Shown here piece by piece: positions 1-51,128 of a stretch of 51,128 nt of DNA. How positions within the stretch are numbered: the first letter of the stretch is position 1; every line of letters starts with the position of its first letter. The position numbers and the translations under genes are program-made. This DNA comes from an uncultured Chlorobiaceae bacterium. Its GTDB lineage: Bacteria > Bacteroidota > Chlorobiia > Chlorobiales > Chlorobiaceae. The stretch is from positions 1-51,128 of the forward strand of contig CAIJWE010000064.1 in the NCBI GenBank assembly GCA_903824295.1, given 5' to 3'. The notes under the pieces were generated by a model, which saw only the letters and a program-made list of their open reading frames with translations, searched no databases and was not told where the DNA came from.

Positions 1-1
1 G

Positions 2-19
2 CGGATGATTCAGGGCTAA
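2..19 (+). CDS. rpmI: Ribosomal protein L35, last codons (partial)
   Basis: Only the last five codons and TAA stop are in the window, reading R-M-I-Q-G in the frame starting at base 2. L35 proteins of green sulfur bacteria end in a basic stretch of this kind (family knowledge from memory), and the next gene is rplT, its usual partner in the infC-rpmI-rplT operon. The call rests mainly on that neighbour; the fragment is too short to stand alone. Confidence 0.45.
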   Translation, partial: RMIQG

Positions 20-45
20 ATTATTAACATTAACTCGACACAACG

Positions 46-144
46 ATGCCTAAAGCAAATAACGCCGTAGCCTCAAAAGCACGGAGAAAAAGAGTACTCA
101 AAAAAGCCAAAGGGTTCTGGGGATCGCCCTCCTCGCATAATTGA
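46..144 (+). pseudogene. rplT: Truncated ribosomal protein L20 (5' end only)
   Basis: The first 27 or so codons match the start of L20, with [16 protein letters not shown] and then KKAKGFWGS, the basic N-terminal tail that contacts 23S rRNA. After the GGA-TCG codons (about base 127) the similarity stops. The normal continuation RGN-ILTV is replaced by P-S-S-H-N and a TGA, leaving 32 residues against about 115 normally. The sequence beyond belongs to a restriction-modification remnant on the other strand, so the gene was cut by insertion, deletion or rearrangement, or the assembly is joined wrongly here. L20 is needed for 50S assembly and represses its own operon in other bacteria, so an intact copy should exist elsewhere in the genome. 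Confidence 0.85.
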
Positions 145-154
145 GAGCAAAAAG

Positions 155-179
155 CATTATCCATTGGCCATTATCCATT
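155..179. repeat. Short direct repeat at the rplT/RM junction
   Basis: CATTATCCATT occurs twice (155-165 and 169-179), separated by GGC, just downstream of the point where rplT is broken. It is seen directly. Simple AT-rich repeats like this are often found at junctions of rearranged DNA, but its role here is unknown. Confidence 0.6.
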
Positions 180-201
180 TTTGACTTTTCTCTATTCCGG
201 T

Positions 202-306
202 TCATTGTTTCCTCCCTCCTGCTTCTTCTCCGACGATTGCATCCGACCCATTCAGAACCATATCGAGCATCTCCTCGAAATGGTTTATAATCGGTTGAAT
301 ACTCAT
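202..306 (-). CDS. Small ORF coupled to the KilA-N gene
   Basis: A 34-residue ORF whose ATG overlaps the TGA stop of the upstream KilA-N gene (ATGA), with GGAG upstream (AAGGAGATTC), so translation would be coupled. It starts MSIQPIINHFEEMLDMV and ends GGRKQ. A diverged second copy of its first 20 or so codons lies within 1390-1475 (SQPVENHFVEMHEMV), which suggests it is a genuine part of the locus that was duplicated together with the preceding gene. No known family was recognised. It may be a truncated remnant, because the second copy continues much further. Confidence 0.4.
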   Translation of the reverse strand: MSIQPIINHFEEMLDMVLNGSDAIVGEEAGGRKQ

Positions 307-1139
307 GACAGAATCTCCTTTCGCTGTATCGCCATCTTGTTCATACTCCGATCATCAAGCAGCAGAGCCATTTGCTGGATAGCTGTCCGATTGAGCTTTT
401 GCAGCCGTTCAGACTGAGTGAGCCCTTCCTGAATAAAATGGGCATTGAGGTTTTCCAGATTGGCCAGGCAAACCAGTTGGGAGACGTTGGCAAAGTCACG
501 AATGTTGCCTTTATCATCTGGATTTTCATCGCGCCACTCTTTGGCGGTTTTTCCGAAGAGAGCCATGTTCAAAATGTCTGCTTCGGATGCGTAAACCAGA
601 TTGACTTGCTCTTTACTCAACTCTTGAGGAATAAGATGCTGCTTGATGGCATCAGTATGAATGCAGTAGTTGATTTTGGTCAGGTTGCGGCGAATATCCC
701 AGCCAAGCTGTTTGAATTCCTCATCTTTCAACCGCTGGAACTCTTTTATGAGGTAAAGTTTAAATTTTGGAGATATCCATGACGCAAATTCAAAGGCAAT
801 ATCTCTGTGAGCATAGGTTCCTCCATAACGACCTGCTTTGGCAACGATACCAATGGAACCTGTTTTTTCTACCCACTGCTTGACTGATAACACAAAACGA
901 TTCAAGCCTGCTTCGTTTTTAATTCCCTCGAATTCGGGGGAATTAAAATGTTCGTTGTAGATCTGCTCCCAGATGCCGATGAACTCTATGGTGTTTTTAT
1001 TTCGAAGCCATTTTTCGATCAATGCAAAACCATTATCGATATCACGAACCATATCTGTCAGGGAGATATAATCCTGCTCATGGTTGACAATGACTGTGAT
1101 TTCACTGCCATCCACATTGATTTTTCGATTCCTGTTCAT
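303..1139 (-). CDS. KilA-N domain (RhuM-like) protein of RM locus
   Basis: 278 residues. Residues 25-130 carry the KilA-N signature: ISLTDMV near the start, then GRYGGTYAHRDIAFEFASW and the SPKFKLYLIKEFQRL helix. KilA-N is a DNA-binding fold first known from phages and large DNA viruses. Proteins of this shape, often annotated RhuM or 'virulence protein', are regular passengers of type I restriction loci, but their role is unsettled. The rest (about 140-278) is helical and unassigned. The start is the ATG preceded by AAAGAGATTCAGCG. It lies downstream of hsdM on the same strand, with a decayed partial copy between them, and its stop overlaps the next small ORF. Confidence 0.75.
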   Translation of the reverse strand: MNRNRKINVDGSEITVIVNHEQDYISLTDMVRDIDNGFALIEKWLRNKNTIEFIGIWEQIYNEHFNSPEFEGIKNEAGLNRFVLSVKQWVEKTGSIGIVAKAGRYGGTYAHRDIAFEFASWISPKFKLYLIKEFQRLKDEEFKQLGWDIRRNLTKINYCIHTDAIKQHLIPQELSKEQVNLVYASEADILNMALFGKTAKEWRDENPDDKGNIRDFANVSQLVCLANLENLNAHFIQEGLTQSERLQKLNRTAIQQMALLLDDRSMNKMAIQRKEILS

Positions 1140-1253
1140 CGCTGAATCTCTTTAACGTAAAATTTTATTGTTCTCTGAACATTGATCTCCGCTGTCGTCG
1201 CCCACCCCTCTTTAAGGTCACAGTCTGTGATCTTAAAAAGGGGTCGTAACATA

Positions 1254-1643
1254 TCAGATTACAATTTGTGATTTCATGTTTTCATACTCATCAAGAAATA
1301 TTTTCCCTTCGGAGTTTTGGGTTGCACTATAAAGGTTGGTAGCCAACTCTGTGCGACCCAAATTGTCGGGAGCAAAGCAGGAAAACGCATAAGATTCCAT
1401 TTTGCGCTCCGCTCCCGACCCAATCGGCACCATCTCGTGCATCTCCACGAAATGGTTTTCAACAGGTTGACTGCTCTTGGCTGAATCTCCTTTCGCTGTG
1501 TTCCCAGTTTCTTCATGCTCCGATCATCGACAAGCAGCGCCATTTGGTGGATGGCAGTCCAATTGATCGCTTGCAACCGCCTCGAATTCGACACGGTTAA
1601 AACCATCGAATTCGATCACCTTTGTCATAACCACTACATTCAT
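1254..1643 (-). pseudogene. Decayed duplicate of KilA-N gene 3' end and small ORF
   Basis: This stretch between hsdM and the intact KilA-N gene is a broken second copy. An ATG at 1643 overlaps the hsdM stop (ATGA) and opens a 39-codon ORF. In another frame the peptide AINWTAIHQMALLVDDRSMK appears, clearly related to LNRTAIQQMALLLDDRSMN at the C-terminus of the intact gene, so at least one frameshift and a large internal deletion occurred. The stop and the ATG of the following small ORF are also lost (ATG changed to AAG), and reading continues as a 64-residue ORF ending at 1254. Nothing suggests a functional product, although the last ORF is open. Confidence 0.7.
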
Positions 1644-3208
1644 CGCTGAATCTCCTTGAGCTTTTCAGCCATCTTCAGGCGCACCTCTGCCAGTTCTTGT
1701 TCCAGCTTGTCAATTTCCGCCTGAACAGCATCAATATCAATCTCCTCTTCCTCTTCAAAGGTATCCACATAGCGAGGGATATTGAGGTTGAAGTCGTTTT
1801 CCTGTATCTCAGTAATGCTGGCAACATGGGCATATTTTTCGACCTCTTTGCCTTCGCTGTAGACCCGCATGATCTTTTCAACCTGTTCTTCGGAAAGAGT
1901 GTTCTGATTCTTGCCCGAAACAAACTCCCGACTGGCATCAACAAAGAGCACCTCCCTGCACGACTCCCTGTGTCCGCCTTTTTCCCTGGAGCGGTCAAAC
2001 ACCAGTATGGCAACCGGAATATTGGTGGTTGGAAAGAGATTACCCGGCAGTCCGATTACCGAATCAAGCAGGTTTTCTTCAATCATTTTCTGGCGGACAC
2101 GCCCTTCAGCAGCTCCCCTGAAAAGCACTCCATGAGGGACAACCACCGCAACACGACCCTCTTTTTCAAGCGCTGTTTCAATCATGTGGCTGATAAAGGC
2201 CCAGTCCCCTTTGCCCTTGGGCGGAACCCCGCGCCAGAAGCGGTTATACTGATCGTTTTCGGCATTTTCCGCGCCCCACTTGTCGAGAGAGAATGGTGGA
2301 TTGGCCACAACACAGTTGAATTTCATCAGGCGGTCATTTTCCACCAGAAGGGGGCTGTTGAGGGTGTCGCACCACTCGATGCGGGCACTGTCGAAACTGT
2401 GAAGAAACATATTCATTCGGCAGAGCGCCCAGGTGCTGCCGTTGGACTCCTGACCGAACAACGCGAAATTACGGTCGCCAACCACTTTGGCCGCCTGTAC
2501 CAGAAGACCTCCTGAACCGCAGGCCGGGTCACAGATGCGGTCACCGGGTTTCGGAGCGGCAAGTTTGGCCACGAGCTCTGTAACTTTAAGCGGGGTAAAA
2601 AACTCTCCGGCCTTTTTGCCTGAATCCGAAGCAAAACGCTCGATCAGGTAGATATAGGTGTTGCCAATGACATCTTCGGAAACAAGGCTTGGCTTCATAT
2701 TCAACTGCGGCTTGTAAAAGTCTTCCAGCAGTTGCTTCAACCGGCGGTTACGATCTTTTGTCTTGCCGAGATTCGCCTCGCTGTTAAAGTCGATATTCCG
2801 GAAAACCCCTTCGAGCTTGGTTTTGTTGGATTCTTCAATGTGATCGAAAACAATATTGATCAGCTCGCCAATATTGGCCGCCGCCCTGCGTTCGTAAAGA
2901 CTGTAGTATGTTGCCGGGAACTCATCAAGAAGCGCCTCTTCGCCAGTCACCCTGTTTTTTTCGGTCAGTCTGATAACCGGAAGAACAAAGCGTTCACGCT
3001 CCATTTTGCGGAGGATTCGGGCATCATCACTGCCGTACTGCTTCTGATACTTTTCGTAATGATCCTGCCAGACGTCCGAGATGTATTTTAAAAAGAGCAT
3101 CACGAGGATGTAGTCTTTGTACTGTGCCGGATCGACAACACCCCGGAAAGTGTCGCACGCTGCCCATGCCGCATTATTGATATCCTTCTGATCGATCTTG
3201 CTGCTCAT
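1640..3208 (-). CDS. hsdM: Type I restriction-modification methyltransferase (M subunit)
   Basis: 522 residues, full length for HsdM. The N-terminal helical domain (VDPAQYKDYILVMLFLKYIS) is followed by the N6-adenine methylase core: FFTPLKVTELV, SAM motif I DPACGSGGLL near residue 228, and catalytic motif IV NPPF near 303. The C-terminus is a Glu/Lys-rich coiled coil that normally contacts HsdS. With an S subunit it methylates adenine in a bipartite site. The half-length hsdS lies 3 bases upstream on the same strand. No hsdR is present, so the locus can at most methylate. The downstream KilA-N genes look transcribed with it. Confidence 0.95.
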   Translation of the reverse strand: MSSKIDQKDINNAAWAACDTFRGVVDPAQYKDYILVMLFLKYISDVWQDHYEKYQKQYGSDDARILRKMERERFVLPVIRLTEKNRVTGEEALLDEFPATYYSLYERRAAANIGELINIVFDHIEESNKTKLEGVFRNIDFNSEANLGKTKDRNRRLKQLLEDFYKPQLNMKPSLVSEDVIGNTYIYLIERFASDSGKKAGEFFTPLKVTELVAKLAAPKPGDRICDPACGSGGLLVQAAKVVGDRNFALFGQESNGSTWALCRMNMFLHSFDSARIEWCDTLNSPLLVENDRLMKFNCVVANPPFSLDKWGAENAENDQYNRFWRGVPPKGKGDWAFISHMIETALEKEGRVAVVVPHGVLFRGAAEGRVRQKMIEENLLDSVIGLPGNLFPTTNIPVAILVFDRSREKGGHRESCREVLFVDASREFVSGKNQNTLSEEQVEKIMRVYSEGKEVEKYAHVASITEIQENDFNLNIPRYVDTFEEEEEIDIDAVQAEIDKLEQELAEVRLKMAEKLKEIQR

Positions 3209-3211
3209 CCG

Positions 3212-3790
3212 TTATTCTCCTTTTGCAAACTGCATTAATACCATTGAAATATAGTGCTTCCGCTTTTCAGCAAGCACACCGAGCAAAGCCTGTTCACGAG
3301 CGGAGAGCGCGGCCAGCTCAACAATATTTTTTTGACACTCCAATGAAGGCAAGAGAACCTCCAGATTTTCAAGTATCTCCTTGCTGATCATCTTTTGGGC
3401 AGTCCCTATCGCCCTGCTTGTCAAAAATACCTGCGCGTCTCGCTGGCTGAGATACCAGTTCAGATACTCCGGTAAAACCCTGTCAGCTCTTGTAATCCTG
3501 ATTCTTATCAAAGGTGAGGCAACAACGGCTTTTCCGGGATCTTCAAGAAGAATCGCGGCATTGCTCACAAGACCACGCGACCGGAAGACAAGATCTCCTT
3601 TACAGGCAAGGTGGTGGCTCTTGACCATATCCATATCAGTCTTAACCAGTTTATCGCACTCCACAGTGTTGTTATCAAGCAAATCTTTCATCTGAATGAC
3701 CGACAATCCACCATCTTTCGATACCTCAAGACGGGATCGGAATGAGTACCCCACTTGTACCGTCGCTATTTCTTTTATCTGAGCAATCAC
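3212..3790 (-). CDS. hsdS: Type I RM specificity subunit, half-length
   Basis: 192 residues with one target-recognition domain and one trailing helix, against about 400 residues and two domains in standard HsdS. Residues 1-150 fit the HsdS fold: ATVQVGYSFRSR at the start, GDLVFRSRG, and YLNWYLSQ, typical of recognition-domain ends. Then comes a coiled helix (KNIVELAALSAREQALLGVL). Half-size S subunits are known to work as dimers recognising symmetric sites, so this need not be a broken gene. The start is GTG, with GGAGG 5 bases upstream. It is the first gene of the minus-strand RM cluster. Confidence 0.85.
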   Translation of the reverse strand: MIAQIKEIATVQVGYSFRSRLEVSKDGGLSVIQMKDLLDNNTVECDKLVKTDMDMVKSHHLACKGDLVFRSRGLVSNAAILLEDPGKAVVASPLIRIRITRADRVLPEYLNWYLSQRDAQVFLTSRAIGTAQKMISKEILENLEVLLPSLECQKNIVELAALSAREQALLGVLAEKRKHYISMVLMQFAKGE

Positions 3791-3929
3791 AAACCCTCCA
3801 CAATCCTTTAAAATGTCATTCCTGTAAAAGCAGCAATTTTACAGACAACAACAAGCGCTTTTCGCAAAAACGCCGTTCCAGCATTTCAATTTGGCGTCTC
3901 AAATACTTTTTAACATTCATGTTTTCCCT

Positions 3930-4097
3930 GAGGCGTTGCGCCTTATGATGGAGCGGGACTCTCTTCGCAAAGAAAGGCTTGATCAGGTACAGATGGATAT
4001 TCAGTACGGGATAGAGAGTGGCACTGCCGCCGCCTGGAATGCTGAAGAGATAGAGATCCGTGTCCGAAAAAGAAGAGTCGCGACAAAAGCTGGTTAA
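3930..4097 (+). pseudogene. ParD-type antitoxin fragment
   Basis: The reading frame from about 3930 encodes EALRLMMERD, then a charged helix and GIESGTAAAWNAEEI with a basic tail. This is the C-terminal, toxin-wrapping half of CC2985/ParD-type antitoxins, whose usual form is REALRL-EER-...-GIDSG-...-EEIKARGRAR. The N-terminal ribbon-helix-helix DNA-binding part (about 35 residues) is missing: the upstream in-frame sequence does not resemble it. No ParE toxin was found downstream. It is an orphan remnant next to the RM cluster, consistent with a decaying accessory region. Short translation from internal ATGs is possible but unlikely to matter. Confidence 0.6.
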
Positions 4098-4260
4098 GGA
4101 GAGTCAAGATCCGCCAATGAGCTGATGTTACAATTTCGGGGGATGCCCTTCGCAGGAAGTCCTACTGTTCATCAGGAATAGTGGAAACGTCGAAAAAGAT
4201 GGTAAATAGTGTATAGTAATTGAGCCTTTTTGGTGACAACCCATTTCCGATTTTATCATC

Positions 4261-5193
4261 ATGCTTCAAATGAAACAAGCTGCTCTCAAGGCTCTTGAAA
4301 ACCTTCGCTCCAGAGGAGAGATTCCTTTTGTCTGGCAAAGTATGGAGGAGCTTGAACGCAAAACAAATGACTTTGTATCGCGCTTTCTTGATGAACGACT
4401 CAGGGTATCAAAAGAGTTGGGTGGAGGCTTTTTTTTGACTGAATTGCTCGACCGGCTGATGCGTACCTCCGAGAGTGAGCGTATGGACAACAGGGAACTT
4501 CCCGAGATCGAAAAGCTGGAGCTGGTGAAGGCGCTTGACCGGCAGAACGAGATGTTGCACCTCTACCCCCGATATGTTGCCATGCTGTTATCACTGCTTG
4601 ATGAAGCGGCAAAAGGAGGAGTACCGGAGGCGAGAATACTGGAACTGGCATGCGGATCAGGAGGGCTGGCGATGGCGCTGGCTGAAGAGGTGCAGCGAAA
4701 AAATCTGCAGGTCTCTGTTACCGGTTCAGATATCGTCCCGATATTTATTGAGGAGGGCAATCGTCTGGCGGCAGAAAAAAAACTCCCTCTCCGTTTCCGG
4801 CGTCTCAATGCTTATGATCTGTCAGAGTTTTCTGCCGGATCATTTGAGCTTATGGTGCTCTCTCAAAGCCTCCACCATTTCACCCCCGGTCAACTTGCCG
4901 TCATGATTGCCCAGTCAGCAAAATATACCACAACCGCCTTTGTTGGCATTGATGGATATCGGAGCATTCTGCTTGCAGGCGGAGTTCCGCTGGTAGCAAG
5001 CATGCAGGGTATCGCTTCATTTGCTCTGGACGGCTTTACTTCTGCCCGAAAATTCTACAGCGAAGTGGAACTTGATATCATTGCGGAGATTGCAACGGGC
5101 AAACGAGATCATCGTGTAACCTCGTCATGGCCATTGACTGTTCTTACGATTCGCTTTGATGGCGTAAAACCCTCTGCCCCTCAATTTTCATGA
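4261..5193 (+). CDS. Class I SAM-dependent methyltransferase
   Basis: 310 residues. A helical N-terminal region (1-110) precedes a Rossmann methyltransferase domain: motif I ELACGSGGLAMALAEE near residue 128, an acidic SAM-ribose position in TGSDIVP, and the post-motif LSQSLHHF near 200, typical of methyltransferase family 11/25 proteins. The His-His pair after motif IV is common in small-molecule methylases. The substrate cannot be told from sequence. It stands alone on the plus strand between the decayed RM region and the exosortase operon, with about 400 bases to the next gene, so no operon link is seen. Confidence 0.8.
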   Translation: MLQMKQAALKALENLRSRGEIPFVWQSMEELERKTNDFVSRFLDERLRVSKELGGGFFLTELLDRLMRTSESERMDNRELPEIEKLELVKALDRQNEMLHLYPRYVAMLLSLLDEAAKGGVPEARILELACGSGGLAMALAEEVQRKNLQVSVTGSDIVPIFIEEGNRLAAEKKLPLRFRRLNAYDLSEFSAGSFELMVLSQSLHHFTPGQLAVMIAQSAKYTTTAFVGIDGYRSILLAGGVPLVASMQGIASFALDGFTSARKFYSEVELDIIAEIATGKRDHRVTSSWPLTVLTIRFDGVKPSAPQFS

Positions 5194-5519
5194 CAGGCTC
5201 TTCAAGAAAAAATAAAAACCCGTTGCTACCCTCATGCAAAAAATGACACACTGCGCGAACGATTACTTTGTAAAAAAAATGGATTTCCGTTACACCCCAA
5301 ACAACAGTTTTCAACGCATTATCGATTTGTCTCATCTCATCATTGAGCAATTCACCCCAAACAGTAACCAATCTGAAGCGATGATCTGTCCGGCGGGCTT
5401 GGAGCGTTACTAAGCGAGTAAGGAAATTTTAGACTGCTTTTTTGCTGCATACTCTTCACATAAAAAAGCAGTACCTCCGATATAGATTGTCGTGCAGATG
5501 GAATTTTTTGTTATTAAAC
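5194..5519. other. Gene-poor stretch before the exosortase operon
   Basis: No convincing gene. A 59-codon ORF (5234-5413, plus) is open but has no ribosome-binding site and no recognisable family. A minus-strand ORF (5144-5371) overlaps the end of the methyltransferase. The clear structure here is a perfect 11-bp inverted repeat, listed separately. The stretch may be the eroded remains of a lost gene. Confidence 0.5.
5433..5472. repeat. Perfect 11-bp inverted repeat upstream of exosortase operon
   Basis: ACTGCTTTTTT (5433-5443) and AAAAAAGCAGT (5462-5472) are exact reverse complements around an 18-base loop. The A/T runs are on the loop side, so this is not the usual GC-stem-plus-U-run terminator. 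It may be a protein-binding operator or an RNA hairpin before the PEP-CTERM gene promoter. Confidence 0.7.
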
Positions 5520-5548
5520 TTGATTCATACAAGAAAATACGTTAAAGT
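5520..5548 (+). promoter_or_regulatory. Candidate sigma-70-type promoter of exosortase operon
   Basis: TTGATT (5520-5525), a 17-base spacer and TAAAGT (5543-5548) sit about 55 bases before the ATG of the PEP-CTERM gene, each with 4 of 6 matches to consensus or better. Position and spacing fit; no transcript evidence is available. Confidence 0.4.
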
Positions 5549-5601
5549 TATTGAAGGGTTTTGCCCATATAGTTTGCGAGGCACAAAAAACGGAAGGAAA
5601 T

Positions 5602-6024
5602 ATGAAGAAGGTTATCTATAGATTACTCGGAGCCGCAATGGCCTCATGGGTGGTGAGTGGAACTGTTCTGGCTGATGATATTGCGACAATTCCTCAAAGT
5701 CAGGCACCGTCAGTCAATGTTGGAAGTGGTGCAAATATTGGGGGATCCGCAAATACGGTATCTGGTACAGGTAGCGGGGCCGGAGGTCCTGGTGACGGGC
5801 AGGGGCCGGGCAATGGAGCTGGACAGGGAATCGGGCGAGGGCCATCGGGGAGCAACGAAGGAGGTTCGACTGATGGTCAGTCGACGCTCGTTGAATCTTC
5901 CGATATGGACGCATCACCAGCCCCGGAGCCGGCAACGTTAGTGCTTTTGGGCATTGGTGGAGCTCTTTTGTTGGCATACGGCCTGAAGAAAAGAGCTGCC
6001 AGAGCGTCAAAGCGAATGATATGA
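5602..6024 (+). CDS. Gly-rich PEP-CTERM surface protein
   Basis: 140 residues. A signal peptide (MKKVIYRLLGAAMASW, then VVSGTVLA) is followed by a low-complexity Gly/Ser/Asn/Pro region (about 25-95) with many G-x-G steps. The end is a textbook PEP-CTERM sorting signal: PEPATLVLLG, a hydrophobic helix, then the basic cluster LKKRAARASKR. Exosortases cut at or near the PEP motif and transfer the protein out of the membrane. The ATG at 5602 was chosen because GGAAGGAAA precedes it directly and the signal peptide begins there; the upstream in-frame TTG lacks both. The stop overlaps the ATG of the next gene (ATGA). It is likely the dedicated substrate of the exosortase encoded 900 bases downstream. 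Confidence 0.88.
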   Translation: MKKVIYRLLGAAMASWVVSGTVLADDIATIPQSQAPSVNVGSGANIGGSANTVSGTGSGAGGPGDGQGPGNGAGQGIGRGPSGSNEGGSTDGQSTLVESSDMDASPAPEPATLVLLGIGGALLLAYGLKKRAARASKRMI

Positions 6025-6911
6025 AATCATTGTCGGCGACCTGCCTTTTTGTGTTAGCCCTTGCCGGGTGCTCCCCGAATAATGGGGGGGGTGGTGATGG
6101 GCGAGTGACTGCGGTGGTGAACGGCGTTGAGATAACACGACGTGAGGTTGATTTTTTGTGTCGTCGCCCGGCTCTCCGCGATAGTGATGGGGTGGCCGAG
6201 AGGCAACGAGTCCTTTCTCTTCTGGTTCGCAAGGAGCTGCTTGCACAACATGCTTTGGCGTTGAAGCTGGAGAATTCTCCGGATTTCATTGTAGCAATGT
6301 ATGAAGCCCGCCGCAATGTGCTTGCAGGAATGGCTGAGCGACATATTGCAGCACAGAGCGAAAAAGTATTACCTGAATCTGTCGAAAAAATTGTCGCGGC
6401 TAATCCCCGTTTTTTTTCGCAAAGAAAACTTCTTGTGTATGACCAGGTGGTGATCCCCAGTGTTGATGAACCATTGCTCACATCCCTGAATAACGACGCA
6501 GAGAGTGGCGCCTCGCTGGAACAACTGCTCAACAGGATCAATGCAAAAAAGATCCCCTTTCGTCGTACTATGCAGGCGTTGACAACCGATCAGATTGACC
6601 CTGGTATTTTCAGTGTCTTGAGCACATCGCGTTTGAAAAAGCCCCGGATTGTCCGCATTGAGACAAAGTTTTCAATGATTCTGGTGTTGCGGGCAACCGT
6701 GCCAATGCCGCTTGACGGCGATGCTGCCATTCAGGCCGCCGCCGACATGCTGAATGAGCAACAGCGCAAAATGGAGGTTTCGAAAACTCTGACCAAAGCG
6801 CTTGATTCAGCAAAAATCACCTTTTTCGGAGAGTTCGCTTCGGACAAGGGTGGAAAAAAATTGCCCGTAACGTCGTTTGATCTGCCGCCTCTTCCTTTAC
6901 TGCAACCATAA
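6021..6911 (+). CDS. EpsD-like lipoprotein peptidyl-prolyl isomerase
   Basis: 296 residues. A lipoprotein signal ends in lipobox LAGC (cysteine at about 17). A SurA-N-like helical chaperone region follows (VNGVEITRREVDFLC, then ...LLVRKELLAQHALALKLENS), then a weaker region in the parvulin position and a helical tail. This architecture matches the EpsD family of periplasmic folding factors that accompany exosortase and exopolysaccharide loci. It is translationally coupled to the PEP-CTERM gene (ATGA overlap) and 14 bases before the exosortase gene. It probably holds the PEP-CTERM protein in a sortable state. The isomerase active site is not clearly recognisable, so it may be chaperone only. 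Confidence 0.75.
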   Translation: MKSLSATCLFVLALAGCSPNNGGGGDGRVTAVVNGVEITRREVDFLCRRPALRDSDGVAERQRVLSLLVRKELLAQHALALKLENSPDFIVAMYEARRNVLAGMAERHIAAQSEKVLPESVEKIVAANPRFFSQRKLLVYDQVVIPSVDEPLLTSLNNDAESGASLEQLLNRINAKKIPFRRTMQALTTDQIDPGIFSVLSTSRLKKPRIVRIETKFSMILVLRATVPMPLDGDAAIQAAADMLNEQQRKMEVSKTLTKALDSAKITFFGEFASDKGGKKLPVTSFDLPPLPLLQP

Positions 6912-6925
6912 CCCGTTTTGCACCC

Positions 6926-7804
6926 ATGACACTCAAACCGCAGGCATCGTGGTTCCCCTGGGTACTTTTCAGCCTGCTCTTCTCTTATTCTGTGGGAAGG
7001 TATCTGCTCCTGTATCCACCATTTCCCGGAAAAAGCGATCAGGCACTCCTCTACGCAGGGATACTCTTCGCATTATGGTCGGAGCGCAAAGCGGTTGCGG
7101 CATCGTTGCTTCGAATGGAGACCGGCAATCTCATATTCGGTACGGCACTTGTCGCTGTTGGTTGCCTGCTCTATGCCATTGGTCGTTTCTACCTCTCAGC
7201 AACCGTCGATGTCTGGAGCCTTTTTCTTATAGCCGCCGGATTGGTGGCGGCGCTTGCTCCGCCTGACCATTTGCGCTCTGCATACTTTATCGCCTTTGCC
7301 GGTACGGTGATTGTGCTTATCGGATGGGCGGCGCCAAACATTCTCTCTTCTGAACTTTCGCTCGCCATTGCATCGGTCAGTGCGATGGTGTTAAGTGCAA
7401 CAACCCTTCCTGTGGTCGCCAACGGCGTCATTCTCTTTTTTGGCCCGTACAGTGCCGAAATTACGAAGGCATGCTCAGGCATGAATTCCATTTTTTCTTT
7501 AACGGCGCTTTTTGTCATTTACCTGAGGGCAGGTTCCCGGCGAACTGCATGGCACATTGCGTTGCTGGTTGCCTATCTCATTCCTGTTGCCGTAATGACC
7601 AATTTTGCCCGGGTAATATTGCTTGTACTGGCAACCTGGTACATCGGCGACGGTTTTGCTCAGGGGTTGTTCCATGAAATTGCAGGAATTGGCTCCTTTG
7701 TTGCAGCTCTCTTCATGCTCTCGCTTGTCGATCACCTCCTGTTCCTCTCCTCTTCCTGCAGAAAAAATCAAAAACGTCTACCGTATGCGGATAAAAAGGC
7801 ATAG
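6926..7804 (+). CDS. xrt: Exosortase (membrane sorting transpeptidase)
   Basis: 292 residues, about eight hydrophobic segments. The three invariant exosortase residues are all present: Cys183 in ACSGMNS, Arg229 in NFARVILL and His250 in FHEIAG. Archaeosortases and exosortases use this Cys/Arg/His set to cleave PEP-CTERM-type tails and relocate the protein. The enzyme is not fused to EpsI, which is encoded by the next gene, overlapping by 20 bases. The exosortase subclass cannot be told by eye. The co-located PEP-CTERM gene and the lack of polysaccharide genes suggest a dedicated system. Confidence 0.92.
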   Translation: MTLKPQASWFPWVLFSLLFSYSVGRYLLLYPPFPGKSDQALLYAGILFALWSERKAVAASLLRMETGNLIFGTALVAVGCLLYAIGRFYLSATVDVWSLFLIAAGLVAALAPPDHLRSAYFIAFAGTVIVLIGWAAPNILSSELSLAIASVSAMVLSATTLPVVANGVILFFGPYSAEITKACSGMNSIFSLTALFVIYLRAGSRRTAWHIALLVAYLIPVAVMTNFARVILLVLATWYIGDGFAQGLFHEIAGIGSFVAALFMLSLVDHLLFLSSSCRKNQKRLPYADKKA

Positions 7805-8471
7805 CGTGATCTCTCTCGCTCTGGGATTCCTGATTTTGTGCTCGCTGATGCTGGTTGAGTCGAGGGTGAATCTGCAGGTTCAAGGTTCTAAACCAGATCT
7901 TGAACGGCTGGTGAGCCTGCATCCCCGTGACTGGAAACTGGTTGAAGGTCCACAAGTACGGTTAGGGGTAACCGAATCCGTTTTGGACCAATACGATATT
8001 ATTGCTTCAAGCCGCTATCAGCATACCGATGGACGGAGGGTGCTGGTGGTTATGACATGGAGCGGTGACGGGTTCCGACACCAGGGGCATGATCAGCAGG
8101 TGTGCTATAGCGCCAACGGATTTACGGTCAATTCGTCGCATTCTGTTTCGATCCCGATCGGTGACGACAGCATTGAGGCGATGGCTTTTACCGGCAGCAA
8201 GCCAACCCAGAAAGAAGATGTGCTCTACTGGAAAGTGACTGATGGAATAAGAGAGAGAGGCATCGACAGCAGAGGAACCTTGCTTCATCGACTCCAGCGA
8301 CTGATCTATTTGCCCGATTTATTTCGGGGGAAGTTCCCCGACAACCTGATGGTAAGGGTTTCAAGCGTAAGGGAACGGGATGGCCAACCCGCAACGGCCC
8401 ATATCGAGTATGTCAGGAAGTGGCTCGGAGCAATTGCTCCGGTTGATCGCGCACGAATCATGGGTCGGTGA
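7785..8471 (+). CDS. epsI: EpsI family exosortase-associated protein
   Basis: 228 residues. A single N-terminal membrane anchor (ISLALGFLILCSLMLVESRV) precedes an extracytoplasmic domain (about 35-228) with the EpsI pattern: a DWKLVEG stretch near the start, H/Q residues in the middle (RHQGHDQQVCYSANGF), and a C-terminal RVSS region. EpsI proteins occur either fused to exosortases or as separate partners; their exact job is unknown. The start ATG at 7785 was chosen because the anchor follows immediately; an upstream in-frame extension would lie inside the exosortase gene. Last gene of the four-gene operon. Confidence 0.85.
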   Translation: MRIKRHSVISLALGFLILCSLMLVESRVNLQVQGSKPDLERLVSLHPRDWKLVEGPQVRLGVTESVLDQYDIIASSRYQHTDGRRVLVVMTWSGDGFRHQGHDQQVCYSANGFTVNSSHSVSIPIGDDSIEAMAFTGSKPTQKEDVLYWKVTDGIRERGIDSRGTLLHRLQRLIYLPDLFRGKFPDNLMVRVSSVRERDGQPATAHIEYVRKWLGAIAPVDRARIMGR

Positions 8472-8494
8472 CCTCCCGTGACGAAGAGGGCGGG

Positions 8495-10186
8495 TCATGC
8501 CGCGGCTTCGGCCAAGTGGGCCTCCACAAGCTTGCGGCGAAGCACTTTGCCTACTGTTGATTTTGGCAGTGCCAGAATGAATTCAACATGTTTAGGCACT
8601 TTGTAGGCGGCAAGGTCTTTACGGCAGTGCTCCCGGAGCTCATCAACCGTAAGATGGTGGCCCGGTCGCAGCACAATCCACGCCTTGACCGCTTCGCCCT
8701 GATAGGGATCGGGCACACCGGCCACGCCGACTTCGAGCACTGCAGGGTGAACTGCTATAGCCTCTTCAACGTCACGGGGCCAGACCTGAAAACCGCCGGG
8801 CTTGATGACATCTTTTTTGCGATCAACAATAAAGAGGTAGCCATCTTCGTCGAGATAGCCGAGATCGCCGGTATAAAGCCAGCCGTCGCGGAGCACCAAT
8901 GCGGTTTCCATAGGGTTCTGCCAGTACTCTTTCATGAGCTGGGGAGCTCGCATGATGATTTCCCCTATTTCAAGCTCGGCGAGTGTTTCATGGCCGGTTT
9001 CCTGTTCAACGATCCTTATCTCAACATCCGGCACAGGTATGCCTACCGATCCATGTTTGTAGGTGCCAAGAATAGGGGTAAAGACCGAGGCTAGGGCTGC
9101 TTCGGTAAGGCTGTAGGCGTCGATAATGCGACCTCCCGTCAACTCTTCAAAACGTCTTTTGGTTTCGAGCATCAGCGGCGCTGCGCCCGAAACACTCAAC
9201 TTGAGCGATTTGAGCATTGAGTGGTCTCGCTTGACTTTGGGGTGGTTAAGCAGTGCGGTAAAGAGGGTCGGCACTCCGGGAAGTACCGCGGCTTTCAGGG
9301 TTTTAATGGTGTGCAGCAGGTCATCAATGTCACGCGGATTGGGCACCAGTGCCACAGGAAAGCGTTCAATCAATGCCGCGGTCAAAATGCCAACCTGGGC
9401 GTAGACGTGGAAGAGTGGCATGTTGAGCAGGATAATATCTTTTCCTTTTTCAAGAATGACACTGAACCAGCTCGCGATCTGCATGCCGGTCATCACCATA
9501 CCCTGATGGGAGATGACAACGCACTTGGGGTTGCCGGTTGTGCCGCCGGAAAAGAGGAAAATGGCAGGCTCATCATGCTTGATGGCAAGCGGTGTAAATT
9601 TTTTCCCTGATTGGGCGGCAAGAAGAGCACTCAACCAATGATCTCCTGAGTGCAATACAACCTTGTGACCATCCTTTTTCTCTTTGAAAAGAGTAAAGAG
9701 GGTGCTGTTTAGCGGTGAAAGATACTCTTTGATGCTGGTTACAATCACCCTTTTCAAGCGCGAAACGCTCTGGGCTGCCTTGATTTTTTCATAGAACGGG
9801 GTTAGAACAATAACCGTCTCCGCTCCGCATTCATTGAGTGCGTGTTCAAGCTCGTTGACGGTGTAGAGTGGATTCATGGGCACCGCAATAGCTCCTGCTT
9901 TCCAGACTCCGAACTCGCTGATGAGCAGTTGCGGTGAGTTGGGCATGATGAGAGCGACCCGATCCTCCTTACCCAATCCAAGCGAGAGCAGGGCTCGGGC
10001 AAGTGCATCGCTTTGATGCTGCAGTTCGAGGTATGAGAGCGCTCTTCCCTTGAAGTACATCGCTGGATTCCGGGGCTGCTCCTCTGCACTCCTTCGGAGA
10101 ACATCGACCAGTGTCTCTTCCGGGTATGGATGAAGCGTGTGGGGAACTCCCTTGTCATAGTGGCGAATCCAGGGCTTTGCTCTCAT
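8495..10186 (-). CDS. fadD: Long-chain acyl-CoA ligase (AMP-forming)
   Basis: 563 residues, full length for the ANL superfamily. Seen: the P-loop-like FLFSGGTTGNPK near residue 208, the ATP/substrate motif DAYSLTEA near 355, the adenylate-binding YTGDLGYLDEDGYLF near 435, hinge DRKKD, and the C-terminal catalytic lysine in KSTVGKVLRRKL near 545. It activates a carboxylic acid to the acyl-CoA through an acyl-AMP. Long-chain fatty acid is the likely substrate by similarity, but chain length cannot be read. It lies downstream of the biotin operon on the same strand with a 79-base gap, and converges on the exosortase operon. Confidence 0.9.
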   Translation of the reverse strand: MRAKPWIRHYDKGVPHTLHPYPEETLVDVLRRSAEEQPRNPAMYFKGRALSYLELQHQSDALARALLSLGLGKEDRVALIMPNSPQLLISEFGVWKAGAIAVPMNPLYTVNELEHALNECGAETVIVLTPFYEKIKAAQSVSRLKRVIVTSIKEYLSPLNSTLFTLFKEKKDGHKVVLHSGDHWLSALLAAQSGKKFTPLAIKHDEPAIFLFSGGTTGNPKCVVISHQGMVMTGMQIASWFSVILEKGKDIILLNMPLFHVYAQVGILTAALIERFPVALVPNPRDIDDLLHTIKTLKAAVLPGVPTLFTALLNHPKVKRDHSMLKSLKLSVSGAAPLMLETKRRFEELTGGRIIDAYSLTEAALASVFTPILGTYKHGSVGIPVPDVEIRIVEQETGHETLAELEIGEIIMRAPQLMKEYWQNPMETALVLRDGWLYTGDLGYLDEDGYLFIVDRKKDVIKPGGFQVWPRDVEEAIAVHPAVLEVGVAGVPDPYQGEAVKAWIVLRPGHHLTVDELREHCRKDLAAYKVPKHVEFILALPKSTVGKVLRRKLVEAHLAEAAA

Positions 10187-10265
10187 GTCTGTTTTTTTCG
10201 TTTAATCTTGCAAGAACCAAATATAAGGGGATATCACGCATCCTGAAAGGATAATGAACAAAAAG

Positions 10266-11558
10266 TTACGGCATCGACTCCACAATATCGCAAACTGCTG
10301 CGGTTAATTGGATGAGTTCTTTGTCGCGCATGATATATGGTGGCATAAGATAGACCAGTCTCCCGAAGGGACGAACCCACACCCCTTTATCTACAAATTG
10401 TTTCTGGATAAGGGCCATATCGACCGGACGGTGCAGCTCGACCACCCCAATGGCACCAAGCACACGCACATCGGCCACCCCGCATAAATCCCGGCAGGGC
10501 TCAAGCCCCTGACGAAGTCTCGCTTCGAGCCGCTGAACCGATACCTTCCAGTCATAACTACAGAGGAGACTTATACTGGCAGATGCGACTGCACAAGCGA
10601 GAGGGTTTGCCATAAAGGTTGGCCCGTGCATGAAAAGCCCGGGATTGCCGGAACAGATCGCCTCGGCAACCTTATCGGTTGTCAGCGTTGCGGCAAGGGT
10701 CATGTAACCGCCGGTGAGCGCTTTGCCGACACAAAGGATATCCGGCACCACGTCAGCATGTTCAAGCGCAAACATTTTTCCTGTGCGCCCGAAACCGGTG
10801 GCAATTTCGTCGAAAATAAGCAGCACATCATACTCGTCACAGAGCTCGCGGAGCCGACAGAGATAGTGCGGGGAGTAAAAGCGCATTCCCCCGGCACCCT
10901 GCACAACCGGCTCAATAATCACGGCGGCAATCTCGCGGTGATGCTCCTCAAGCTTCCGGCGAAGGTCGGCCATATCCGCATCGGTACAAGGCTCATTAAA
11001 CCGGGGTGCCGGAGCTTCGGCAAAGTAGTGCTCCGCAATCACCCCTTTAAAGAGGGAGTGCATACCGGTTACCGGATCGCAGACCGACATGGCCGCAAAG
11101 GTGTCGCCGTGGTAGCCGGATCGAACGGTCAGCAGGCGGTTTTTCTGGTTTTGGCCAAGAGAGGCCCAGTACTGAAAAGCCATCTTGATGGCCACTTCAA
11201 CAGCAACGGAGCCTGAATCGCTGAAAAAGAGCTTCTGCAGCGGCTCGGGGGTCAGTGCCACCAACTGTTTGGCAAGGGTTATGGCTGGTTCATGAGTGAT
11301 ACCTCCGAACATGACATGGCTCATTCGATGCAGTTGACTGATCACCGCCTGATTGAGCACAGGGTGGTTGTAGCCGTGGATGGCGGCCCACCATGAGGAC
11401 ATGCCATCAACCAACCTGCGGCCATCTTCAAGTTCAAGAAAGACACCGCTGGCACCAGCAACCGGATAAACCGGCAGAGGAGCCGTTACAGAGGTGTAGG
11501 GATGCCAGAGATGATCACGGTCAAAATCAAGATCAATTGAGGCGGGTTGCTTGGCCAT
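10266..11558 (-). CDS. bioA: Adenosylmethionine-8-amino-7-oxononanoate aminotransferase
   Basis: 430 residues. Class III PLP aminotransferase that converts KAPA to DAPA with SAM as amino donor, the third-last biotin step. Seen: the BioA N-terminus LWHPYTS, the substrate-site [12 protein letters not shown], the PLP-contact [13 protein letters not shown], the Schiff-base lysine in [10 protein letters not shown], and [14 protein letters not shown]. The DHLWHPYTS and [13 protein letters not shown] signatures separate BioA from other class III enzymes. It is the last gene of the biotin operon, 21 bases after bioD. Confidence 0.96.
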
Positions 11559-11579
11559 ACCGATAGAGGCAATAACTTG

Positions 11580-12257
11580 TTATGATAATGAAAGACGTGC
11601 AAGTGCATCCCGTTCAGGCAACCCGTCTCGCAGGTCGACGATCGGTGCAGCATACCCCGCTTTGGCGAGATAATGAACAATCACCTCACGGGTATCATCA
11701 GCGATAAGCTTATCGACCTCCTGAAAACAGTTGTAGATAACCCCCCTGATACCAATTCCCCTGTGCCGACAGGCCTCAATGGAGAGCAGTGTGTGGTTGA
11801 TGCTGCCAAGCCGGGGGCTCGTTACCAGAAGAAGCTCATACCCTGCATCCCGGATATAGTCGGCAAAAAGAAGATTGAGGGTGAGAGGGACAAGGAGCCC
11901 GCCAACCCCCTCAAGAAGCACCAGGTCGTAGCGTTGCTGCAGGGCAATGGTAGAGCGTCGGATACGCTCAAGATCGACTACCGAGCCTTCCAGGGCGGCT
12001 GAAAGATGCGGAGAGGCCGGATAGCGGAAAACAGAAGGGCAGGTAAGCCCTTCCCGGTCGGAGTCCTGCACTCCAATCCCCATAAGCCGACGATGTTCGA
12101 GAATATCTTCCGCGATCCCAGCACAACCGGTCTGGACAATTTTCTGGGTAATGACCTTTTTGCCTTGCTGAAGCAGAGCTCTTGCAAGCAGGCCGGTCAC
12201 ATACGTTTTTCCAATTCCGGTATCAATACCGCCAACAGCCAGAACAGTTCCTCTCAT
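11580..12257 (-). CDS. bioD: Dethiobiotin synthetase
   Basis: 225 residues. ATP-dependent ring closure of DAPA to dethiobiotin. The P-loop GGIDTGIGKTYVTG sits at the N-terminus and is diagnostic, followed by the VLLEGVGGLLVPL Mg/substrate motif near residue 115. The ATG at 12257 was chosen because it begins MRGTVLAV just before the P-loop and overlaps the bioC stop (ATGA); the upstream in-frame start would lie inside bioC. Confidence 0.95.
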   Translation of the reverse strand: MRGTVLAVGGIDTGIGKTYVTGLLARALLQQGKKVITQKIVQTGCAGIAEDILEHRRLMGIGVQDSDREGLTCPSVFRYPASPHLSAALEGSVVDLERIRRSTIALQQRYDLVLLEGVGGLLVPLTLNLLFADYIRDAGYELLLVTSPRLGSINHTLLSIEACRHRGIGIRGVIYNCFQEVDKLIADDTREVIVHYLAKAGYAAPIVDLRDGLPERDALARLSLS

Positions 12258-13036
12258 GAGATTCTTTTTTTCATGCAGCAATAAAGGGGATGATAGGTCA
12301 GGTAGACGCCATTTTCACAAGAAAACAGCCGTCGGTACTCTGCTATAAAATGAAGGTAGCGGCTTTTTGTCCATGAGCGGCGAAGCAATCCGTTTACCCC
12401 GGTTTGGCGGATGTGGTGCAGCATCGCCTCTGGTGAAGTGAACTCCACACGTAACGTCTCTTCGCGGCTGACACTTATATCAAAATAACGTCCTGCAAGA
12501 AGTTCAAGCTCCCCGAGGGTGTAATAGCTGAGGCCGACACCTTCGATAGTTGCTATTTCACGCATGTTCGAGGGGCCGAAGGTGGTGACGGCGACCGTCC
12601 CGCCAGGCTTGAGATGATCCGATATCTTTCGAAAAAATCCATCAAGGTCATGAAGCCATTGCACCGTAGCATTCGAAACGACCATGTCGAGCGATGAGGG
12701 CAAGAGCTCCAGACGCTCAATATCCCCGGCCAGAAAGTGAAACTCCCCGACAGGATAGCGGTCAAGAACCTCCTGGAGAGAGCTCTGGCTCTCTTCGACA
12801 AGATCATTGGCATAATAGGTGCTGACGGTGCAGCGCCCCAGCAACTCTGCCATGAGTGCCCCTGAACCTGATCCAACTTCAAGTATCCGCTCATAGGATT
12901 GGCCCGGCTCCTGCTGGCAGATAATCTCTATAAGTTTAGCGGCCATCGCTTTTTGCACCAGCGCATGGCGGCTGTAGCTTCGAAGTGTTCGGTAGAATCG
13001 GTCGCGAACCAGTTGCTTGTTGATCAACGGATGCAT
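12254..13036 (-). CDS. bioC: Malonyl-ACP O-methyltransferase
   Basis: 260 residues. Methylates the free carboxyl of malonyl-ACP so that fatty acid synthesis can build the pimeloyl chain. The SAM motif ILEVGSGSGALMAELL lies near residue 50, then DMVVSNATVQWLHD near 120 (the BioC-type motif IV/post region) and LKPGGTVAVTTFG near 145. The N-terminal KQLVRDRFYRTLRSY resembles the typical BioC opening. It overlaps bioG upstream by 13 bases and bioD downstream by ATGA, so translation is coupled on both sides. Confidence 0.92.
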   Translation of the reverse strand: MHPLINKQLVRDRFYRTLRSYSRHALVQKAMAAKLIEIICQQEPGQSYERILEVGSGSGALMAELLGRCTVSTYYANDLVEESQSSLQEVLDRYPVGEFHFLAGDIERLELLPSSLDMVVSNATVQWLHDLDGFFRKISDHLKPGGTVAVTTFGPSNMREIATIEGVGLSYYTLGELELLAGRYFDISVSREETLRVEFTSPEAMLHHIRQTGVNGLLRRSWTKSRYLHFIAEYRRLFSCENGVYLTYHPLYCCMKKRIS

Positions 13037-13713
13037 TCCAGCACCTCCGGCAGGTTCCTGAAATGAAAAAAGGGGAAATGTGGCATATCAGCAATAACTG
13101 TTTGAGGAAGACCTTTCCAGGCACAGTACTGCTGCTCTGCCGGAAATATCAAATCACGTCCCCCGATAATGGCATGATCGTAACACCATGCAGTACCGCC
13201 CGCAGAACCCTGCACCAGGAAGTGCTCCTGCAACTGCTCCAGCTCTTCGAGCTGATCAGCCGCGCTGCGGTCGGGCGACATGGAGGAAAAAAGGAGGTGT
13301 GCTTCGCCCAAGCCGCACATCCTGCGGTTGAAGCGGTTGCGGTTCTTTTCGCTATAGGTTGCCAGAGTTGCCTGAAAAACTTCAGGACTTATCCCTCTTT
13401 CTGCGTTGACCGGATGCAGGGTACCGTTAATGGCAATCGCGCACTTGATCGGCGGCAGCTCTACATGCTGTGCGACCCATACACCAAATGACCATGCCAC
13501 CACCGTTATGCGGCTATACCCGCCGATATCCCTCATAAAGCCCGCATCTGGCTCCAGAGTACGGTAGTCGTAGCAGAGCAGCAAGTCGGCCTCAAAACCT
13601 TCCGGAAGCGACTCGGCGAGAAGATGGGCGCCAATTCGGCGATCCATGCCCCAACCGTTGAAAAAAAGCAGAAGCTCTTCAGCTCCCTCTTTTCTGAGCC
13701 ATGCGGTTTTCAT
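13024..13713 (-). CDS. bioG: Pimeloyl-ACP methyl ester esterase, BioG type
   Basis: 229 residues. Matches the DUF452/BioG family, which removes the methyl group added by BioC to release pimeloyl-ACP. Seen: LLLFFNGWGMD near the N-terminus (oxyanion region), the nucleophile elbow VVAWSFGVWVAQ with Ser near 76, the aspartate region, and a late His (ADMPHFPFF near 213). It takes the place of BioH or BioJ of other bacteria. The stop lies inside bioC and the start overlaps the bioF stop by 4 bases. Confidence 0.9.
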   Translation of the reverse strand: MKTAWLRKEGAEELLLFFNGWGMDRRIGAHLLAESLPEGFEADLLLCYDYRTLEPDAGFMRDIGGYSRITVVAWSFGVWVAQHVELPPIKCAIAINGTLHPVNAERGISPEVFQATLATYSEKNRNRFNRRMCGLGEAHLLFSSMSPDRSAADQLEELEQLQEHFLVQGSAGGTAWCYDHAIIGGRDLIFPAEQQYCAWKGLPQTVIADMPHFPFFHFRNLPEVLECIR

Positions 13714-14879
13714 GCTGCGGTTATCCTCCCGATAAGTTCAGGAATTCGTTCAATATCTTCCCATTGCAGCGTAGAGCGGAGCGAAATGCGGATACGGGCG
13801 CTTTTTTCCGGAACCGTTGGGGGACGCACCGGCAAACAGAGAAATCCGGCTTCCCGAAGACGGGCAGAGAGAGCCACAGCGAGCGCATTACTACCGGTAA
13901 TCACCGGAACAATATGACTTGCACCCGGAACATCAAGAACGTGGGCAATCAGTTCACTGCGGAGCTTCAATGCAAGCTGCAGAAGCGCCTGGCGCTCCCG
14001 GCCCATGGAGGCCTGCCGCCTGAGGGTGAGCAGGCTCCAGCCAAGAATGGCGGGAGGCAGTGCCGTGGTAAAAATAAAGGAGCGCATGGTATTGATCAGG
14101 TACTCCCTGAAAAGGCTGCTCATCACGGCGTAGGCTCCTGTTGAGGCAAGCGCCTTCCCGAAGGTTCCTGTGATGATATCAATCTGCTGCACCACGCCGG
14201 CCGTTTCACAGAGGCCGAGACCGCGCTCTCCAAAGACTCCGACACCGTGTGCTTCATCAACAATAAGCACGGCCCCGTATCTCTCTTTCAGGGCAACAAG
14301 CCGGGAAAGGTCGGCAAGGTCTCCGTCCATGCTGAAAACCGATTCGGTGACAATAAATATCTGACGATAGCGATCAGCAGCTCCAGCAAGCAGCTCTTCG
14401 AGGTGATCGTAGTCGAGGTGGCGGTAGCGCTGGTAAGGTGCTTCGGCAATTTTCATGCCGTCAATGATACTTGCGTGGTTCTTCCGGTCACTGAGCACAA
14501 GATCGTGACGACCGCAGAGAGCCGGTATAATACCGATGTTGGCGTGATAGCCGCTGTTGAACACCAGCGCCGCTTCACGCCCGTAGAGCTCGGCAAGGAG
14601 TCGTTCCAACTGATCATAGAGGGGATGGTTACCCGTCAGAAGACGGGAGGAGGAGCTGGTCATGGCATACATCCTCTCTCTGAGCTCTTCGATATAGGTG
14701 GCATGCAGTTCCCGATCATCGCCAAGGCCAAGGTAGTCGTTTGAGGAGAGGTTCAAAAGGCTTTGGCCGCTCACGGCAATATGGTTGCCTTGCCGGGCCG
14801 TGATATCCGACAACACCCGGTAGCGGTCAAGCTGGCGGAGCCCGTTGAGCTCCTGGCGGATCCGTTCCTGAAACGACAT
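13710..14879 (-). CDS. bioF: 8-amino-7-oxononanoate synthase
   Basis: 389 residues. PLP-dependent condensation of pimeloyl-ACP (or -CoA) with alanine to give KAPA. Seen: LSSNDYLGLGDD near residue 46, FNSGYHANIG, VDEAHGVGVFGERGLG (PLP aspartate) near 205, and the Schiff-base lysine in TGTFGKALASTGAY near 235. The ATG at 14879 (MSFQERIRQEL) was preferred over an in-frame upstream start because GAGGGAG precedes it and the upstream option would run into bioB. Confidence 0.95.
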   Translation of the reverse strand: MSFQERIRQELNGLRQLDRYRVLSDITARQGNHIAVSGQSLLNLSSNDYLGLGDDRELHATYIEELRERMYAMTSSSSRLLTGNHPLYDQLERLLAELYGREAALVFNSGYHANIGIIPALCGRHDLVLSDRKNHASIIDGMKIAEAPYQRYRHLDYDHLEELLAGAADRYRQIFIVTESVFSMDGDLADLSRLVALKERYGAVLIVDEAHGVGVFGERGLGLCETAGVVQQIDIITGTFGKALASTGAYAVMSSLFREYLINTMRSFIFTTALPPAILGWSLLTLRRQASMGRERQALLQLALKLRSELIAHVLDVPGASHIVPVITGSNALAVALSARLREAGFLCLPVRPPTVPEKSARIRISLRSTLQWEDIERIPELIGRITAA

Positions 14880-14892
14880 AACGGTGGCTCCC

Positions 14893-15897
14893 TCAGTTAA
14901 ACGTTGCAATCTGGCGAGCAAACTGGTGGTCGTCAGCAATATCGCGTCCTCGTGTGGTCAGGTAACCTCCAGTCAAATAGCCATTTGCACCAGAGAGCAT
15001 CAGAAGCCCCTGAAAATCTTTCATAATGGTCTCCCTGCCCGCAGCAAACTTGATAATTTTATGGGGATGTGCAAGACGGCAGATCGCGAAGGTTTTGACA
15101 ATGTCGGCGACGGAAACCGGCTCTTTTCCTGCAAGAGGAGTCCCGGCGATTGGCACCAGCACGTTGAGCGGTATGACGGTGACATCGAGTTCCTGAAGCG
15201 CAAAAATCATGGCAATCCGATCCTGCATGGTTTCGCCAACACCCATAATGCCACCGCAACAGACGGAAATATTGTTCTTTCGCAACAATTTGATGGTCTC
15301 AATCCGTTCTTCGACACGATGCGTATCAGCAATGAGCGTATGGTATTTGTCGGGCGCAACCTGAATGTTGATGTTGTAGTGGGCAATACCATGCGCGGCA
15401 AGGGCCGCCGCAGGCTCTTCGCCCAACATGCCAAGCGAGGCGCAGACGCTCAGCTCTGGCAGCTCGGCATGGAGACGGTCAATCATGTCGAGTACACGCT
15501 GAAACTCCGGGTTTATCCGTTTATAACCGTATCCACTGGTCACAATTCCAAAATGGGAGACTCCTGCGGAAAAACAGTTTCGCGCTTCAATCAGCACAGA
15601 CTCTTCATCGACCAGCTCATAGACCTCTATGTCAGCCCGATTGTGCCGCGACTGTGCACAAAAACGGCAGTTTTCGCCGCATACCCCCGATTTTGCATTC
15701 ATGATAGAGCAGGCATGAATCGCTTCAGGGCCGCTTCCGTAACGATTTTTGACTTTATTTGCAAGAGAGGCCAAGTCAAGCGCAAGCTCACCCGGCAACT
15801 CTGCAAGCAGCAGAGCTTCGGCATGGCTGATCGGTTCACCAGTTTCAAGAACACGGTACGCCGCGACAATTTTGGGATGAAGCGTTGGTTTATCCAT
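14893..15897 (-). CDS. bioB: Biotin synthase (radical SAM)
   Basis: 334 residues. Inserts sulfur into dethiobiotin. The radical-SAM cysteine triad is seen as C-x3-C-x2-C in [13 protein letters not shown] near residue 71, preceded by SIMNAKSG. The BioB-specific GGIMGVGET lies near 197 and [14 protein letters not shown] near 240. It contains the usual second-cluster Cys/Arg positions in SVCCGG and AAGRE. It lies 13 bases after birA and just before bioF. Confidence 0.96.
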
Positions 15898-15910
15898 GAA
15901 AATAAGGCAG

Positions 15911-16903
15911 TTATATGATTAATGGGCAAGTTCGCAGATGGGCCTCTCCCGACGAGACAAGGATGATCTCTCCCTCCGCAACCTCAAGTTTCAGCTCGCC
16001 GAAGCGGGAAATCCCTCTCACCGTTCCGCTCATGCTTCGTTTTAACTGGTCAATCGTCACCTCTTTCGACTGCAAGAGCGAATGCGCTTCGAGAACCGGA
16101 ATGATAAAACCGAGATCATCCTCCACCAGCCATGCGTTATAGAGTGGCTCAAAATAGTTCAGCACAGAGGCAAGAAGCGCCGGTCTCGAAAAAAGTTGCC
16201 CCGTTTCGAGGAACAGCGAGGTTGCGCTCTCCTGCAGGGGGGGCTGAAACTCTGACTGGTTGATGTTGATACCGACACCAACGACAACAAAGTGTGTAAA
16301 ATCTGGTTCTGACTGCATTTCGCACAACACCCCGCATAACTTTTTCCCATTGGCAAGAATATCATTCGGCCACTTGATCATCGCCGCAAGATCAGGAGAG
16401 AGTGCGCTCAATGCCTGATGAATCGCCACAGCCACAAGCAGTGTCAGTTGCGGAACACGGACGGAAGGCACTCCCGGCCGCAGAATCAGGGAAAAATAGA
16501 GGTTGACGCCCGAAGGCGAGAGCCAGATACGCCCCATTCTGCCACGACCACCCGTCTGGGAATCAGCCACAACCACACAGCCCTCCACGGCACCCTCAAC
16601 GGCAAGAGCCTTCGCGAGAATATTCGTTGAGGCTGTAACGGGATGATAGACGATCTTTCGGCCAAACCGTTCGGCCGTAAGAAACGGCAGAACCTCAGCC
16701 TCTACAGGACGACCAGTCAGGCCTGAAAGTCGGTACCCACGACCTGTTACAGCATCAATAGAATACCCGTCATTGCGCAACAGACTGATATGTTTCCATA
16801 CAGCACTTCTTGAAATGCCACATTCACGGCAAAGTGCTTCACCCGATACAAAATCCGCACAGGTAATCATACGTCTCAAAATCAGTGCGGTCATGTCATT
16901 CAT
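15911..16903 (-). CDS. birA: Biotin-protein ligase and biotin operon repressor
   Basis: 330 residues. The N-terminal winged helix ([20 protein letters not shown], about 15-60) gives the DNA-binding function. The ligase core has [10 protein letters not shown] near 90, the biotinyl-AMP loop [13 protein letters not shown] near 118, and [15 protein letters not shown] near 183. So it is the bifunctional BirA type, not ligase only. The start 16903 was chosen because the far upstream in-frame option lies inside the predicted promoter; ATG 16894 is an alternative. It is the first gene of the biotin operon, directly behind a BirA operator, so it should repress itself. Confidence 0.93.
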
Positions 16904-16947
16904 AAAAGGCAACAGAAAAGGAAGAAAAAAGATGCGTTTCCGGAAAC

Positions 16948-16987
16948 ATGTGAACCTGAATGTAGCGCAGGGTTTACAACTTTGCAA
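16948..16987 (-). promoter_or_regulatory. BirA operator overlapping the biotin operon promoter
   Basis: On the minus strand TTGTAAACC, 14 bases, then GGTTCACAT (16948-16979). The first half matches the known BirA box TTGTAAACC-N14-16-GGTTTACAA exactly and the second has 7 of 9. A promoter is superimposed: -35 TTGCAA (16982-16987), a 17-base spacer and -10 TACATT (16959-16964), with the -10 between the operator halves. Binding of BirA-biotinyl-AMP would block transcription. The distance to the birA start is about 45 bases. Confidence 0.85.
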
Positions 16988-16993
16988 TAAAAA

Positions 16994-17053
16994 AAAGCCC
17001 CCTCCGAGAATCCCGTCGAAACGGGTACAAACGTACCAGTGTTCCCTGTTTGT
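16994..17053 (-). terminator. Possible terminator of the DUF2339 gene
   Basis: After the stop of the membrane-protein gene, the minus strand holds the hairpin CCCGTTTCGACGGG, then 12 GC-rich bases and a run of eight T. The gap between stem and T run is longer than usual, so it is a weak candidate. It would insulate the biotin promoter from readthrough. Confidence 0.3.
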
Positions 17054-20000
17054 TTATTCGTCAAGCTCCGCCACGTCCTGCTTCTTCCTGGAAAGAGACC
17101 TGAAATAATAGCTAAGCAGCAGAAATATGGTGCCTGCAAAAATAAAAAGAGTGATGCGCCAGATGGTTTCAAGTTCAGCGAGATCAATCAAAAAAAGTTT
17201 GATCACCAAAATGAGCAGGGTGCTCATGGCTGTCTGCTGCACTTTTTCATAATCCATACGCAGACTGACAATGAGCAGTATTATCGCGTAGAACAGCCAT
17301 GCAATGGAGACATAGGCGCCACCATTGCTGAACGGTGAAATGACCTCGTGTAGCCACCATAATATGGCGATATGGGCAAAAACGCGATACGTTCGTTTTT
17401 CATTCTGCGCTGCAAACACAAATGAGGCACCAAAAGCCAGAGCCGTCATCCAGAGCAGTTCAAGTGATTCCCACCCCGTGATGAGCTGGCTAAACGGGTC
17501 AACCGTCCTGACCAGGAGGTTTCCAGCAGACCATAGCGCAATTATTCCAAACAAGAGATGAGCAAAACCCTTGATATTTGCGGACTTCATTCTAAACGCG
17601 AGGAGATGAAGAATGACCGCAATTCCTGAGATCACAAATATGAGAGGATAACCGCTGAAGCAGAGAACAAGAGCTGCGACAAAAAACAAGAGACTGGTAA
17701 GCCTCAATATCATTGGAAGATAATGGATTATATCCTTTTTATCAGCCAGAAGAAGAGAGAGACTCAGGTAAAGCATTCCAATCAGAGCAAAAACATATCC
17801 CCAGGTCGTACCCGGGAGTGTCCATATAGTGAACAGGATATATGAAGTGAAAAATGCAAGAGTCAGTATGATCAATGGTATTTGCGCCTGTTGCTGCGAT
17901 ATTTCTCCGGCGATGACATCCGTAAGAGGAGATTCGTAATGTTTGCTCAAGTAGAGAATCCTGCAAGGCTGAAGCGATGAATATCCAATGCAAAAAAGAA
18001 CGGCTCCTGCCTGCAAGGCATTTTTTTCATTGATGTCCATCGCAAAGTTGAGAAAAACACCCGGAAGTACAGGTATCAGGAAAAAAAGTAATCCGCCCGT
18101 AAGAGCTGTCCAGAACAATAACGCCCATCCGCGTATCAGGAAAATGCTGCCAGCGGCTATGAGCAGCAGGACGATATAGGCAACCAACGCCGGAATGTTA
18201 TTGAAATCGCTGTTGAGAACAAAAGGAGTTACAAAACCGCCTGCAATCGCAATAAGTGATAAAACGGTTTCGTTCTGTTTTACCGACATGAAAAAGCATA
18301 GCGCAGTTATGACCGACATGCACAAAAAAACCGTAGCATACGATACGAGCTGAAAAGTCTCAAAGGCCGAGAGTGCGGTGGTATAGAAAACGGCAATACC
18401 ACCCCCTGTCATGACAAGACTGAGCATTCTCTTTTTATCATACAACGTATGGCCGGAATACAACATGGCAAGTCCTGCACCTGTTGCAGAACAAAGAAAA
18501 AGTGTGATGCGCCAGGTGGTTTCAGGTTCTACAAGATCTATCAAGAAAAGTTTGATGACCAAAATGAGCAGAGTGCTCATGGCTGTCTGCTGCACATGTT
18601 CGGAATCCAGGCGCAGACCGGTAACAAGCAGGATCATCGAATAGAACAGCCATGCAAGGGAGATATAAGCATCACCGTCCATGAGTGGAGAAATGACATA
18701 GTAAAGCCACCATAAAACGCATGTGTGAGCAAGAACACGATACACTCGTTTTTCACTCTGCGCATCAAAAATAAATGAGATGCCAAAAGTCAGAACGATA
18801 ACCCAAAGCAGTTCAAATGATTTCCACCCGATTCCGGGCTGGTTCAACTGTTTATCAGCGCCGACAGAAAGGTATTCTGTCAGCCATATAATGAGCATTG
18901 CAAACAAGAGATGACCAAAACCCTTGAGGTTTTCTGACTTCATTTTTGCAGCGAAAATGTGGGGAATGACCGCCACACCTGACATCACAAAAATGAAAGG
19001 GTCTCCGCTGAAAAACAGAACAAGAGCTGCAACAAAAAATAAATATCCCGTAAGCATCAATATCAGGGGGCAATAAGGCAGCGCACTCTCTTTATCAGCC
19101 AGAAGACGCGAAAGCAAGAGGTAAAAGATTGCCACGATAACCGTTACAGATCCCCAGACAACGGACGGAAGTGTCCAGATATTGAAGGAAATATAAGAAG
19201 TGAAAAATGCAAGAAGCAGTATGATCAAAGGTATTTGCGCCTGTTGACCCGATATTTCTCTTGAAATTGCATCTGGAAGGGGCTCTTCATGATGTTTGCT
19301 CAAGAATAAAAGCCGGAAAGGCTGAAGGAATGAGTAACCAATGCACAGGAAAAGAGCTCCAGCCTGCAAAGCAATCTTGTCATGGCTATCCACCGCACTG
19401 TTGAGAAGCACTCTTTGCAGAACTGTCAGGAAAACAAGTAATCCCCCAGTGAGGCCTGTCCAGAGCAGCGAGACCCAGCCGCGAATAGCGTAGATGCTGC
19501 CTGCAGTTGTGAGCAGCAAAACGATATAGAGAACTAATGCCAGGATGTTGTTGGAATCGCTATAGAGAACAAATGGGGTACCAAAACCGCCTGCCATAGC
19601 GATCAGTGACAACACCGCCTCTTTCTGTTTTATCGACAACAAAAAGCACAGCGCGGTTATTGCCGACATGCTCAGGAAGGCTGCGCTGTATGTTACAAGA
19701 TGAAGAATCTGGAATGCCGAGAATGTGGTGATGTAGAAGACGGCGATACCTCCACCGCTCATGACAAGACTGAAATTTCTCTTTTTATCATACAACGTAT
19801 GGCCGGAATACAACAGGGCAAACCCGGCACCTGTTGCCGCAAGAACTCTTATTTCAGGGCCAATCCAGCCCTGATCGAAAGAGTATTTGAAGAAAAAGGC
19901 AATCCCAAAAAGAAGCAACCCAATGCCGACTTTACTGAGGATATTTTCATTTTTGATAATTATTTTTTTTTGCTCTGTCCGTCTGGCAACAGCATCATTT

Positions 20001-20371
20001 TCTTCTGCAATCACCTCATTCGTTGGTGCCGTGTTTGACTGCTTCTCAAACAGTGGAGAGCACTCGTTGTACGGATGCTCAACTGATGCCGACTCAAGGT
20101 GCTGAATAACCATCGGGAGTTCTTCCATCTCTTTTTCCAGCAGCAGCACCCGGTCGTCAAGAGTGCTTGCAGAAGGAGTGATGATTTTCTCTCCGATCGT
20201 GAGGTTCTGTTCCTTTATGTTTAATTGGCTCTCAGACAGTGGCCCCTCTTGCTTGTGCTGCCACTTGACTGATACGGCTTCAAGATTCCTTATGACCGCT
20301 CGCAGCTCATCCATTTCATGTTCCAACCACCGGACTCTGTCGTCAAGTGACCGTTCAGGCAGGTTACCCAT
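17054..20371 (-). CDS. DUF2339 giant membrane protein with tandem duplication
   Basis: 1105 residues, almost entirely transmembrane helices after a coiled-coil N-terminus (1-105). The coil itself is duplicated: SLDDRVRWLEHEMDEL at the start and TLDDRVLLLEKEMEEL about 65 residues later. The membrane part holds two copies of a roughly 450-residue module, each with LYSGHTLYDKKR, SLVM-GGGIAVFY, AMSTLLILVIKLFLIDL and WRITLF. DUF2339 proteins are predicted membrane proteins of unknown function, some possibly linked to cell-envelope polymers. The ATG at 20371 (MGNLPERSLDDRV) was chosen because an upstream in-frame extension adds an unrelated Cys/Phe-rich segment. It is monocistronic in this view. 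Confidence 0.8.
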   Translation of the reverse strand: MGNLPERSLDDRVRWLEHEMDELRAVIRNLEAVSVKWQHKQEGPLSESQLNIKEQNLTIGEKIITPSASTLDDRVLLLEKEMEELPMVIQHLESASVEHPYNECSPLFEKQSNTAPTNEVIAEENDAVARRTEQKKIIIKNENILSKVGIGLLLFGIAFFFKYSFDQGWIGPEIRVLAATGAGFALLYSGHTLYDKKRNFSLVMSGGGIAVFYITTFSAFQILHLVTYSAAFLSMSAITALCFLLSIKQKEAVLSLIAMAGGFGTPFVLYSDSNNILALVLYIVLLLTTAGSIYAIRGWVSLLWTGLTGGLLVFLTVLQRVLLNSAVDSHDKIALQAGALFLCIGYSFLQPFRLLFLSKHHEEPLPDAISREISGQQAQIPLIILLLAFFTSYISFNIWTLPSVVWGSVTVIVAIFYLLLSRLLADKESALPYCPLILMLTGYLFFVAALVLFFSGDPFIFVMSGVAVIPHIFAAKMKSENLKGFGHLLFAMLIIWLTEYLSVGADKQLNQPGIGWKSFELLWVIVLTFGISFIFDAQSEKRVYRVLAHTCVLWWLYYVISPLMDGDAYISLAWLFYSMILLVTGLRLDSEHVQQTAMSTLLILVIKLFLIDLVEPETTWRITLFLCSATGAGLAMLYSGHTLYDKKRMLSLVMTGGGIAVFYTTALSAFETFQLVSYATVFLCMSVITALCFFMSVKQNETVLSLIAIAGGFVTPFVLNSDFNNIPALVAYIVLLLIAAGSIFLIRGWALLFWTALTGGLLFFLIPVLPGVFLNFAMDINEKNALQAGAVLFCIGYSSLQPCRILYLSKHYESPLTDVIAGEISQQQAQIPLIILTLAFFTSYILFTIWTLPGTTWGYVFALIGMLYLSLSLLLADKKDIIHYLPMILRLTSLLFFVAALVLCFSGYPLIFVISGIAVILHLLAFRMKSANIKGFAHLLFGIIALWSAGNLLVRTVDPFSQLITGWESLELLWMTALAFGASFVFAAQNEKRTYRVFAHIAILWWLHEVISPFSNGGAYVSIAWLFYAIILLIVSLRMDYEKVQQTAMSTLLILVIKLFLIDLAELETIWRITLFIFAGTIFLLLSYYFRSLSRKKQDVAELDE
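17130..19837. repeat. Two diverged copies of a 1350-bp tandem repeat in the DUF2339 gene
   Basis: Copy 1 is about 17130-18487, copy 2 about 18488-19837. Landmarks recur at a fixed offset: TACAACGTATGGCCGGAATA at 18441 and again at 19791 (1350 bases), and TGCTCATGGCTGTCTGCTGC at 17221 and 18574 (1353 bases). Differences are scattered and multiples of three, so the reading frame is kept in both. This is an old intragenic duplication. Confidence 0.85.
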
Positions 20372-20580
20372 GATTTTCGGGTTACGTGGGAAGAAGCAGT
20401 AATTCCAGTAAAAAGTAATGCTTATAACGCAGCAATACAACAGGGAGTTATCCTGTTTAAATTTTTTTATTTAAATCACCGAGGCACCATCAGAACGGAA
20501 AATATGGCCAGAGCCGATCCCAGGTGACTTATTCTAAAATACTGTAGAATTCCGAGCGGGCATACAACATCTTCTGGCGC

Positions 20581-22311
20581 TCAGCGTCCCATTGCGGCCA
20601 TACTGGAAATTTCGTAATTTTTACGATAACTCTGTACACCCAGAAAAAGAGTGTATGCTATTTTTTTCTGCTCCTGGCGGTTACGAAGAATCTGCTCCTC
20701 CCGTGCATTGGAGAGGTAACCCACTTCGACAAGGGCGCTCGGCATGGAAGGGCTCCATAACACCATAAAGCCGGCCTGGTGAACTCCGCCTCTATTATTG
20801 AACCTTTGCTGATCGTCCGAATTGAGAATGTGCCGGGCAAGAGAGGTGGACTGCCTCACAAATGCGCTCTGAGCCATACTGCTCATGATGAGATACTCCT
20901 CAGTAAAGCCTTTGTAAGCCTGTCTGTAGTCTGCCTCCTGGCGTATAACCGAGTTTTCAAAAAGAGCTACGTCAAGAGCCTCTTTCGTTTTATGGGCTCC
21001 AAGGATATAGACTTCGGATCCTCGAACATTACGATTCAAATTCGCATTGCAATGCACGCTGATAAAGAGTTTTCCGCCGCTCTGGTTTGCTATTTTCCCC
21101 CGTTGAAGCAGCGGAATAAAGGTGTCCTCCTTTCTTGTGTAGATGACCCGAACATCATGCCATTTCTCCGTAATAAAGCGACCGAGATCACGAACAATGT
21201 TAAGTGCCACATCTTTTTCAATGGTGCCGTTTCCTCCTGTAGCGCCGGGATCTTTTCCTCCGTGACCCGCATCAAGCACAATAGTGTCAAGCTTCCATTT
21301 TTCAATATCGCGACTGAGAACCTGTGCGATCTGCCGTTCTTTGTCCTTTCGGCGAACACTTTCCACATCAGTAGCGGTGCGGACATAGATCAGATAACTG
21401 TTGCGTTTTTTATCGCGCTGAAATTCCACAGAATTAATGACAAAGGAGCGATTGTCGAGTGCTATGGTAAACTGTAACCCTTCTCGGGCAACGTGTTTCG
21501 GAGTAATTGCGCTGACCACACCTCCGCCACCGTAAACTTTAGTTAATGCACGAATATCACAAGAGGCTTTTTCAAGCGAAAAATAGGCATACCCCTCTTT
21601 ATTGAGCGCGACAAGTGACGCTTGTGCCGCTACACCGGAAGCTGAGAACGTGATGACCGCTCCACTCGAACGTTTTTTTACCTCAATGCCGGTAATCACC
21701 GTTCTCTCTTTTTCACCCCGAATATTCGCGCCCTCGATGTCAGAGCGATCATCATCGCTGACAATCCCGATTGTTCCGTCCAAATCTGCAGAACTTTTGC
21801 TGTCAAGCCGGACGCTTATCTGATTTGACGATTGATTGTAGACCACATCCCTGTCCAACCAGATGTTGAAGAACCGGCATACCTGACTGACCGGCAAAAA
21901 GAGCCGTGATTGTATCAGTGACGGGGCTGAAGAAAGTTGGATAACCCTTTTTGGAAGTTCAGGATTCCTCGAAAGAACGCAGACAAAATTATTTTCGGCC
22001 ATGATCGTGCAAATCGTGCCGGGCATCCCGAACGATTCTTCGATAACAAGTCCGCCTTGCTCATTACGGTAACCCAGGCGCAAAGCCCGAACCATAGATT
22101 CAAGATCAATCATCAACCCTCCTGATCTTCTCTGGGCGTCGATCTTCATCGTATAGCCCTGATCCTCTCCTGTGATGACATTGAGCGAAACGGTGCTCTG
22201 TCCTGATTGATCAGCAGGAAGTGCTGAAAGAGTTCTGAAAAAGAGCATCAAAAGCGTCACCAATATCAAAACGACCAACCCAGAACGAAACGGAAGCAAA
22301 ATGTGGCGCAT
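20581..22311 (-). CDS. amiC: N-acetylmuramoyl-L-alanine amidase
   Basis: 576 residues. An N-terminal membrane/signal segment (VVLILVTLLMLFFRTL) is followed by an extracytoplasmic region (35-340) with AMIN/copper-amine-oxidase-N-like beta structure, then an Amidase_3 catalytic domain (about 345-565). Zinc and catalytic positions are all seen: His in VLDAGHGG, Glu in GTIEKD, His in FISVHCNAN and Glu in ALVEVGYLSN. It cuts the bond between MurNAc and the stem peptide to separate daughter cells or remodel the wall. It is divergent from topA, with 231 bases between. Confidence 0.92.
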   Translation of the reverse strand: MRHILLPFRSGLVVLILVTLLMLFFRTLSALPADQSGQSTVSLNVITGEDQGYTMKIDAQRRSGGLMIDLESMVRALRLGYRNEQGGLVIEESFGMPGTICTIMAENNFVCVLSRNPELPKRVIQLSSAPSLIQSRLFLPVSQVCRFFNIWLDRDVVYNQSSNQISVRLDSKSSADLDGTIGIVSDDDRSDIEGANIRGEKERTVITGIEVKKRSSGAVITFSASGVAAQASLVALNKEGYAYFSLEKASCDIRALTKVYGGGGVVSAITPKHVAREGLQFTIALDNRSFVINSVEFQRDKKRNSYLIYVRTATDVESVRRKDKERQIAQVLSRDIEKWKLDTIVLDAGHGGKDPGATGGNGTIEKDVALNIVRDLGRFITEKWHDVRVIYTRKEDTFIPLLQRGKIANQSGGKLFISVHCNANLNRNVRGSEVYILGAHKTKEALDVALFENSVIRQEADYRQAYKGFTEEYLIMSSMAQSAFVRQSTSLARHILNSDDQQRFNNRGGVHQAGFMVLWSPSMPSALVEVGYLSNAREEQILRNRQEQKKIAYTLFLGVQSYRKNYEISSMAAMGR

Positions 22312-22542
22312 AGATTATCGGATCGTTATTTTTCACTGATAGATTTACGGCTTGAAATAATAATAATAAAATATCTCTCTTCTTTCTCTACCGCCAATTA
22401 GTATAAACGGAAATGATCGGTTACCGAAGGAGGATGACGGGCAAAATCCCGACATGAAAAATGGTAAAATTTGTTTTTTGCTCCTCAACACCTATCTTTT
22501 TCAAAATTTTATTTGTAATGCTCTTAATATCGGTACTGATCA

Positions 22543-24939
22543 ATGGCCCCAAAACCATCAACACTCTCTGCCAGAAACAGGACCCTGATTGTCGTAGAAT
22601 CCCCCTCGAAGGCAAAGACAATCAATAAATACCTCGGAGAAAAGTATACGGTTTTCGCATCGGTAGGCCATATCAGGGATCTGCCGAAAAAGGAGATTGG
22701 CCTTGATTTTGACCATCATTATGAGCCGAGGTATGAAATTATTGCCGGAAAGGAAAAGATTGTCCATCAGTTAAAAAAACTTGCTGCCGAAGCCAATGAA
22801 ATTCTCATAGCGACTGACCCTGATCGAGAAGGTGAGGCCATCGCATGGCATATCTCCAAGGAGATTGGCGTAACCAACAAACCGGTATCGCGGGTGCTTT
22901 TTAATGAAATCACCAAAAACGCGATCATTGCCGCCATCCAGGCTCCACGGCAGATCGACGACCGCCTTGTCCGCTCACAGCAAACCCGTCAGGGTCTTGA
23001 CAAAATAGTAGGCTACAAAATCAGCCCTTTTTTATGGAATGTGGTGCTTCGCGGCCTTTCCGCTGGCAGGGTACAATCCGTCGCGCTGCGGCTGATCTGC
23101 GAGCGTGAAGCAGAGATAACCCGTTTCCAGATAGAAGAGTACTGGTCGATTTTGGCTGATTTCACCACACCGGGCAACGAGTCTTTCAAAGCAAGGCTTG
23201 TGCGCGTCGAAGGTGATAAACCTGATATCTCCAATCAGCAGCAGGCTGAGACTCTGGCGGCTCTCATCAAATTGGGCGATTTTGCTGTCCGGGAGATTGC
23301 TCCACGCGTACAGCAGCGAAAACCTCCTCTGCCGTTTACAACATCCCTCCTCCAGCAGGCGGCATCAAACCAGCTCGGATTTGGATCAAAAAAAACCATG
23401 GGAGTGGCGCAGCAGCTTTATGAGGGCATTGATCTTGGTGCCGAGGGTACAGCAGGCTTGATCACCTATATGAGAACCGATTCAACGCGTATCGGAGCAG
23501 AGGCGGTCGTTGAAGTAAGAGGCTATATCAATCAGCAGTTCGGCAAGGAGTATATCGGTTTTGGCGGAGCTGCAAAACCTGGGAAAAATGCACAGGATGC
23601 CCACGAAGCCATACGGCCGACCTCCATTTATAAAAAACCGGAGCAACTCAAACCATACCTCTCAGCCGATCAATTTAAATTGTATGATCTGATCTGGAAG
23701 CGCTTTCTTGCCGCCATGATGGCTCCCGCAAAAATCGAACAGACACGGGTTGATGTTGAGGATCGTTCAGAAAAATTTCTTTTCAGGGCAACGGGCAGCA
23801 GGGTTCTTTTTGCTGGATTCATGCGGGTCTATGATGATCAGAAAGAGCTTGATTACGAGGCGCAGACCTCGACGAAAGAGGATGTGGAAAAAGAGCTGAC
23901 GGTGAAACTACCTGAACGGCTGTCGGTCAGTGACCCCCTTGCTCTTGCCGACCTTGACCAGAAACAGAGCTTTACCCGCCCTCCGGCACGTTACAGTGAA
24001 GCAACGCTGGTAAAGGATCTTGATCATTTTGGCATTGGACGTCCATCCACTTATGCCTCCATTTTTTCAACACTGCAGGAGCGCCGCTATGTGGAGCTGG
24101 AGAAGAAAAAGATTCTGCCCACTGAACTTGGCAAAGACGTCTCACTGATTCTTGTTGCCAATTTTCCTGATCTCTTCAATGTTGACTTTACCGCCTTCAT
24201 GGAGAATGAACTGGACAAGGTGGCAAGCGGCGAGGATGAATATGAAAAAGTGCTCGACAGTTTCTACAAACCGCTCGAAGCAGTGCTGAGCCTGCGCAAA
24301 TCCAATCCGATTGTCCCTCAAAACAGCGAACCTGATACCTGTGAAAAGTGTGGTGAGGGGGTGATGGTTGTCAAGTGGACGGCCAACGGGAAATTTTTCG
24401 GTTGTTCATGCTATCCCAAATGTAAAAATATCAAGGCGATAAGCAGCAACAAAGCGAAACCGGTTGATACCGCCATCCTCTGTCCCTCCTGCAAGGAAGG
24501 ACACATGCTCTTGCGAAGCGGAAGATTCGGCACGTTTCTTGCCTGTTCCAACTACCCAAAGTGCAATACGTTGCTCAATTTGAGCAAACAGCGCCACATT
24601 GAACCATTGAAAACCCCGCCGGTAGTGACCAGCATTTTCTGCCCAAAATGCAGCTCCCCGCTCTATCTGAGAAGCGGAAAACGGGGGTTGTGGCTTGGCT
24701 GCTCAAAATTCCCCAAGTGCAAGGGACGCCTTGCGTGGAGCACCCTTGACGAGAGCACGCAACGTCACTGGGAGGCAATCATGGCTGACCACCAGAAAGC
24801 TCACCCTGCGGTCATGCTGACAATGGTTGATGGTAAAGCGGTACCGATGACCGTTCCTGTTGATGATATCATCCTGAGGGCGGAAGAGGCCGGGCTGATT
24901 GCCTCTCCCGTTGAAGAGAGTGCCGAAGTCACACCATAA
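22543..24939 (+). CDS. topA: DNA topoisomerase I
   Basis: 798 residues. Type IA topoisomerase that relaxes negative supercoils. Seen: the N-terminal VVESPSKAKTINKYLG, the TOPRIM acidic motif ATDPDREGEAIAWH near residue 93, and the catalytic Tyr309 in ITYMRTDSTRI. Three C-terminal zinc ribbons follow, each with paired cysteines: CEKCGEG/CSCYPKCKN near 597, CPSCKEG/CSNYPKCN near 647 and CPKCSSP/CSKFPKCKG near 700. The stop overlaps the 3' end of the convergent feoB by 11 bases. Confidence 0.97.
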   Translation: MAPKPSTLSARNRTLIVVESPSKAKTINKYLGEKYTVFASVGHIRDLPKKEIGLDFDHHYEPRYEIIAGKEKIVHQLKKLAAEANEILIATDPDREGEAIAWHISKEIGVTNKPVSRVLFNEITKNAIIAAIQAPRQIDDRLVRSQQTRQGLDKIVGYKISPFLWNVVLRGLSAGRVQSVALRLICEREAEITRFQIEEYWSILADFTTPGNESFKARLVRVEGDKPDISNQQQAETLAALIKLGDFAVREIAPRVQQRKPPLPFTTSLLQQAASNQLGFGSKKTMGVAQQLYEGIDLGAEGTAGLITYMRTDSTRIGAEAVVEVRGYINQQFGKEYIGFGGAAKPGKNAQDAHEAIRPTSIYKKPEQLKPYLSADQFKLYDLIWKRFLAAMMAPAKIEQTRVDVEDRSEKFLFRATGSRVLFAGFMRVYDDQKELDYEAQTSTKEDVEKELTVKLPERLSVSDPLALADLDQKQSFTRPPARYSEATLVKDLDHFGIGRPSTYASIFSTLQERRYVELEKKKILPTELGKDVSLILVANFPDLFNVDFTAFMENELDKVASGEDEYEKVLDSFYKPLEAVLSLRKSNPIVPQNSEPDTCEKCGEGVMVVKWTANGKFFGCSCYPKCKNIKAISSNKAKPVDTAILCPSCKEGHMLLRSGRFGTFLACSNYPKCNTLLNLSKQRHIEPLKTPPVVTSIFCPKCSSPLYLRSGKRGLWLGCSKFPKCKGRLAWSTLDESTQRHWEAIMADHQKAHPAVMLTMVDGKAVPMTVPVDDIILRAEEAGLIASPVEESAEVTP

Positions 24940-27067
24940 GAAGGGCGATGCGATAGACAACAAAAGAGAGCAGCCAAGCCATAGAGAGGGAGTAGGCCGA
25001 ATAGAGCAGCACCGGGCGCCAGCGGCCAACCTCTTTTTTCATAACACCGACCGCTGCCACACAGGGAATATAGAGCAGCACAAAGACCATAAGGCTCAAA
25101 GCTGTTGCCCTGCTGAATGAAGGATCGTGCCGAAGAATCGTTTTCAGCTCTACCGGGGCGCCCTCGCTTTGCCCGATGGAGTAGATCGTGGCGAGGGTGG
25201 AAACAACGACCTCTTTCGCCGCCAGGCCGGTTACAAGGGCAATGCCAATTCGCCAGTCAAAGCCAAGTGGACTGATAAAGGGTTCAAGCACCTTCCCTGC
25301 CCTTCCTGCCAGAGAGTACTCGAGCTGCTGCGATTTTATACGTAAACTGAGCTCTCTTTGTCCAGCCTTTTTTTCGCCGTCCCCCATACGGCTCGCCGTG
25401 ATACGCGCAGTTTCCGACGAAAGCGTTGCCTGAAGAGCCTCGTTCCGGGGATAGTTGCTTACCGCCCAGATAATAATGACTGCACCGAGAATAAGTGTCC
25501 CCGCTTTTTTGAGATACAGCAACGCTTTCACCTTTGCCTGAAAGAGTACGGAGGCAAGTGTCGGCCAGCGATATGGCGGCAGTTCCATCACAAAAGGTTC
25601 TGAATCGCTTTTCAGAACGGTTGACTTCAGAAGCCAGGCTGTCCAGAGGCCCACCGCAATTCCAAGAAGATAGATGCCGAACATAACGTTGGCCGCCACA
25701 TCAGGCGAAAAAAAAGCGGCGGTCAGCAGCACATAGACCGGAAGTTTTGCCCCGCAACTCATGAACGGAATAATCATGATCGTAACAAGCCTGTCTGTAG
25801 GGCTTTTGAGCGTCCGTGTCGCCATGATGGCAGGAATGGAACAGCCAAAACCTGTTATCATGGGGATAAACGATTTGCCATGGAGACCAAAACGATGCAT
25901 CAACCGGTCAATCACAAACGCGGCACGCGCCATATAACCGGAAGCCTCAAGAAAGGAGAGTCCGATAAAAAGCAGGACAATATTGGGAAGAAAGAGCAGG
26001 ACTCCACCAACACCAGCAATAATACCGTCAATAATTATCGATCGAAGCATCTCATTCGGCAGAAGCGGGGCGATCACGGAGGCAATGAAACCAAAAAAAA
26101 GCTCAAGAGCACCCATAATCGGCGAAGCAAGTGTAAAGGTCAACTGAAATATGGCCCAGACCACCAGTAAAAAAATCGGCAGGCCAAGCACTCTGTTGAG
26201 TACCACCATGTCGATATAGTCAGTTGGTGTCGCCTTTACGCCTCCCGGCATGCGGACACACTCCTGCATGGCTCCGCGAATAAAAGCGTGACGATCTTCG
26301 GTGATGAGGATTTCAGGCTCCGAATCATACAGTCGTTCAGCCTCGCGGAGGGCATCCTGAAGGGCAAGTTCAACTTTTACCCATACCGGATAGTGCTGAA
26401 CTTCTTTATACACCTCACGGTCATTCTCCAGCAGCTTGATAGCCAGCCATCGAGCATTATAGGCACCAAGTTCCCTCTGATGGAGAAGAGATGTGGTAAT
26501 TTTTTCAACCGACGCTTCAAGTTCTGTACGAAAAAAAAGCTTGTTTTTGCGCACCTCAATATCCTTTTGAGATACACGAATAATATGATCGAGCAGCGAA
26601 TCCAGTCCAATATTCTTTTTGGCCGAGGTCGGAACAATGTGACAGCCGAGAAGCTTCTGCAACTGCTTGATCTCGATCACAATGCCCTTTTCTTCGACCT
26701 CATCCATCATATTGAGCGCAACAAGAAAATCGACTTCGAGCTCCATGAGCTGCGTTGTCAAGAGAAGGTTCCGTTCAAGGTTTGGCCCTTCGACAACGTT
26801 GACAACAACATCAGGACACTCCTTGATGAGATACTCCCTTGTAACAATCTCCTCCGGAGAGTAGGGGGTGAGTGAATATATTCCGGGAAGATCAACCACC
26901 CTGATCTGGTAACCCTTGTACTCAAGGTACCCTTCATGTTTTTCAACGGTCACACCGGAGAAATTCCCCACCTTCTGATGAGCGCCAGTCAGCGCATTGA
27001 AAAGGGAGGATTTTCCGCAATTAGGATTCCCGGCAAGCGCAACAGTGATCACGTTCTGCTCACTCAT
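24929..27067 (-). CDS. feoB: Ferrous iron transporter FeoB
   Basis: 712 residues. An N-terminal G domain has G1 AGNPNCGKSS, G2 NFSGVTVEKH, G3 DLPGIYSL and G4-like NMMDE. A GDI-like helical region follows, then the Gate-type transmembrane core with GFGCSIPAIMATRT and FMSCGAKLPVYVL (two conserved cysteines on the Fe path) and a late GLAAKEVVVSTLATIY. It imports Fe(II), relevant to an anaerobe with many Fe-S proteins. The ATG at 27067 overlaps the feoA stop (ATGA); the longer in-frame start would lie inside feoA. No feoC is seen. Confidence 0.96.
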   Translation of the reverse strand: MSEQNVITVALAGNPNCGKSSLFNALTGAHQKVGNFSGVTVEKHEGYLEYKGYQIRVVDLPGIYSLTPYSPEEIVTREYLIKECPDVVVNVVEGPNLERNLLLTTQLMELEVDFLVALNMMDEVEEKGIVIEIKQLQKLLGCHIVPTSAKKNIGLDSLLDHIIRVSQKDIEVRKNKLFFRTELEASVEKITTSLLHQRELGAYNARWLAIKLLENDREVYKEVQHYPVWVKVELALQDALREAERLYDSEPEILITEDRHAFIRGAMQECVRMPGGVKATPTDYIDMVVLNRVLGLPIFLLVVWAIFQLTFTLASPIMGALELFFGFIASVIAPLLPNEMLRSIIIDGIIAGVGGVLLFLPNIVLLFIGLSFLEASGYMARAAFVIDRLMHRFGLHGKSFIPMITGFGCSIPAIMATRTLKSPTDRLVTIMIIPFMSCGAKLPVYVLLTAAFFSPDVAANVMFGIYLLGIAVGLWTAWLLKSTVLKSDSEPFVMELPPYRWPTLASVLFQAKVKALLYLKKAGTLILGAVIIIWAVSNYPRNEALQATLSSETARITASRMGDGEKKAGQRELSLRIKSQQLEYSLAGRAGKVLEPFISPLGFDWRIGIALVTGLAAKEVVVSTLATIYSIGQSEGAPVELKTILRHDPSFSRATALSLMVFVLLYIPCVAAVGVMKKEVGRWRPVLLYSAYSLSMAWLLSFVVYRIALLMV

Positions 27068-27330
27068 GCTTTCGTGGCGGAAAGGGGCACTCCATCGCCG
27101 ATCTCCCCAACTTTGCACACCATCACACCCTCTGCCTCAGTTTTTCTCATGGCAAGATAAAGCCCCTTGAAAAAAATCTCAATCGGATCACCAAGCGGAG
27201 CAACCCTCAGCACCTTGAATCGGGTACCTTTTATCAAGCCCATATCCATAATCCTGCGGCGTATAACACTCTCTGACTTTAACGCAGTCACTTCAGCCTT
27301 GTCTCCCACCTTCAATTCGGATAATCGCAT
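27064..27330 (-). CDS. feoA: Ferrous iron transport protein FeoA
   Basis: 88 residues, usual FeoA size. SH3-like beta barrel: MRLSELKVGDKAEV at the start, then RRRIMDMGLIKGTRFKVLRVAPLGDPIEIFFKG (quoted in pieces: RRIMDMGLIKGT and PLGDPIE) and YLAMRKTEAEGV, the standard FeoA motifs. It is needed for full FeoB transport. The ATG at 27330 was chosen because it begins the conserved motif; a longer in-frame extension runs into the upstream gene. It is translationally coupled to feoB and preceded by a palindrome. Confidence 0.93.
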   Translation of the reverse strand: MRLSELKVGDKAEVTALKSESVIRRRIMDMGLIKGTRFKVLRVAPLGDPIEIFFKGLYLAMRKTEAEGVMVCKVGEIGDGVPLSATKA

Positions 27331-27358
27331 AGCATAAACTCCATCAAAAAAATAAAAA

Positions 27359-27379
27359 ACAGGACATATTGTATCCTGT
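27359..27379. promoter_or_regulatory. 21-bp palindrome upstream of feoAB, probable metal-repressor operator
   Basis: Arms ACAGGA (27359-27364) and TCCTGT (27374-27379) with further symmetric purine/pyrimidine matches inside: 16 of 21 positions are self-complementary. It starts 29 bases before the feoA ATG and contains a TACAAT -10-like element on the minus strand. Site, symmetry and gene fit a Fur- or DtxR-family operator, but the arms do not match a textbook Fur box. Confidence 0.55.
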
Positions 27380-27457
27380 ATAACGGATGCCAGCAGGAAA
27401 AAATTGCATCCATTTTTTTCTGCCGGCAAAATCGGACTGTTGCCCCTGAAAAAGTCG

Positions 27458-27838
27458 TTATCCGTGCACCGCCGCTGCCCCGGGAAAGGGAGGCCAACCC
27501 ATCCGCTCTCCACCAATCAGATGGGCGTGGATATGAAGAACGCTCTGCAGGGCATCTTTTCCAGTATTAAAAACAAGCCTGTAACCAGACTCTCTGATAC
27601 CGATCATTTCTGCCACGATTCCAGCGGCAAGAAGAATATGACCGGCTATCGCTTCATCTTCTGGAGCAAGATCGTTGAGCGAGGCGATATGCTTTACAGG
27701 AATAATCAGCAAATGCTGAGGAGCAACGGGGGTGATGTCCCTGAAAGCAACAACATGATCATTGCGATAGACAACCTGGGCGGGGATTTCACCGCGCACT
27801 ATGCGGCAAAACAGACAATCAGCTTCCGTTTGTATCAT
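27458..27838 (-). CDS. HIT family nucleotide hydrolase (HINT-like)
   Basis: 126 residues. Starts with the CLFCRIVRGEIPAQVVY opening of HINT proteins and ends with the histidine triad LHIHAHLIGG (H-x-H-x-H-x-x), whose central His is nucleophilic. HINT proteins hydrolyse adenosine phosphoramidates. Standard length. It lies upstream of feoAB on the same strand with a 127-base gap that contains the feo palindrome, so they are probably separate transcription units. Confidence 0.92.
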   Translation of the reverse strand: MIQTEADCLFCRIVRGEIPAQVVYRNDHVVAFRDITPVAPQHLLIIPVKHIASLNDLAPEDEAIAGHILLAAGIVAEMIGIRESGYRLVFNTGKDALQSVLHIHAHLIGGERMGWPPFPGAAAVHG

Positions 27839-27861
27839 AAGGGTTTACTATTCTGTAGTTC

Positions 27862-28398
27862 TCAAGGCTCCTTAACGACAGAGAGCGACGCGGTGCCGTT
27901 GCCAGTCATAAGCACAACTTTAAGCTTCTCCTTTTCAGCCGAAACAACTCCGCCCAAGCCTTCACCGGAATTAATAATGGTTGTAACATTTTTGAAGCCA
28001 TTGCTTTTAAGCAGGCTCTCGAACTCCTTGGCCATATTACCGGAAACGTTCTCGTAGACGATGCTCCAGTTCTTCCCTTCCGGCGTCTCTGCGCGGGTTA
28101 CGGCCGCTATCTTGCCCCAGGAAAACTTCGGCACATCAGCAGGCATATCGGTTGGCCAGACCCCGCTGTTCCCCTGAATTTCAATTTTCTGCCCTTCGGA
28201 CTGTATCGTTATGTTGTTGCCGGCCGAATTGATATCGACCTTTTTACCTGTTGACTGCTCAATTGCTTTTTCCACGAGAACCTCCTCCATCTTTTTCTGG
28301 CAAGAGGAGAGTGTTGAACTGAGCGCAAGGAGTGCCAGAAAAATCCCGGCTGAACGAACTTTTGATGGTAGCAGCATGTGAAAATTGTCTACAGTCAT
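27862..28398 (-). CDS. Predicted lipoprotein of unknown function
   Basis: 178 residues from the ATG at 28398, which has GATGGA 8 bases upstream. A lipoprotein signal ends at LSSCQKK. Residues 45-75 hold a beta-rich segment (NITIQSEGQKIEIQGN) and the rest forms an alpha/beta domain with a DMPADVPKFSWGKI segment. Similar short lipoproteins with this DMPADVP turn occur in various bacteria, but no function is known to me. ATGs at 28422 and 28377 are possible alternative starts. The next gene on this strand is the HIT protein, 23 bases downstream. Confidence 0.7.
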   Translation of the reverse strand: MTVDNFHMLLPSKVRSAGIFLALLALSSTLSSCQKKMEEVLVEKAIEQSTGKKVDINSAGNNITIQSEGQKIEIQGNSGVWPTDMPADVPKFSWGKIAAVTRAETPEGKNWSIVYENVSGNMAKEFESLLKSNGFKNVTTIINSGEGLGGVVSAEKEKLKVVLMTGNGTASLSVVKEP

Positions 28399-28515
28399 AA
28401 AAAAATTCCATCTAAACTTCACGCCATAATGTAGCCAAAAGCTGGAAAATAGCGAAGGAGGAACGGTATTCCCTTAACGGATTGGCAAGGGATACGCTCC
28501 TGCCCAAAAAAGCGG

Positions 28516-29847
28516 TCACGTGGATGTTGGAGAACCTGCCGAGTCTCCTGCTGCCGAATTTGGAACGGCCGAGAGCCGCGTGGCAAGCACTTTATCAATC
28601 CTCTGGCCATCCAGATCGACAATCTCAAGATTCCACTCTTCCCATTTCACAATATCACCAGTCCTCGGCATACGCCCAAGCAGCCACATCATCAAACCGC
28701 TGAGGGTATGATAAAGCCCCTTATCCTCCTCAGGCACACTTTTCAGTTCAAGCGTGTCTTTCAACTCGGGCACAGGAATAAGGCCATCAAGGAGCCATGA
28801 GTCATCCTGACGTTGCACGGCCCATGAGTCCTCAAGATTGCGGGGAACAAATTCGCCGGTGACCGCCTCAAGCATATCCTGAAGAGTAACCAGCCCCTGA
28901 ATTTCGCCATACTCATCAACAACAAAAACCATCTGGGTACCTGATGTCCTGAAATGGTCAAGGAGCTCCATACCCGTAAGCGTTTCGGGGACATAGACGC
29001 AGGGTTGCAACTGCGAGGTAAACTCCGTAAGCCCCCCTTTCAGCGTTTTCGACAGAAGCTGTTTGGCGTTGACAACGCCAAGCAGTGACTGAAGGCCACC
29101 ATTGCAGACAGGAAAACGGGAGTGCTCAGACTCTGTCACCCTGTCGATATTCTCTTCAAGCGGCCGGGAAACGTCCAGAGAGACAATGTCGGCCCTTGGA
29201 ACCATCAGCGAACCGAGTTGACGGTCATCCAGACGAAAGACATTACGCACCATTTCATGCTCATGCTGCTCAATCACACCAGCTTCAGAACCCTCCTCAA
29301 GCATGGCATGAATCTCTTCCTCCGTGACACTCGGCATGACGTGGGGGTGGTTTCCCGTCAGACGGAGAACGGCATCGGTCGAGACCGTAAGCAGGCGGCC
29401 GAATGGACGGGTTACCGTCGCAAGCATAAGCATGGGACGTGCAACCATGCATGCGATGCCTTCAGGATTGAACATCCCAAGCCGCTTGGGCACAAGCTCA
29501 CCAATGACAATGGTAATGTAGGTAATCACAAGCACGACAACAGCCGTAGCAATAATGTGACTTATTTCAAAAGCCATACCGAACGCTTGAAGCTGGAGGG
29601 CCAATGGGCTGGCGAGAGCGCTTTCCCCTACAATACCATTAAGAATTCCTATAGAGGTAATGCCAATCTGGATAGTCGAAAGAAAACTGGAAGGTTCCCG
29701 GCCAAGCTTCAGGGCAACAGCCGCAGCTTTTTCCCCATCCTCGGAAAGCTTTGACAGACGGGAGCGCTTTGCCGTTACCAATGCAATTTCCGACATGGCA
29801 AAGAGCCCGTTAACAAGAATCAAAACGAGAAGAAAGAGTATTTCCAT
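28516..29847 (-). CDS. DUF21/CBS-domain membrane protein (CNNM/HlyC-CorC family)
   Basis: 443 residues. The N-terminal DUF21 (CNNM) membrane region (1-190) has NGLFAMSEIALVTAKRSRL, FLSTIQIGIT and LGELVPKRLG-like IGELVPKRL. Two CBS domains follow (about 210-335: VPRADIVSLDVSR, then MVFVVDEYGEIQGLVTLQDML) and a C-terminal CorC_HlyC domain (YHTLSGLMMWLLGRMPRTGD). Family members export or control Mg2+ or Co2+. The start at 29847 (MEILFLLVLILVNG) was preferred because the first helix begins there. Confidence 0.92.
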   Translation of the reverse strand: MEILFLLVLILVNGLFAMSEIALVTAKRSRLSKLSEDGEKAAAVALKLGREPSSFLSTIQIGITSIGILNGIVGESALASPLALQLQAFGMAFEISHIIATAVVVLVITYITIVIGELVPKRLGMFNPEGIACMVARPMLMLATVTRPFGRLLTVSTDAVLRLTGNHPHVMPSVTEEEIHAMLEEGSEAGVIEQHEHEMVRNVFRLDDRQLGSLMVPRADIVSLDVSRPLEENIDRVTESEHSRFPVCNGGLQSLLGVVNAKQLLSKTLKGGLTEFTSQLQPCVYVPETLTGMELLDHFRTSGTQMVFVVDEYGEIQGLVTLQDMLEAVTGEFVPRNLEDSWAVQRQDDSWLLDGLIPVPELKDTLELKSVPEEDKGLYHTLSGLMMWLLGRMPRTGDIVKWEEWNLEIVDLDGQRIDKVLATRLSAVPNSAAGDSAGSPTST

Positions 29848-30037
29848 AGATTTACAAATTGAACCATTCAGGATAAGAGAGAAAAACACTACTGCCGCCA
29901 CAAACAATCACGCAGCAGCACCCCGAACAATTCTGTTCCTGCACAATTTTTATAATAACCATTCCATTCAACTACATATTTCTCCTGCAAGTTCCAAACA
30001 AGATGCCTGGATTTGCAGTGACGGATGCCACCAAACA

Positions 30038-30054
30038 CCCTGTTCCGAACAGGG
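30038..30054. repeat. Inverted repeat downstream of the eRF1-like gene
   Basis: CCCTGTTCCGAACAGGG: a perfect 7-bp stem with a 3-base loop, 15 bases past the stop of the eRF1-like gene on the minus strand. There is no strong T run after it, so it is at best a weak terminator or an RNA 3' stabiliser. Confidence 0.45.
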
Positions 30055-30068
30055 CATCAGAGAGCTTT

Positions 30069-30482
30069 TTACTTGTGAGCAAGAAAGAGTGCTTTCACTT
30101 TTGCAATCAGTTGATTTTCTGTCAGCCGCTCGCAGGCTTCAACTCCAGTTACTGTTGTATGCAAGCCGTTGATCTTTTCAATCGCTTTGGCAAATTCAAG
30201 TTTTGCCTCCCCTGGACCAAAAATGGCAATCTTCGATGAATCACCGAGCAACTCAATCACCTTCAGGTAAAAAGCGTGATACTGGTGTTTTCGGCGTTCC
30301 TCTGCCGTGTGTTCATTGAATACAGCCTGCGCAACAATGGTCCCCCCCGCTTTCCACCCTCCGGCAGGCTTGAGATGACTTTCAGCACCAGACTCCACAT
30401 GTTGAACAATCGTTTGATCACCCTCAATTGAAACCAGAACGGCTTCCTTATGGTCAATCCAGATACCAGTGTTTTTTTTCAT
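30069..30482 (-). CDS. Small eRF1/host-attachment-like protein, function unknown
   Basis: 137 residues. It begins KKNTGIWIDHKEAVLV, a pattern seen in small bacterial proteins related to archaeal/eukaryotic release factor 1 domains. The C-terminal half (GDSSKIAIFGPGEAKLEFAK, then TGVEACERLTENQLIAKV) resembles the L7Ae/eRF1-domain-3 fold with its GP-GEAK nucleotide-like turn. The family is uncharacterised, and the assignment is by remembered pattern, not search. The ATG at 30482 was chosen: AGGAG lies 10 bases upstream; the in-frame TTG at 30491 is too close to it. No operon partner. Confidence 0.55.
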   Translation of the reverse strand: MKKNTGIWIDHKEAVLVSIEGDQTIVQHVESGAESHLKPAGGWKAGGTIVAQAVFNEHTAEERRKHQYHAFYLKVIELLGDSSKIAIFGPGEAKLEFAKAIEKINGLHTTVTGVEACERLTENQLIAKVKALFLAHK

Positions 30483-30807
30483 GGCAGCCAAGCTCCTTCT
30501 GTGCTAAGAGTTCTATTGACAAAAGAGATCCGCATTGATCTGACGCACCCGCTCGTGAAGTACGCCCGTCAAAACAGGGAACAAAATCTCCACATAGCAA
30601 TGTAAGCAAAAAAATATTGCGCCATTACAGCGTATTTACTTTTTGCGCATCATTGTTCAGTCAACAGATCAGCAAACCATACTTCGCCCACAGGATCCGT
30701 AGCGATAAACGGAGGTCTGGCACAAAGCATGGGAGAGCCACGATAAGTAGGCAAGAGCCAACGGAGCTCTCCGGTAATGAGAGCAACGGCAAAAAAGCGG
30801 TTCTCTC
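30483..30807. other. Gap between eRF1-like gene and sdhB
   Basis: 325 bases without a supported gene. A minus-strand ORF (30650-30913) reads through the end of sdhB in another frame and tails into this gap. Its tail (GELRWLLPTYRGSP and further) looks protein-like but has no start of its own here, so it may be the 3' remnant of a lost gene. The promoter of the eRF1-like gene should lie near 30490-30600. Confidence 0.5.
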
Positions 30808-31581
30808 TTAAAGGGAATCCTTGATCACCCGTTCCTTGTCGGCAAAAATTTTTGCTGCGAGAAACTCCCGGTTCATGCGGGCAATATTGACCACAGAAAT
30901 TCCTTTTGGACACTCTGCCTCACACGCGTAGGTATTACTGCAACTCCCAAAACCAAGCTCGTCCATAGTAGCAACCATCCTCTGCACCCGCTTGGCGGCC
31001 TCAACCCGTCCCTGGGGAAGCAGTGCAAGATGCGATACCTTGGCGCCAACAAAGAGCATGGCGGCAGCATTGGAACAGGCCGCGACACAGGCTCCGCATC
31101 CGATACAGGTTGCGGCATCAAAGGCTGCATCCGACTCCTCTTTTGGTACAGGAATGGTATTGGCATCAGGGACTCCGCCGGTATCTACCGATACGTAGCC
31201 ACCCGCCTGTATGATTTTGTCAAATGCACTGCGATCAACAATAAGATCGCGGATGACGGGAAAAGCTTTTGCCCTCCATGGTTCAATGTGGATGATATCG
31301 CCATCCGTAAACGAACGCATGTGAAGCTGGCAGGTGGTCACTCCCTTGACCGGCCCGTGAGGACGTCCGTTGATATAAAGACTGCATGTACCGCAAATGC
31401 CCTCCCGACAGTCATGATCAAAGGCAACAGGATCGCCGCCAGTCATGATAAGGCGTTGATTGAGAGAATCGAGCATTTCAAAAAAGGAGCTGTCGGGCGA
31501 GATTCCTGAAATATCATAGGAAACCATCTCCCCTTTGGCCGTGACGTTGTTCTGTCGCCAGATTTTCAGCGTAAAGTTCAT
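30808..31581 (-). CDS. sdhB: Fumarate reductase/succinate dehydrogenase iron-sulfur subunit
   Basis: 257 residues. The N-terminal ferredoxin domain has the [2Fe-2S] cysteines in [20 protein letters not shown]. The C-terminal domain has [15 protein letters not shown] near residue 150 and [15 protein letters not shown] near 206 for the [4Fe-4S] and [3Fe-4S] clusters. It relays electrons between the flavin and membrane cytochrome. The ATG at 31581 has AGGTGA 3 bases upstream; the GTG two codons earlier is less likely. In green sulfur bacteria this complex reduces fumarate in the reductive TCA cycle. Last gene of sdhC-sdhA-sdhB. Confidence 0.95.
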
Positions 31582-31590
31582 AATCACCTG

Positions 31591-33531
31591 TTATTTATAG
31601 CTCCGCTGGGAGAGCTTGATCTCATTGAATTGAAGTTCTTCGCGGTGCAGCTCAGCGGCAGCATCACGCCCCTTGTATTCCCATGCACCAACAAAAGCAA
31701 ACCTCTCGTCATTACGCAACGCTTCACCCTCACTGGTCTGATACTCCTCCCGGAAATGGCCTCCGCACGACTCCTTTCGCTGCTGGGCATCCCGCACCAT
31801 AAGCTGGCCGAGCTCGATAAAATCGGCAACCCGACACGCTTTTTCGAGTTCCGGATTGTATTCGTCCAGACCTCCAGGCATTCGGACTCCTTTCGCGAAC
31901 TCTTGACGAAGCTCAGTCAATTGGTAGAGAGCTTCGGTAAGACCTGCATCGTTTCGCGCCATGCCGCAATACTCCCACATAATTTTACCCAGACGACGAT
32001 GGAAATGATCGACCGACTCCTTGCCTGAGCTGTTTTTGATCTGCTTCAAGCGGTCGGTAACACCATTTGCTGCAAGGGTAAATTCGGAGGAGGATGTGTC
32101 GAACCGTGGCGTATGAATTTCACCCGACAGGTAGTTTCCAATGGTATAGGGAAGGATAAAATAGCCGTCAGCAAGGCCCTGCATGAGCGCGGAGGCTCCG
32201 AGGCGGTTTGCTCCATGATCGGAAAAATTGCACTCTCCTATGGCATAGAGACCGGGGATGGTGGTCATCAAATCATAATCAACCCAGAGGCCACCCATGG
32301 TGTAATGCACCGCTGGATAGATCATCATCGGCATTTCATAGGGGCTCTCTGCGACAATCTGCTCGTACATCTGAAAGAGGTTGCCATAGAGAGAGTCGAT
32401 GGCGTCATGCCCCTTGCGTTTAATTGCATCAGCAAAATCAAGAAAAACGGCCATTCCGGTAGTGCCGACGCCGAAACCTGCATCGCAGCGCTCTTTGGCT
32501 GCCCTTGAAGCCACATCCCTCGGAACAAGATTACCGAAAGCCGGGTAACGACGCTCCAGATAGTAATCCCTATCCGCCTCAGCAATATCGGACGCCTTGA
32601 TCTCTTTGTTCCTCAGTTTTTCAACATCTTTTATCTTGGCCGGAACCCAAATCCTTCCATCATTGCGCAAGCTCTCGCTCATCAAGGTGAGCTTTGACTG
32701 CGCATCACCATGGACAGGAATACAGGTCGGATGAATCTGGGTAAACGCCGGATTTGCAAACATTGCCCCTTTCTTGTAGGCACTCCATGCGGGTGTCACG
32801 TTGGAACCCATGGCGTTGGTGGAGAGAAAAAACACATTCCCGTATCCACCGCTGGCCAGCACAACAGCATGAGCTGCATGACGCTCTATCGCACCAGTCA
32901 CCAGGTTTCGGGTAATGATACCCCGTGCATGACCGTCAACAAGCACCGTGTCAAGCACGTCACGACGGTTATAGAGCGTGACATTGCCTGCTGCAATCTG
33001 GCGACTCAGCGCTCCGTAGGCGCCAATTAAAAGCTGCTGCCCGGTCTGCCCCCTCGCATAGAAGGTTCTCGATACCTGTGCACCACCGAAGGAACGGTTG
33101 GTCAGCAGACCACCGTACTCCCGGGCAAACGGCACACCCTGCGCCACACAAAGATCGATAATCTGATTGCTGACCTGAGCAAGACGATAGACATTTGCTT
33201 CGCGGGCACGGTAATCGCCACCCTTGATAGTGTCGTAAAAGAGCCGAAAGGCACTGTCTCCGTCGTTTGGATAGTTTTTTGCGGCATTGATTCCTCCCTG
33301 TGCAGCAATACTGTGTGCACGACGCGGTGTATCCTGATAGCAGAATACCTTGACATTATAACCGAGCTGCCCGAGCGATGCAGCAGCCGAAGCTCCGGCG
33401 AGGCCGGTGCCAACGACGATAATATCAAGTTTGCGTTTGTTGTTGGGGTTTACCAGCTTGCTGCCCGATTTGTAGGCGGTCCATTTTTCAGCCACCGGCC
33501 CTTCAGGGATTCTGGCGTTGAGGCGTGTCAT
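31591..33531 (-). CDS. sdhA: Fumarate reductase/succinate dehydrogenase flavoprotein
   Basis: 646 residues. The FAD-binding dinucleotide fold [20 protein letters not shown] is near residue 38; the flavin-linking region [14 protein letters not shown] near 92 supplies the covalent His; the active-site region has [16 protein letters not shown] near 425 and [12 protein letters not shown] near 400. It is long for SdhA, in keeping with the B-type (Wolinella/Bacillus) enzymes. It converts fumarate and succinate. It follows sdhC by 58 bases and precedes sdhB by 9. Confidence 0.96.
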
Positions 33532-33589
33532 TGAAGAGTATTGTGAGTGTTGTTTTTGGTAAAAAACACAGCCGTTATTGGTTAGTAAA

Positions 33590-34252
33590 TCACTTTAATA
33601 AATAGAGATAAATCGGAACAAGGCTGAACCCGAGAGCAATAAAGACCGAGTAGGCCGAACCGATAAACTTTACGGCATCAGTATACTTGCTGTGGTTCCA
33701 TCCAAGGGTCTGAAAAGCCGACTGAATGGCGTGGTTCAGATGAATGCCAAGAAAAACAAAAGAGACGACGTAAAGGAGTGAGTACCAGGGAGATGAAAAC
33801 AAAAGCAGGGTGCGGCTATAGAAGTCATGAGCTGCGATACCGGGAGGTGGCGCGACAAGACCAATCTTGATAAAGTAGAAATCAATAAAATGGAGAAAGA
33901 GGAAGATGAAGACAATGATACCGGTATGGAACATGTACTTCGAAAAGAAGGAGGTTTCTGAACTGTTGCTGCATGCGTAGGCAATTGGTCGGGCAGCACG
34001 GTTCTGGAAGGAGACCAGCACTCCGTAAATGATATGCAGGAGAAATCCGGCGAAGAGGACAATCTCGAAGACTTTGATAAGGGAATTGGTGCCCATGAAG
34101 GTTGCGGCCTCTGTAAACATAAGCCCCCCATCATCTTTCAGCAGCATGAGATTGATGCCGAGATGCACACACAAAAATGTAACCAGAAAAAGCCCGGCAA
34201 GCGCCATAAGTACTTTTTTGGTAAGAGAAGAAAACATGAGCATGATGTTCAT
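33590..34252 (-). CDS. sdhC: Fumarate reductase/succinate dehydrogenase cytochrome b
   Basis: 220 residues, five transmembrane helices, the B-type cytochrome b558 that carries two hemes in one subunit, so no SdhD is needed. Candidate heme histidines are in CVHLGINL (helix 1), LLHIIYG (helix 2), MFHTGI and LFLHFID (helix 3) and [12 protein letters not shown] (helix 4). It hands electrons between the quinone pool and SdhB. It is the first gene of the operon. The start 34252 ([13 protein letters not shown]) could be a few codons later; no strong ribosome-binding site is seen. Confidence 0.92.
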
Positions 34253-34354
34253 ACTATGGTTATTTCAATGGGAAAGAACTGTGGATTTTATTCCTGAGGG
34301 TCTTAAGGTAAGTTCCTCTTTTCGAACTTCCAATAAAAAAATCACACAGTATCG

Positions 34355-34996
34355 TTATTCCTCAATAAAAGCAACCGCTCTGAGAGGTGAGGCTTCAGCC
34401 CCGACAATTTTGAGAGGAAATCCGCAAAACGTGAAAACAGAATACAATAGGATAGGCGGACAGACAAGATTTTCAATGATAACGATCTCCTTTTGCAGCA
34501 AAATCCTGTGGACAGAAAAATCAGCAGATTCGGGTGCATCGACCGAAATCATGTCAACACCGACTCCTTTAAGATGAAAACCGGTCAGCCACCGGGCTGC
34601 TTCGGAGGAGAGTATTGGATATCCTGCATAATAATCAAGCGCGCCCCAATGTTGGCTCCACCCTGAACAGAGCAGTAAAAACTCGCTCTTCTGGATGAGA
34701 TCCCGGAACGGATGAAGCGTCTCAACCGTAATTATTCCTCCGGAGATGCCTCGGAGATCAATTGCGACACCCGCGCCAGCAAACCGATCAACCGTGAACG
34801 CATCAAGCGAACTGCCTGACAAAAGAATATGCGAAGGAAGATCGACATGAGTGCCGGTATGGGATGAAATCGTAAGAAGCTGCTCGGCAAAGCCATGCTC
34901 GTCAATGGAGGCGAGTGGCTGAAAGAGCGGCCCCGGAGTTCCGGGATAACAGGGCATCCCGGCTTTGATGGTATGACTCAGATCAATGACCCGCAT
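34355..34996 (-). CDS. Cyclase family metal-dependent hydrolase
   Basis: 213 residues. MRVIDLSHTIKAGMPCYPG at the start and the metal-binding signature HTGTHVDLPSH near residue 54 (H-x-G-T-H-x-D-x-P-x-H) place it in the cyclase/kynurenine-formamidase family. A later His-containing AARWLTGFHLKGVGVDMISVD is also typical. The real substrate is unknown. The ATG at 34996 lies inside the end of the alpha/beta-hydrolase gene (14-base overlap), so the two are translationally coupled and may act in one pathway. Confidence 0.85.
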   Translation of the reverse strand: MRVIDLSHTIKAGMPCYPGTPGPLFQPLASIDEHGFAEQLLTISSHTGTHVDLPSHILLSGSSLDAFTVDRFAGAGVAIDLRGISGGIITVETLHPFRDLIQKSEFLLLCSGWSQHWGALDYYAGYPILSSEAARWLTGFHLKGVGVDMISVDAPESADFSVHRILLQKEIVIIENLVCPPILLYSVFTFCGFPLKIVGAEASPLRAVAFIEE

Positions 34997-35774
34997 CACT
35001 CGTGCACCTTGTGTTTCGGCCGATCCTGCCTGCAACATAGTCAATAATCGCCTTGACCGCGTTCTCTCTCTCGCAATCACAAAAGATCTGGTGCCCGGAA
35101 CGCTCCAGCCAGATCAAAGACTTGTCCGGGCAAGGAGTCGCTATCCGGTTGTAAAGCATGATGGCGCTTTCTGGAAGGACGGTGCTTTCTTTGCGATTGT
35201 GTATGATCAAAACGGGAACATTGACGCGATCAAGTATCTGCAGACTTTCTTTGATAAGCTCAAAAAACGAGATGATCGCGTCTGTCGGTACCCACGAATA
35301 ATGAGGGGTACCGTTTGCACATTCCTGTTCGGAAACGTCACTTTTTAACTCCCAATTCTTGATGATTTTTCCAAGAAGAGGTGCCGCAAAATGGAGCGGC
35401 CGATCTGGTCCGAGCACTGAGACAAGTTTGATTGCCGTTGTGGCAAGCACCAGAGAATCTATCCTGTTTTGATATCGGACGGCAAGGTTCAGTGAGAGGA
35501 GAGCGCCCATACTGTGGCCGATCACGATGATCTGCTCGGCCTCAAGGCTCAACTTGAGAAGCGCCTCTTCGGCATCAGCCATCCACTGTTCCCATTTCAC
35601 ACCCCGAAGCGCCTCCGGCGACGAGGCACCATGCCCAGTCAAAAGAGGTACGCTGAGAGGAATACCAAACTCCTGGAGAGAGAGAGACAAGAGCCTGACA
35701 CTGTCAAGCGTCGCTGTAAAACCGTGAATGACAAGAACGCCAAAAGGGCTTCGCGCCTGGTGTTGTTCATCCAT
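34983..35774 (-). CDS. Alpha/beta hydrolase (carboxylesterase/monoacylglycerol-lipase-like)
   Basis: 263 residues. The first strand and oxyanion loop are in VLVIHGFTATLDSVRLLS; the nucleophile elbow GHSMGALLSLNLA has Ser near 87; the acid lies in VLIIHNRKESTVLP, near 205, and His in LERSGHQIFCD near 239. The overall pattern fits the Est30/monoacylglycerol lipase group, which act on short esters. Substrate unknown. It overlaps the following cyclase gene and is divergent from rlpA. Confidence 0.85.
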   Translation of the reverse strand: MDEQHQARSPFGVLVIHGFTATLDSVRLLSLSLQEFGIPLSVPLLTGHGASSPEALRGVKWEQWMADAEEALLKLSLEAEQIIVIGHSMGALLSLNLAVRYQNRIDSLVLATTAIKLVSVLGPDRPLHFAAPLLGKIIKNWELKSDVSEQECANGTPHYSWVPTDAIISFFELIKESLQILDRVNVPVLIIHNRKESTVLPESAIMLYNRIATPCPDKSLIWLERSGHQIFCDCERENAVKAIIDYVAGRIGRNTRCTSDAGH

Positions 35775-35909
35775 GATAGCATCTCGTCATAAAAGCTCTT
35801 TATGAAAAACAGCATCCCGTTCAACGCACTCCGAAACAAAGGATACCATAAGTACACGTTATAAGGGATATTCTGCCAAAATAGCTATTTTGCGGCAAAA
35901 TCAACTCAA

Positions 35910-36428
35910 ATGAACACAACGATGCGTAAGATTCTGCTGACCGTATGCCTGCTGCTTCCTCTGGCACTCAGTTCATGCTCGTCCACACGAGCCCCATGGA
36001 ACAACAAGAACGTTCTTTCGCCAGAGGAAGCATATCGACAGGGTAAAATAAAAAACACACCCTATGTTATCAACGGCCGCTCCTATGTCCCCATGAGCTA
36101 TAAAGAGGCTCTCTCCTACGAAGAGACGGGCACCGCGTCATGGTACGGTCAAGAAACATTAGACCAGCATAACGGGCAGTTAACCGCTTATGGAGAGATT
36201 TTCGACCCGGCACGGCCAAGTGCCGCACACAAATATCTGCCTCTGCCTTCTCTTGTCAAAGTAACAAATCTCGATACCCGTGCATCAATGGTTGTCCGTG
36301 TCAACGATCGCGGACCGTTTGTTGACAATCGTATCATCGATCTGAGCGCGGAAGCGGCCAAACAACTGGGATTTTATGAAAAGGGAACGGCCAAAGTCAA
36401 GGTCGAGGTCATCCCCCCGGTAATGTGA
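35910..36428 (+). CDS. rlpA: RlpA-like lipoprotein (septal peptidoglycan transglycosylase)
   Basis: 172 residues. The signal peptide ends at a lipobox (LALSSCSS). The double-psi beta-barrel domain (about 70-170) has GTASWYGQET, QLTAYGEIFDP, KVTNLDTRASMVVRVNDRGPF and the RIIDLSAEAAKQLGF signature. RlpA proteins cut naked glycan strands at the septum in other bacteria. No C-terminal SPOR domain is present, so septum targeting may use another route. It ends 11 bases before the convergent transaldolase gene. Confidence 0.9.
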   Translation: MNTTMRKILLTVCLLLPLALSSCSSTRAPWNNKNVLSPEEAYRQGKIKNTPYVINGRSYVPMSYKEALSYEETGTASWYGQETLDQHNGQLTAYGEIFDPARPSAAHKYLPLPSLVKVTNLDTRASMVVRVNDRGPFVDNRIIDLSAEAAKQLGFYEKGTAKVKVEVIPPVM

Positions 36429-36439
36429 CGGTGACCGAA

Positions 36440-37108
36440 TTATTTTTTCATGACCGCGGCATCATCCATGAACTTCTTCAGTCCTGCATCGGTGAGCGGG
36501 TGGTTCGCAAGCTGCTTGATAACACTGTAGGGAATGGTGGCGATGTCAGCTCCCATCATGGCGGCAGTGACGACATGTTGCGGATGGCGGACACTGGCCA
36601 CGATCACTTCGGTCGGGTATCCGTAATTGTCGTAGATCGTGACAATCTGCTTGACAAGCTCCATGCCGTCGGTGCTGATGTCGTCAAGGCGGCCGACGAA
36701 GGGGCTCACGTAGTCTGCTCCGGCCTTGGCGGCAAGCAGCGCCTGGTTTGGCGAGAAAACGAGCGTCGCGTTGGTGCGGATGCCGACCGATGAGAAGTGT
36801 TTGATCGCTTTCAGTCCGTCGATCGTGAGCGGGCACTTCACCACCACGTTCTCGTGAATCGCGGCAAGATCTTCGCCCTCGGCGATCATCTCCTCAGCCT
36901 TGAGGCAGGTGACCTCGGCACTGACCGGGCCGTCAACGATCTCGCATATCCGGGCAATGTGCGCCTTGAAGTCGTTGTAGGTGAAGTTCGACGGATCACC
37001 AACGATTTTCGCAATAAGCGAGGGGTTGGTGGTAACGCCATCAAGCACGCCAAGTTCAGCGGCTGCAAGGATTTCGTCAAGATTCGCTGTATCAATAAAA
37101 AATTTCAT
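36440..37108 (-). CDS. tal: Transaldolase (small TalC/FSA type)
   Basis: 222 residues. [12 protein letters not shown], then GVTTNPSLI, the Schiff-base Lys in VVKCPLT near 90, and [19 protein letters not shown] all fit the short transaldolase family that includes fructose-6-phosphate aldolase. In this organism it most likely links the non-oxidative pentose phosphate pathway with C3/C7 sugars. It follows the deoxyhypusine-synthase-like gene by 9 bases on the same strand, so they share an operon. Confidence 0.95.
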
Positions 37109-37117
37109 TCGTTCTCC

Positions 37118-38167
37118 TCAAACGGTTACCTGTTTACCATCAAGCATGGCATTGAAGTTTTTCGGCTGGCGACATACCCAACTGCCTTTGTGCCAGGCAT
37201 AACCGGCAATCAGCGGCAAAGCAATGGTTGCTTCAGCAAAGACCATCTGTTCATGAACGGTATCAACCTTGCCCCATGAGCTGGCCTCTTTGAGGGTTGA
37301 TCCTGAAAGCGCGCCGTCACGTTCGTCGGCGACCGTTATTTGTACGGCGTATGTGTGCATGGAAACAGCGTCATGGCCAAGCACTTCGGCAGCAACCACA
37401 ATATCCTGCGTGAAGTTTTTCGGCACACCACCGCCGATCATAAAGATGCCGGTCTTGTCATTCTCGATCTTGATTCTGGTCAGTTCGCGAAAATCCTTCA
37501 CCGAGTCAATCGCGACATGCTGCTCGGGATTATGCCACTGGTGATGGACCAGCCCGAATCCGGCAGAGCAATCCGAAAAAGCAGGGCAGAAAATCGGCAC
37601 GCCTTTTTCGTAGGCCTTGTAGACTATGGAGTTTTTATCAAAGTTGTTTGCCTCAATATATTTGGCCATTTCCACGATAAACTCGCGTGAAGAGTAAGCC
37701 CCGGGCTGCATGGAGTTGGCAATGAGCGCGGTTGTATCGTCACAGATGCGAAGATCATCTTCGTCAATAAAGGTATCGTAAATGCGATCGATATGCAGCT
37801 CGCGGAGAATGGCATCATCGATATACGGCGTCCCCTTGTAGTGATGGAATCCAAGGGCTTCAAAAAAGTCCTGATCAACAATGTTGGCGCCAGTGGAGAC
37901 AATGGCATCAACCATATTCTTATCAATCATGTCGATAATTACCTGCTTCAACCCGGCGCTGATCAGCGAACCGGCAAGGGTGAGGATAACTGCACACTCC
38001 TTGTCCTGCTGCATGAGATCCACAATCGTGGCGGCTCTTGCAAGATTGCGCGCCTGAAAAGCAGTTTCGCTCATCTGGTCAATAAGAGGGACAATATTCA
38101 GTTGCTTGATATCAATATGACGAACCGGCGCGCTCAGCAACTCCTCTTTTCTGAATCCTGACTGCAT
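37118..38167 (-). CDS. Deoxyhypusine-synthase-like enzyme (probable polyamine synthase)
   Basis: 349 residues, full length for the DHS fold. The catalytic-lysine motif is intact as EASSWGKVD, Lys300; the NAD-site stretches AVILTLAGSLISAGL, SSREFIVEMAKYI and FMIGGGVPKNF fit deoxyhypusine synthase. Bacteria lack eIF5A, so it does not make hypusine there; related bacterial DHS-like proteins are thought to make homospermidine or other polyamines from spermidine and putrescine. The function is therefore inferred. It is followed by transaldolase and preceded by the SRP RNA gene on the same strand. Confidence 0.82.
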   Translation of the reverse strand: MQSGFRKEELLSAPVRHIDIKQLNIVPLIDQMSETAFQARNLARAATIVDLMQQDKECAVILTLAGSLISAGLKQVIIDMIDKNMVDAIVSTGANIVDQDFFEALGFHHYKGTPYIDDAILRELHIDRIYDTFIDEDDLRICDDTTALIANSMQPGAYSSREFIVEMAKYIEANNFDKNSIVYKAYEKGVPIFCPAFSDCSAGFGLVHHQWHNPEQHVAIDSVKDFRELTRIKIENDKTGIFMIGGGVPKNFTQDIVVAAEVLGHDAVSMHTYAVQITVADERDGALSGSTLKEASSWGKVDTVHEQMVFAEATIALPLIAGYAWHKGSWVCRQPKNFNAMLDGKQVTV

Positions 38168-38210
38168 AACTACTCCCCGACACGATTATAAAAATGACAA
38201 AACAAAAAAA

Positions 38211-38310
38211 GAGAGTAAGCTTACTATATCACACACTCAAATTACCGGATGCTGCTTCCTTCCGGATCTGACATGGTTGGGCAACTGAGCGTTGTATAGG
38301 ACTTACTCTC
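38211..38310 (-). ncRNA. ffs: Small signal recognition particle RNA (4.5S-type)
   Basis: About 100 bases. On the minus strand the apical signature TCCGGAAGGAAGCAGC is followed by ATCCGG, the conserved SRP Alu-less hairpin with GGAA tetraloop, and CAGTTGCCCAACCATGTCAG on its 5' side. The terminal arms GAGAGTAAG and CTTACTCTC are exact complements and close the helix. It binds Ffh and guides membrane protein targeting. The ends are set from the terminal stem. It lies upstream of the deoxyhypusine-synthase-like gene. Confidence 0.92.
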
Positions 38311-38532
38311 TAATATATATCAGTTTTCGAACTTCCCGTCTCATCAGATCAGGAGATCAAAAACAAGTTGTATAATATAATCTATCATAACGTGAAAACA
38401 AAAAACAAACAAAGCTCTTTTATCTTTCTGTCAACTGTTATAAATTCAGGAACATTGGGAGCTTTATAGTAACAACGACCCTGCCTGAAACAGCCTCACT
38501 CGCTGCCGGGTTACGCAGCAACAATTATTGTT

Positions 38533-39579
38533 ATGGGAACACAAAGAATTTTAAGCGGGATGCGCCCTACCGGCAAACTCCATCTTGGTCATTTTACCGG
38601 TGCCCTTGAAAGCTGGGTTGAGCAGCAGAATCTGCTTGACGAGCATGGCGCAAGGGTTTATGAAACATGCTTTCTTATTGCCGATTATCACAACCTGACG
38701 ACCTCGCTTGATACCAGCGAAATCTATACGCATACGCTTGATATGTTGATCGACTGGCTCGCAGCAGGCATTGACCCCCAAAAAAGTCCTCTCTTCCGCC
38801 AGTCGCAGGTAAAGGAACATGCCGAGCTCTTTCTGCTTTTTGCCATGCTGATCACCTCGTCGCGCCTGGAAAGGAACCCGACACTGAAGGAGCAGATACG
38901 TGACCTGAATATGGATTCCCTGATTTATGGCCATCTGGGTTACCCTGTTCTACAGGCCGCCGATATCCTTCTTTACAAGGGCAATGTGGTTCCTGTGGGC
39001 GAAGACCAGATTCCTCATGTTGAGATTACCCGGGAAATTGCACGCAAATTCAATAAGCACTATCCTCATCCCGTTCAGGGAGAGGTTTTCGCTGAACCGG
39101 AACCTAAAATCACGAAATTCTCCCGCCTGGTCGGCCTTGATGGAAAGGCAAAGATGTCAAAATCTCTCGGCAATACAATTCTCCTTTCAGACGGCCCCGA
39201 AGAGGTAATAAAAAAAATGCGCACGGCGGTGACCGATACACAAAAAATCCGCAAAAACGATCCAGGGCATCCTGAAGTCTGCACGGTCTTCAGTTACCAC
39301 AAAAAATTTACCCCGCAGGAACAACTCGGCAGCATAGAGAGCGATTGCCGCGCAGGCTCACTTGGCTGTGTGGAGTGTAAAAAACTGTGTGCCGGGAATA
39401 TTTCACAGGAACTGGCTCCTCTGATTGAAAAACGCCGTTATTATGAGGCCAACATGGAGCTGGTAAAAGAGATTCTTTTTGAGGGTGAAATAAAAGCAAA
39501 AGCCATTGCCTGCCAGACCATGCAGGAGGTTAGAGCTGCCATGAGGCTCGGCGAAACAAGCTGCTGCAACCACCGTTAA
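38533..39579 (+). CDS. trpS: Tryptophanyl-tRNA synthetase
   Basis: 348 residues. Class I synthetase with the HIGH-type motif PTGKLHLGHFTGAL near residue 11 and KMSKS-type KAKMSKSLGN near 212. YPVLQAADILLYKGNVVPVGEDQIPH near 140 is the tryptophan site segment. The start MGTQRILSGMRP fits TrpRS. Downstream genes on the same strand are a HAD phosphatase (5-base gap) and argS. An imperfect hairpin (GCTGC/GCAGC around 38502-38519) lies before the ATG. Confidence 0.97.
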   Translation: MGTQRILSGMRPTGKLHLGHFTGALESWVEQQNLLDEHGARVYETCFLIADYHNLTTSLDTSEIYTHTLDMLIDWLAAGIDPQKSPLFRQSQVKEHAELFLLFAMLITSSRLERNPTLKEQIRDLNMDSLIYGHLGYPVLQAADILLYKGNVVPVGEDQIPHVEITREIARKFNKHYPHPVQGEVFAEPEPKITKFSRLVGLDGKAKMSKSLGNTILLSDGPEEVIKKMRTAVTDTQKIRKNDPGHPEVCTVFSYHKKFTPQEQLGSIESDCRAGSLGCVECKKLCAGNISQELAPLIEKRRYYEANMELVKEILFEGEIKAKAIACQTMQEVRAAMRLGETSCCNHR

Positions 39580-39584
39580 CCCCC

Positions 39585-40283
39585 ATGATGAACAACAAAC
39601 AGGCTTTTATTTTTGACATGGATGGAGTGCTGACTGATAATATGCAATTCCATGCCGACTCCTGGGTAGAACTCTTCCGGGATTTTGGGCTCAAGGGACT
39701 AGACGCTGAACGATATCTGGTAGAAACGGCAGGCATGAAAGGCCATGACGTCCTTCGTTACTTTCTCGACCCGCAGATCAGTGAGCGGGAAGCTGAGCGA
39801 CTGACCGATCTTAAGGATTTTCTCTACCGGGTCATGTCGCGCAACCGTATCAAAGCAATGCCCGGGCTCAGGCACTTCCTTGACGCAGCCAATCAGAAGG
39901 GCGTCAAGCTTGGAATTGGCTCCGGTGCAGGCCCGAAAAACATCGATTACGTCCTCGGAATCCTTGATATGACTGAAACATTTCAGGCCATTGTAGACCC
40001 TTTTCAGGTGCTCCACGGCAAGCCTCAGCCAGATATTTTTTTACGCGTTGCCTCACTGCTTGAGGTACCCCCTTCGGCATGTATTGTGTTTGAAGATGCC
40101 ATCCCGGGCGTTGATGCAGCAAGAAAAGCCGGTATGCAGTGCGTTGCCGTCACAACAACCAACCGCGCTGAGGCATTCAGCCATTTCGATAATGTTTTGC
40201 AGGTTATAGACGATTTTACCAGCCTTTGTCCTGACAAGCTTTTAAAAAAGCTCAATGAGAAGCAACCCATGACCATCTTATAA
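39585..40283 (+). CDS. HAD hydrolase (beta-phosphoglucomutase-like)
   Basis: 232 residues. Motif [11 protein letters not shown], a helical cap, motif II in [10 protein letters not shown], the lysine-containing [11 protein letters not shown] and motif [18 protein letters not shown] are all in order. The family contains sugar-phosphate phosphatases and mutases; a phosphatase role is likely but the substrate is unknown. It lies between trpS and argS in a compact cluster (5 and 8 bases apart) and so is probably co-transcribed. Confidence 0.88.
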
Positions 40284-40291
40284 AGAATCTG

Positions 40292-41950
40292 ATGCAAGAA
40301 TTTTTTCGTCCTCTCATCCATAGAGCCCTCTGCTCGGCAAGCATTACGACCGATAAACCAATCCATATCGAGCAGCCCGCCGACAAGAAGTTCGGCGACT
40401 TTTCGACAAACATAGCTTTGCTTGCAGCCAAAGAGTGCAGGAAAAACCCGCGTGAACTTGCACAGAATATTATTCAGCACTTATCATTCCCACCGGATAC
40501 CATCGCGAAAGTGGAAGTTGCCGGTGCGGGATTCATCAACTTTTATCTCACACCGCACTTTATCATGCAGTCGGTCGAGCAGGTGCTGCTTGATGGAGAT
40601 ACATACGGAAAAGGAAGCATAGGCCAGGGCAAGAGTGCGGTTGTAGAATATGTCAGCGCAAATCCAACCGGTCCGCTGACCATCGGGCGTGGCCGGGGCG
40701 GCGTGCTTGGCGACTGCATTGCAAACCTCTTTGCAACCCAGGGCTACGAGGTTACAAGGGAGTACTATTTTAATGATGCCGGCCGCCAGATGCAGATTCT
40801 GGGAGAATCTGTACGACTCCGTTATCTGGAGCGCTGCGGCCAGGTGATCGAGTTCCCCGCAACCCATTATCAGGGAGAGTATATCGGCGATATTGCCGAA
40901 GAGATCTACCGCGATCACGGAACCGCTTTTGCGGAAAGCACGGAGTTGGTGTTGTTTAAAAAAAGAGCAGAAGAGATTATTTTCGCTTCGATTCGCAAGA
41001 CGCTTGAACGCCTCAGCATACGGCATGACTCCTTTTTCAATGAACACACCCTCTACAAACCCAATGAAGCGGGTATTACGGCAAACCAGAGCGTGATTGA
41101 TGCCCTTGCAAGCAAAGGATTCATAACAGAATACGATGGAGCAACCTGGTTTCAAACAACCAAGCTCGGGCAGGAAAAAGACAAAGTGCTGGTCAAATCT
41201 TCAGGCGAACCGAGCTATCGCCTGCCCGACATTGCCTACCATATCACCAAATTTGAGCGCGGCTTCAGTGTGATCGTCAATGTTTTCGGCGCCGACCATA
41301 TCGACGAATACCCTGACGTGATTGAGGCCCTTAAAATTCTTGGTTACGATACACAACGAGTCAAGGTCGCTATCAACCAGTTTGTTACCACAACGGTTGA
41401 CGGGCAAACTCTCAAAATGTCAACAAGGAAGGGTAATGCCGATCTGCTGGATGATCTGATTGACGATGTCGGAGCGGACGCAACCCGGCTCTTTTTCATC
41501 ATGCGAGGTAAAGATTCACACCTGAACTTCGATGTTGAACTGGCAAAAAAACAATCAAAGGACAATCCCGTCTTTTATCTGCAATACGCCCATGCAAGAA
41601 TATGCAGCCTCTTGCGTGTCGCGAAGCAGGAGATCGGGTTCGACCCTGACACGAGCACCAGTCACCACCTGCTGCAATTGCTCAACTCTCCGGCAGAACT
41701 TCAACTGGGATTTGCCCTGCTTGATTATCCCGATATGATAAAAACAAGCCTTCGTCTGCTTGAACCACAAAAAATGGTTGAATACCTGCACTCTCTGGCC
41801 GAGGTTTTTCACCGCTTCTATCAGGAGTGTCCTATTCTCAAGGCGGAACCGGATATCGCCAGGGCACGACTCTTTCTTTCACTGGCGACTCGCCAGGTAT
41901 TGCGCAACGGTTTCAGAATTCTTGGCGTTTCAGCGCCTGAGTCGATGTAA
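40292..41950 (+). CDS. argS: Arginyl-tRNA synthetase
   Basis: 552 residues. N-terminal Add-1 domain ([21 protein letters not shown], cut at 20 here), HIGH-type [16 protein letters not shown] near residue 125, the KMSKS region [14 protein letters not shown] near 373, and a C-terminal anticodon-binding helical domain. The HIGH motif reads TIGRG rather than the usual HIGHxR, a variant within the family. It overlaps the convergent nadD by 38 bases. Confidence 0.95.
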
Positions 41951-42554
41951 CAGAATCGGAACGATTGCGGTAAAGCCCATGCTCAACAATATAGCTATGC
42001 ACTGATAGTGGAACAAGATGGGAGAACGGGACTCCTGCTGCTGCAAAATCCCGGATACGGGTAGAGGAAATTGGAAAGGTGAACTCGATCATTTTAACGC
42101 CTCTTTTCTCTCTGATGGTTTCATGCAGGGGCATACGCTGTTGGGTTGATGCCCTGCTGAAGACCACAATATCACACAATGAAAAAAGCGCATCGGGCTC
42201 CTTCCAGGAGGAAAAATCCCTGAAACTGTCTTCGCCGACAAGCAGTGTCAGCTTGTCGGTTGGGTAGAGGAGATGGAGATAGCGTAAAAGATCGACCGTA
42301 TAGGATGGCTGCTTTTTTTCCAGTTCCCAGCCGCTTACTTCACTGCAAAGCCCCGTTCGATTGATTTCCCGGGAAAGAAGCATTGCCATGCACATCCTGT
42401 GTTCATCGGCTGTTCCTCGGTATTGCTTGAACGGATTATTCGAAACCGAAATAATTATTCTGTCAAGGCAAAGCAACTCTCTGGCAAACAGAGAGAGAGC
42501 AAGATGGCCATTGTGCGGCGGATCGAAAGATGCTCCTAAAACTGCCAGATGCAC
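41913..42554 (-). CDS. nadD: Nicotinate-nucleotide adenylyltransferase
   Basis: 213 residues. [16 protein letters not shown] at the start carries the nucleotidyltransferase T/HxGH motif; later [18 protein letters not shown] and [15 protein letters not shown] (ISSTxxR) confirm NadD. It makes deamido-NAD from nicotinate mononucleotide. The 3' end overlaps argS on the other strand by 38 bases. It lies 12 bases downstream of the bamD-like gene. Confidence 0.95.
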
Positions 42555-42566
42555 AACTGACGCTGA

Positions 42567-43460
42567 TCAGTTTTTGAAATTCTGCCTGATTTTCTCCCTG
42601 ACACCTTTCATTTCTCTCTCTTTTTCAGGATAAAGCTGTACATATTGATCGAGCGTTTGCCCTGCATCGAACCACTTTTTGCGCTTCATCAAAACATCAA
42701 TTTTTGCAGCAAGAGCTGGCTTCAGGTATATGGTATCAGAATAACGCTTGATCACCTCATCATAAAAAATGACCGCCGCCTTGTACTTTTTAAGCTGGAC
42801 ATACTGTTTAGCTATAAAGAATGTGTTTTTTGCAAGTTTTTCACGCAACACAGGGATCGCTTTTTCAGCATATCTCAAGCTGTCAATCCGGGAAAACCGG
42901 GAAGTTGCCGCAGCATAGCTCTGCTTGTAGTCTGAGTTCCCGGGGTTAATCTTCAACAACTCTCTGTACGTCTCAACATCGCTGGCAATCTTCGATGAAT
43001 CCGTCATTGGATAGATATCAAGATAAAGCGCAAACTGTTCTATGGCTTTATTGGTAAACTGCTGATCGAGTTCAAAATGGGGAGAAAGTTTCTCATAGGA
43101 TTTTGCAAGAAGGAACTGCGAGGTCTGTGCATAAGGGGTAGACGACATCTGCTGCTGCAACCTGGTAAACATCTCCGCAGAAAGTATATACTGTCCTGAA
43201 CGATAATAAGACTGAGCAAGGAAAAACAGCACATCATCTTCAAGAGCAGTCGCGCGAGATGTAAAAAGCAATGACTCAAGTGCTATGGCAGCATCCTGAT
43301 AATCTCTCTTATCGTACATCTTCATCGCTCTGGCATATCCTTCATTGACTCGGGATGTTGCTGTGGTTACTGGCTTTGACGATGAACATCCGGAGCTCAT
43401 CAGTAACCCAATCGTAAAAAGCACCACTGCTGAGCGTGAAAAAAATCTAGTAACCGACAT
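42567..43460 (-). CDS. bamD: Outer membrane assembly lipoprotein BamD
   Basis: 297 residues. The lipoprotein signal ends at SSGCSSS. The remainder is helical with TPR-like repeats: ALESLLFTSRATALEDDVLF, AQSYYRSGQYILSAEMFTRL, KAIEQFALYLDIYP and AAVIFYDEVIKRYSDTIYL, the BamD/YfiO pattern. It would work with BamA in inserting outer membrane beta-barrels. No other Bam gene is near. It sits upstream of nadD with a 12-base gap. Confidence 0.82.
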   Translation of the reverse strand: MSVTRFFSRSAVVLFTIGLLMSSGCSSSKPVTTATSRVNEGYARAMKMYDKRDYQDAAIALESLLFTSRATALEDDVLFFLAQSYYRSGQYILSAEMFTRLQQQMSSTPYAQTSQFLLAKSYEKLSPHFELDQQFTNKAIEQFALYLDIYPMTDSSKIASDVETYRELLKINPGNSDYKQSYAAATSRFSRIDSLRYAEKAIPVLREKLAKNTFFIAKQYVQLKKYKAAVIFYDEVIKRYSDTIYLKPALAAKIDVLMKRKKWFDAGQTLDQYVQLYPEKEREMKGVREKIRQNFKN

Positions 43461-43547
43461 AGAATAACTCCATTATTCTTTTTATAGAAAAGAGAAAACG
43501 TATAAGACGAAACTCAGAAAAAAGAAACCGATATAGAACGGTTATTG

Positions 43548-43620
43548 TGGAGCTTAGGGGAGTCGAACCCCTGACCTTCTCATTGCGAACGAGACGCTCT
43601 ACCAACTGAGCTAAAGCCCC
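43548..43620 (-). tRNA. tRNA-Ala (anticodon CGC)
   Basis: 73 bases, a full cloverleaf on the minus strand: acceptor GGGGCTT/AAGCTCC with a G3:U70 pair, the alanine identity element; D arm GCTCAGTTGGTAGAGC; anticodon loop TTCGCAA (anticodon CGC); T arm with GGTTCGACTCC. The discriminator is A73. The 3' CCA is not encoded. It reads the GCG codon. It lies between the bamD start and the ATP synthase terminator. Confidence 0.95.
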
Positions 43621-43676
43621 GACCATTCGATTCTACAAATTTTCAATGCGGTCTGCAAACCTGCATCTCACAAGGA

Positions 43677-43707
43677 TAAAAAAAATAGCCTGCAATGGCA
43701 GGCTATT
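43677..43707 (-). terminator. Rho-independent terminator of the FO operon
   Basis: A perfect 10-bp stem AATAGCCTGC/GCAGGCTATT with 4-base loop (43684-43707) is followed on the minus strand by seven T (43677-43683). It lies 45 bases past the atpH stop, so the operon ends here, without atpA, atpG, atpD or atpC. Confidence 0.88.
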
Positions 43708-43751
43708 GACTGTTGAGCTCTTCAGAGAACACCGCAGATCACCTGCCCGTT

Positions 43752-44288
43752 TCAGGAGACAAGAGTACGACGGAGCAATTGAAGTTGATGACTGATGGTA
43801 CCATCAAAAATCGTGTCACCAATTTTGATAGCAACACCGCCAATAAATTGCTCATTGACAAACATCCTCGGCCTGATTTTTTTGCCCGTGAATGCCGCAA
43901 TCTTCGCCACCAGTTCGCCTGCCTGTTCATCAGAAAGCTGAACCGCGCTGGTAATATCAACATTGATCACCCCCCTTTTTTCATCAAGAAGGATTTGAAA
44001 TTCATCAATAATTTCAGGCAAAAGTCCTGCACGCTTTTTTCTGGCAACCAGCTTTAAAAACAGGAACATTTTCTCCCCAATCGAATCGCGGAAGATCTCT
44101 TCGAGTATATGAATTTTCTTGTCGCCTTTAACAAGAGGGCTCCGCAGGGCATGTACAAGATCACGGGAGTGTTCAAGAACCTCCTTGATCACTTGGAGCT
44201 CCTCAACAATAGTATCAAGAAAATTCCCCTCTTCTGCTGCTGACAAAAGAGCGGAGGCGTATCGACGACTTGCAATGAGACTTGACAT
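43752..44288 (-). CDS. atpH: ATP synthase delta subunit
   Basis: 178 residues, usual size for the F1 delta (OSCP-like) subunit, the link between the peripheral stalk and the F1 head. The N-terminal helical half has ASRRYASALLSAAEEG, and the C-terminal part IGGVAIKIGDTIFDGTISHQL, the conserved end of the family. It is the last gene of the FO operon, 15 bases after atpF, before the terminator. Confidence 0.95.
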   Translation of the reverse strand: MSSLIASRRYASALLSAAEEGNFLDTIVEELQVIKEVLEHSRDLVHALRSPLVKGDKKIHILEEIFRDSIGEKMFLFLKLVARKKRAGLLPEIIDEFQILLDEKRGVINVDITSAVQLSDEQAGELVAKIAAFTGKKIRPRMFVNEQFIGGVAIKIGDTIFDGTISHQLQLLRRTLVS

Positions 44289-44303
44289 GACGGTGAGGAG
44301 TTT

Positions 44304-44831
44304 TCAGTTACGTTTTGTTGAAAGATCCTGAATCATAGTGTCAACGATCTTTTTTTGCATGTCAGCATCAAGAGCAGTCTTGATAATTTTTTCAGCGCCC
44401 TTGACGGCAAGATCAGCAACTTCATTCCTCAGCACATCGAGCGCACGGCGTTTTTCCTGCTCAATTTCATCTTTTGCTGAAGCGATCATTTTTTTGGCTT
44501 CGACCTGAGCCTTGTCGGTAAAATCAGCGCGAAGCTTTTCAGCATAATCCTTTCCTTCACGAATAATTCTGTCTGATTCAGCATCTGCCTTTGCAAGCAA
44601 TTGCTTGTTTTTAAGCAGAATAGCCTCAGACTCATCCTTTGCCTGATGCGCACGGTCAATAGATGACTGAATTCCCTTTTCCCGCTCATCCAAAGCGCCA
44701 AGGATAGGCCCCCAGGCAACTTTCTTCAGTATAAGCAACACAATCACAAATGTTACCGCAGTCCAGAAAATAAGGCCGGGGTTCGGCTCCAGAAGACTAC
44801 CGGCAAGAAGTATAATTCCTGACGTAAGCAT
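44304..44831 (-). CDS. atpF: ATP synthase b subunit
   Basis: 175 residues. One N-terminal membrane helix ([19 protein letters not shown]) and a long charged helix ([20 protein letters not shown] onward) that forms the coiled-coil peripheral stalk. The ATG at 44831 was chosen over an upstream in-frame TTG because CGGAAAC lies 7 bases before it. A hairpin sits in the gap to atpE. Only one b-type gene is seen, so the stalk is a homodimer. Confidence 0.93.
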
Positions 44832-44861
44832 GAACAATGTTTCCGTTAACGATTAATAAAG

Positions 44862-44897
44862 CCCGATTGCGGTCTGGGTAGATCAGCCGCAATCGGG
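44862..44897 (-). promoter_or_regulatory. 11-bp intercistronic hairpin between atpE and atpF
   Basis: CCCGATTGCGG (44862-44872) and CCGCAATCGGG (44887-44897) are exact complements with a 14-base loop. There is no T run after it on the minus strand (CTTTATTAA), so it is not an ordinary terminator. It would protect the 3' end of atpE mRNA or lower atpF translation, which matters because many more c subunits than b subunits are needed. Confidence 0.7.
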
Positions 44898-44933
44898 ATA
44901 TCTTCTGTATCGAATCTGCAAACCCGCTCAATC

Positions 44934-45161
44934 TTACTTAAGAGCAAGCAGCACACAGATAACTTCACCGAACAGGGCAACACCTTCGATAAGAGCTGCA
45001 GCAATAATCATGGTAGTACGAATATCCGAAGTAGCTTCCGGCTGACGGGCAGTACCCTCAGCGGCTGAAGCTGCGATATTACCAATACCAAGACCTGCGC
45101 CAATAACAGCCAGACCGGCGCCAAGACCTGCACCTAAATAAGCTAAACCTAAACCTTCCAT
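44934..45161 (-). CDS. atpE: ATP synthase c subunit
   Basis: 75 residues, a two-helix proteolipid. Helix 1 has the Gly-rich LGAGLGAGLAVIGAGLGIGN, the loop AARQPE appears as TARQPEATSD, and helix 2 carries the ion-binding Glu in AALIEGVALFGE. There is no Gln-Glu-Ser sodium set, so proton coupling is likely. The start at 45161 (MEGLGLAY) has GGAGGGAA upstream; the longer in-frame ORF is an artefact of the leader. Confidence 0.95.
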   Translation of the reverse strand: MEGLGLAYLGAGLGAGLAVIGAGLGIGNIAASAAEGTARQPEATSDIRTTMIIAAALIEGVALFGEVICVLLALK

Positions 45162-45281
45162 CTTGTAATTCCCTCCGTTTATTTGTTGTAAGTTTTTTGC
45201 TAAAGGATAATTAGCAGTTTTGAAACCGGCGAATAAAAAACATAAATAAAACACTTGTCACGTATCAATCCCAAAATCAGT

Positions 45282-46319
45282 CTAATGATGGGCAACAGCC
45301 GCCTCATGCTCGTCATGACTGGAGTGCGCTGTGGCCAAGCCGATAAAGAGCGCAGAAAGCATGGTGAAAACAAATGCCTGCAGGAACGCAACGAAAAGCT
45401 CAAGCAGATAGATGAAAATGGCAAATGGAACCGATACTGTTGCTGCCACAACGTAACTTTTCAGAATGAAGCTGATGAAGATCAGACTGAGAATAATGAT
45501 ATGGCCGGCGGTCATATTTGCGAAAAGTCGTACAGTAAGCGCAAACGGCTTGGTAAACTGACCAATTATTTCGATAGGAACCATAATAATCCAGAGCGAC
45601 CAATGTGTCCCTGCGGTAAGATGCTGAAGATACCCTTTGACGCCGTGAGCCTTAAATGCTGCGGTCTGGGTGACGAAAAAAGTAAAGATGGAAAGAGTGA
45701 GCGTAACGTTGACGTTGCCAGTCGCCGTTGCACCGTAGGGAATAAGACCAAGAAGGTTACAGAAAAGAATAAAAAAGAAAACCGTCAGCAGGTATGGAAG
45801 ATGCTTTTCGTAACCATGCCCGATATTTGACTTGGCCACATCAAGCCTGACAAAATCTACAAGCGCCTCAATCGCGTTGGCAAGACCCTTTGGAGCCTGA
45901 CGGGAAGAGAGGGTTTTGTATTTGAGTCCGACAACAGAAAAGACAATCAAAAGTAACGCCGATACAAGCCAGAGCATCACCACATGCTTGGTGACTGAGA
46001 TATCCAAGCCACCCAAAACCGGAACGGCTGCTGGGAGCGACAGCCTGGGAAGCTCGACACTTCCGAATGGCTCAAAAGAAAAAACGTGATTGTCAAGGAT
46101 ATGATGCATGATAACAGCACCGGCCTTTTCCTCTTCAGGAGCGGCCTCCACGCCACCATGTACCGCTTCAACTGCAGGAGTTACCGCCATATTCCCAGAA
46201 GCACCCGAAGAGGACTCTGATGATGCGGCAGCAATACCATATCCGCTGAGCAGAAGAGGCAGAAGAACTGCAAATACCTTAATGATAGCCATAGACCTTG
46301 TAACGCTTAACCGTTTCAT
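45282..46319 (-). CDS. atpB: ATP synthase a subunit
   Basis: 345 residues, longer than the usual 250-280 because of an N-terminal signal-like segment ([15 protein letters not shown]) and a roughly 60-residue periplasmic stretch. The core has [19 protein letters not shown] and the helix with the essential Arg in [13 protein letters not shown]. It forms the proton half-channels. The start overlaps the stop of the preceding small gene (ATGA). The long N-terminal extension is typical of Bacteroidetes/Chlorobi a subunits. Confidence 0.93.
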
Positions 46320-46702
46320 GCAGTATTCTTTTTCTGTTTGTTTTTCTTTTGATACCCGAGAATCTCAACGATCACATAAATACAGTAAAAAGCAAAGAAT
46401 GAGAAGACAAAATCATTTACAACCGCAAGTTTTCCGATAATCACAACAGCGACAATAGTCATCAAGAGAAGCAACCGAACTGTCAGTCCACCGAAAACAA
46501 CCTTGGTGAAGAGTGCTGATTCCTTGTCAAATCCATACTCAAAAAGCAGATAACCTGCCACAGTATTGAACACTACCATCATCCAGGCAAGAAAGAGCGA
46601 GTATAAATCAACAGTGCCAGAACCGAGAGCAAAAAAAATTACCCCCCACAAAGTGATGGACAAGATACATAACTTAATAAAAAATTCAAACATTGGCTTC
46701 AT
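46316..46702 (-). CDS. Small membrane protein of the FO operon
   Basis: 128 residues with four hydrophobic segments ([38 protein letters not shown], quoted to 20; [30 protein letters not shown]) and a Lys-rich tail. Small genes like this lie between atpI and atpB in related phyla (AtpR/AtpI-like), probably assembly factors for the c ring, but I do not recognise the family exactly. It is translationally coupled to atpB (ATGA) and 48 bases after atpI. Confidence 0.65.
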
Positions 46703-46750
46703 CTCTACCGTTTCTTTCTTGATTAACCGCCATAATGACGGTGAAATGTG

Positions 46751-46999
46751 CTATTTCCCCTTGTTTGCTGACCGAACGACCTTCATAAGCAGAAGAGCCA
46801 TGCCAACCATACCGACCACCACTCCAAGTAAAAAGAGCCATGGTGATGTCGCGAATTTGCTGTCTGCCCAATATCCAAGCAAGACAAAAAAAGCAAAACT
46901 CACGGCAATCTGCAAACCAAGGCCCATGTAATCAGAAAGTGCACGGGCAGAACGCCCTAAATTATCAGCAAACCTCTCATCATCAGGTTTTATCATCAT
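46751..46999 (-). CDS. atpI: AtpI/AtpZ-type ATP synthase assembly protein
   Basis: 82 residues. Two membrane helices (LQIAVSFAFFVLLGYWAD and WLFLLGVVVGMVGMALLLM) joined by a short loop with D-S-K; the DFLGYWAD-like GYWADSKF turn is the AtpI/AtpZ hallmark. It helps assemble the c ring and may take part in Mg2+ or Ca2+ handling. First gene of the FO operon, divergent from the YfiH-type gene across 221 bases. Confidence 0.85.
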   Translation of the reverse strand: MMIKPDDERFADNLGRSARALSDYMGLGLQIAVSFAFFVLLGYWADSKFATSPWLFLLGVVVGMVGMALLLMKVVRSANKGK

Positions 47000-47220
47000 C
47001 GATAACCCTTGTTTACATTCTTACCGCACATTCAGCTTGAAAAAGAGCTCAAAGGAGCACACCCGACGAACACAATAATCGAATAAAGATAATACTCTTC
47101 ATGAAATAATGAACCTTTTGCTGGCAATTTTTCATGTGAATGACTGGCCGTATAGAAAAAATAACTATTTTACTCTGAGAAAATTCTTCTTCAAAAGGAC
47201 GACTACTCAGCCTTAATACA

Positions 47221-48045
47221 ATGAAGCTTCCGGCCGATACCCCTATAAGAGCAAGCCGTACAACACCATCACGGCTGGTAGAAAAATTCATTGTGCCTGA
47301 TTGCTTCCGACCTTATGAGAAGCTCGTCGCACTGCAAAGTACCAGAAACGGCGGAATAAGCGACGGAGCCTTTTTCTCATTGAACCTTGGAAGAAATACA
47401 GATGATCGTGAGGAGCTGGTCCACGAAAACACCCGCCTCCTCTGCGCCGCCGCAGGCATCAATCCTGAACACATGGTTACCTCCCGTCAAGTACACGGCA
47501 CAGCAATACTATTAGCAAAAAAACCGGGTAATTATGACGGTTACGACGCGCTCATTACGGACAGGAGAAACCTCTTTCTTTGCATATTTACTGCAGACTG
47601 CTATCCGGTACTCATCTACGACCCGAGGCACAACGCTTCAGGAGCGGTTCATGCCGGATGGAAAGGGAGTGCCGAAGGTATTGTGTTGAAAACCATCGAA
47701 GCCATGCGGCAGAACTTTAACTCTTGCCCGGAGGAGTGCCTCGCCTATATCGGTACGGGAATTTCTCATGAGGCCTACGAGGTCGATCGGGAGGTCGCAC
47801 TTAAGTTCCCGGCGGAAAGCCACCAATGTCCACCCTTTTTGCAGAGAGAAAACAAATATCTGCTTGATTTGGGTATAGTCAACTATCGGCAGCTTCTTGC
47901 ATCCGGAATTTCTCGTTCAAATATTGAGCGCTCACCCTTCTGCTCAGTTCGCGACAGCAAACTGTTTTTTTCCCATCGACGCGATCAGGGAAAAACCGGG
48001 CGTATGGTCTCCCTGATCGGTGTAACTGAAAACGAATCCGCCTGA
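47221..48045 (+). CDS. pgeF: YfiH/PgeF family laccase-domain protein
   Basis: 274 residues. The three metal-site residues of the multicopper-oxidase-like (DUF152) family are present: His in TSRQVHGTAI near 97, Cys in FTADCYPVLIYD near 128 and His in AVHAGWKGSAEG near 145. The family acts as purine nucleoside phosphorylase/adenosine deaminase in some species and as peptidoglycan-editing factor PgeF in others. Which role applies here is unknown. It converges on the CoA-transferase gene. Confidence 0.88.
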   Translation: MKLPADTPIRASRTTPSRLVEKFIVPDCFRPYEKLVALQSTRNGGISDGAFFSLNLGRNTDDREELVHENTRLLCAAAGINPEHMVTSRQVHGTAILLAKKPGNYDGYDALITDRRNLFLCIFTADCYPVLIYDPRHNASGAVHAGWKGSAEGIVLKTIEAMRQNFNSCPEECLAYIGTGISHEAYEVDREVALKFPAESHQCPPFLQRENKYLLDLGIVNYRQLLASGISRSNIERSPFCSVRDSKLFFSHRRDQGKTGRMVSLIGVTENESA

Positions 48046-48049
48046 CAGG

Positions 48050-48082
48050 GTCAAGGGGCGGTGAAGCCCGCTGACTTATTTT
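48050..48082 (+). terminator. Possible terminator after the YfiH-type gene
   Basis: GTCA...GGGC and GCCC...TGAC can pair around a GGTGAA loop (with a 2 by 2 internal mismatch), followed by TTATTTT. It lies 5 bases past the stop and reaches the stop of the convergent CoA-transferase gene, so it could serve both. The stem is imperfect. Confidence 0.35.
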
Positions 48083-49373
48083 AGGTAGCGCTCCTTCCGT
48101 AACAACCATACAGTTCATGAGCCTTTCGGCATATATCCTCACTGAAATCAGGGTGGGCAATGGTTGCTAATGCCTCGGCTCTCTGTCGAAGATTTTTTCC
48201 ATGCAAATTAACAATACCGTACTCGGTAACAACGTACTGCACATGAGCCCTTGTGGTGACAACACCCGCCCCCGGTTTAAGCTGCGGAACAATACGAGAC
48301 AAGCCGCTTGTGGTTGTTGATGGTAACGCAATAATCGGCTTGCCCCCTTCGGAAAGGGCAGCTCCCCTGATAAAATCCATCTGCCCGCCAACACCTGAAT
48401 AATATTTCTGCCCTATCGAATCAGCGCAGACCTGACCTGACATATCGATTTCAAGAGCGCTGTTGATTGCTGTCACCTTGGGATTTCTTCTGATTTCCCG
48501 GGTATCGTTGACATAATCAGAAGGCAGCATGGCAATCAATGGATTGTCATCAACAAAATCATAAAGCCGCTGGGTACCAACAAGAAAGCTTGCGACCATG
48601 ATCTCCTTATGGCTTCGCTTTTTGCGACCGTTGATCACTCCTTTTTCGACAAGATCAATCACTCCGTCCGAAAACATTTCGGAATGAATACCAAGATCGC
48701 GGTGGCCGAAAAGCGCGGCAAGAGTGGCATCCGGAATTGCGCCAATCCCTAACTGCAGCGTAGCGCCGTCCTCGACAATGGAGGCAATATGGCGACCAAT
48801 ACTGACCTCAATATCACTCAACACGTGACGGGGAGTTTCAGGAAGCGGATCATCCACAGAGACCATCGCATGAATTTTGCTTATATGAAGCATTCCTTCA
48901 CCATGCGTGCGGGGCATGTTCGGGTTCACCTGAGCGATAACAATCTTTGCCGCATGCACAGCCGCAAGGGTCGCATCAACCGAAACTCCGAGAGAGCAAT
49001 ACCCATGCCGGTCCGGAGGAGAGACGTGCACAAGCGCAACATCAAGTGGCAGAATCTTGCTGTGGAAAAGGGAGGGGATGTCACTGAGAAAGACAGGAAT
49101 GGCATCTCCATCACCATCCTGAACCGACTTGCGAACATTTTTACCAACAAACAGGGCATTCAATCTGAAACTTTCACGATATTCCGGCCTTGCGTAAGGT
49201 GCGTCACCTTCAGTATGAAGACTGACGATTTCTACATTTCTCAGCTCTTCGGCGCGCTGAACCATCGCCTCAATCAATCGCTGCGGTGTTGCTGCTGCTG
49301 TGTGCAAATAAACCCTGTCCCCCGACTTGATTCTGGCTACCGCATCCTCTGCTGAAAGTGTACTGTAATTCAT
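48081..49373 (-). CDS. Acetyl-CoA hydrolase/4-hydroxybutyrate CoA-transferase family
   Basis: 430 residues. N-terminal CoA-transferase fold (SGDRVYLHTAAATPQRLI), the GIGAIPDATLAAL region near 205, the catalytic Glu in LGIHSEMFSDGVIDL near 228, and the C-terminal GGQMDFIRGA and ARAHVQYVVTEYGIVNLHGK stretches (here TRAHVQYVVTEYG) typical of the acetate/4-hydroxybutyrate group. It moves CoA between acetyl-CoA and another acid. The true partner is unknown. It follows ftsZ by 33 bases on the same strand, without obvious functional link. Confidence 0.9.
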   Translation of the reverse strand: MNYSTLSAEDAVARIKSGDRVYLHTAAATPQRLIEAMVQRAEELRNVEIVSLHTEGDAPYARPEYRESFRLNALFVGKNVRKSVQDGDGDAIPVFLSDIPSLFHSKILPLDVALVHVSPPDRHGYCSLGVSVDATLAAVHAAKIVIAQVNPNMPRTHGEGMLHISKIHAMVSVDDPLPETPRHVLSDIEVSIGRHIASIVEDGATLQLGIGAIPDATLAALFGHRDLGIHSEMFSDGVIDLVEKGVINGRKKRSHKEIMVASFLVGTQRLYDFVDDNPLIAMLPSDYVNDTREIRRNPKVTAINSALEIDMSGQVCADSIGQKYYSGVGGQMDFIRGAALSEGGKPIIALPSTTTSGLSRIVPQLKPGAGVVTTRAHVQYVVTEYGIVNLHGKNLRQRAEALATIAHPDFSEDICRKAHELYGCYGRSAT

Positions 49374-49406
49374 TAATTCCTGTAATTATTTGCTTGAAAT
49401 ACTTTA

Positions 49407-50708
49407 TCAAATACCATTGTTTTTCCTGCGAAGATAGGCTGGAGTATCTGATAATCCCTTCTGGATTTTATCTTCATGCTCTCCTCTTCCGCCCGTAAGC
49501 GGTGTATTGTAATCGACATCATGGCCCGTATTTTTACGCCCGCCAGCGCCCCCAATCTCATGAGGATCATTAATTGATAACTGCCTTCTGATATAGGCAG
49601 GAATGCGCAAATCCTCCTCCTGACGCTCAGGATAAAGAGATGCTGTCTGGCGATGGGATGAAGGGGCCTGTCCAAGCCTGATGCCCGGCACAGGAGCAAC
49701 AAATGGCCGTGCAGCAGGAGTCGTTCCATCCTCCTGCGTCTTTCGCTTGAAACCGGTGACAATAACAGTAACCCTGATTTCACCAGAGACCTGCGGCTCG
49801 TCAACATATCCGTTAATAATCTTGGCGTCACTGCCAACCTGCTCCTCAATGTAATTCATTGCATCCGACATATCTCTCATGGTGACCTCACCGGTAATAT
49901 TGACGAGCACCCCTTTGGCACCCTTTACCGAGACCCCTTCAAGAAGAGGGCTGTTGAGGGCATCAGATGAGGCTTTCAATGCCCGGCGTTCTCCGGCAGC
50001 AGCAGCCGAACCCATGACCGCATCACCAGCCCCGGCCATAATACTGCGAACGTCGGCAAAGTCAACATTGACATGTCCGTGACGGGTAATAATATCAGCA
50101 ATGCCTTTGGCGGCCCTGTACAGCACATCATTTGCCATATTAAAGGCCTCAGTGGCACTTACCCCCTCTTCGGCAATACTGAGAATTTTTTCATTTTCAA
50201 CAAGAATAAGGGTATCAATGTATTTGCGCAGCTCAACGATGCCGCCATCGGCAATGTTTGCCTTTACCTGACCCTCGAAGTTAAACGGCCTTGTCACGAC
50301 TCCGATGGTCAGTATCCCCATATTTCTTGCAATAGAGGCAATGACCGGAGCGGCACCAGTACCAGTCCCTTTCCCCATGCCCGCAGCAATAAAAACAAGA
50401 TCAGCCCCTCGAAGCTGGGCTGCAATGATTTCACGGTCATCTTCTGCTGCCTGACGGCCTTTGGCGGGATCGGCTCCGGCACCCAACCCATTCGTTGCTT
50501 TCTTGCCAATCTGCACTCTGAGCGGAGCTTTTGAATTCAGCAGCGCCTGTCGGTCGGTATTGAACACGATATACTCGACGCCACTGATTTTACGGTCAAT
50601 CATGTTATTTACCGCATTGCCACCGCAACCGCCGACGCCGACAATTCTTATGGTAACCCCTTTTCCCTGGTCACTGTCAAACAGGCCCGGATCAAGCTCA
50701 AATGCCAT
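49407..50708 (-). CDS. ftsZ: Cell division protein FtsZ
   Basis: 433 residues. Tubulin-like GTPase core: [12 protein letters not shown] near 27, the nucleotide loop [16 protein letters not shown] near 114, the T7 synergy region [17 protein letters not shown] near 217 (NxDFAD). A long disordered linker (about 330-365) follows. The C-terminal region has two peptides of the partner-binding type, [11 protein letters not shown] at 367-377 and [11 protein letters not shown] at 420-430. Standard FtsZ has one such peptide at the end. It lies directly downstream of ftsA. Confidence 0.97.
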
Positions 50709-50752
50709 TTTTTTCAGTTCTCCGGTTTAAAAGGCTCTTATTAGCACTCTCA

Positions 50753-51128
50753 TCATAGATTATCCCAGAATTTCTTCATCCGTTCAACAATTTTCTTCCC
50801 GGCAGGGGTTTGATCCGGTGCAGGGGGATCGTCCCTGATTACAGGAGGTATATCAGGGGGCTGCTCTTGTGGCAACGGAAACGTGTGACCCACTGAAAGA
50901 TTGTTCTGAAACGCATGGGCAACCAGCCCCATTACCGTAGCATACATAGGGTTATTGACGGAACCCTTAATCCCGCCTGAGACCCCTTCCGGATAGCCGA
51001 TACGAACATCAAGACCAAAAACATCATGCGCCAGCTCTTCAGTACCTGGCAGAAGCGAACCTCCGCCTGTTATAATAGCTCCCGCATTGAGATATTCATA
51101 ATAGCCTGACCGCTGCACAGAATCCCGC
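50753..51128 (-). CDS. ftsA: Cell division protein FtsA, C-terminal part
   Basis: The gene continues past the right edge of the window, so only about 125 C-terminal codons are seen. The actin-like fold ends with GAIITGGGSLLPGTEELAHD (phosphate-2 type loop) and GYPEGVSGGIKGSVNNPMYA, both typical of FtsA. After a Pro-rich linker the last helix KKIVERMKKFW looks like the amphipathic membrane-targeting sequence. It links FtsZ to the membrane. The gap to ftsZ is 44 bases. Confidence 0.92.
   Translation of the reverse strand, partial: RDSVQRSGYYEYLNAGAIITGGGSLLPGTEELAHDVFGLDVRIGYPEGVSGGIKGSVNNPMYATVMGLVAHAFQNNLSVGHTFPLPQEQPPDIPPVIRDDPPAPDQTPAGKKIVERMKKFWDNL

What the first reader, a model, noticed from the sequence alone, without database searches (positions are those of the whole stretch)
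5602..8471. Self-contained exosortase module with its own substrate and folding factor
Four overlapping or closely spaced genes encode one Gly-rich PEP-CTERM protein, an EpsD-like lipoprotein, the exosortase and EpsI, with no glycosyltransferase or EPS gene near. Most exosortases serve many scattered substrates alongside polysaccharide genes. A single co-transcribed substrate suggests a dedicated surface-assembly device, perhaps building a Gly-rich sheath or extracellular filament. It is the best candidate in the window for an undescribed system.
Basis: partly seen in the sequence, partly recalled or inferred. Interest (0 to 1): 0.62.

Follow-up and report, generated by a model that had tools for sequence, protein, structure and literature searches.

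The report
Dedicated exosortase module, glycine-rich substrate
A green sulfur bacterium carries a compact four-gene cassette in which a membrane sorting enzyme (exosortase) is packaged with its own single small glycine-rich target and two helper proteins; such one-enzyme, one-target pairs are a known category, but this stripped-down version has not been described to my knowledge.

Summary
5602-8471 encodes a Gly-rich PEP-CTERM protein, an EpsD lipoprotein, an exosortase with an intact Cys/Arg/His triad, and EpsI, in tight overlap with no polysaccharide genes nearby. The host is a Chlorobium-type green sulfur bacterium (2.85 Mb assembly, 99.98% complete). Two independent profiles find only two genuine PEP-CTERM proteins in the genome. 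Each lies directly beside one of its two exosortases, and their sorting tails differ in motif. But 'dedicated' sorting systems are a named category (PMC3237569), similar PEP/EpsD/exosortase/EpsI modules recur across the family, and many relatives have 5-15 scattered PEP-CTERM proteins alongside an exosortase. What is distinctive is a five-genome exosortase clade (support 97/90) that uniquely has the Gly-rich substrate, a clade-specific SPAPEP tail, no EPS neighbours, and an EpsD that lost its four-helix membrane domain (three genomes) or is missing from the module (two). The roughly 40-residue core, with Gly at every second position ten times in a row, is the most constrained part measured in the operon (dN/dS 0.03-0.11). 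Verdict: a new variant of a known kind. The sheath or filament role is untested.

The parts
5602..6024 (+). PEP-CTERM substrate, 140 aa: Sec signal peptide (1-24), short N region, Gly-rich core, linker, sorting tail
   Evidence: full-length-type homologues only in G055, G074, G037, G080
5719..5841 (+). Conserved Gly-rich core (residues 40-80); residues 62-80 have Gly at every second position, 10 in a row
   Evidence: dN/dS 0.03-0.11 against 0.35-1.17 in the linker; 8-16 of 20000 composition shuffles reach a run of 10
5914..6021 (+). Sorting tail SPAPEPATLVLLGIGGALLLAYGLKKRAARASKRMI: PEP motif, hydrophobic helix, basic end
   Evidence: TIGR02595 and PF07589 over cut-off; A1 profile E = 8.1e-16
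6021..6911 (+). EpsD: lipoprotein (lipobox LALAGC, Cys17), SurA/PrsA/PEB4-like chaperone with parvulin-like domain (about 136-228); lacks the four-helix C-terminal membrane domain of other family EpsDs
   Evidence: TIGR02925 over cut-off; AF2 model pLDDT 78; Foldseek to PEB4/HP0175/SurA/PrsA; hydropathy
6926..7804 (+). Exosortase; catalytic-type residues Cys183 (7472-7474), Arg229 (7610-7612), His250 (7673-7675) in motifs C-S-G, N-F-A-R, H-E-I-A-G
   Evidence: PF09721 99.7 bits, TIGR04178 51.3 bits; residues invariant in 15 homologues
7785..8471 (+). EpsI (DUF3485): one N-terminal membrane helix plus periplasmic alpha/beta domain; invariant His102 and Cys107-Tyr108 (full-length numbering)
   Evidence: TIGR02914 47.2 > 42.8; invariant in 27 homologues; AF2 pTM 0.75

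Best explanation
This is a dedicated exosortase/PEP-CTERM system: one enzyme with one substrate of its own. Steps inferred from family knowledge: the Gly-rich protein is exported by Sec and held in the inner membrane by its C-terminal helix; the EpsD lipoprotein acts as a periplasmic holdase (SurA/PrsA type); the exosortase (Cys183/Arg229/His250), assisted by EpsI, cuts near the PEP motif and passes the mature peptide of about 80 residues to an unknown acceptor bound for the cell surface. Steps shown here: the gene set, the intact triad, the one-to-one count in the genome, the enzyme-specific tails, and strong selection on the Gly-alternating core. It is a reduced, EPS-free clade of a family-wide module, sitting in a variable island next to fadD and the biotin operon.
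For: Only two PEP-CTERM proteins and two exosortases in a 99.98% complete genome, paired by adjacency. Also 3:3 in G055, 1:1 in G074 and G053. Tails differ by enzyme type: mostly PEP[AP]..LLG.GG for this type, APEPST...FLL without GG for the C4 type; the Gly clade has its own SPAPEP form. The exosortase tree groups the five Gly-substrate modules (97/90), and Gly-type substrates occur only in those five. EpsD lacks the four-helix domain in this clade only. Purifying selection on all four genes.
Against: No experiment shows cleavage or attachment. The exosortase is below every named-subtype cut-off (XrtV 132 of 313, XrtB 98 of 275) and below the TIGR02602 cut-off (72.6 of 105.55). Non-canonical substrates without a recognisable tail would be missed. 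The Gly clade is a single lineage, so the linked changes are one evolutionary event, not independent replicates. The two enzymes could cross-process each other's substrates.
Confidence: 0.75

Rival explanations
1. The module is a remnant of an ordinary EPS-linked exosortase system: the lineage lost its other substrates and EPS neighbours, and what remains still adds a protein to an exopolysaccharide made elsewhere in the genome.
For: Close relatives have many scattered PEP-CTERM proteins with the same enzyme type (G063 10, G072 10, G033 8), and some of their modules lie beside sugar-transferase, ATP-grasp and AT3/SGNH genes. The host has three Wza-type exporters.
Against: The substrate is a different family from the roughly 250-aa substrates of relatives and is under strong selection in its core; the module is intact and maintained, with matched changes in EpsD and tail.
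Confidence: 0.35
2. The two exosortases share substrates: the C4 enzyme, which in relatives lies next to glycosyltransferase-type genes, is the main enzyme and the window copy is redundant.
For: Both enzymes are present with intact motifs; PEP motifs are similar.
Against: Module-adjacent tails fall into two motif classes that follow the enzyme type; the window-type enzyme is the only exosortase found in G074 (87% complete).
Confidence: 0.1
3. A mobile cargo gene set in a defence-type island, possibly carried as an accessory with no fixed role.
For: The fadD 3' side is variable: G051 and G081 run straight into another gene, and G058, G068, G079, G052 and G063 carry other cargo; restriction-modification and AAA/HNH genes lie beside it.
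Against: Low dN/dS over three lineages and conserved gene order argue for a maintained function.
Confidence: 0.1

Closest known systems
XrtA/EpsH-type PEP-CTERM systems (Haft 2006, PMC1569441)
   Same: Same enzyme superfamily, triad motifs, PEP-CTERM tail, EpsI partner
   Different: Those have a median of eight substrates, usually as single-gene operons, with the enzyme nearly always inside EPS clusters; here one co-operonic substrate and no EPS genes
Exosortases V and B (NCBIfam NF035943, TIGR03113) with EpsI types V and B
   Same: Best-scoring named subtypes for the enzyme (132 and 98 bits) and EpsI (71 and 84 bits)
   Different: All below the curated cut-offs (313, 275, 228, 220), so it is not a member of either as defined
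Dedicated sorting systems, e.g. single-target rhombosortase/GlyGly-CTERM pairs (PMC3237569)
   Same: One enzyme, one target, adjacent genes; adjacency is seen when targets are few
   Different: Unrelated protease; here two dedicated exosortase modules coexist with different tails
PEP-EpsD-Xrt-EpsI modules of other Chlorobiaceae (e.g. L044, L049, L050, L053, L062)
   Same: Same four genes and order
   Different: Substrates are 232-271 aa without a Gly-rich core; EpsD carries four extra C-terminal membrane helices; EPS-type genes lie next to some

Membership tests
Exosortase (EpsH superfamily) | Family profile over curated cut-off | tested here: met
   PF09721 99.7 > 25.7, TIGR04178 51.3 > 23; the stricter TIGR02602 is not met (72.6 < 105.55)
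Exosortase (EpsH superfamily) | Cys-x-Gly, Asn-x-x-Arg, His-x-x-x-Gly motifs (PMC1569441) | tested here: met
   CSG, NFAR, HEIAG; Cys183, Asn226, Arg229, His250 invariant in 15 homologues
Exosortase (EpsH superfamily) | About eight membrane helices | tested here: inconclusive
   Simple hydropathy scan gives six strong segments
Exosortase V or B subtype | Score over the subtype cut-off | tested here: not met
   132 of 313 and 98 of 275
PEP-CTERM protein | C-terminal PEP motif, helix, basic end, over profile cut-off; N-terminal signal peptide | tested here: met
   TIGR02595 21.9 > 16, PF07589 21.6 > 20.7; signal peptide read from the sequence, no predictor run
EpsD family | TIGR02925 over cut-off, SurA-like chaperone fold | tested here: met
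   152.4 > 108.9; Foldseek to PEB4/SurA/PrsA at E down to 2e-9
EpsD family | Active prolyl isomerase | not testable with these tools
   Parvulin-like topology predicted but no Pfam rotamase model matches
EpsI family | TIGR02914 over cut-off | tested here: met
   47.2 > 42.8; B and V types not met
Dedicated sorting system (PMC3237569) | Sorting enzyme paired with a single target in the genome | tested here: met
   Two enzymes, two targets, each pair adjacent; a strict single-pair reading fails because there are two pairs
EPS-associated exosortase system | Enzyme among polysaccharide genes | tested here: not met
   No such genes seen near the module; neighbours are fadD/bio and restriction-modification genes
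Any exosortase system | Tail cleavage and transfer to an acceptor | not testable with these tools
   Needs mass spectrometry

The most novel reading that the evidence does not exclude
A minimal exosortase device evolved to display one silk-like peptide: ten strictly alternating glycines giving an all-glycine face, attached covalently at the surface (for instance to organise a coat or hold extracellular sulfur globules), with EpsI acting as a chaperone for the substrate's C-terminal helix, as the weak fold resemblance to the transmembrane-domain chaperones SciW and EagT6 hints.
Probability: 0.12. Interest if true: 0.65.

Novelty: new variant of a known kind. Interest (0 to 1): 0.36.

Why it matters
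The acceptor and the chemistry of exosortases are still unclear, and most hosts have many substrates, which blurs every deletion experiment. A four-gene operon with one roughly 80-residue mature product, in genomes where enzyme and target are one to one, is close to the smallest natural test case: one deletion, one product, one mass spectrum. The matched changes in substrate, tail, EpsD and genomic setting within one clade also suggest that EpsD and tail sequence are tuned to the substrate, which tail swaps between the two modules of this genome could test directly.

Tried and rejected
Extra TIGR02595 hits on C51, C59 and C37 were rejected: C51 is antisense to an SMC-type gene, C59 lies in an 82-aa frame beside a recN-type gene, and C37 is a 34-aa frame opposite a von Willebrand-type protein. 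The upstream methyltransferase (4261-5193) as part of the module: rejected, because it is absent from the orthologous locus L057. Promoter and terminator scans were at shuffle level and the upstream region shows no clear conserved element. The Gly core against solved structures: nothing (E 4.7). The exosortase on plasmids: only distant XrtB/XrtV-like hits at 31-40%. EpsI against solved sequences: nothing credible. The sulfur-globule literature looked at gave no PEP-CTERM link. The key paper on dedicated exosortases (PMC3256604) is not held.

Full report
Observation. The substrate stop and the EpsD start overlap by 4 nt, EpsD and the exosortase are 14 nt apart, and exosortase and EpsI overlap by 20 nt (EpsI starts at 7785, read). 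The exosortase has the three motif pairs that define the family in PMC1569441. Upstream are a methyltransferase, HsdS, HsdM and a KilA-N protein; downstream are fadD and the bio genes; the rest of the contig looks like housekeeping genes by inspection.

Host. The window is a whole contig of G000, a 2.85 Mb assembly. Named relatives of the exosortase are Chlorobiaceae, mainly metagenome-assembled genomes, with Chlorobium and Chlorobaculum among them; matches outside the family are distant (29-41%; Methylococcaceae, Gallionellaceae, other Betaproteobacteria).

Dedication. PF09721 finds two exosortases, window and C4. TIGR02595 finds two credible PEP-CTERM proteins plus weak hits in or opposite coding genes. 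A more sensitive profile of 22 family tails finds exactly the same two at E <= 0.05, with E of 8e-16 and 3e-14; that profile includes the two tails themselves, so it is informative about the absence of others rather than about these two. Each is the first gene of an exosortase module. The C4 module is PEP-CTERM (relatives carry DUF4114), a TPR protein, exosortase, a 162-aa membrane protein and an EpsI-like protein. Its proteins are 72-84% identical to those in G055, close to the window module's 63-84%, so it fits the same organism. Across the family 27 of 86 genomes have an exosortase. Few-substrate genomes mostly keep the target next to the enzyme; many-substrate genomes have 5-15 mostly scattered ones, the pattern that PMC3237569 reported for rhombosortase.

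The Gly clade. The exosortase tree puts the window with G055 and G074 (100/98) and then G037 and G080 (97/90). These are exactly the genomes with the Gly-type substrate. Three have a 296-aa EpsD without the C-terminal four-helix domain present in the other EpsDs examined (444-502 aa; one, L047, cut by a contig end), and two have no EpsD in the module. None has an EPS-type neighbour among those annotated, unlike several other modules of the same enzyme type. Tails in this clade read SPAPEP followed by VLLG and GG, while other tails of this enzyme type mostly read PEPAS, and C4-type tails read APEPST with FLL and no GG.

Substrate. Between the window, G055 and G074 the core has dN/dS 0.03-0.11, lower than EpsD (0.22-0.28), the exosortase (0.14-0.21) or EpsI (0.13-0.22), whereas the linker reaches 0.35-1.17. 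These regions are short, so the values are rough. Glycine stands at every second position ten times in a row; composition shuffles reach that in 8-16 of 20000. In G037 and G080 a second copy keeps the tail but only part of the core or almost none, and the first copy in G037 is frameshifted.

Helpers. EpsD models as a SurA/PrsA/PEB4-type chaperone. No Pfam rotamase model matches, so isomerase activity is doubtful. EpsI models well (pTM 0.75); its best structural neighbours are SciW, Apa, PsbP and DcrB, none significant (E about 0.02). That is a lead only.

Location. The 3' side of fadD is a variable island: two relatives have a direct junction with another gene and others carry different cargo.

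Judgement. Membership in the exosortase superfamily, PEP-CTERM, EpsD and EpsI families is supported; membership in a named exosortase subtype is not. Function at the surface is inferred. The finding is real and somewhat unusual but belongs to a known category, hence an interest of 0.36.

Noticed in passing
Genomes G013, G070, G008, G009, G018: 9 to 21 PEP-CTERM tails but no exosortase by PF09721 or TIGR04178, in assemblies up to 99% complete. This contradicts the statement in PMC3237569 that all species with PEP-CTERM have an exosortase and extends the Chlorobium tepidum puzzle noted in PMC1569441. Either an unrecognised enzyme or relict tails.
   Followed up: partly
L008 (contig C4), 1451-6135: Second exosortase module of the same genome: PEP-CTERM, 647-aa TPR protein, exosortase, 162-aa membrane protein, EpsI-like; conserved in six other loci (L067-L072), beside AT3 and WecG-type genes in L070.
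   Followed up: partly
window 7785-8471: EpsI has invariant His102 and Cys107-Tyr108 in 27 homologues and a predicted fold weakly resembling SciW/EagT6/DcrB/PsbP.
   Followed up: partly
L058 8299-9130 and L059 9000-10179: Tandem Gly-substrate genes; the second copy keeps signal peptide and tail but little of the mature core, and the first copy in L058 is frameshifted.
   Followed up: partly
window 1-8490, 3' side of fadD: Variable island next to the biotin operon with different cargo in relatives.
   Followed up: partly
window 1640-3790: HsdM and a short 192-aa HsdS (half-size specificity subunit) near the contig end; no HsdR seen in the part of the window examined.
   Followed up: no
L042 4573-9002: Tandem duplication of the PEP-CTERM plus EpsD pair ahead of one exosortase.
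   Followed up: no
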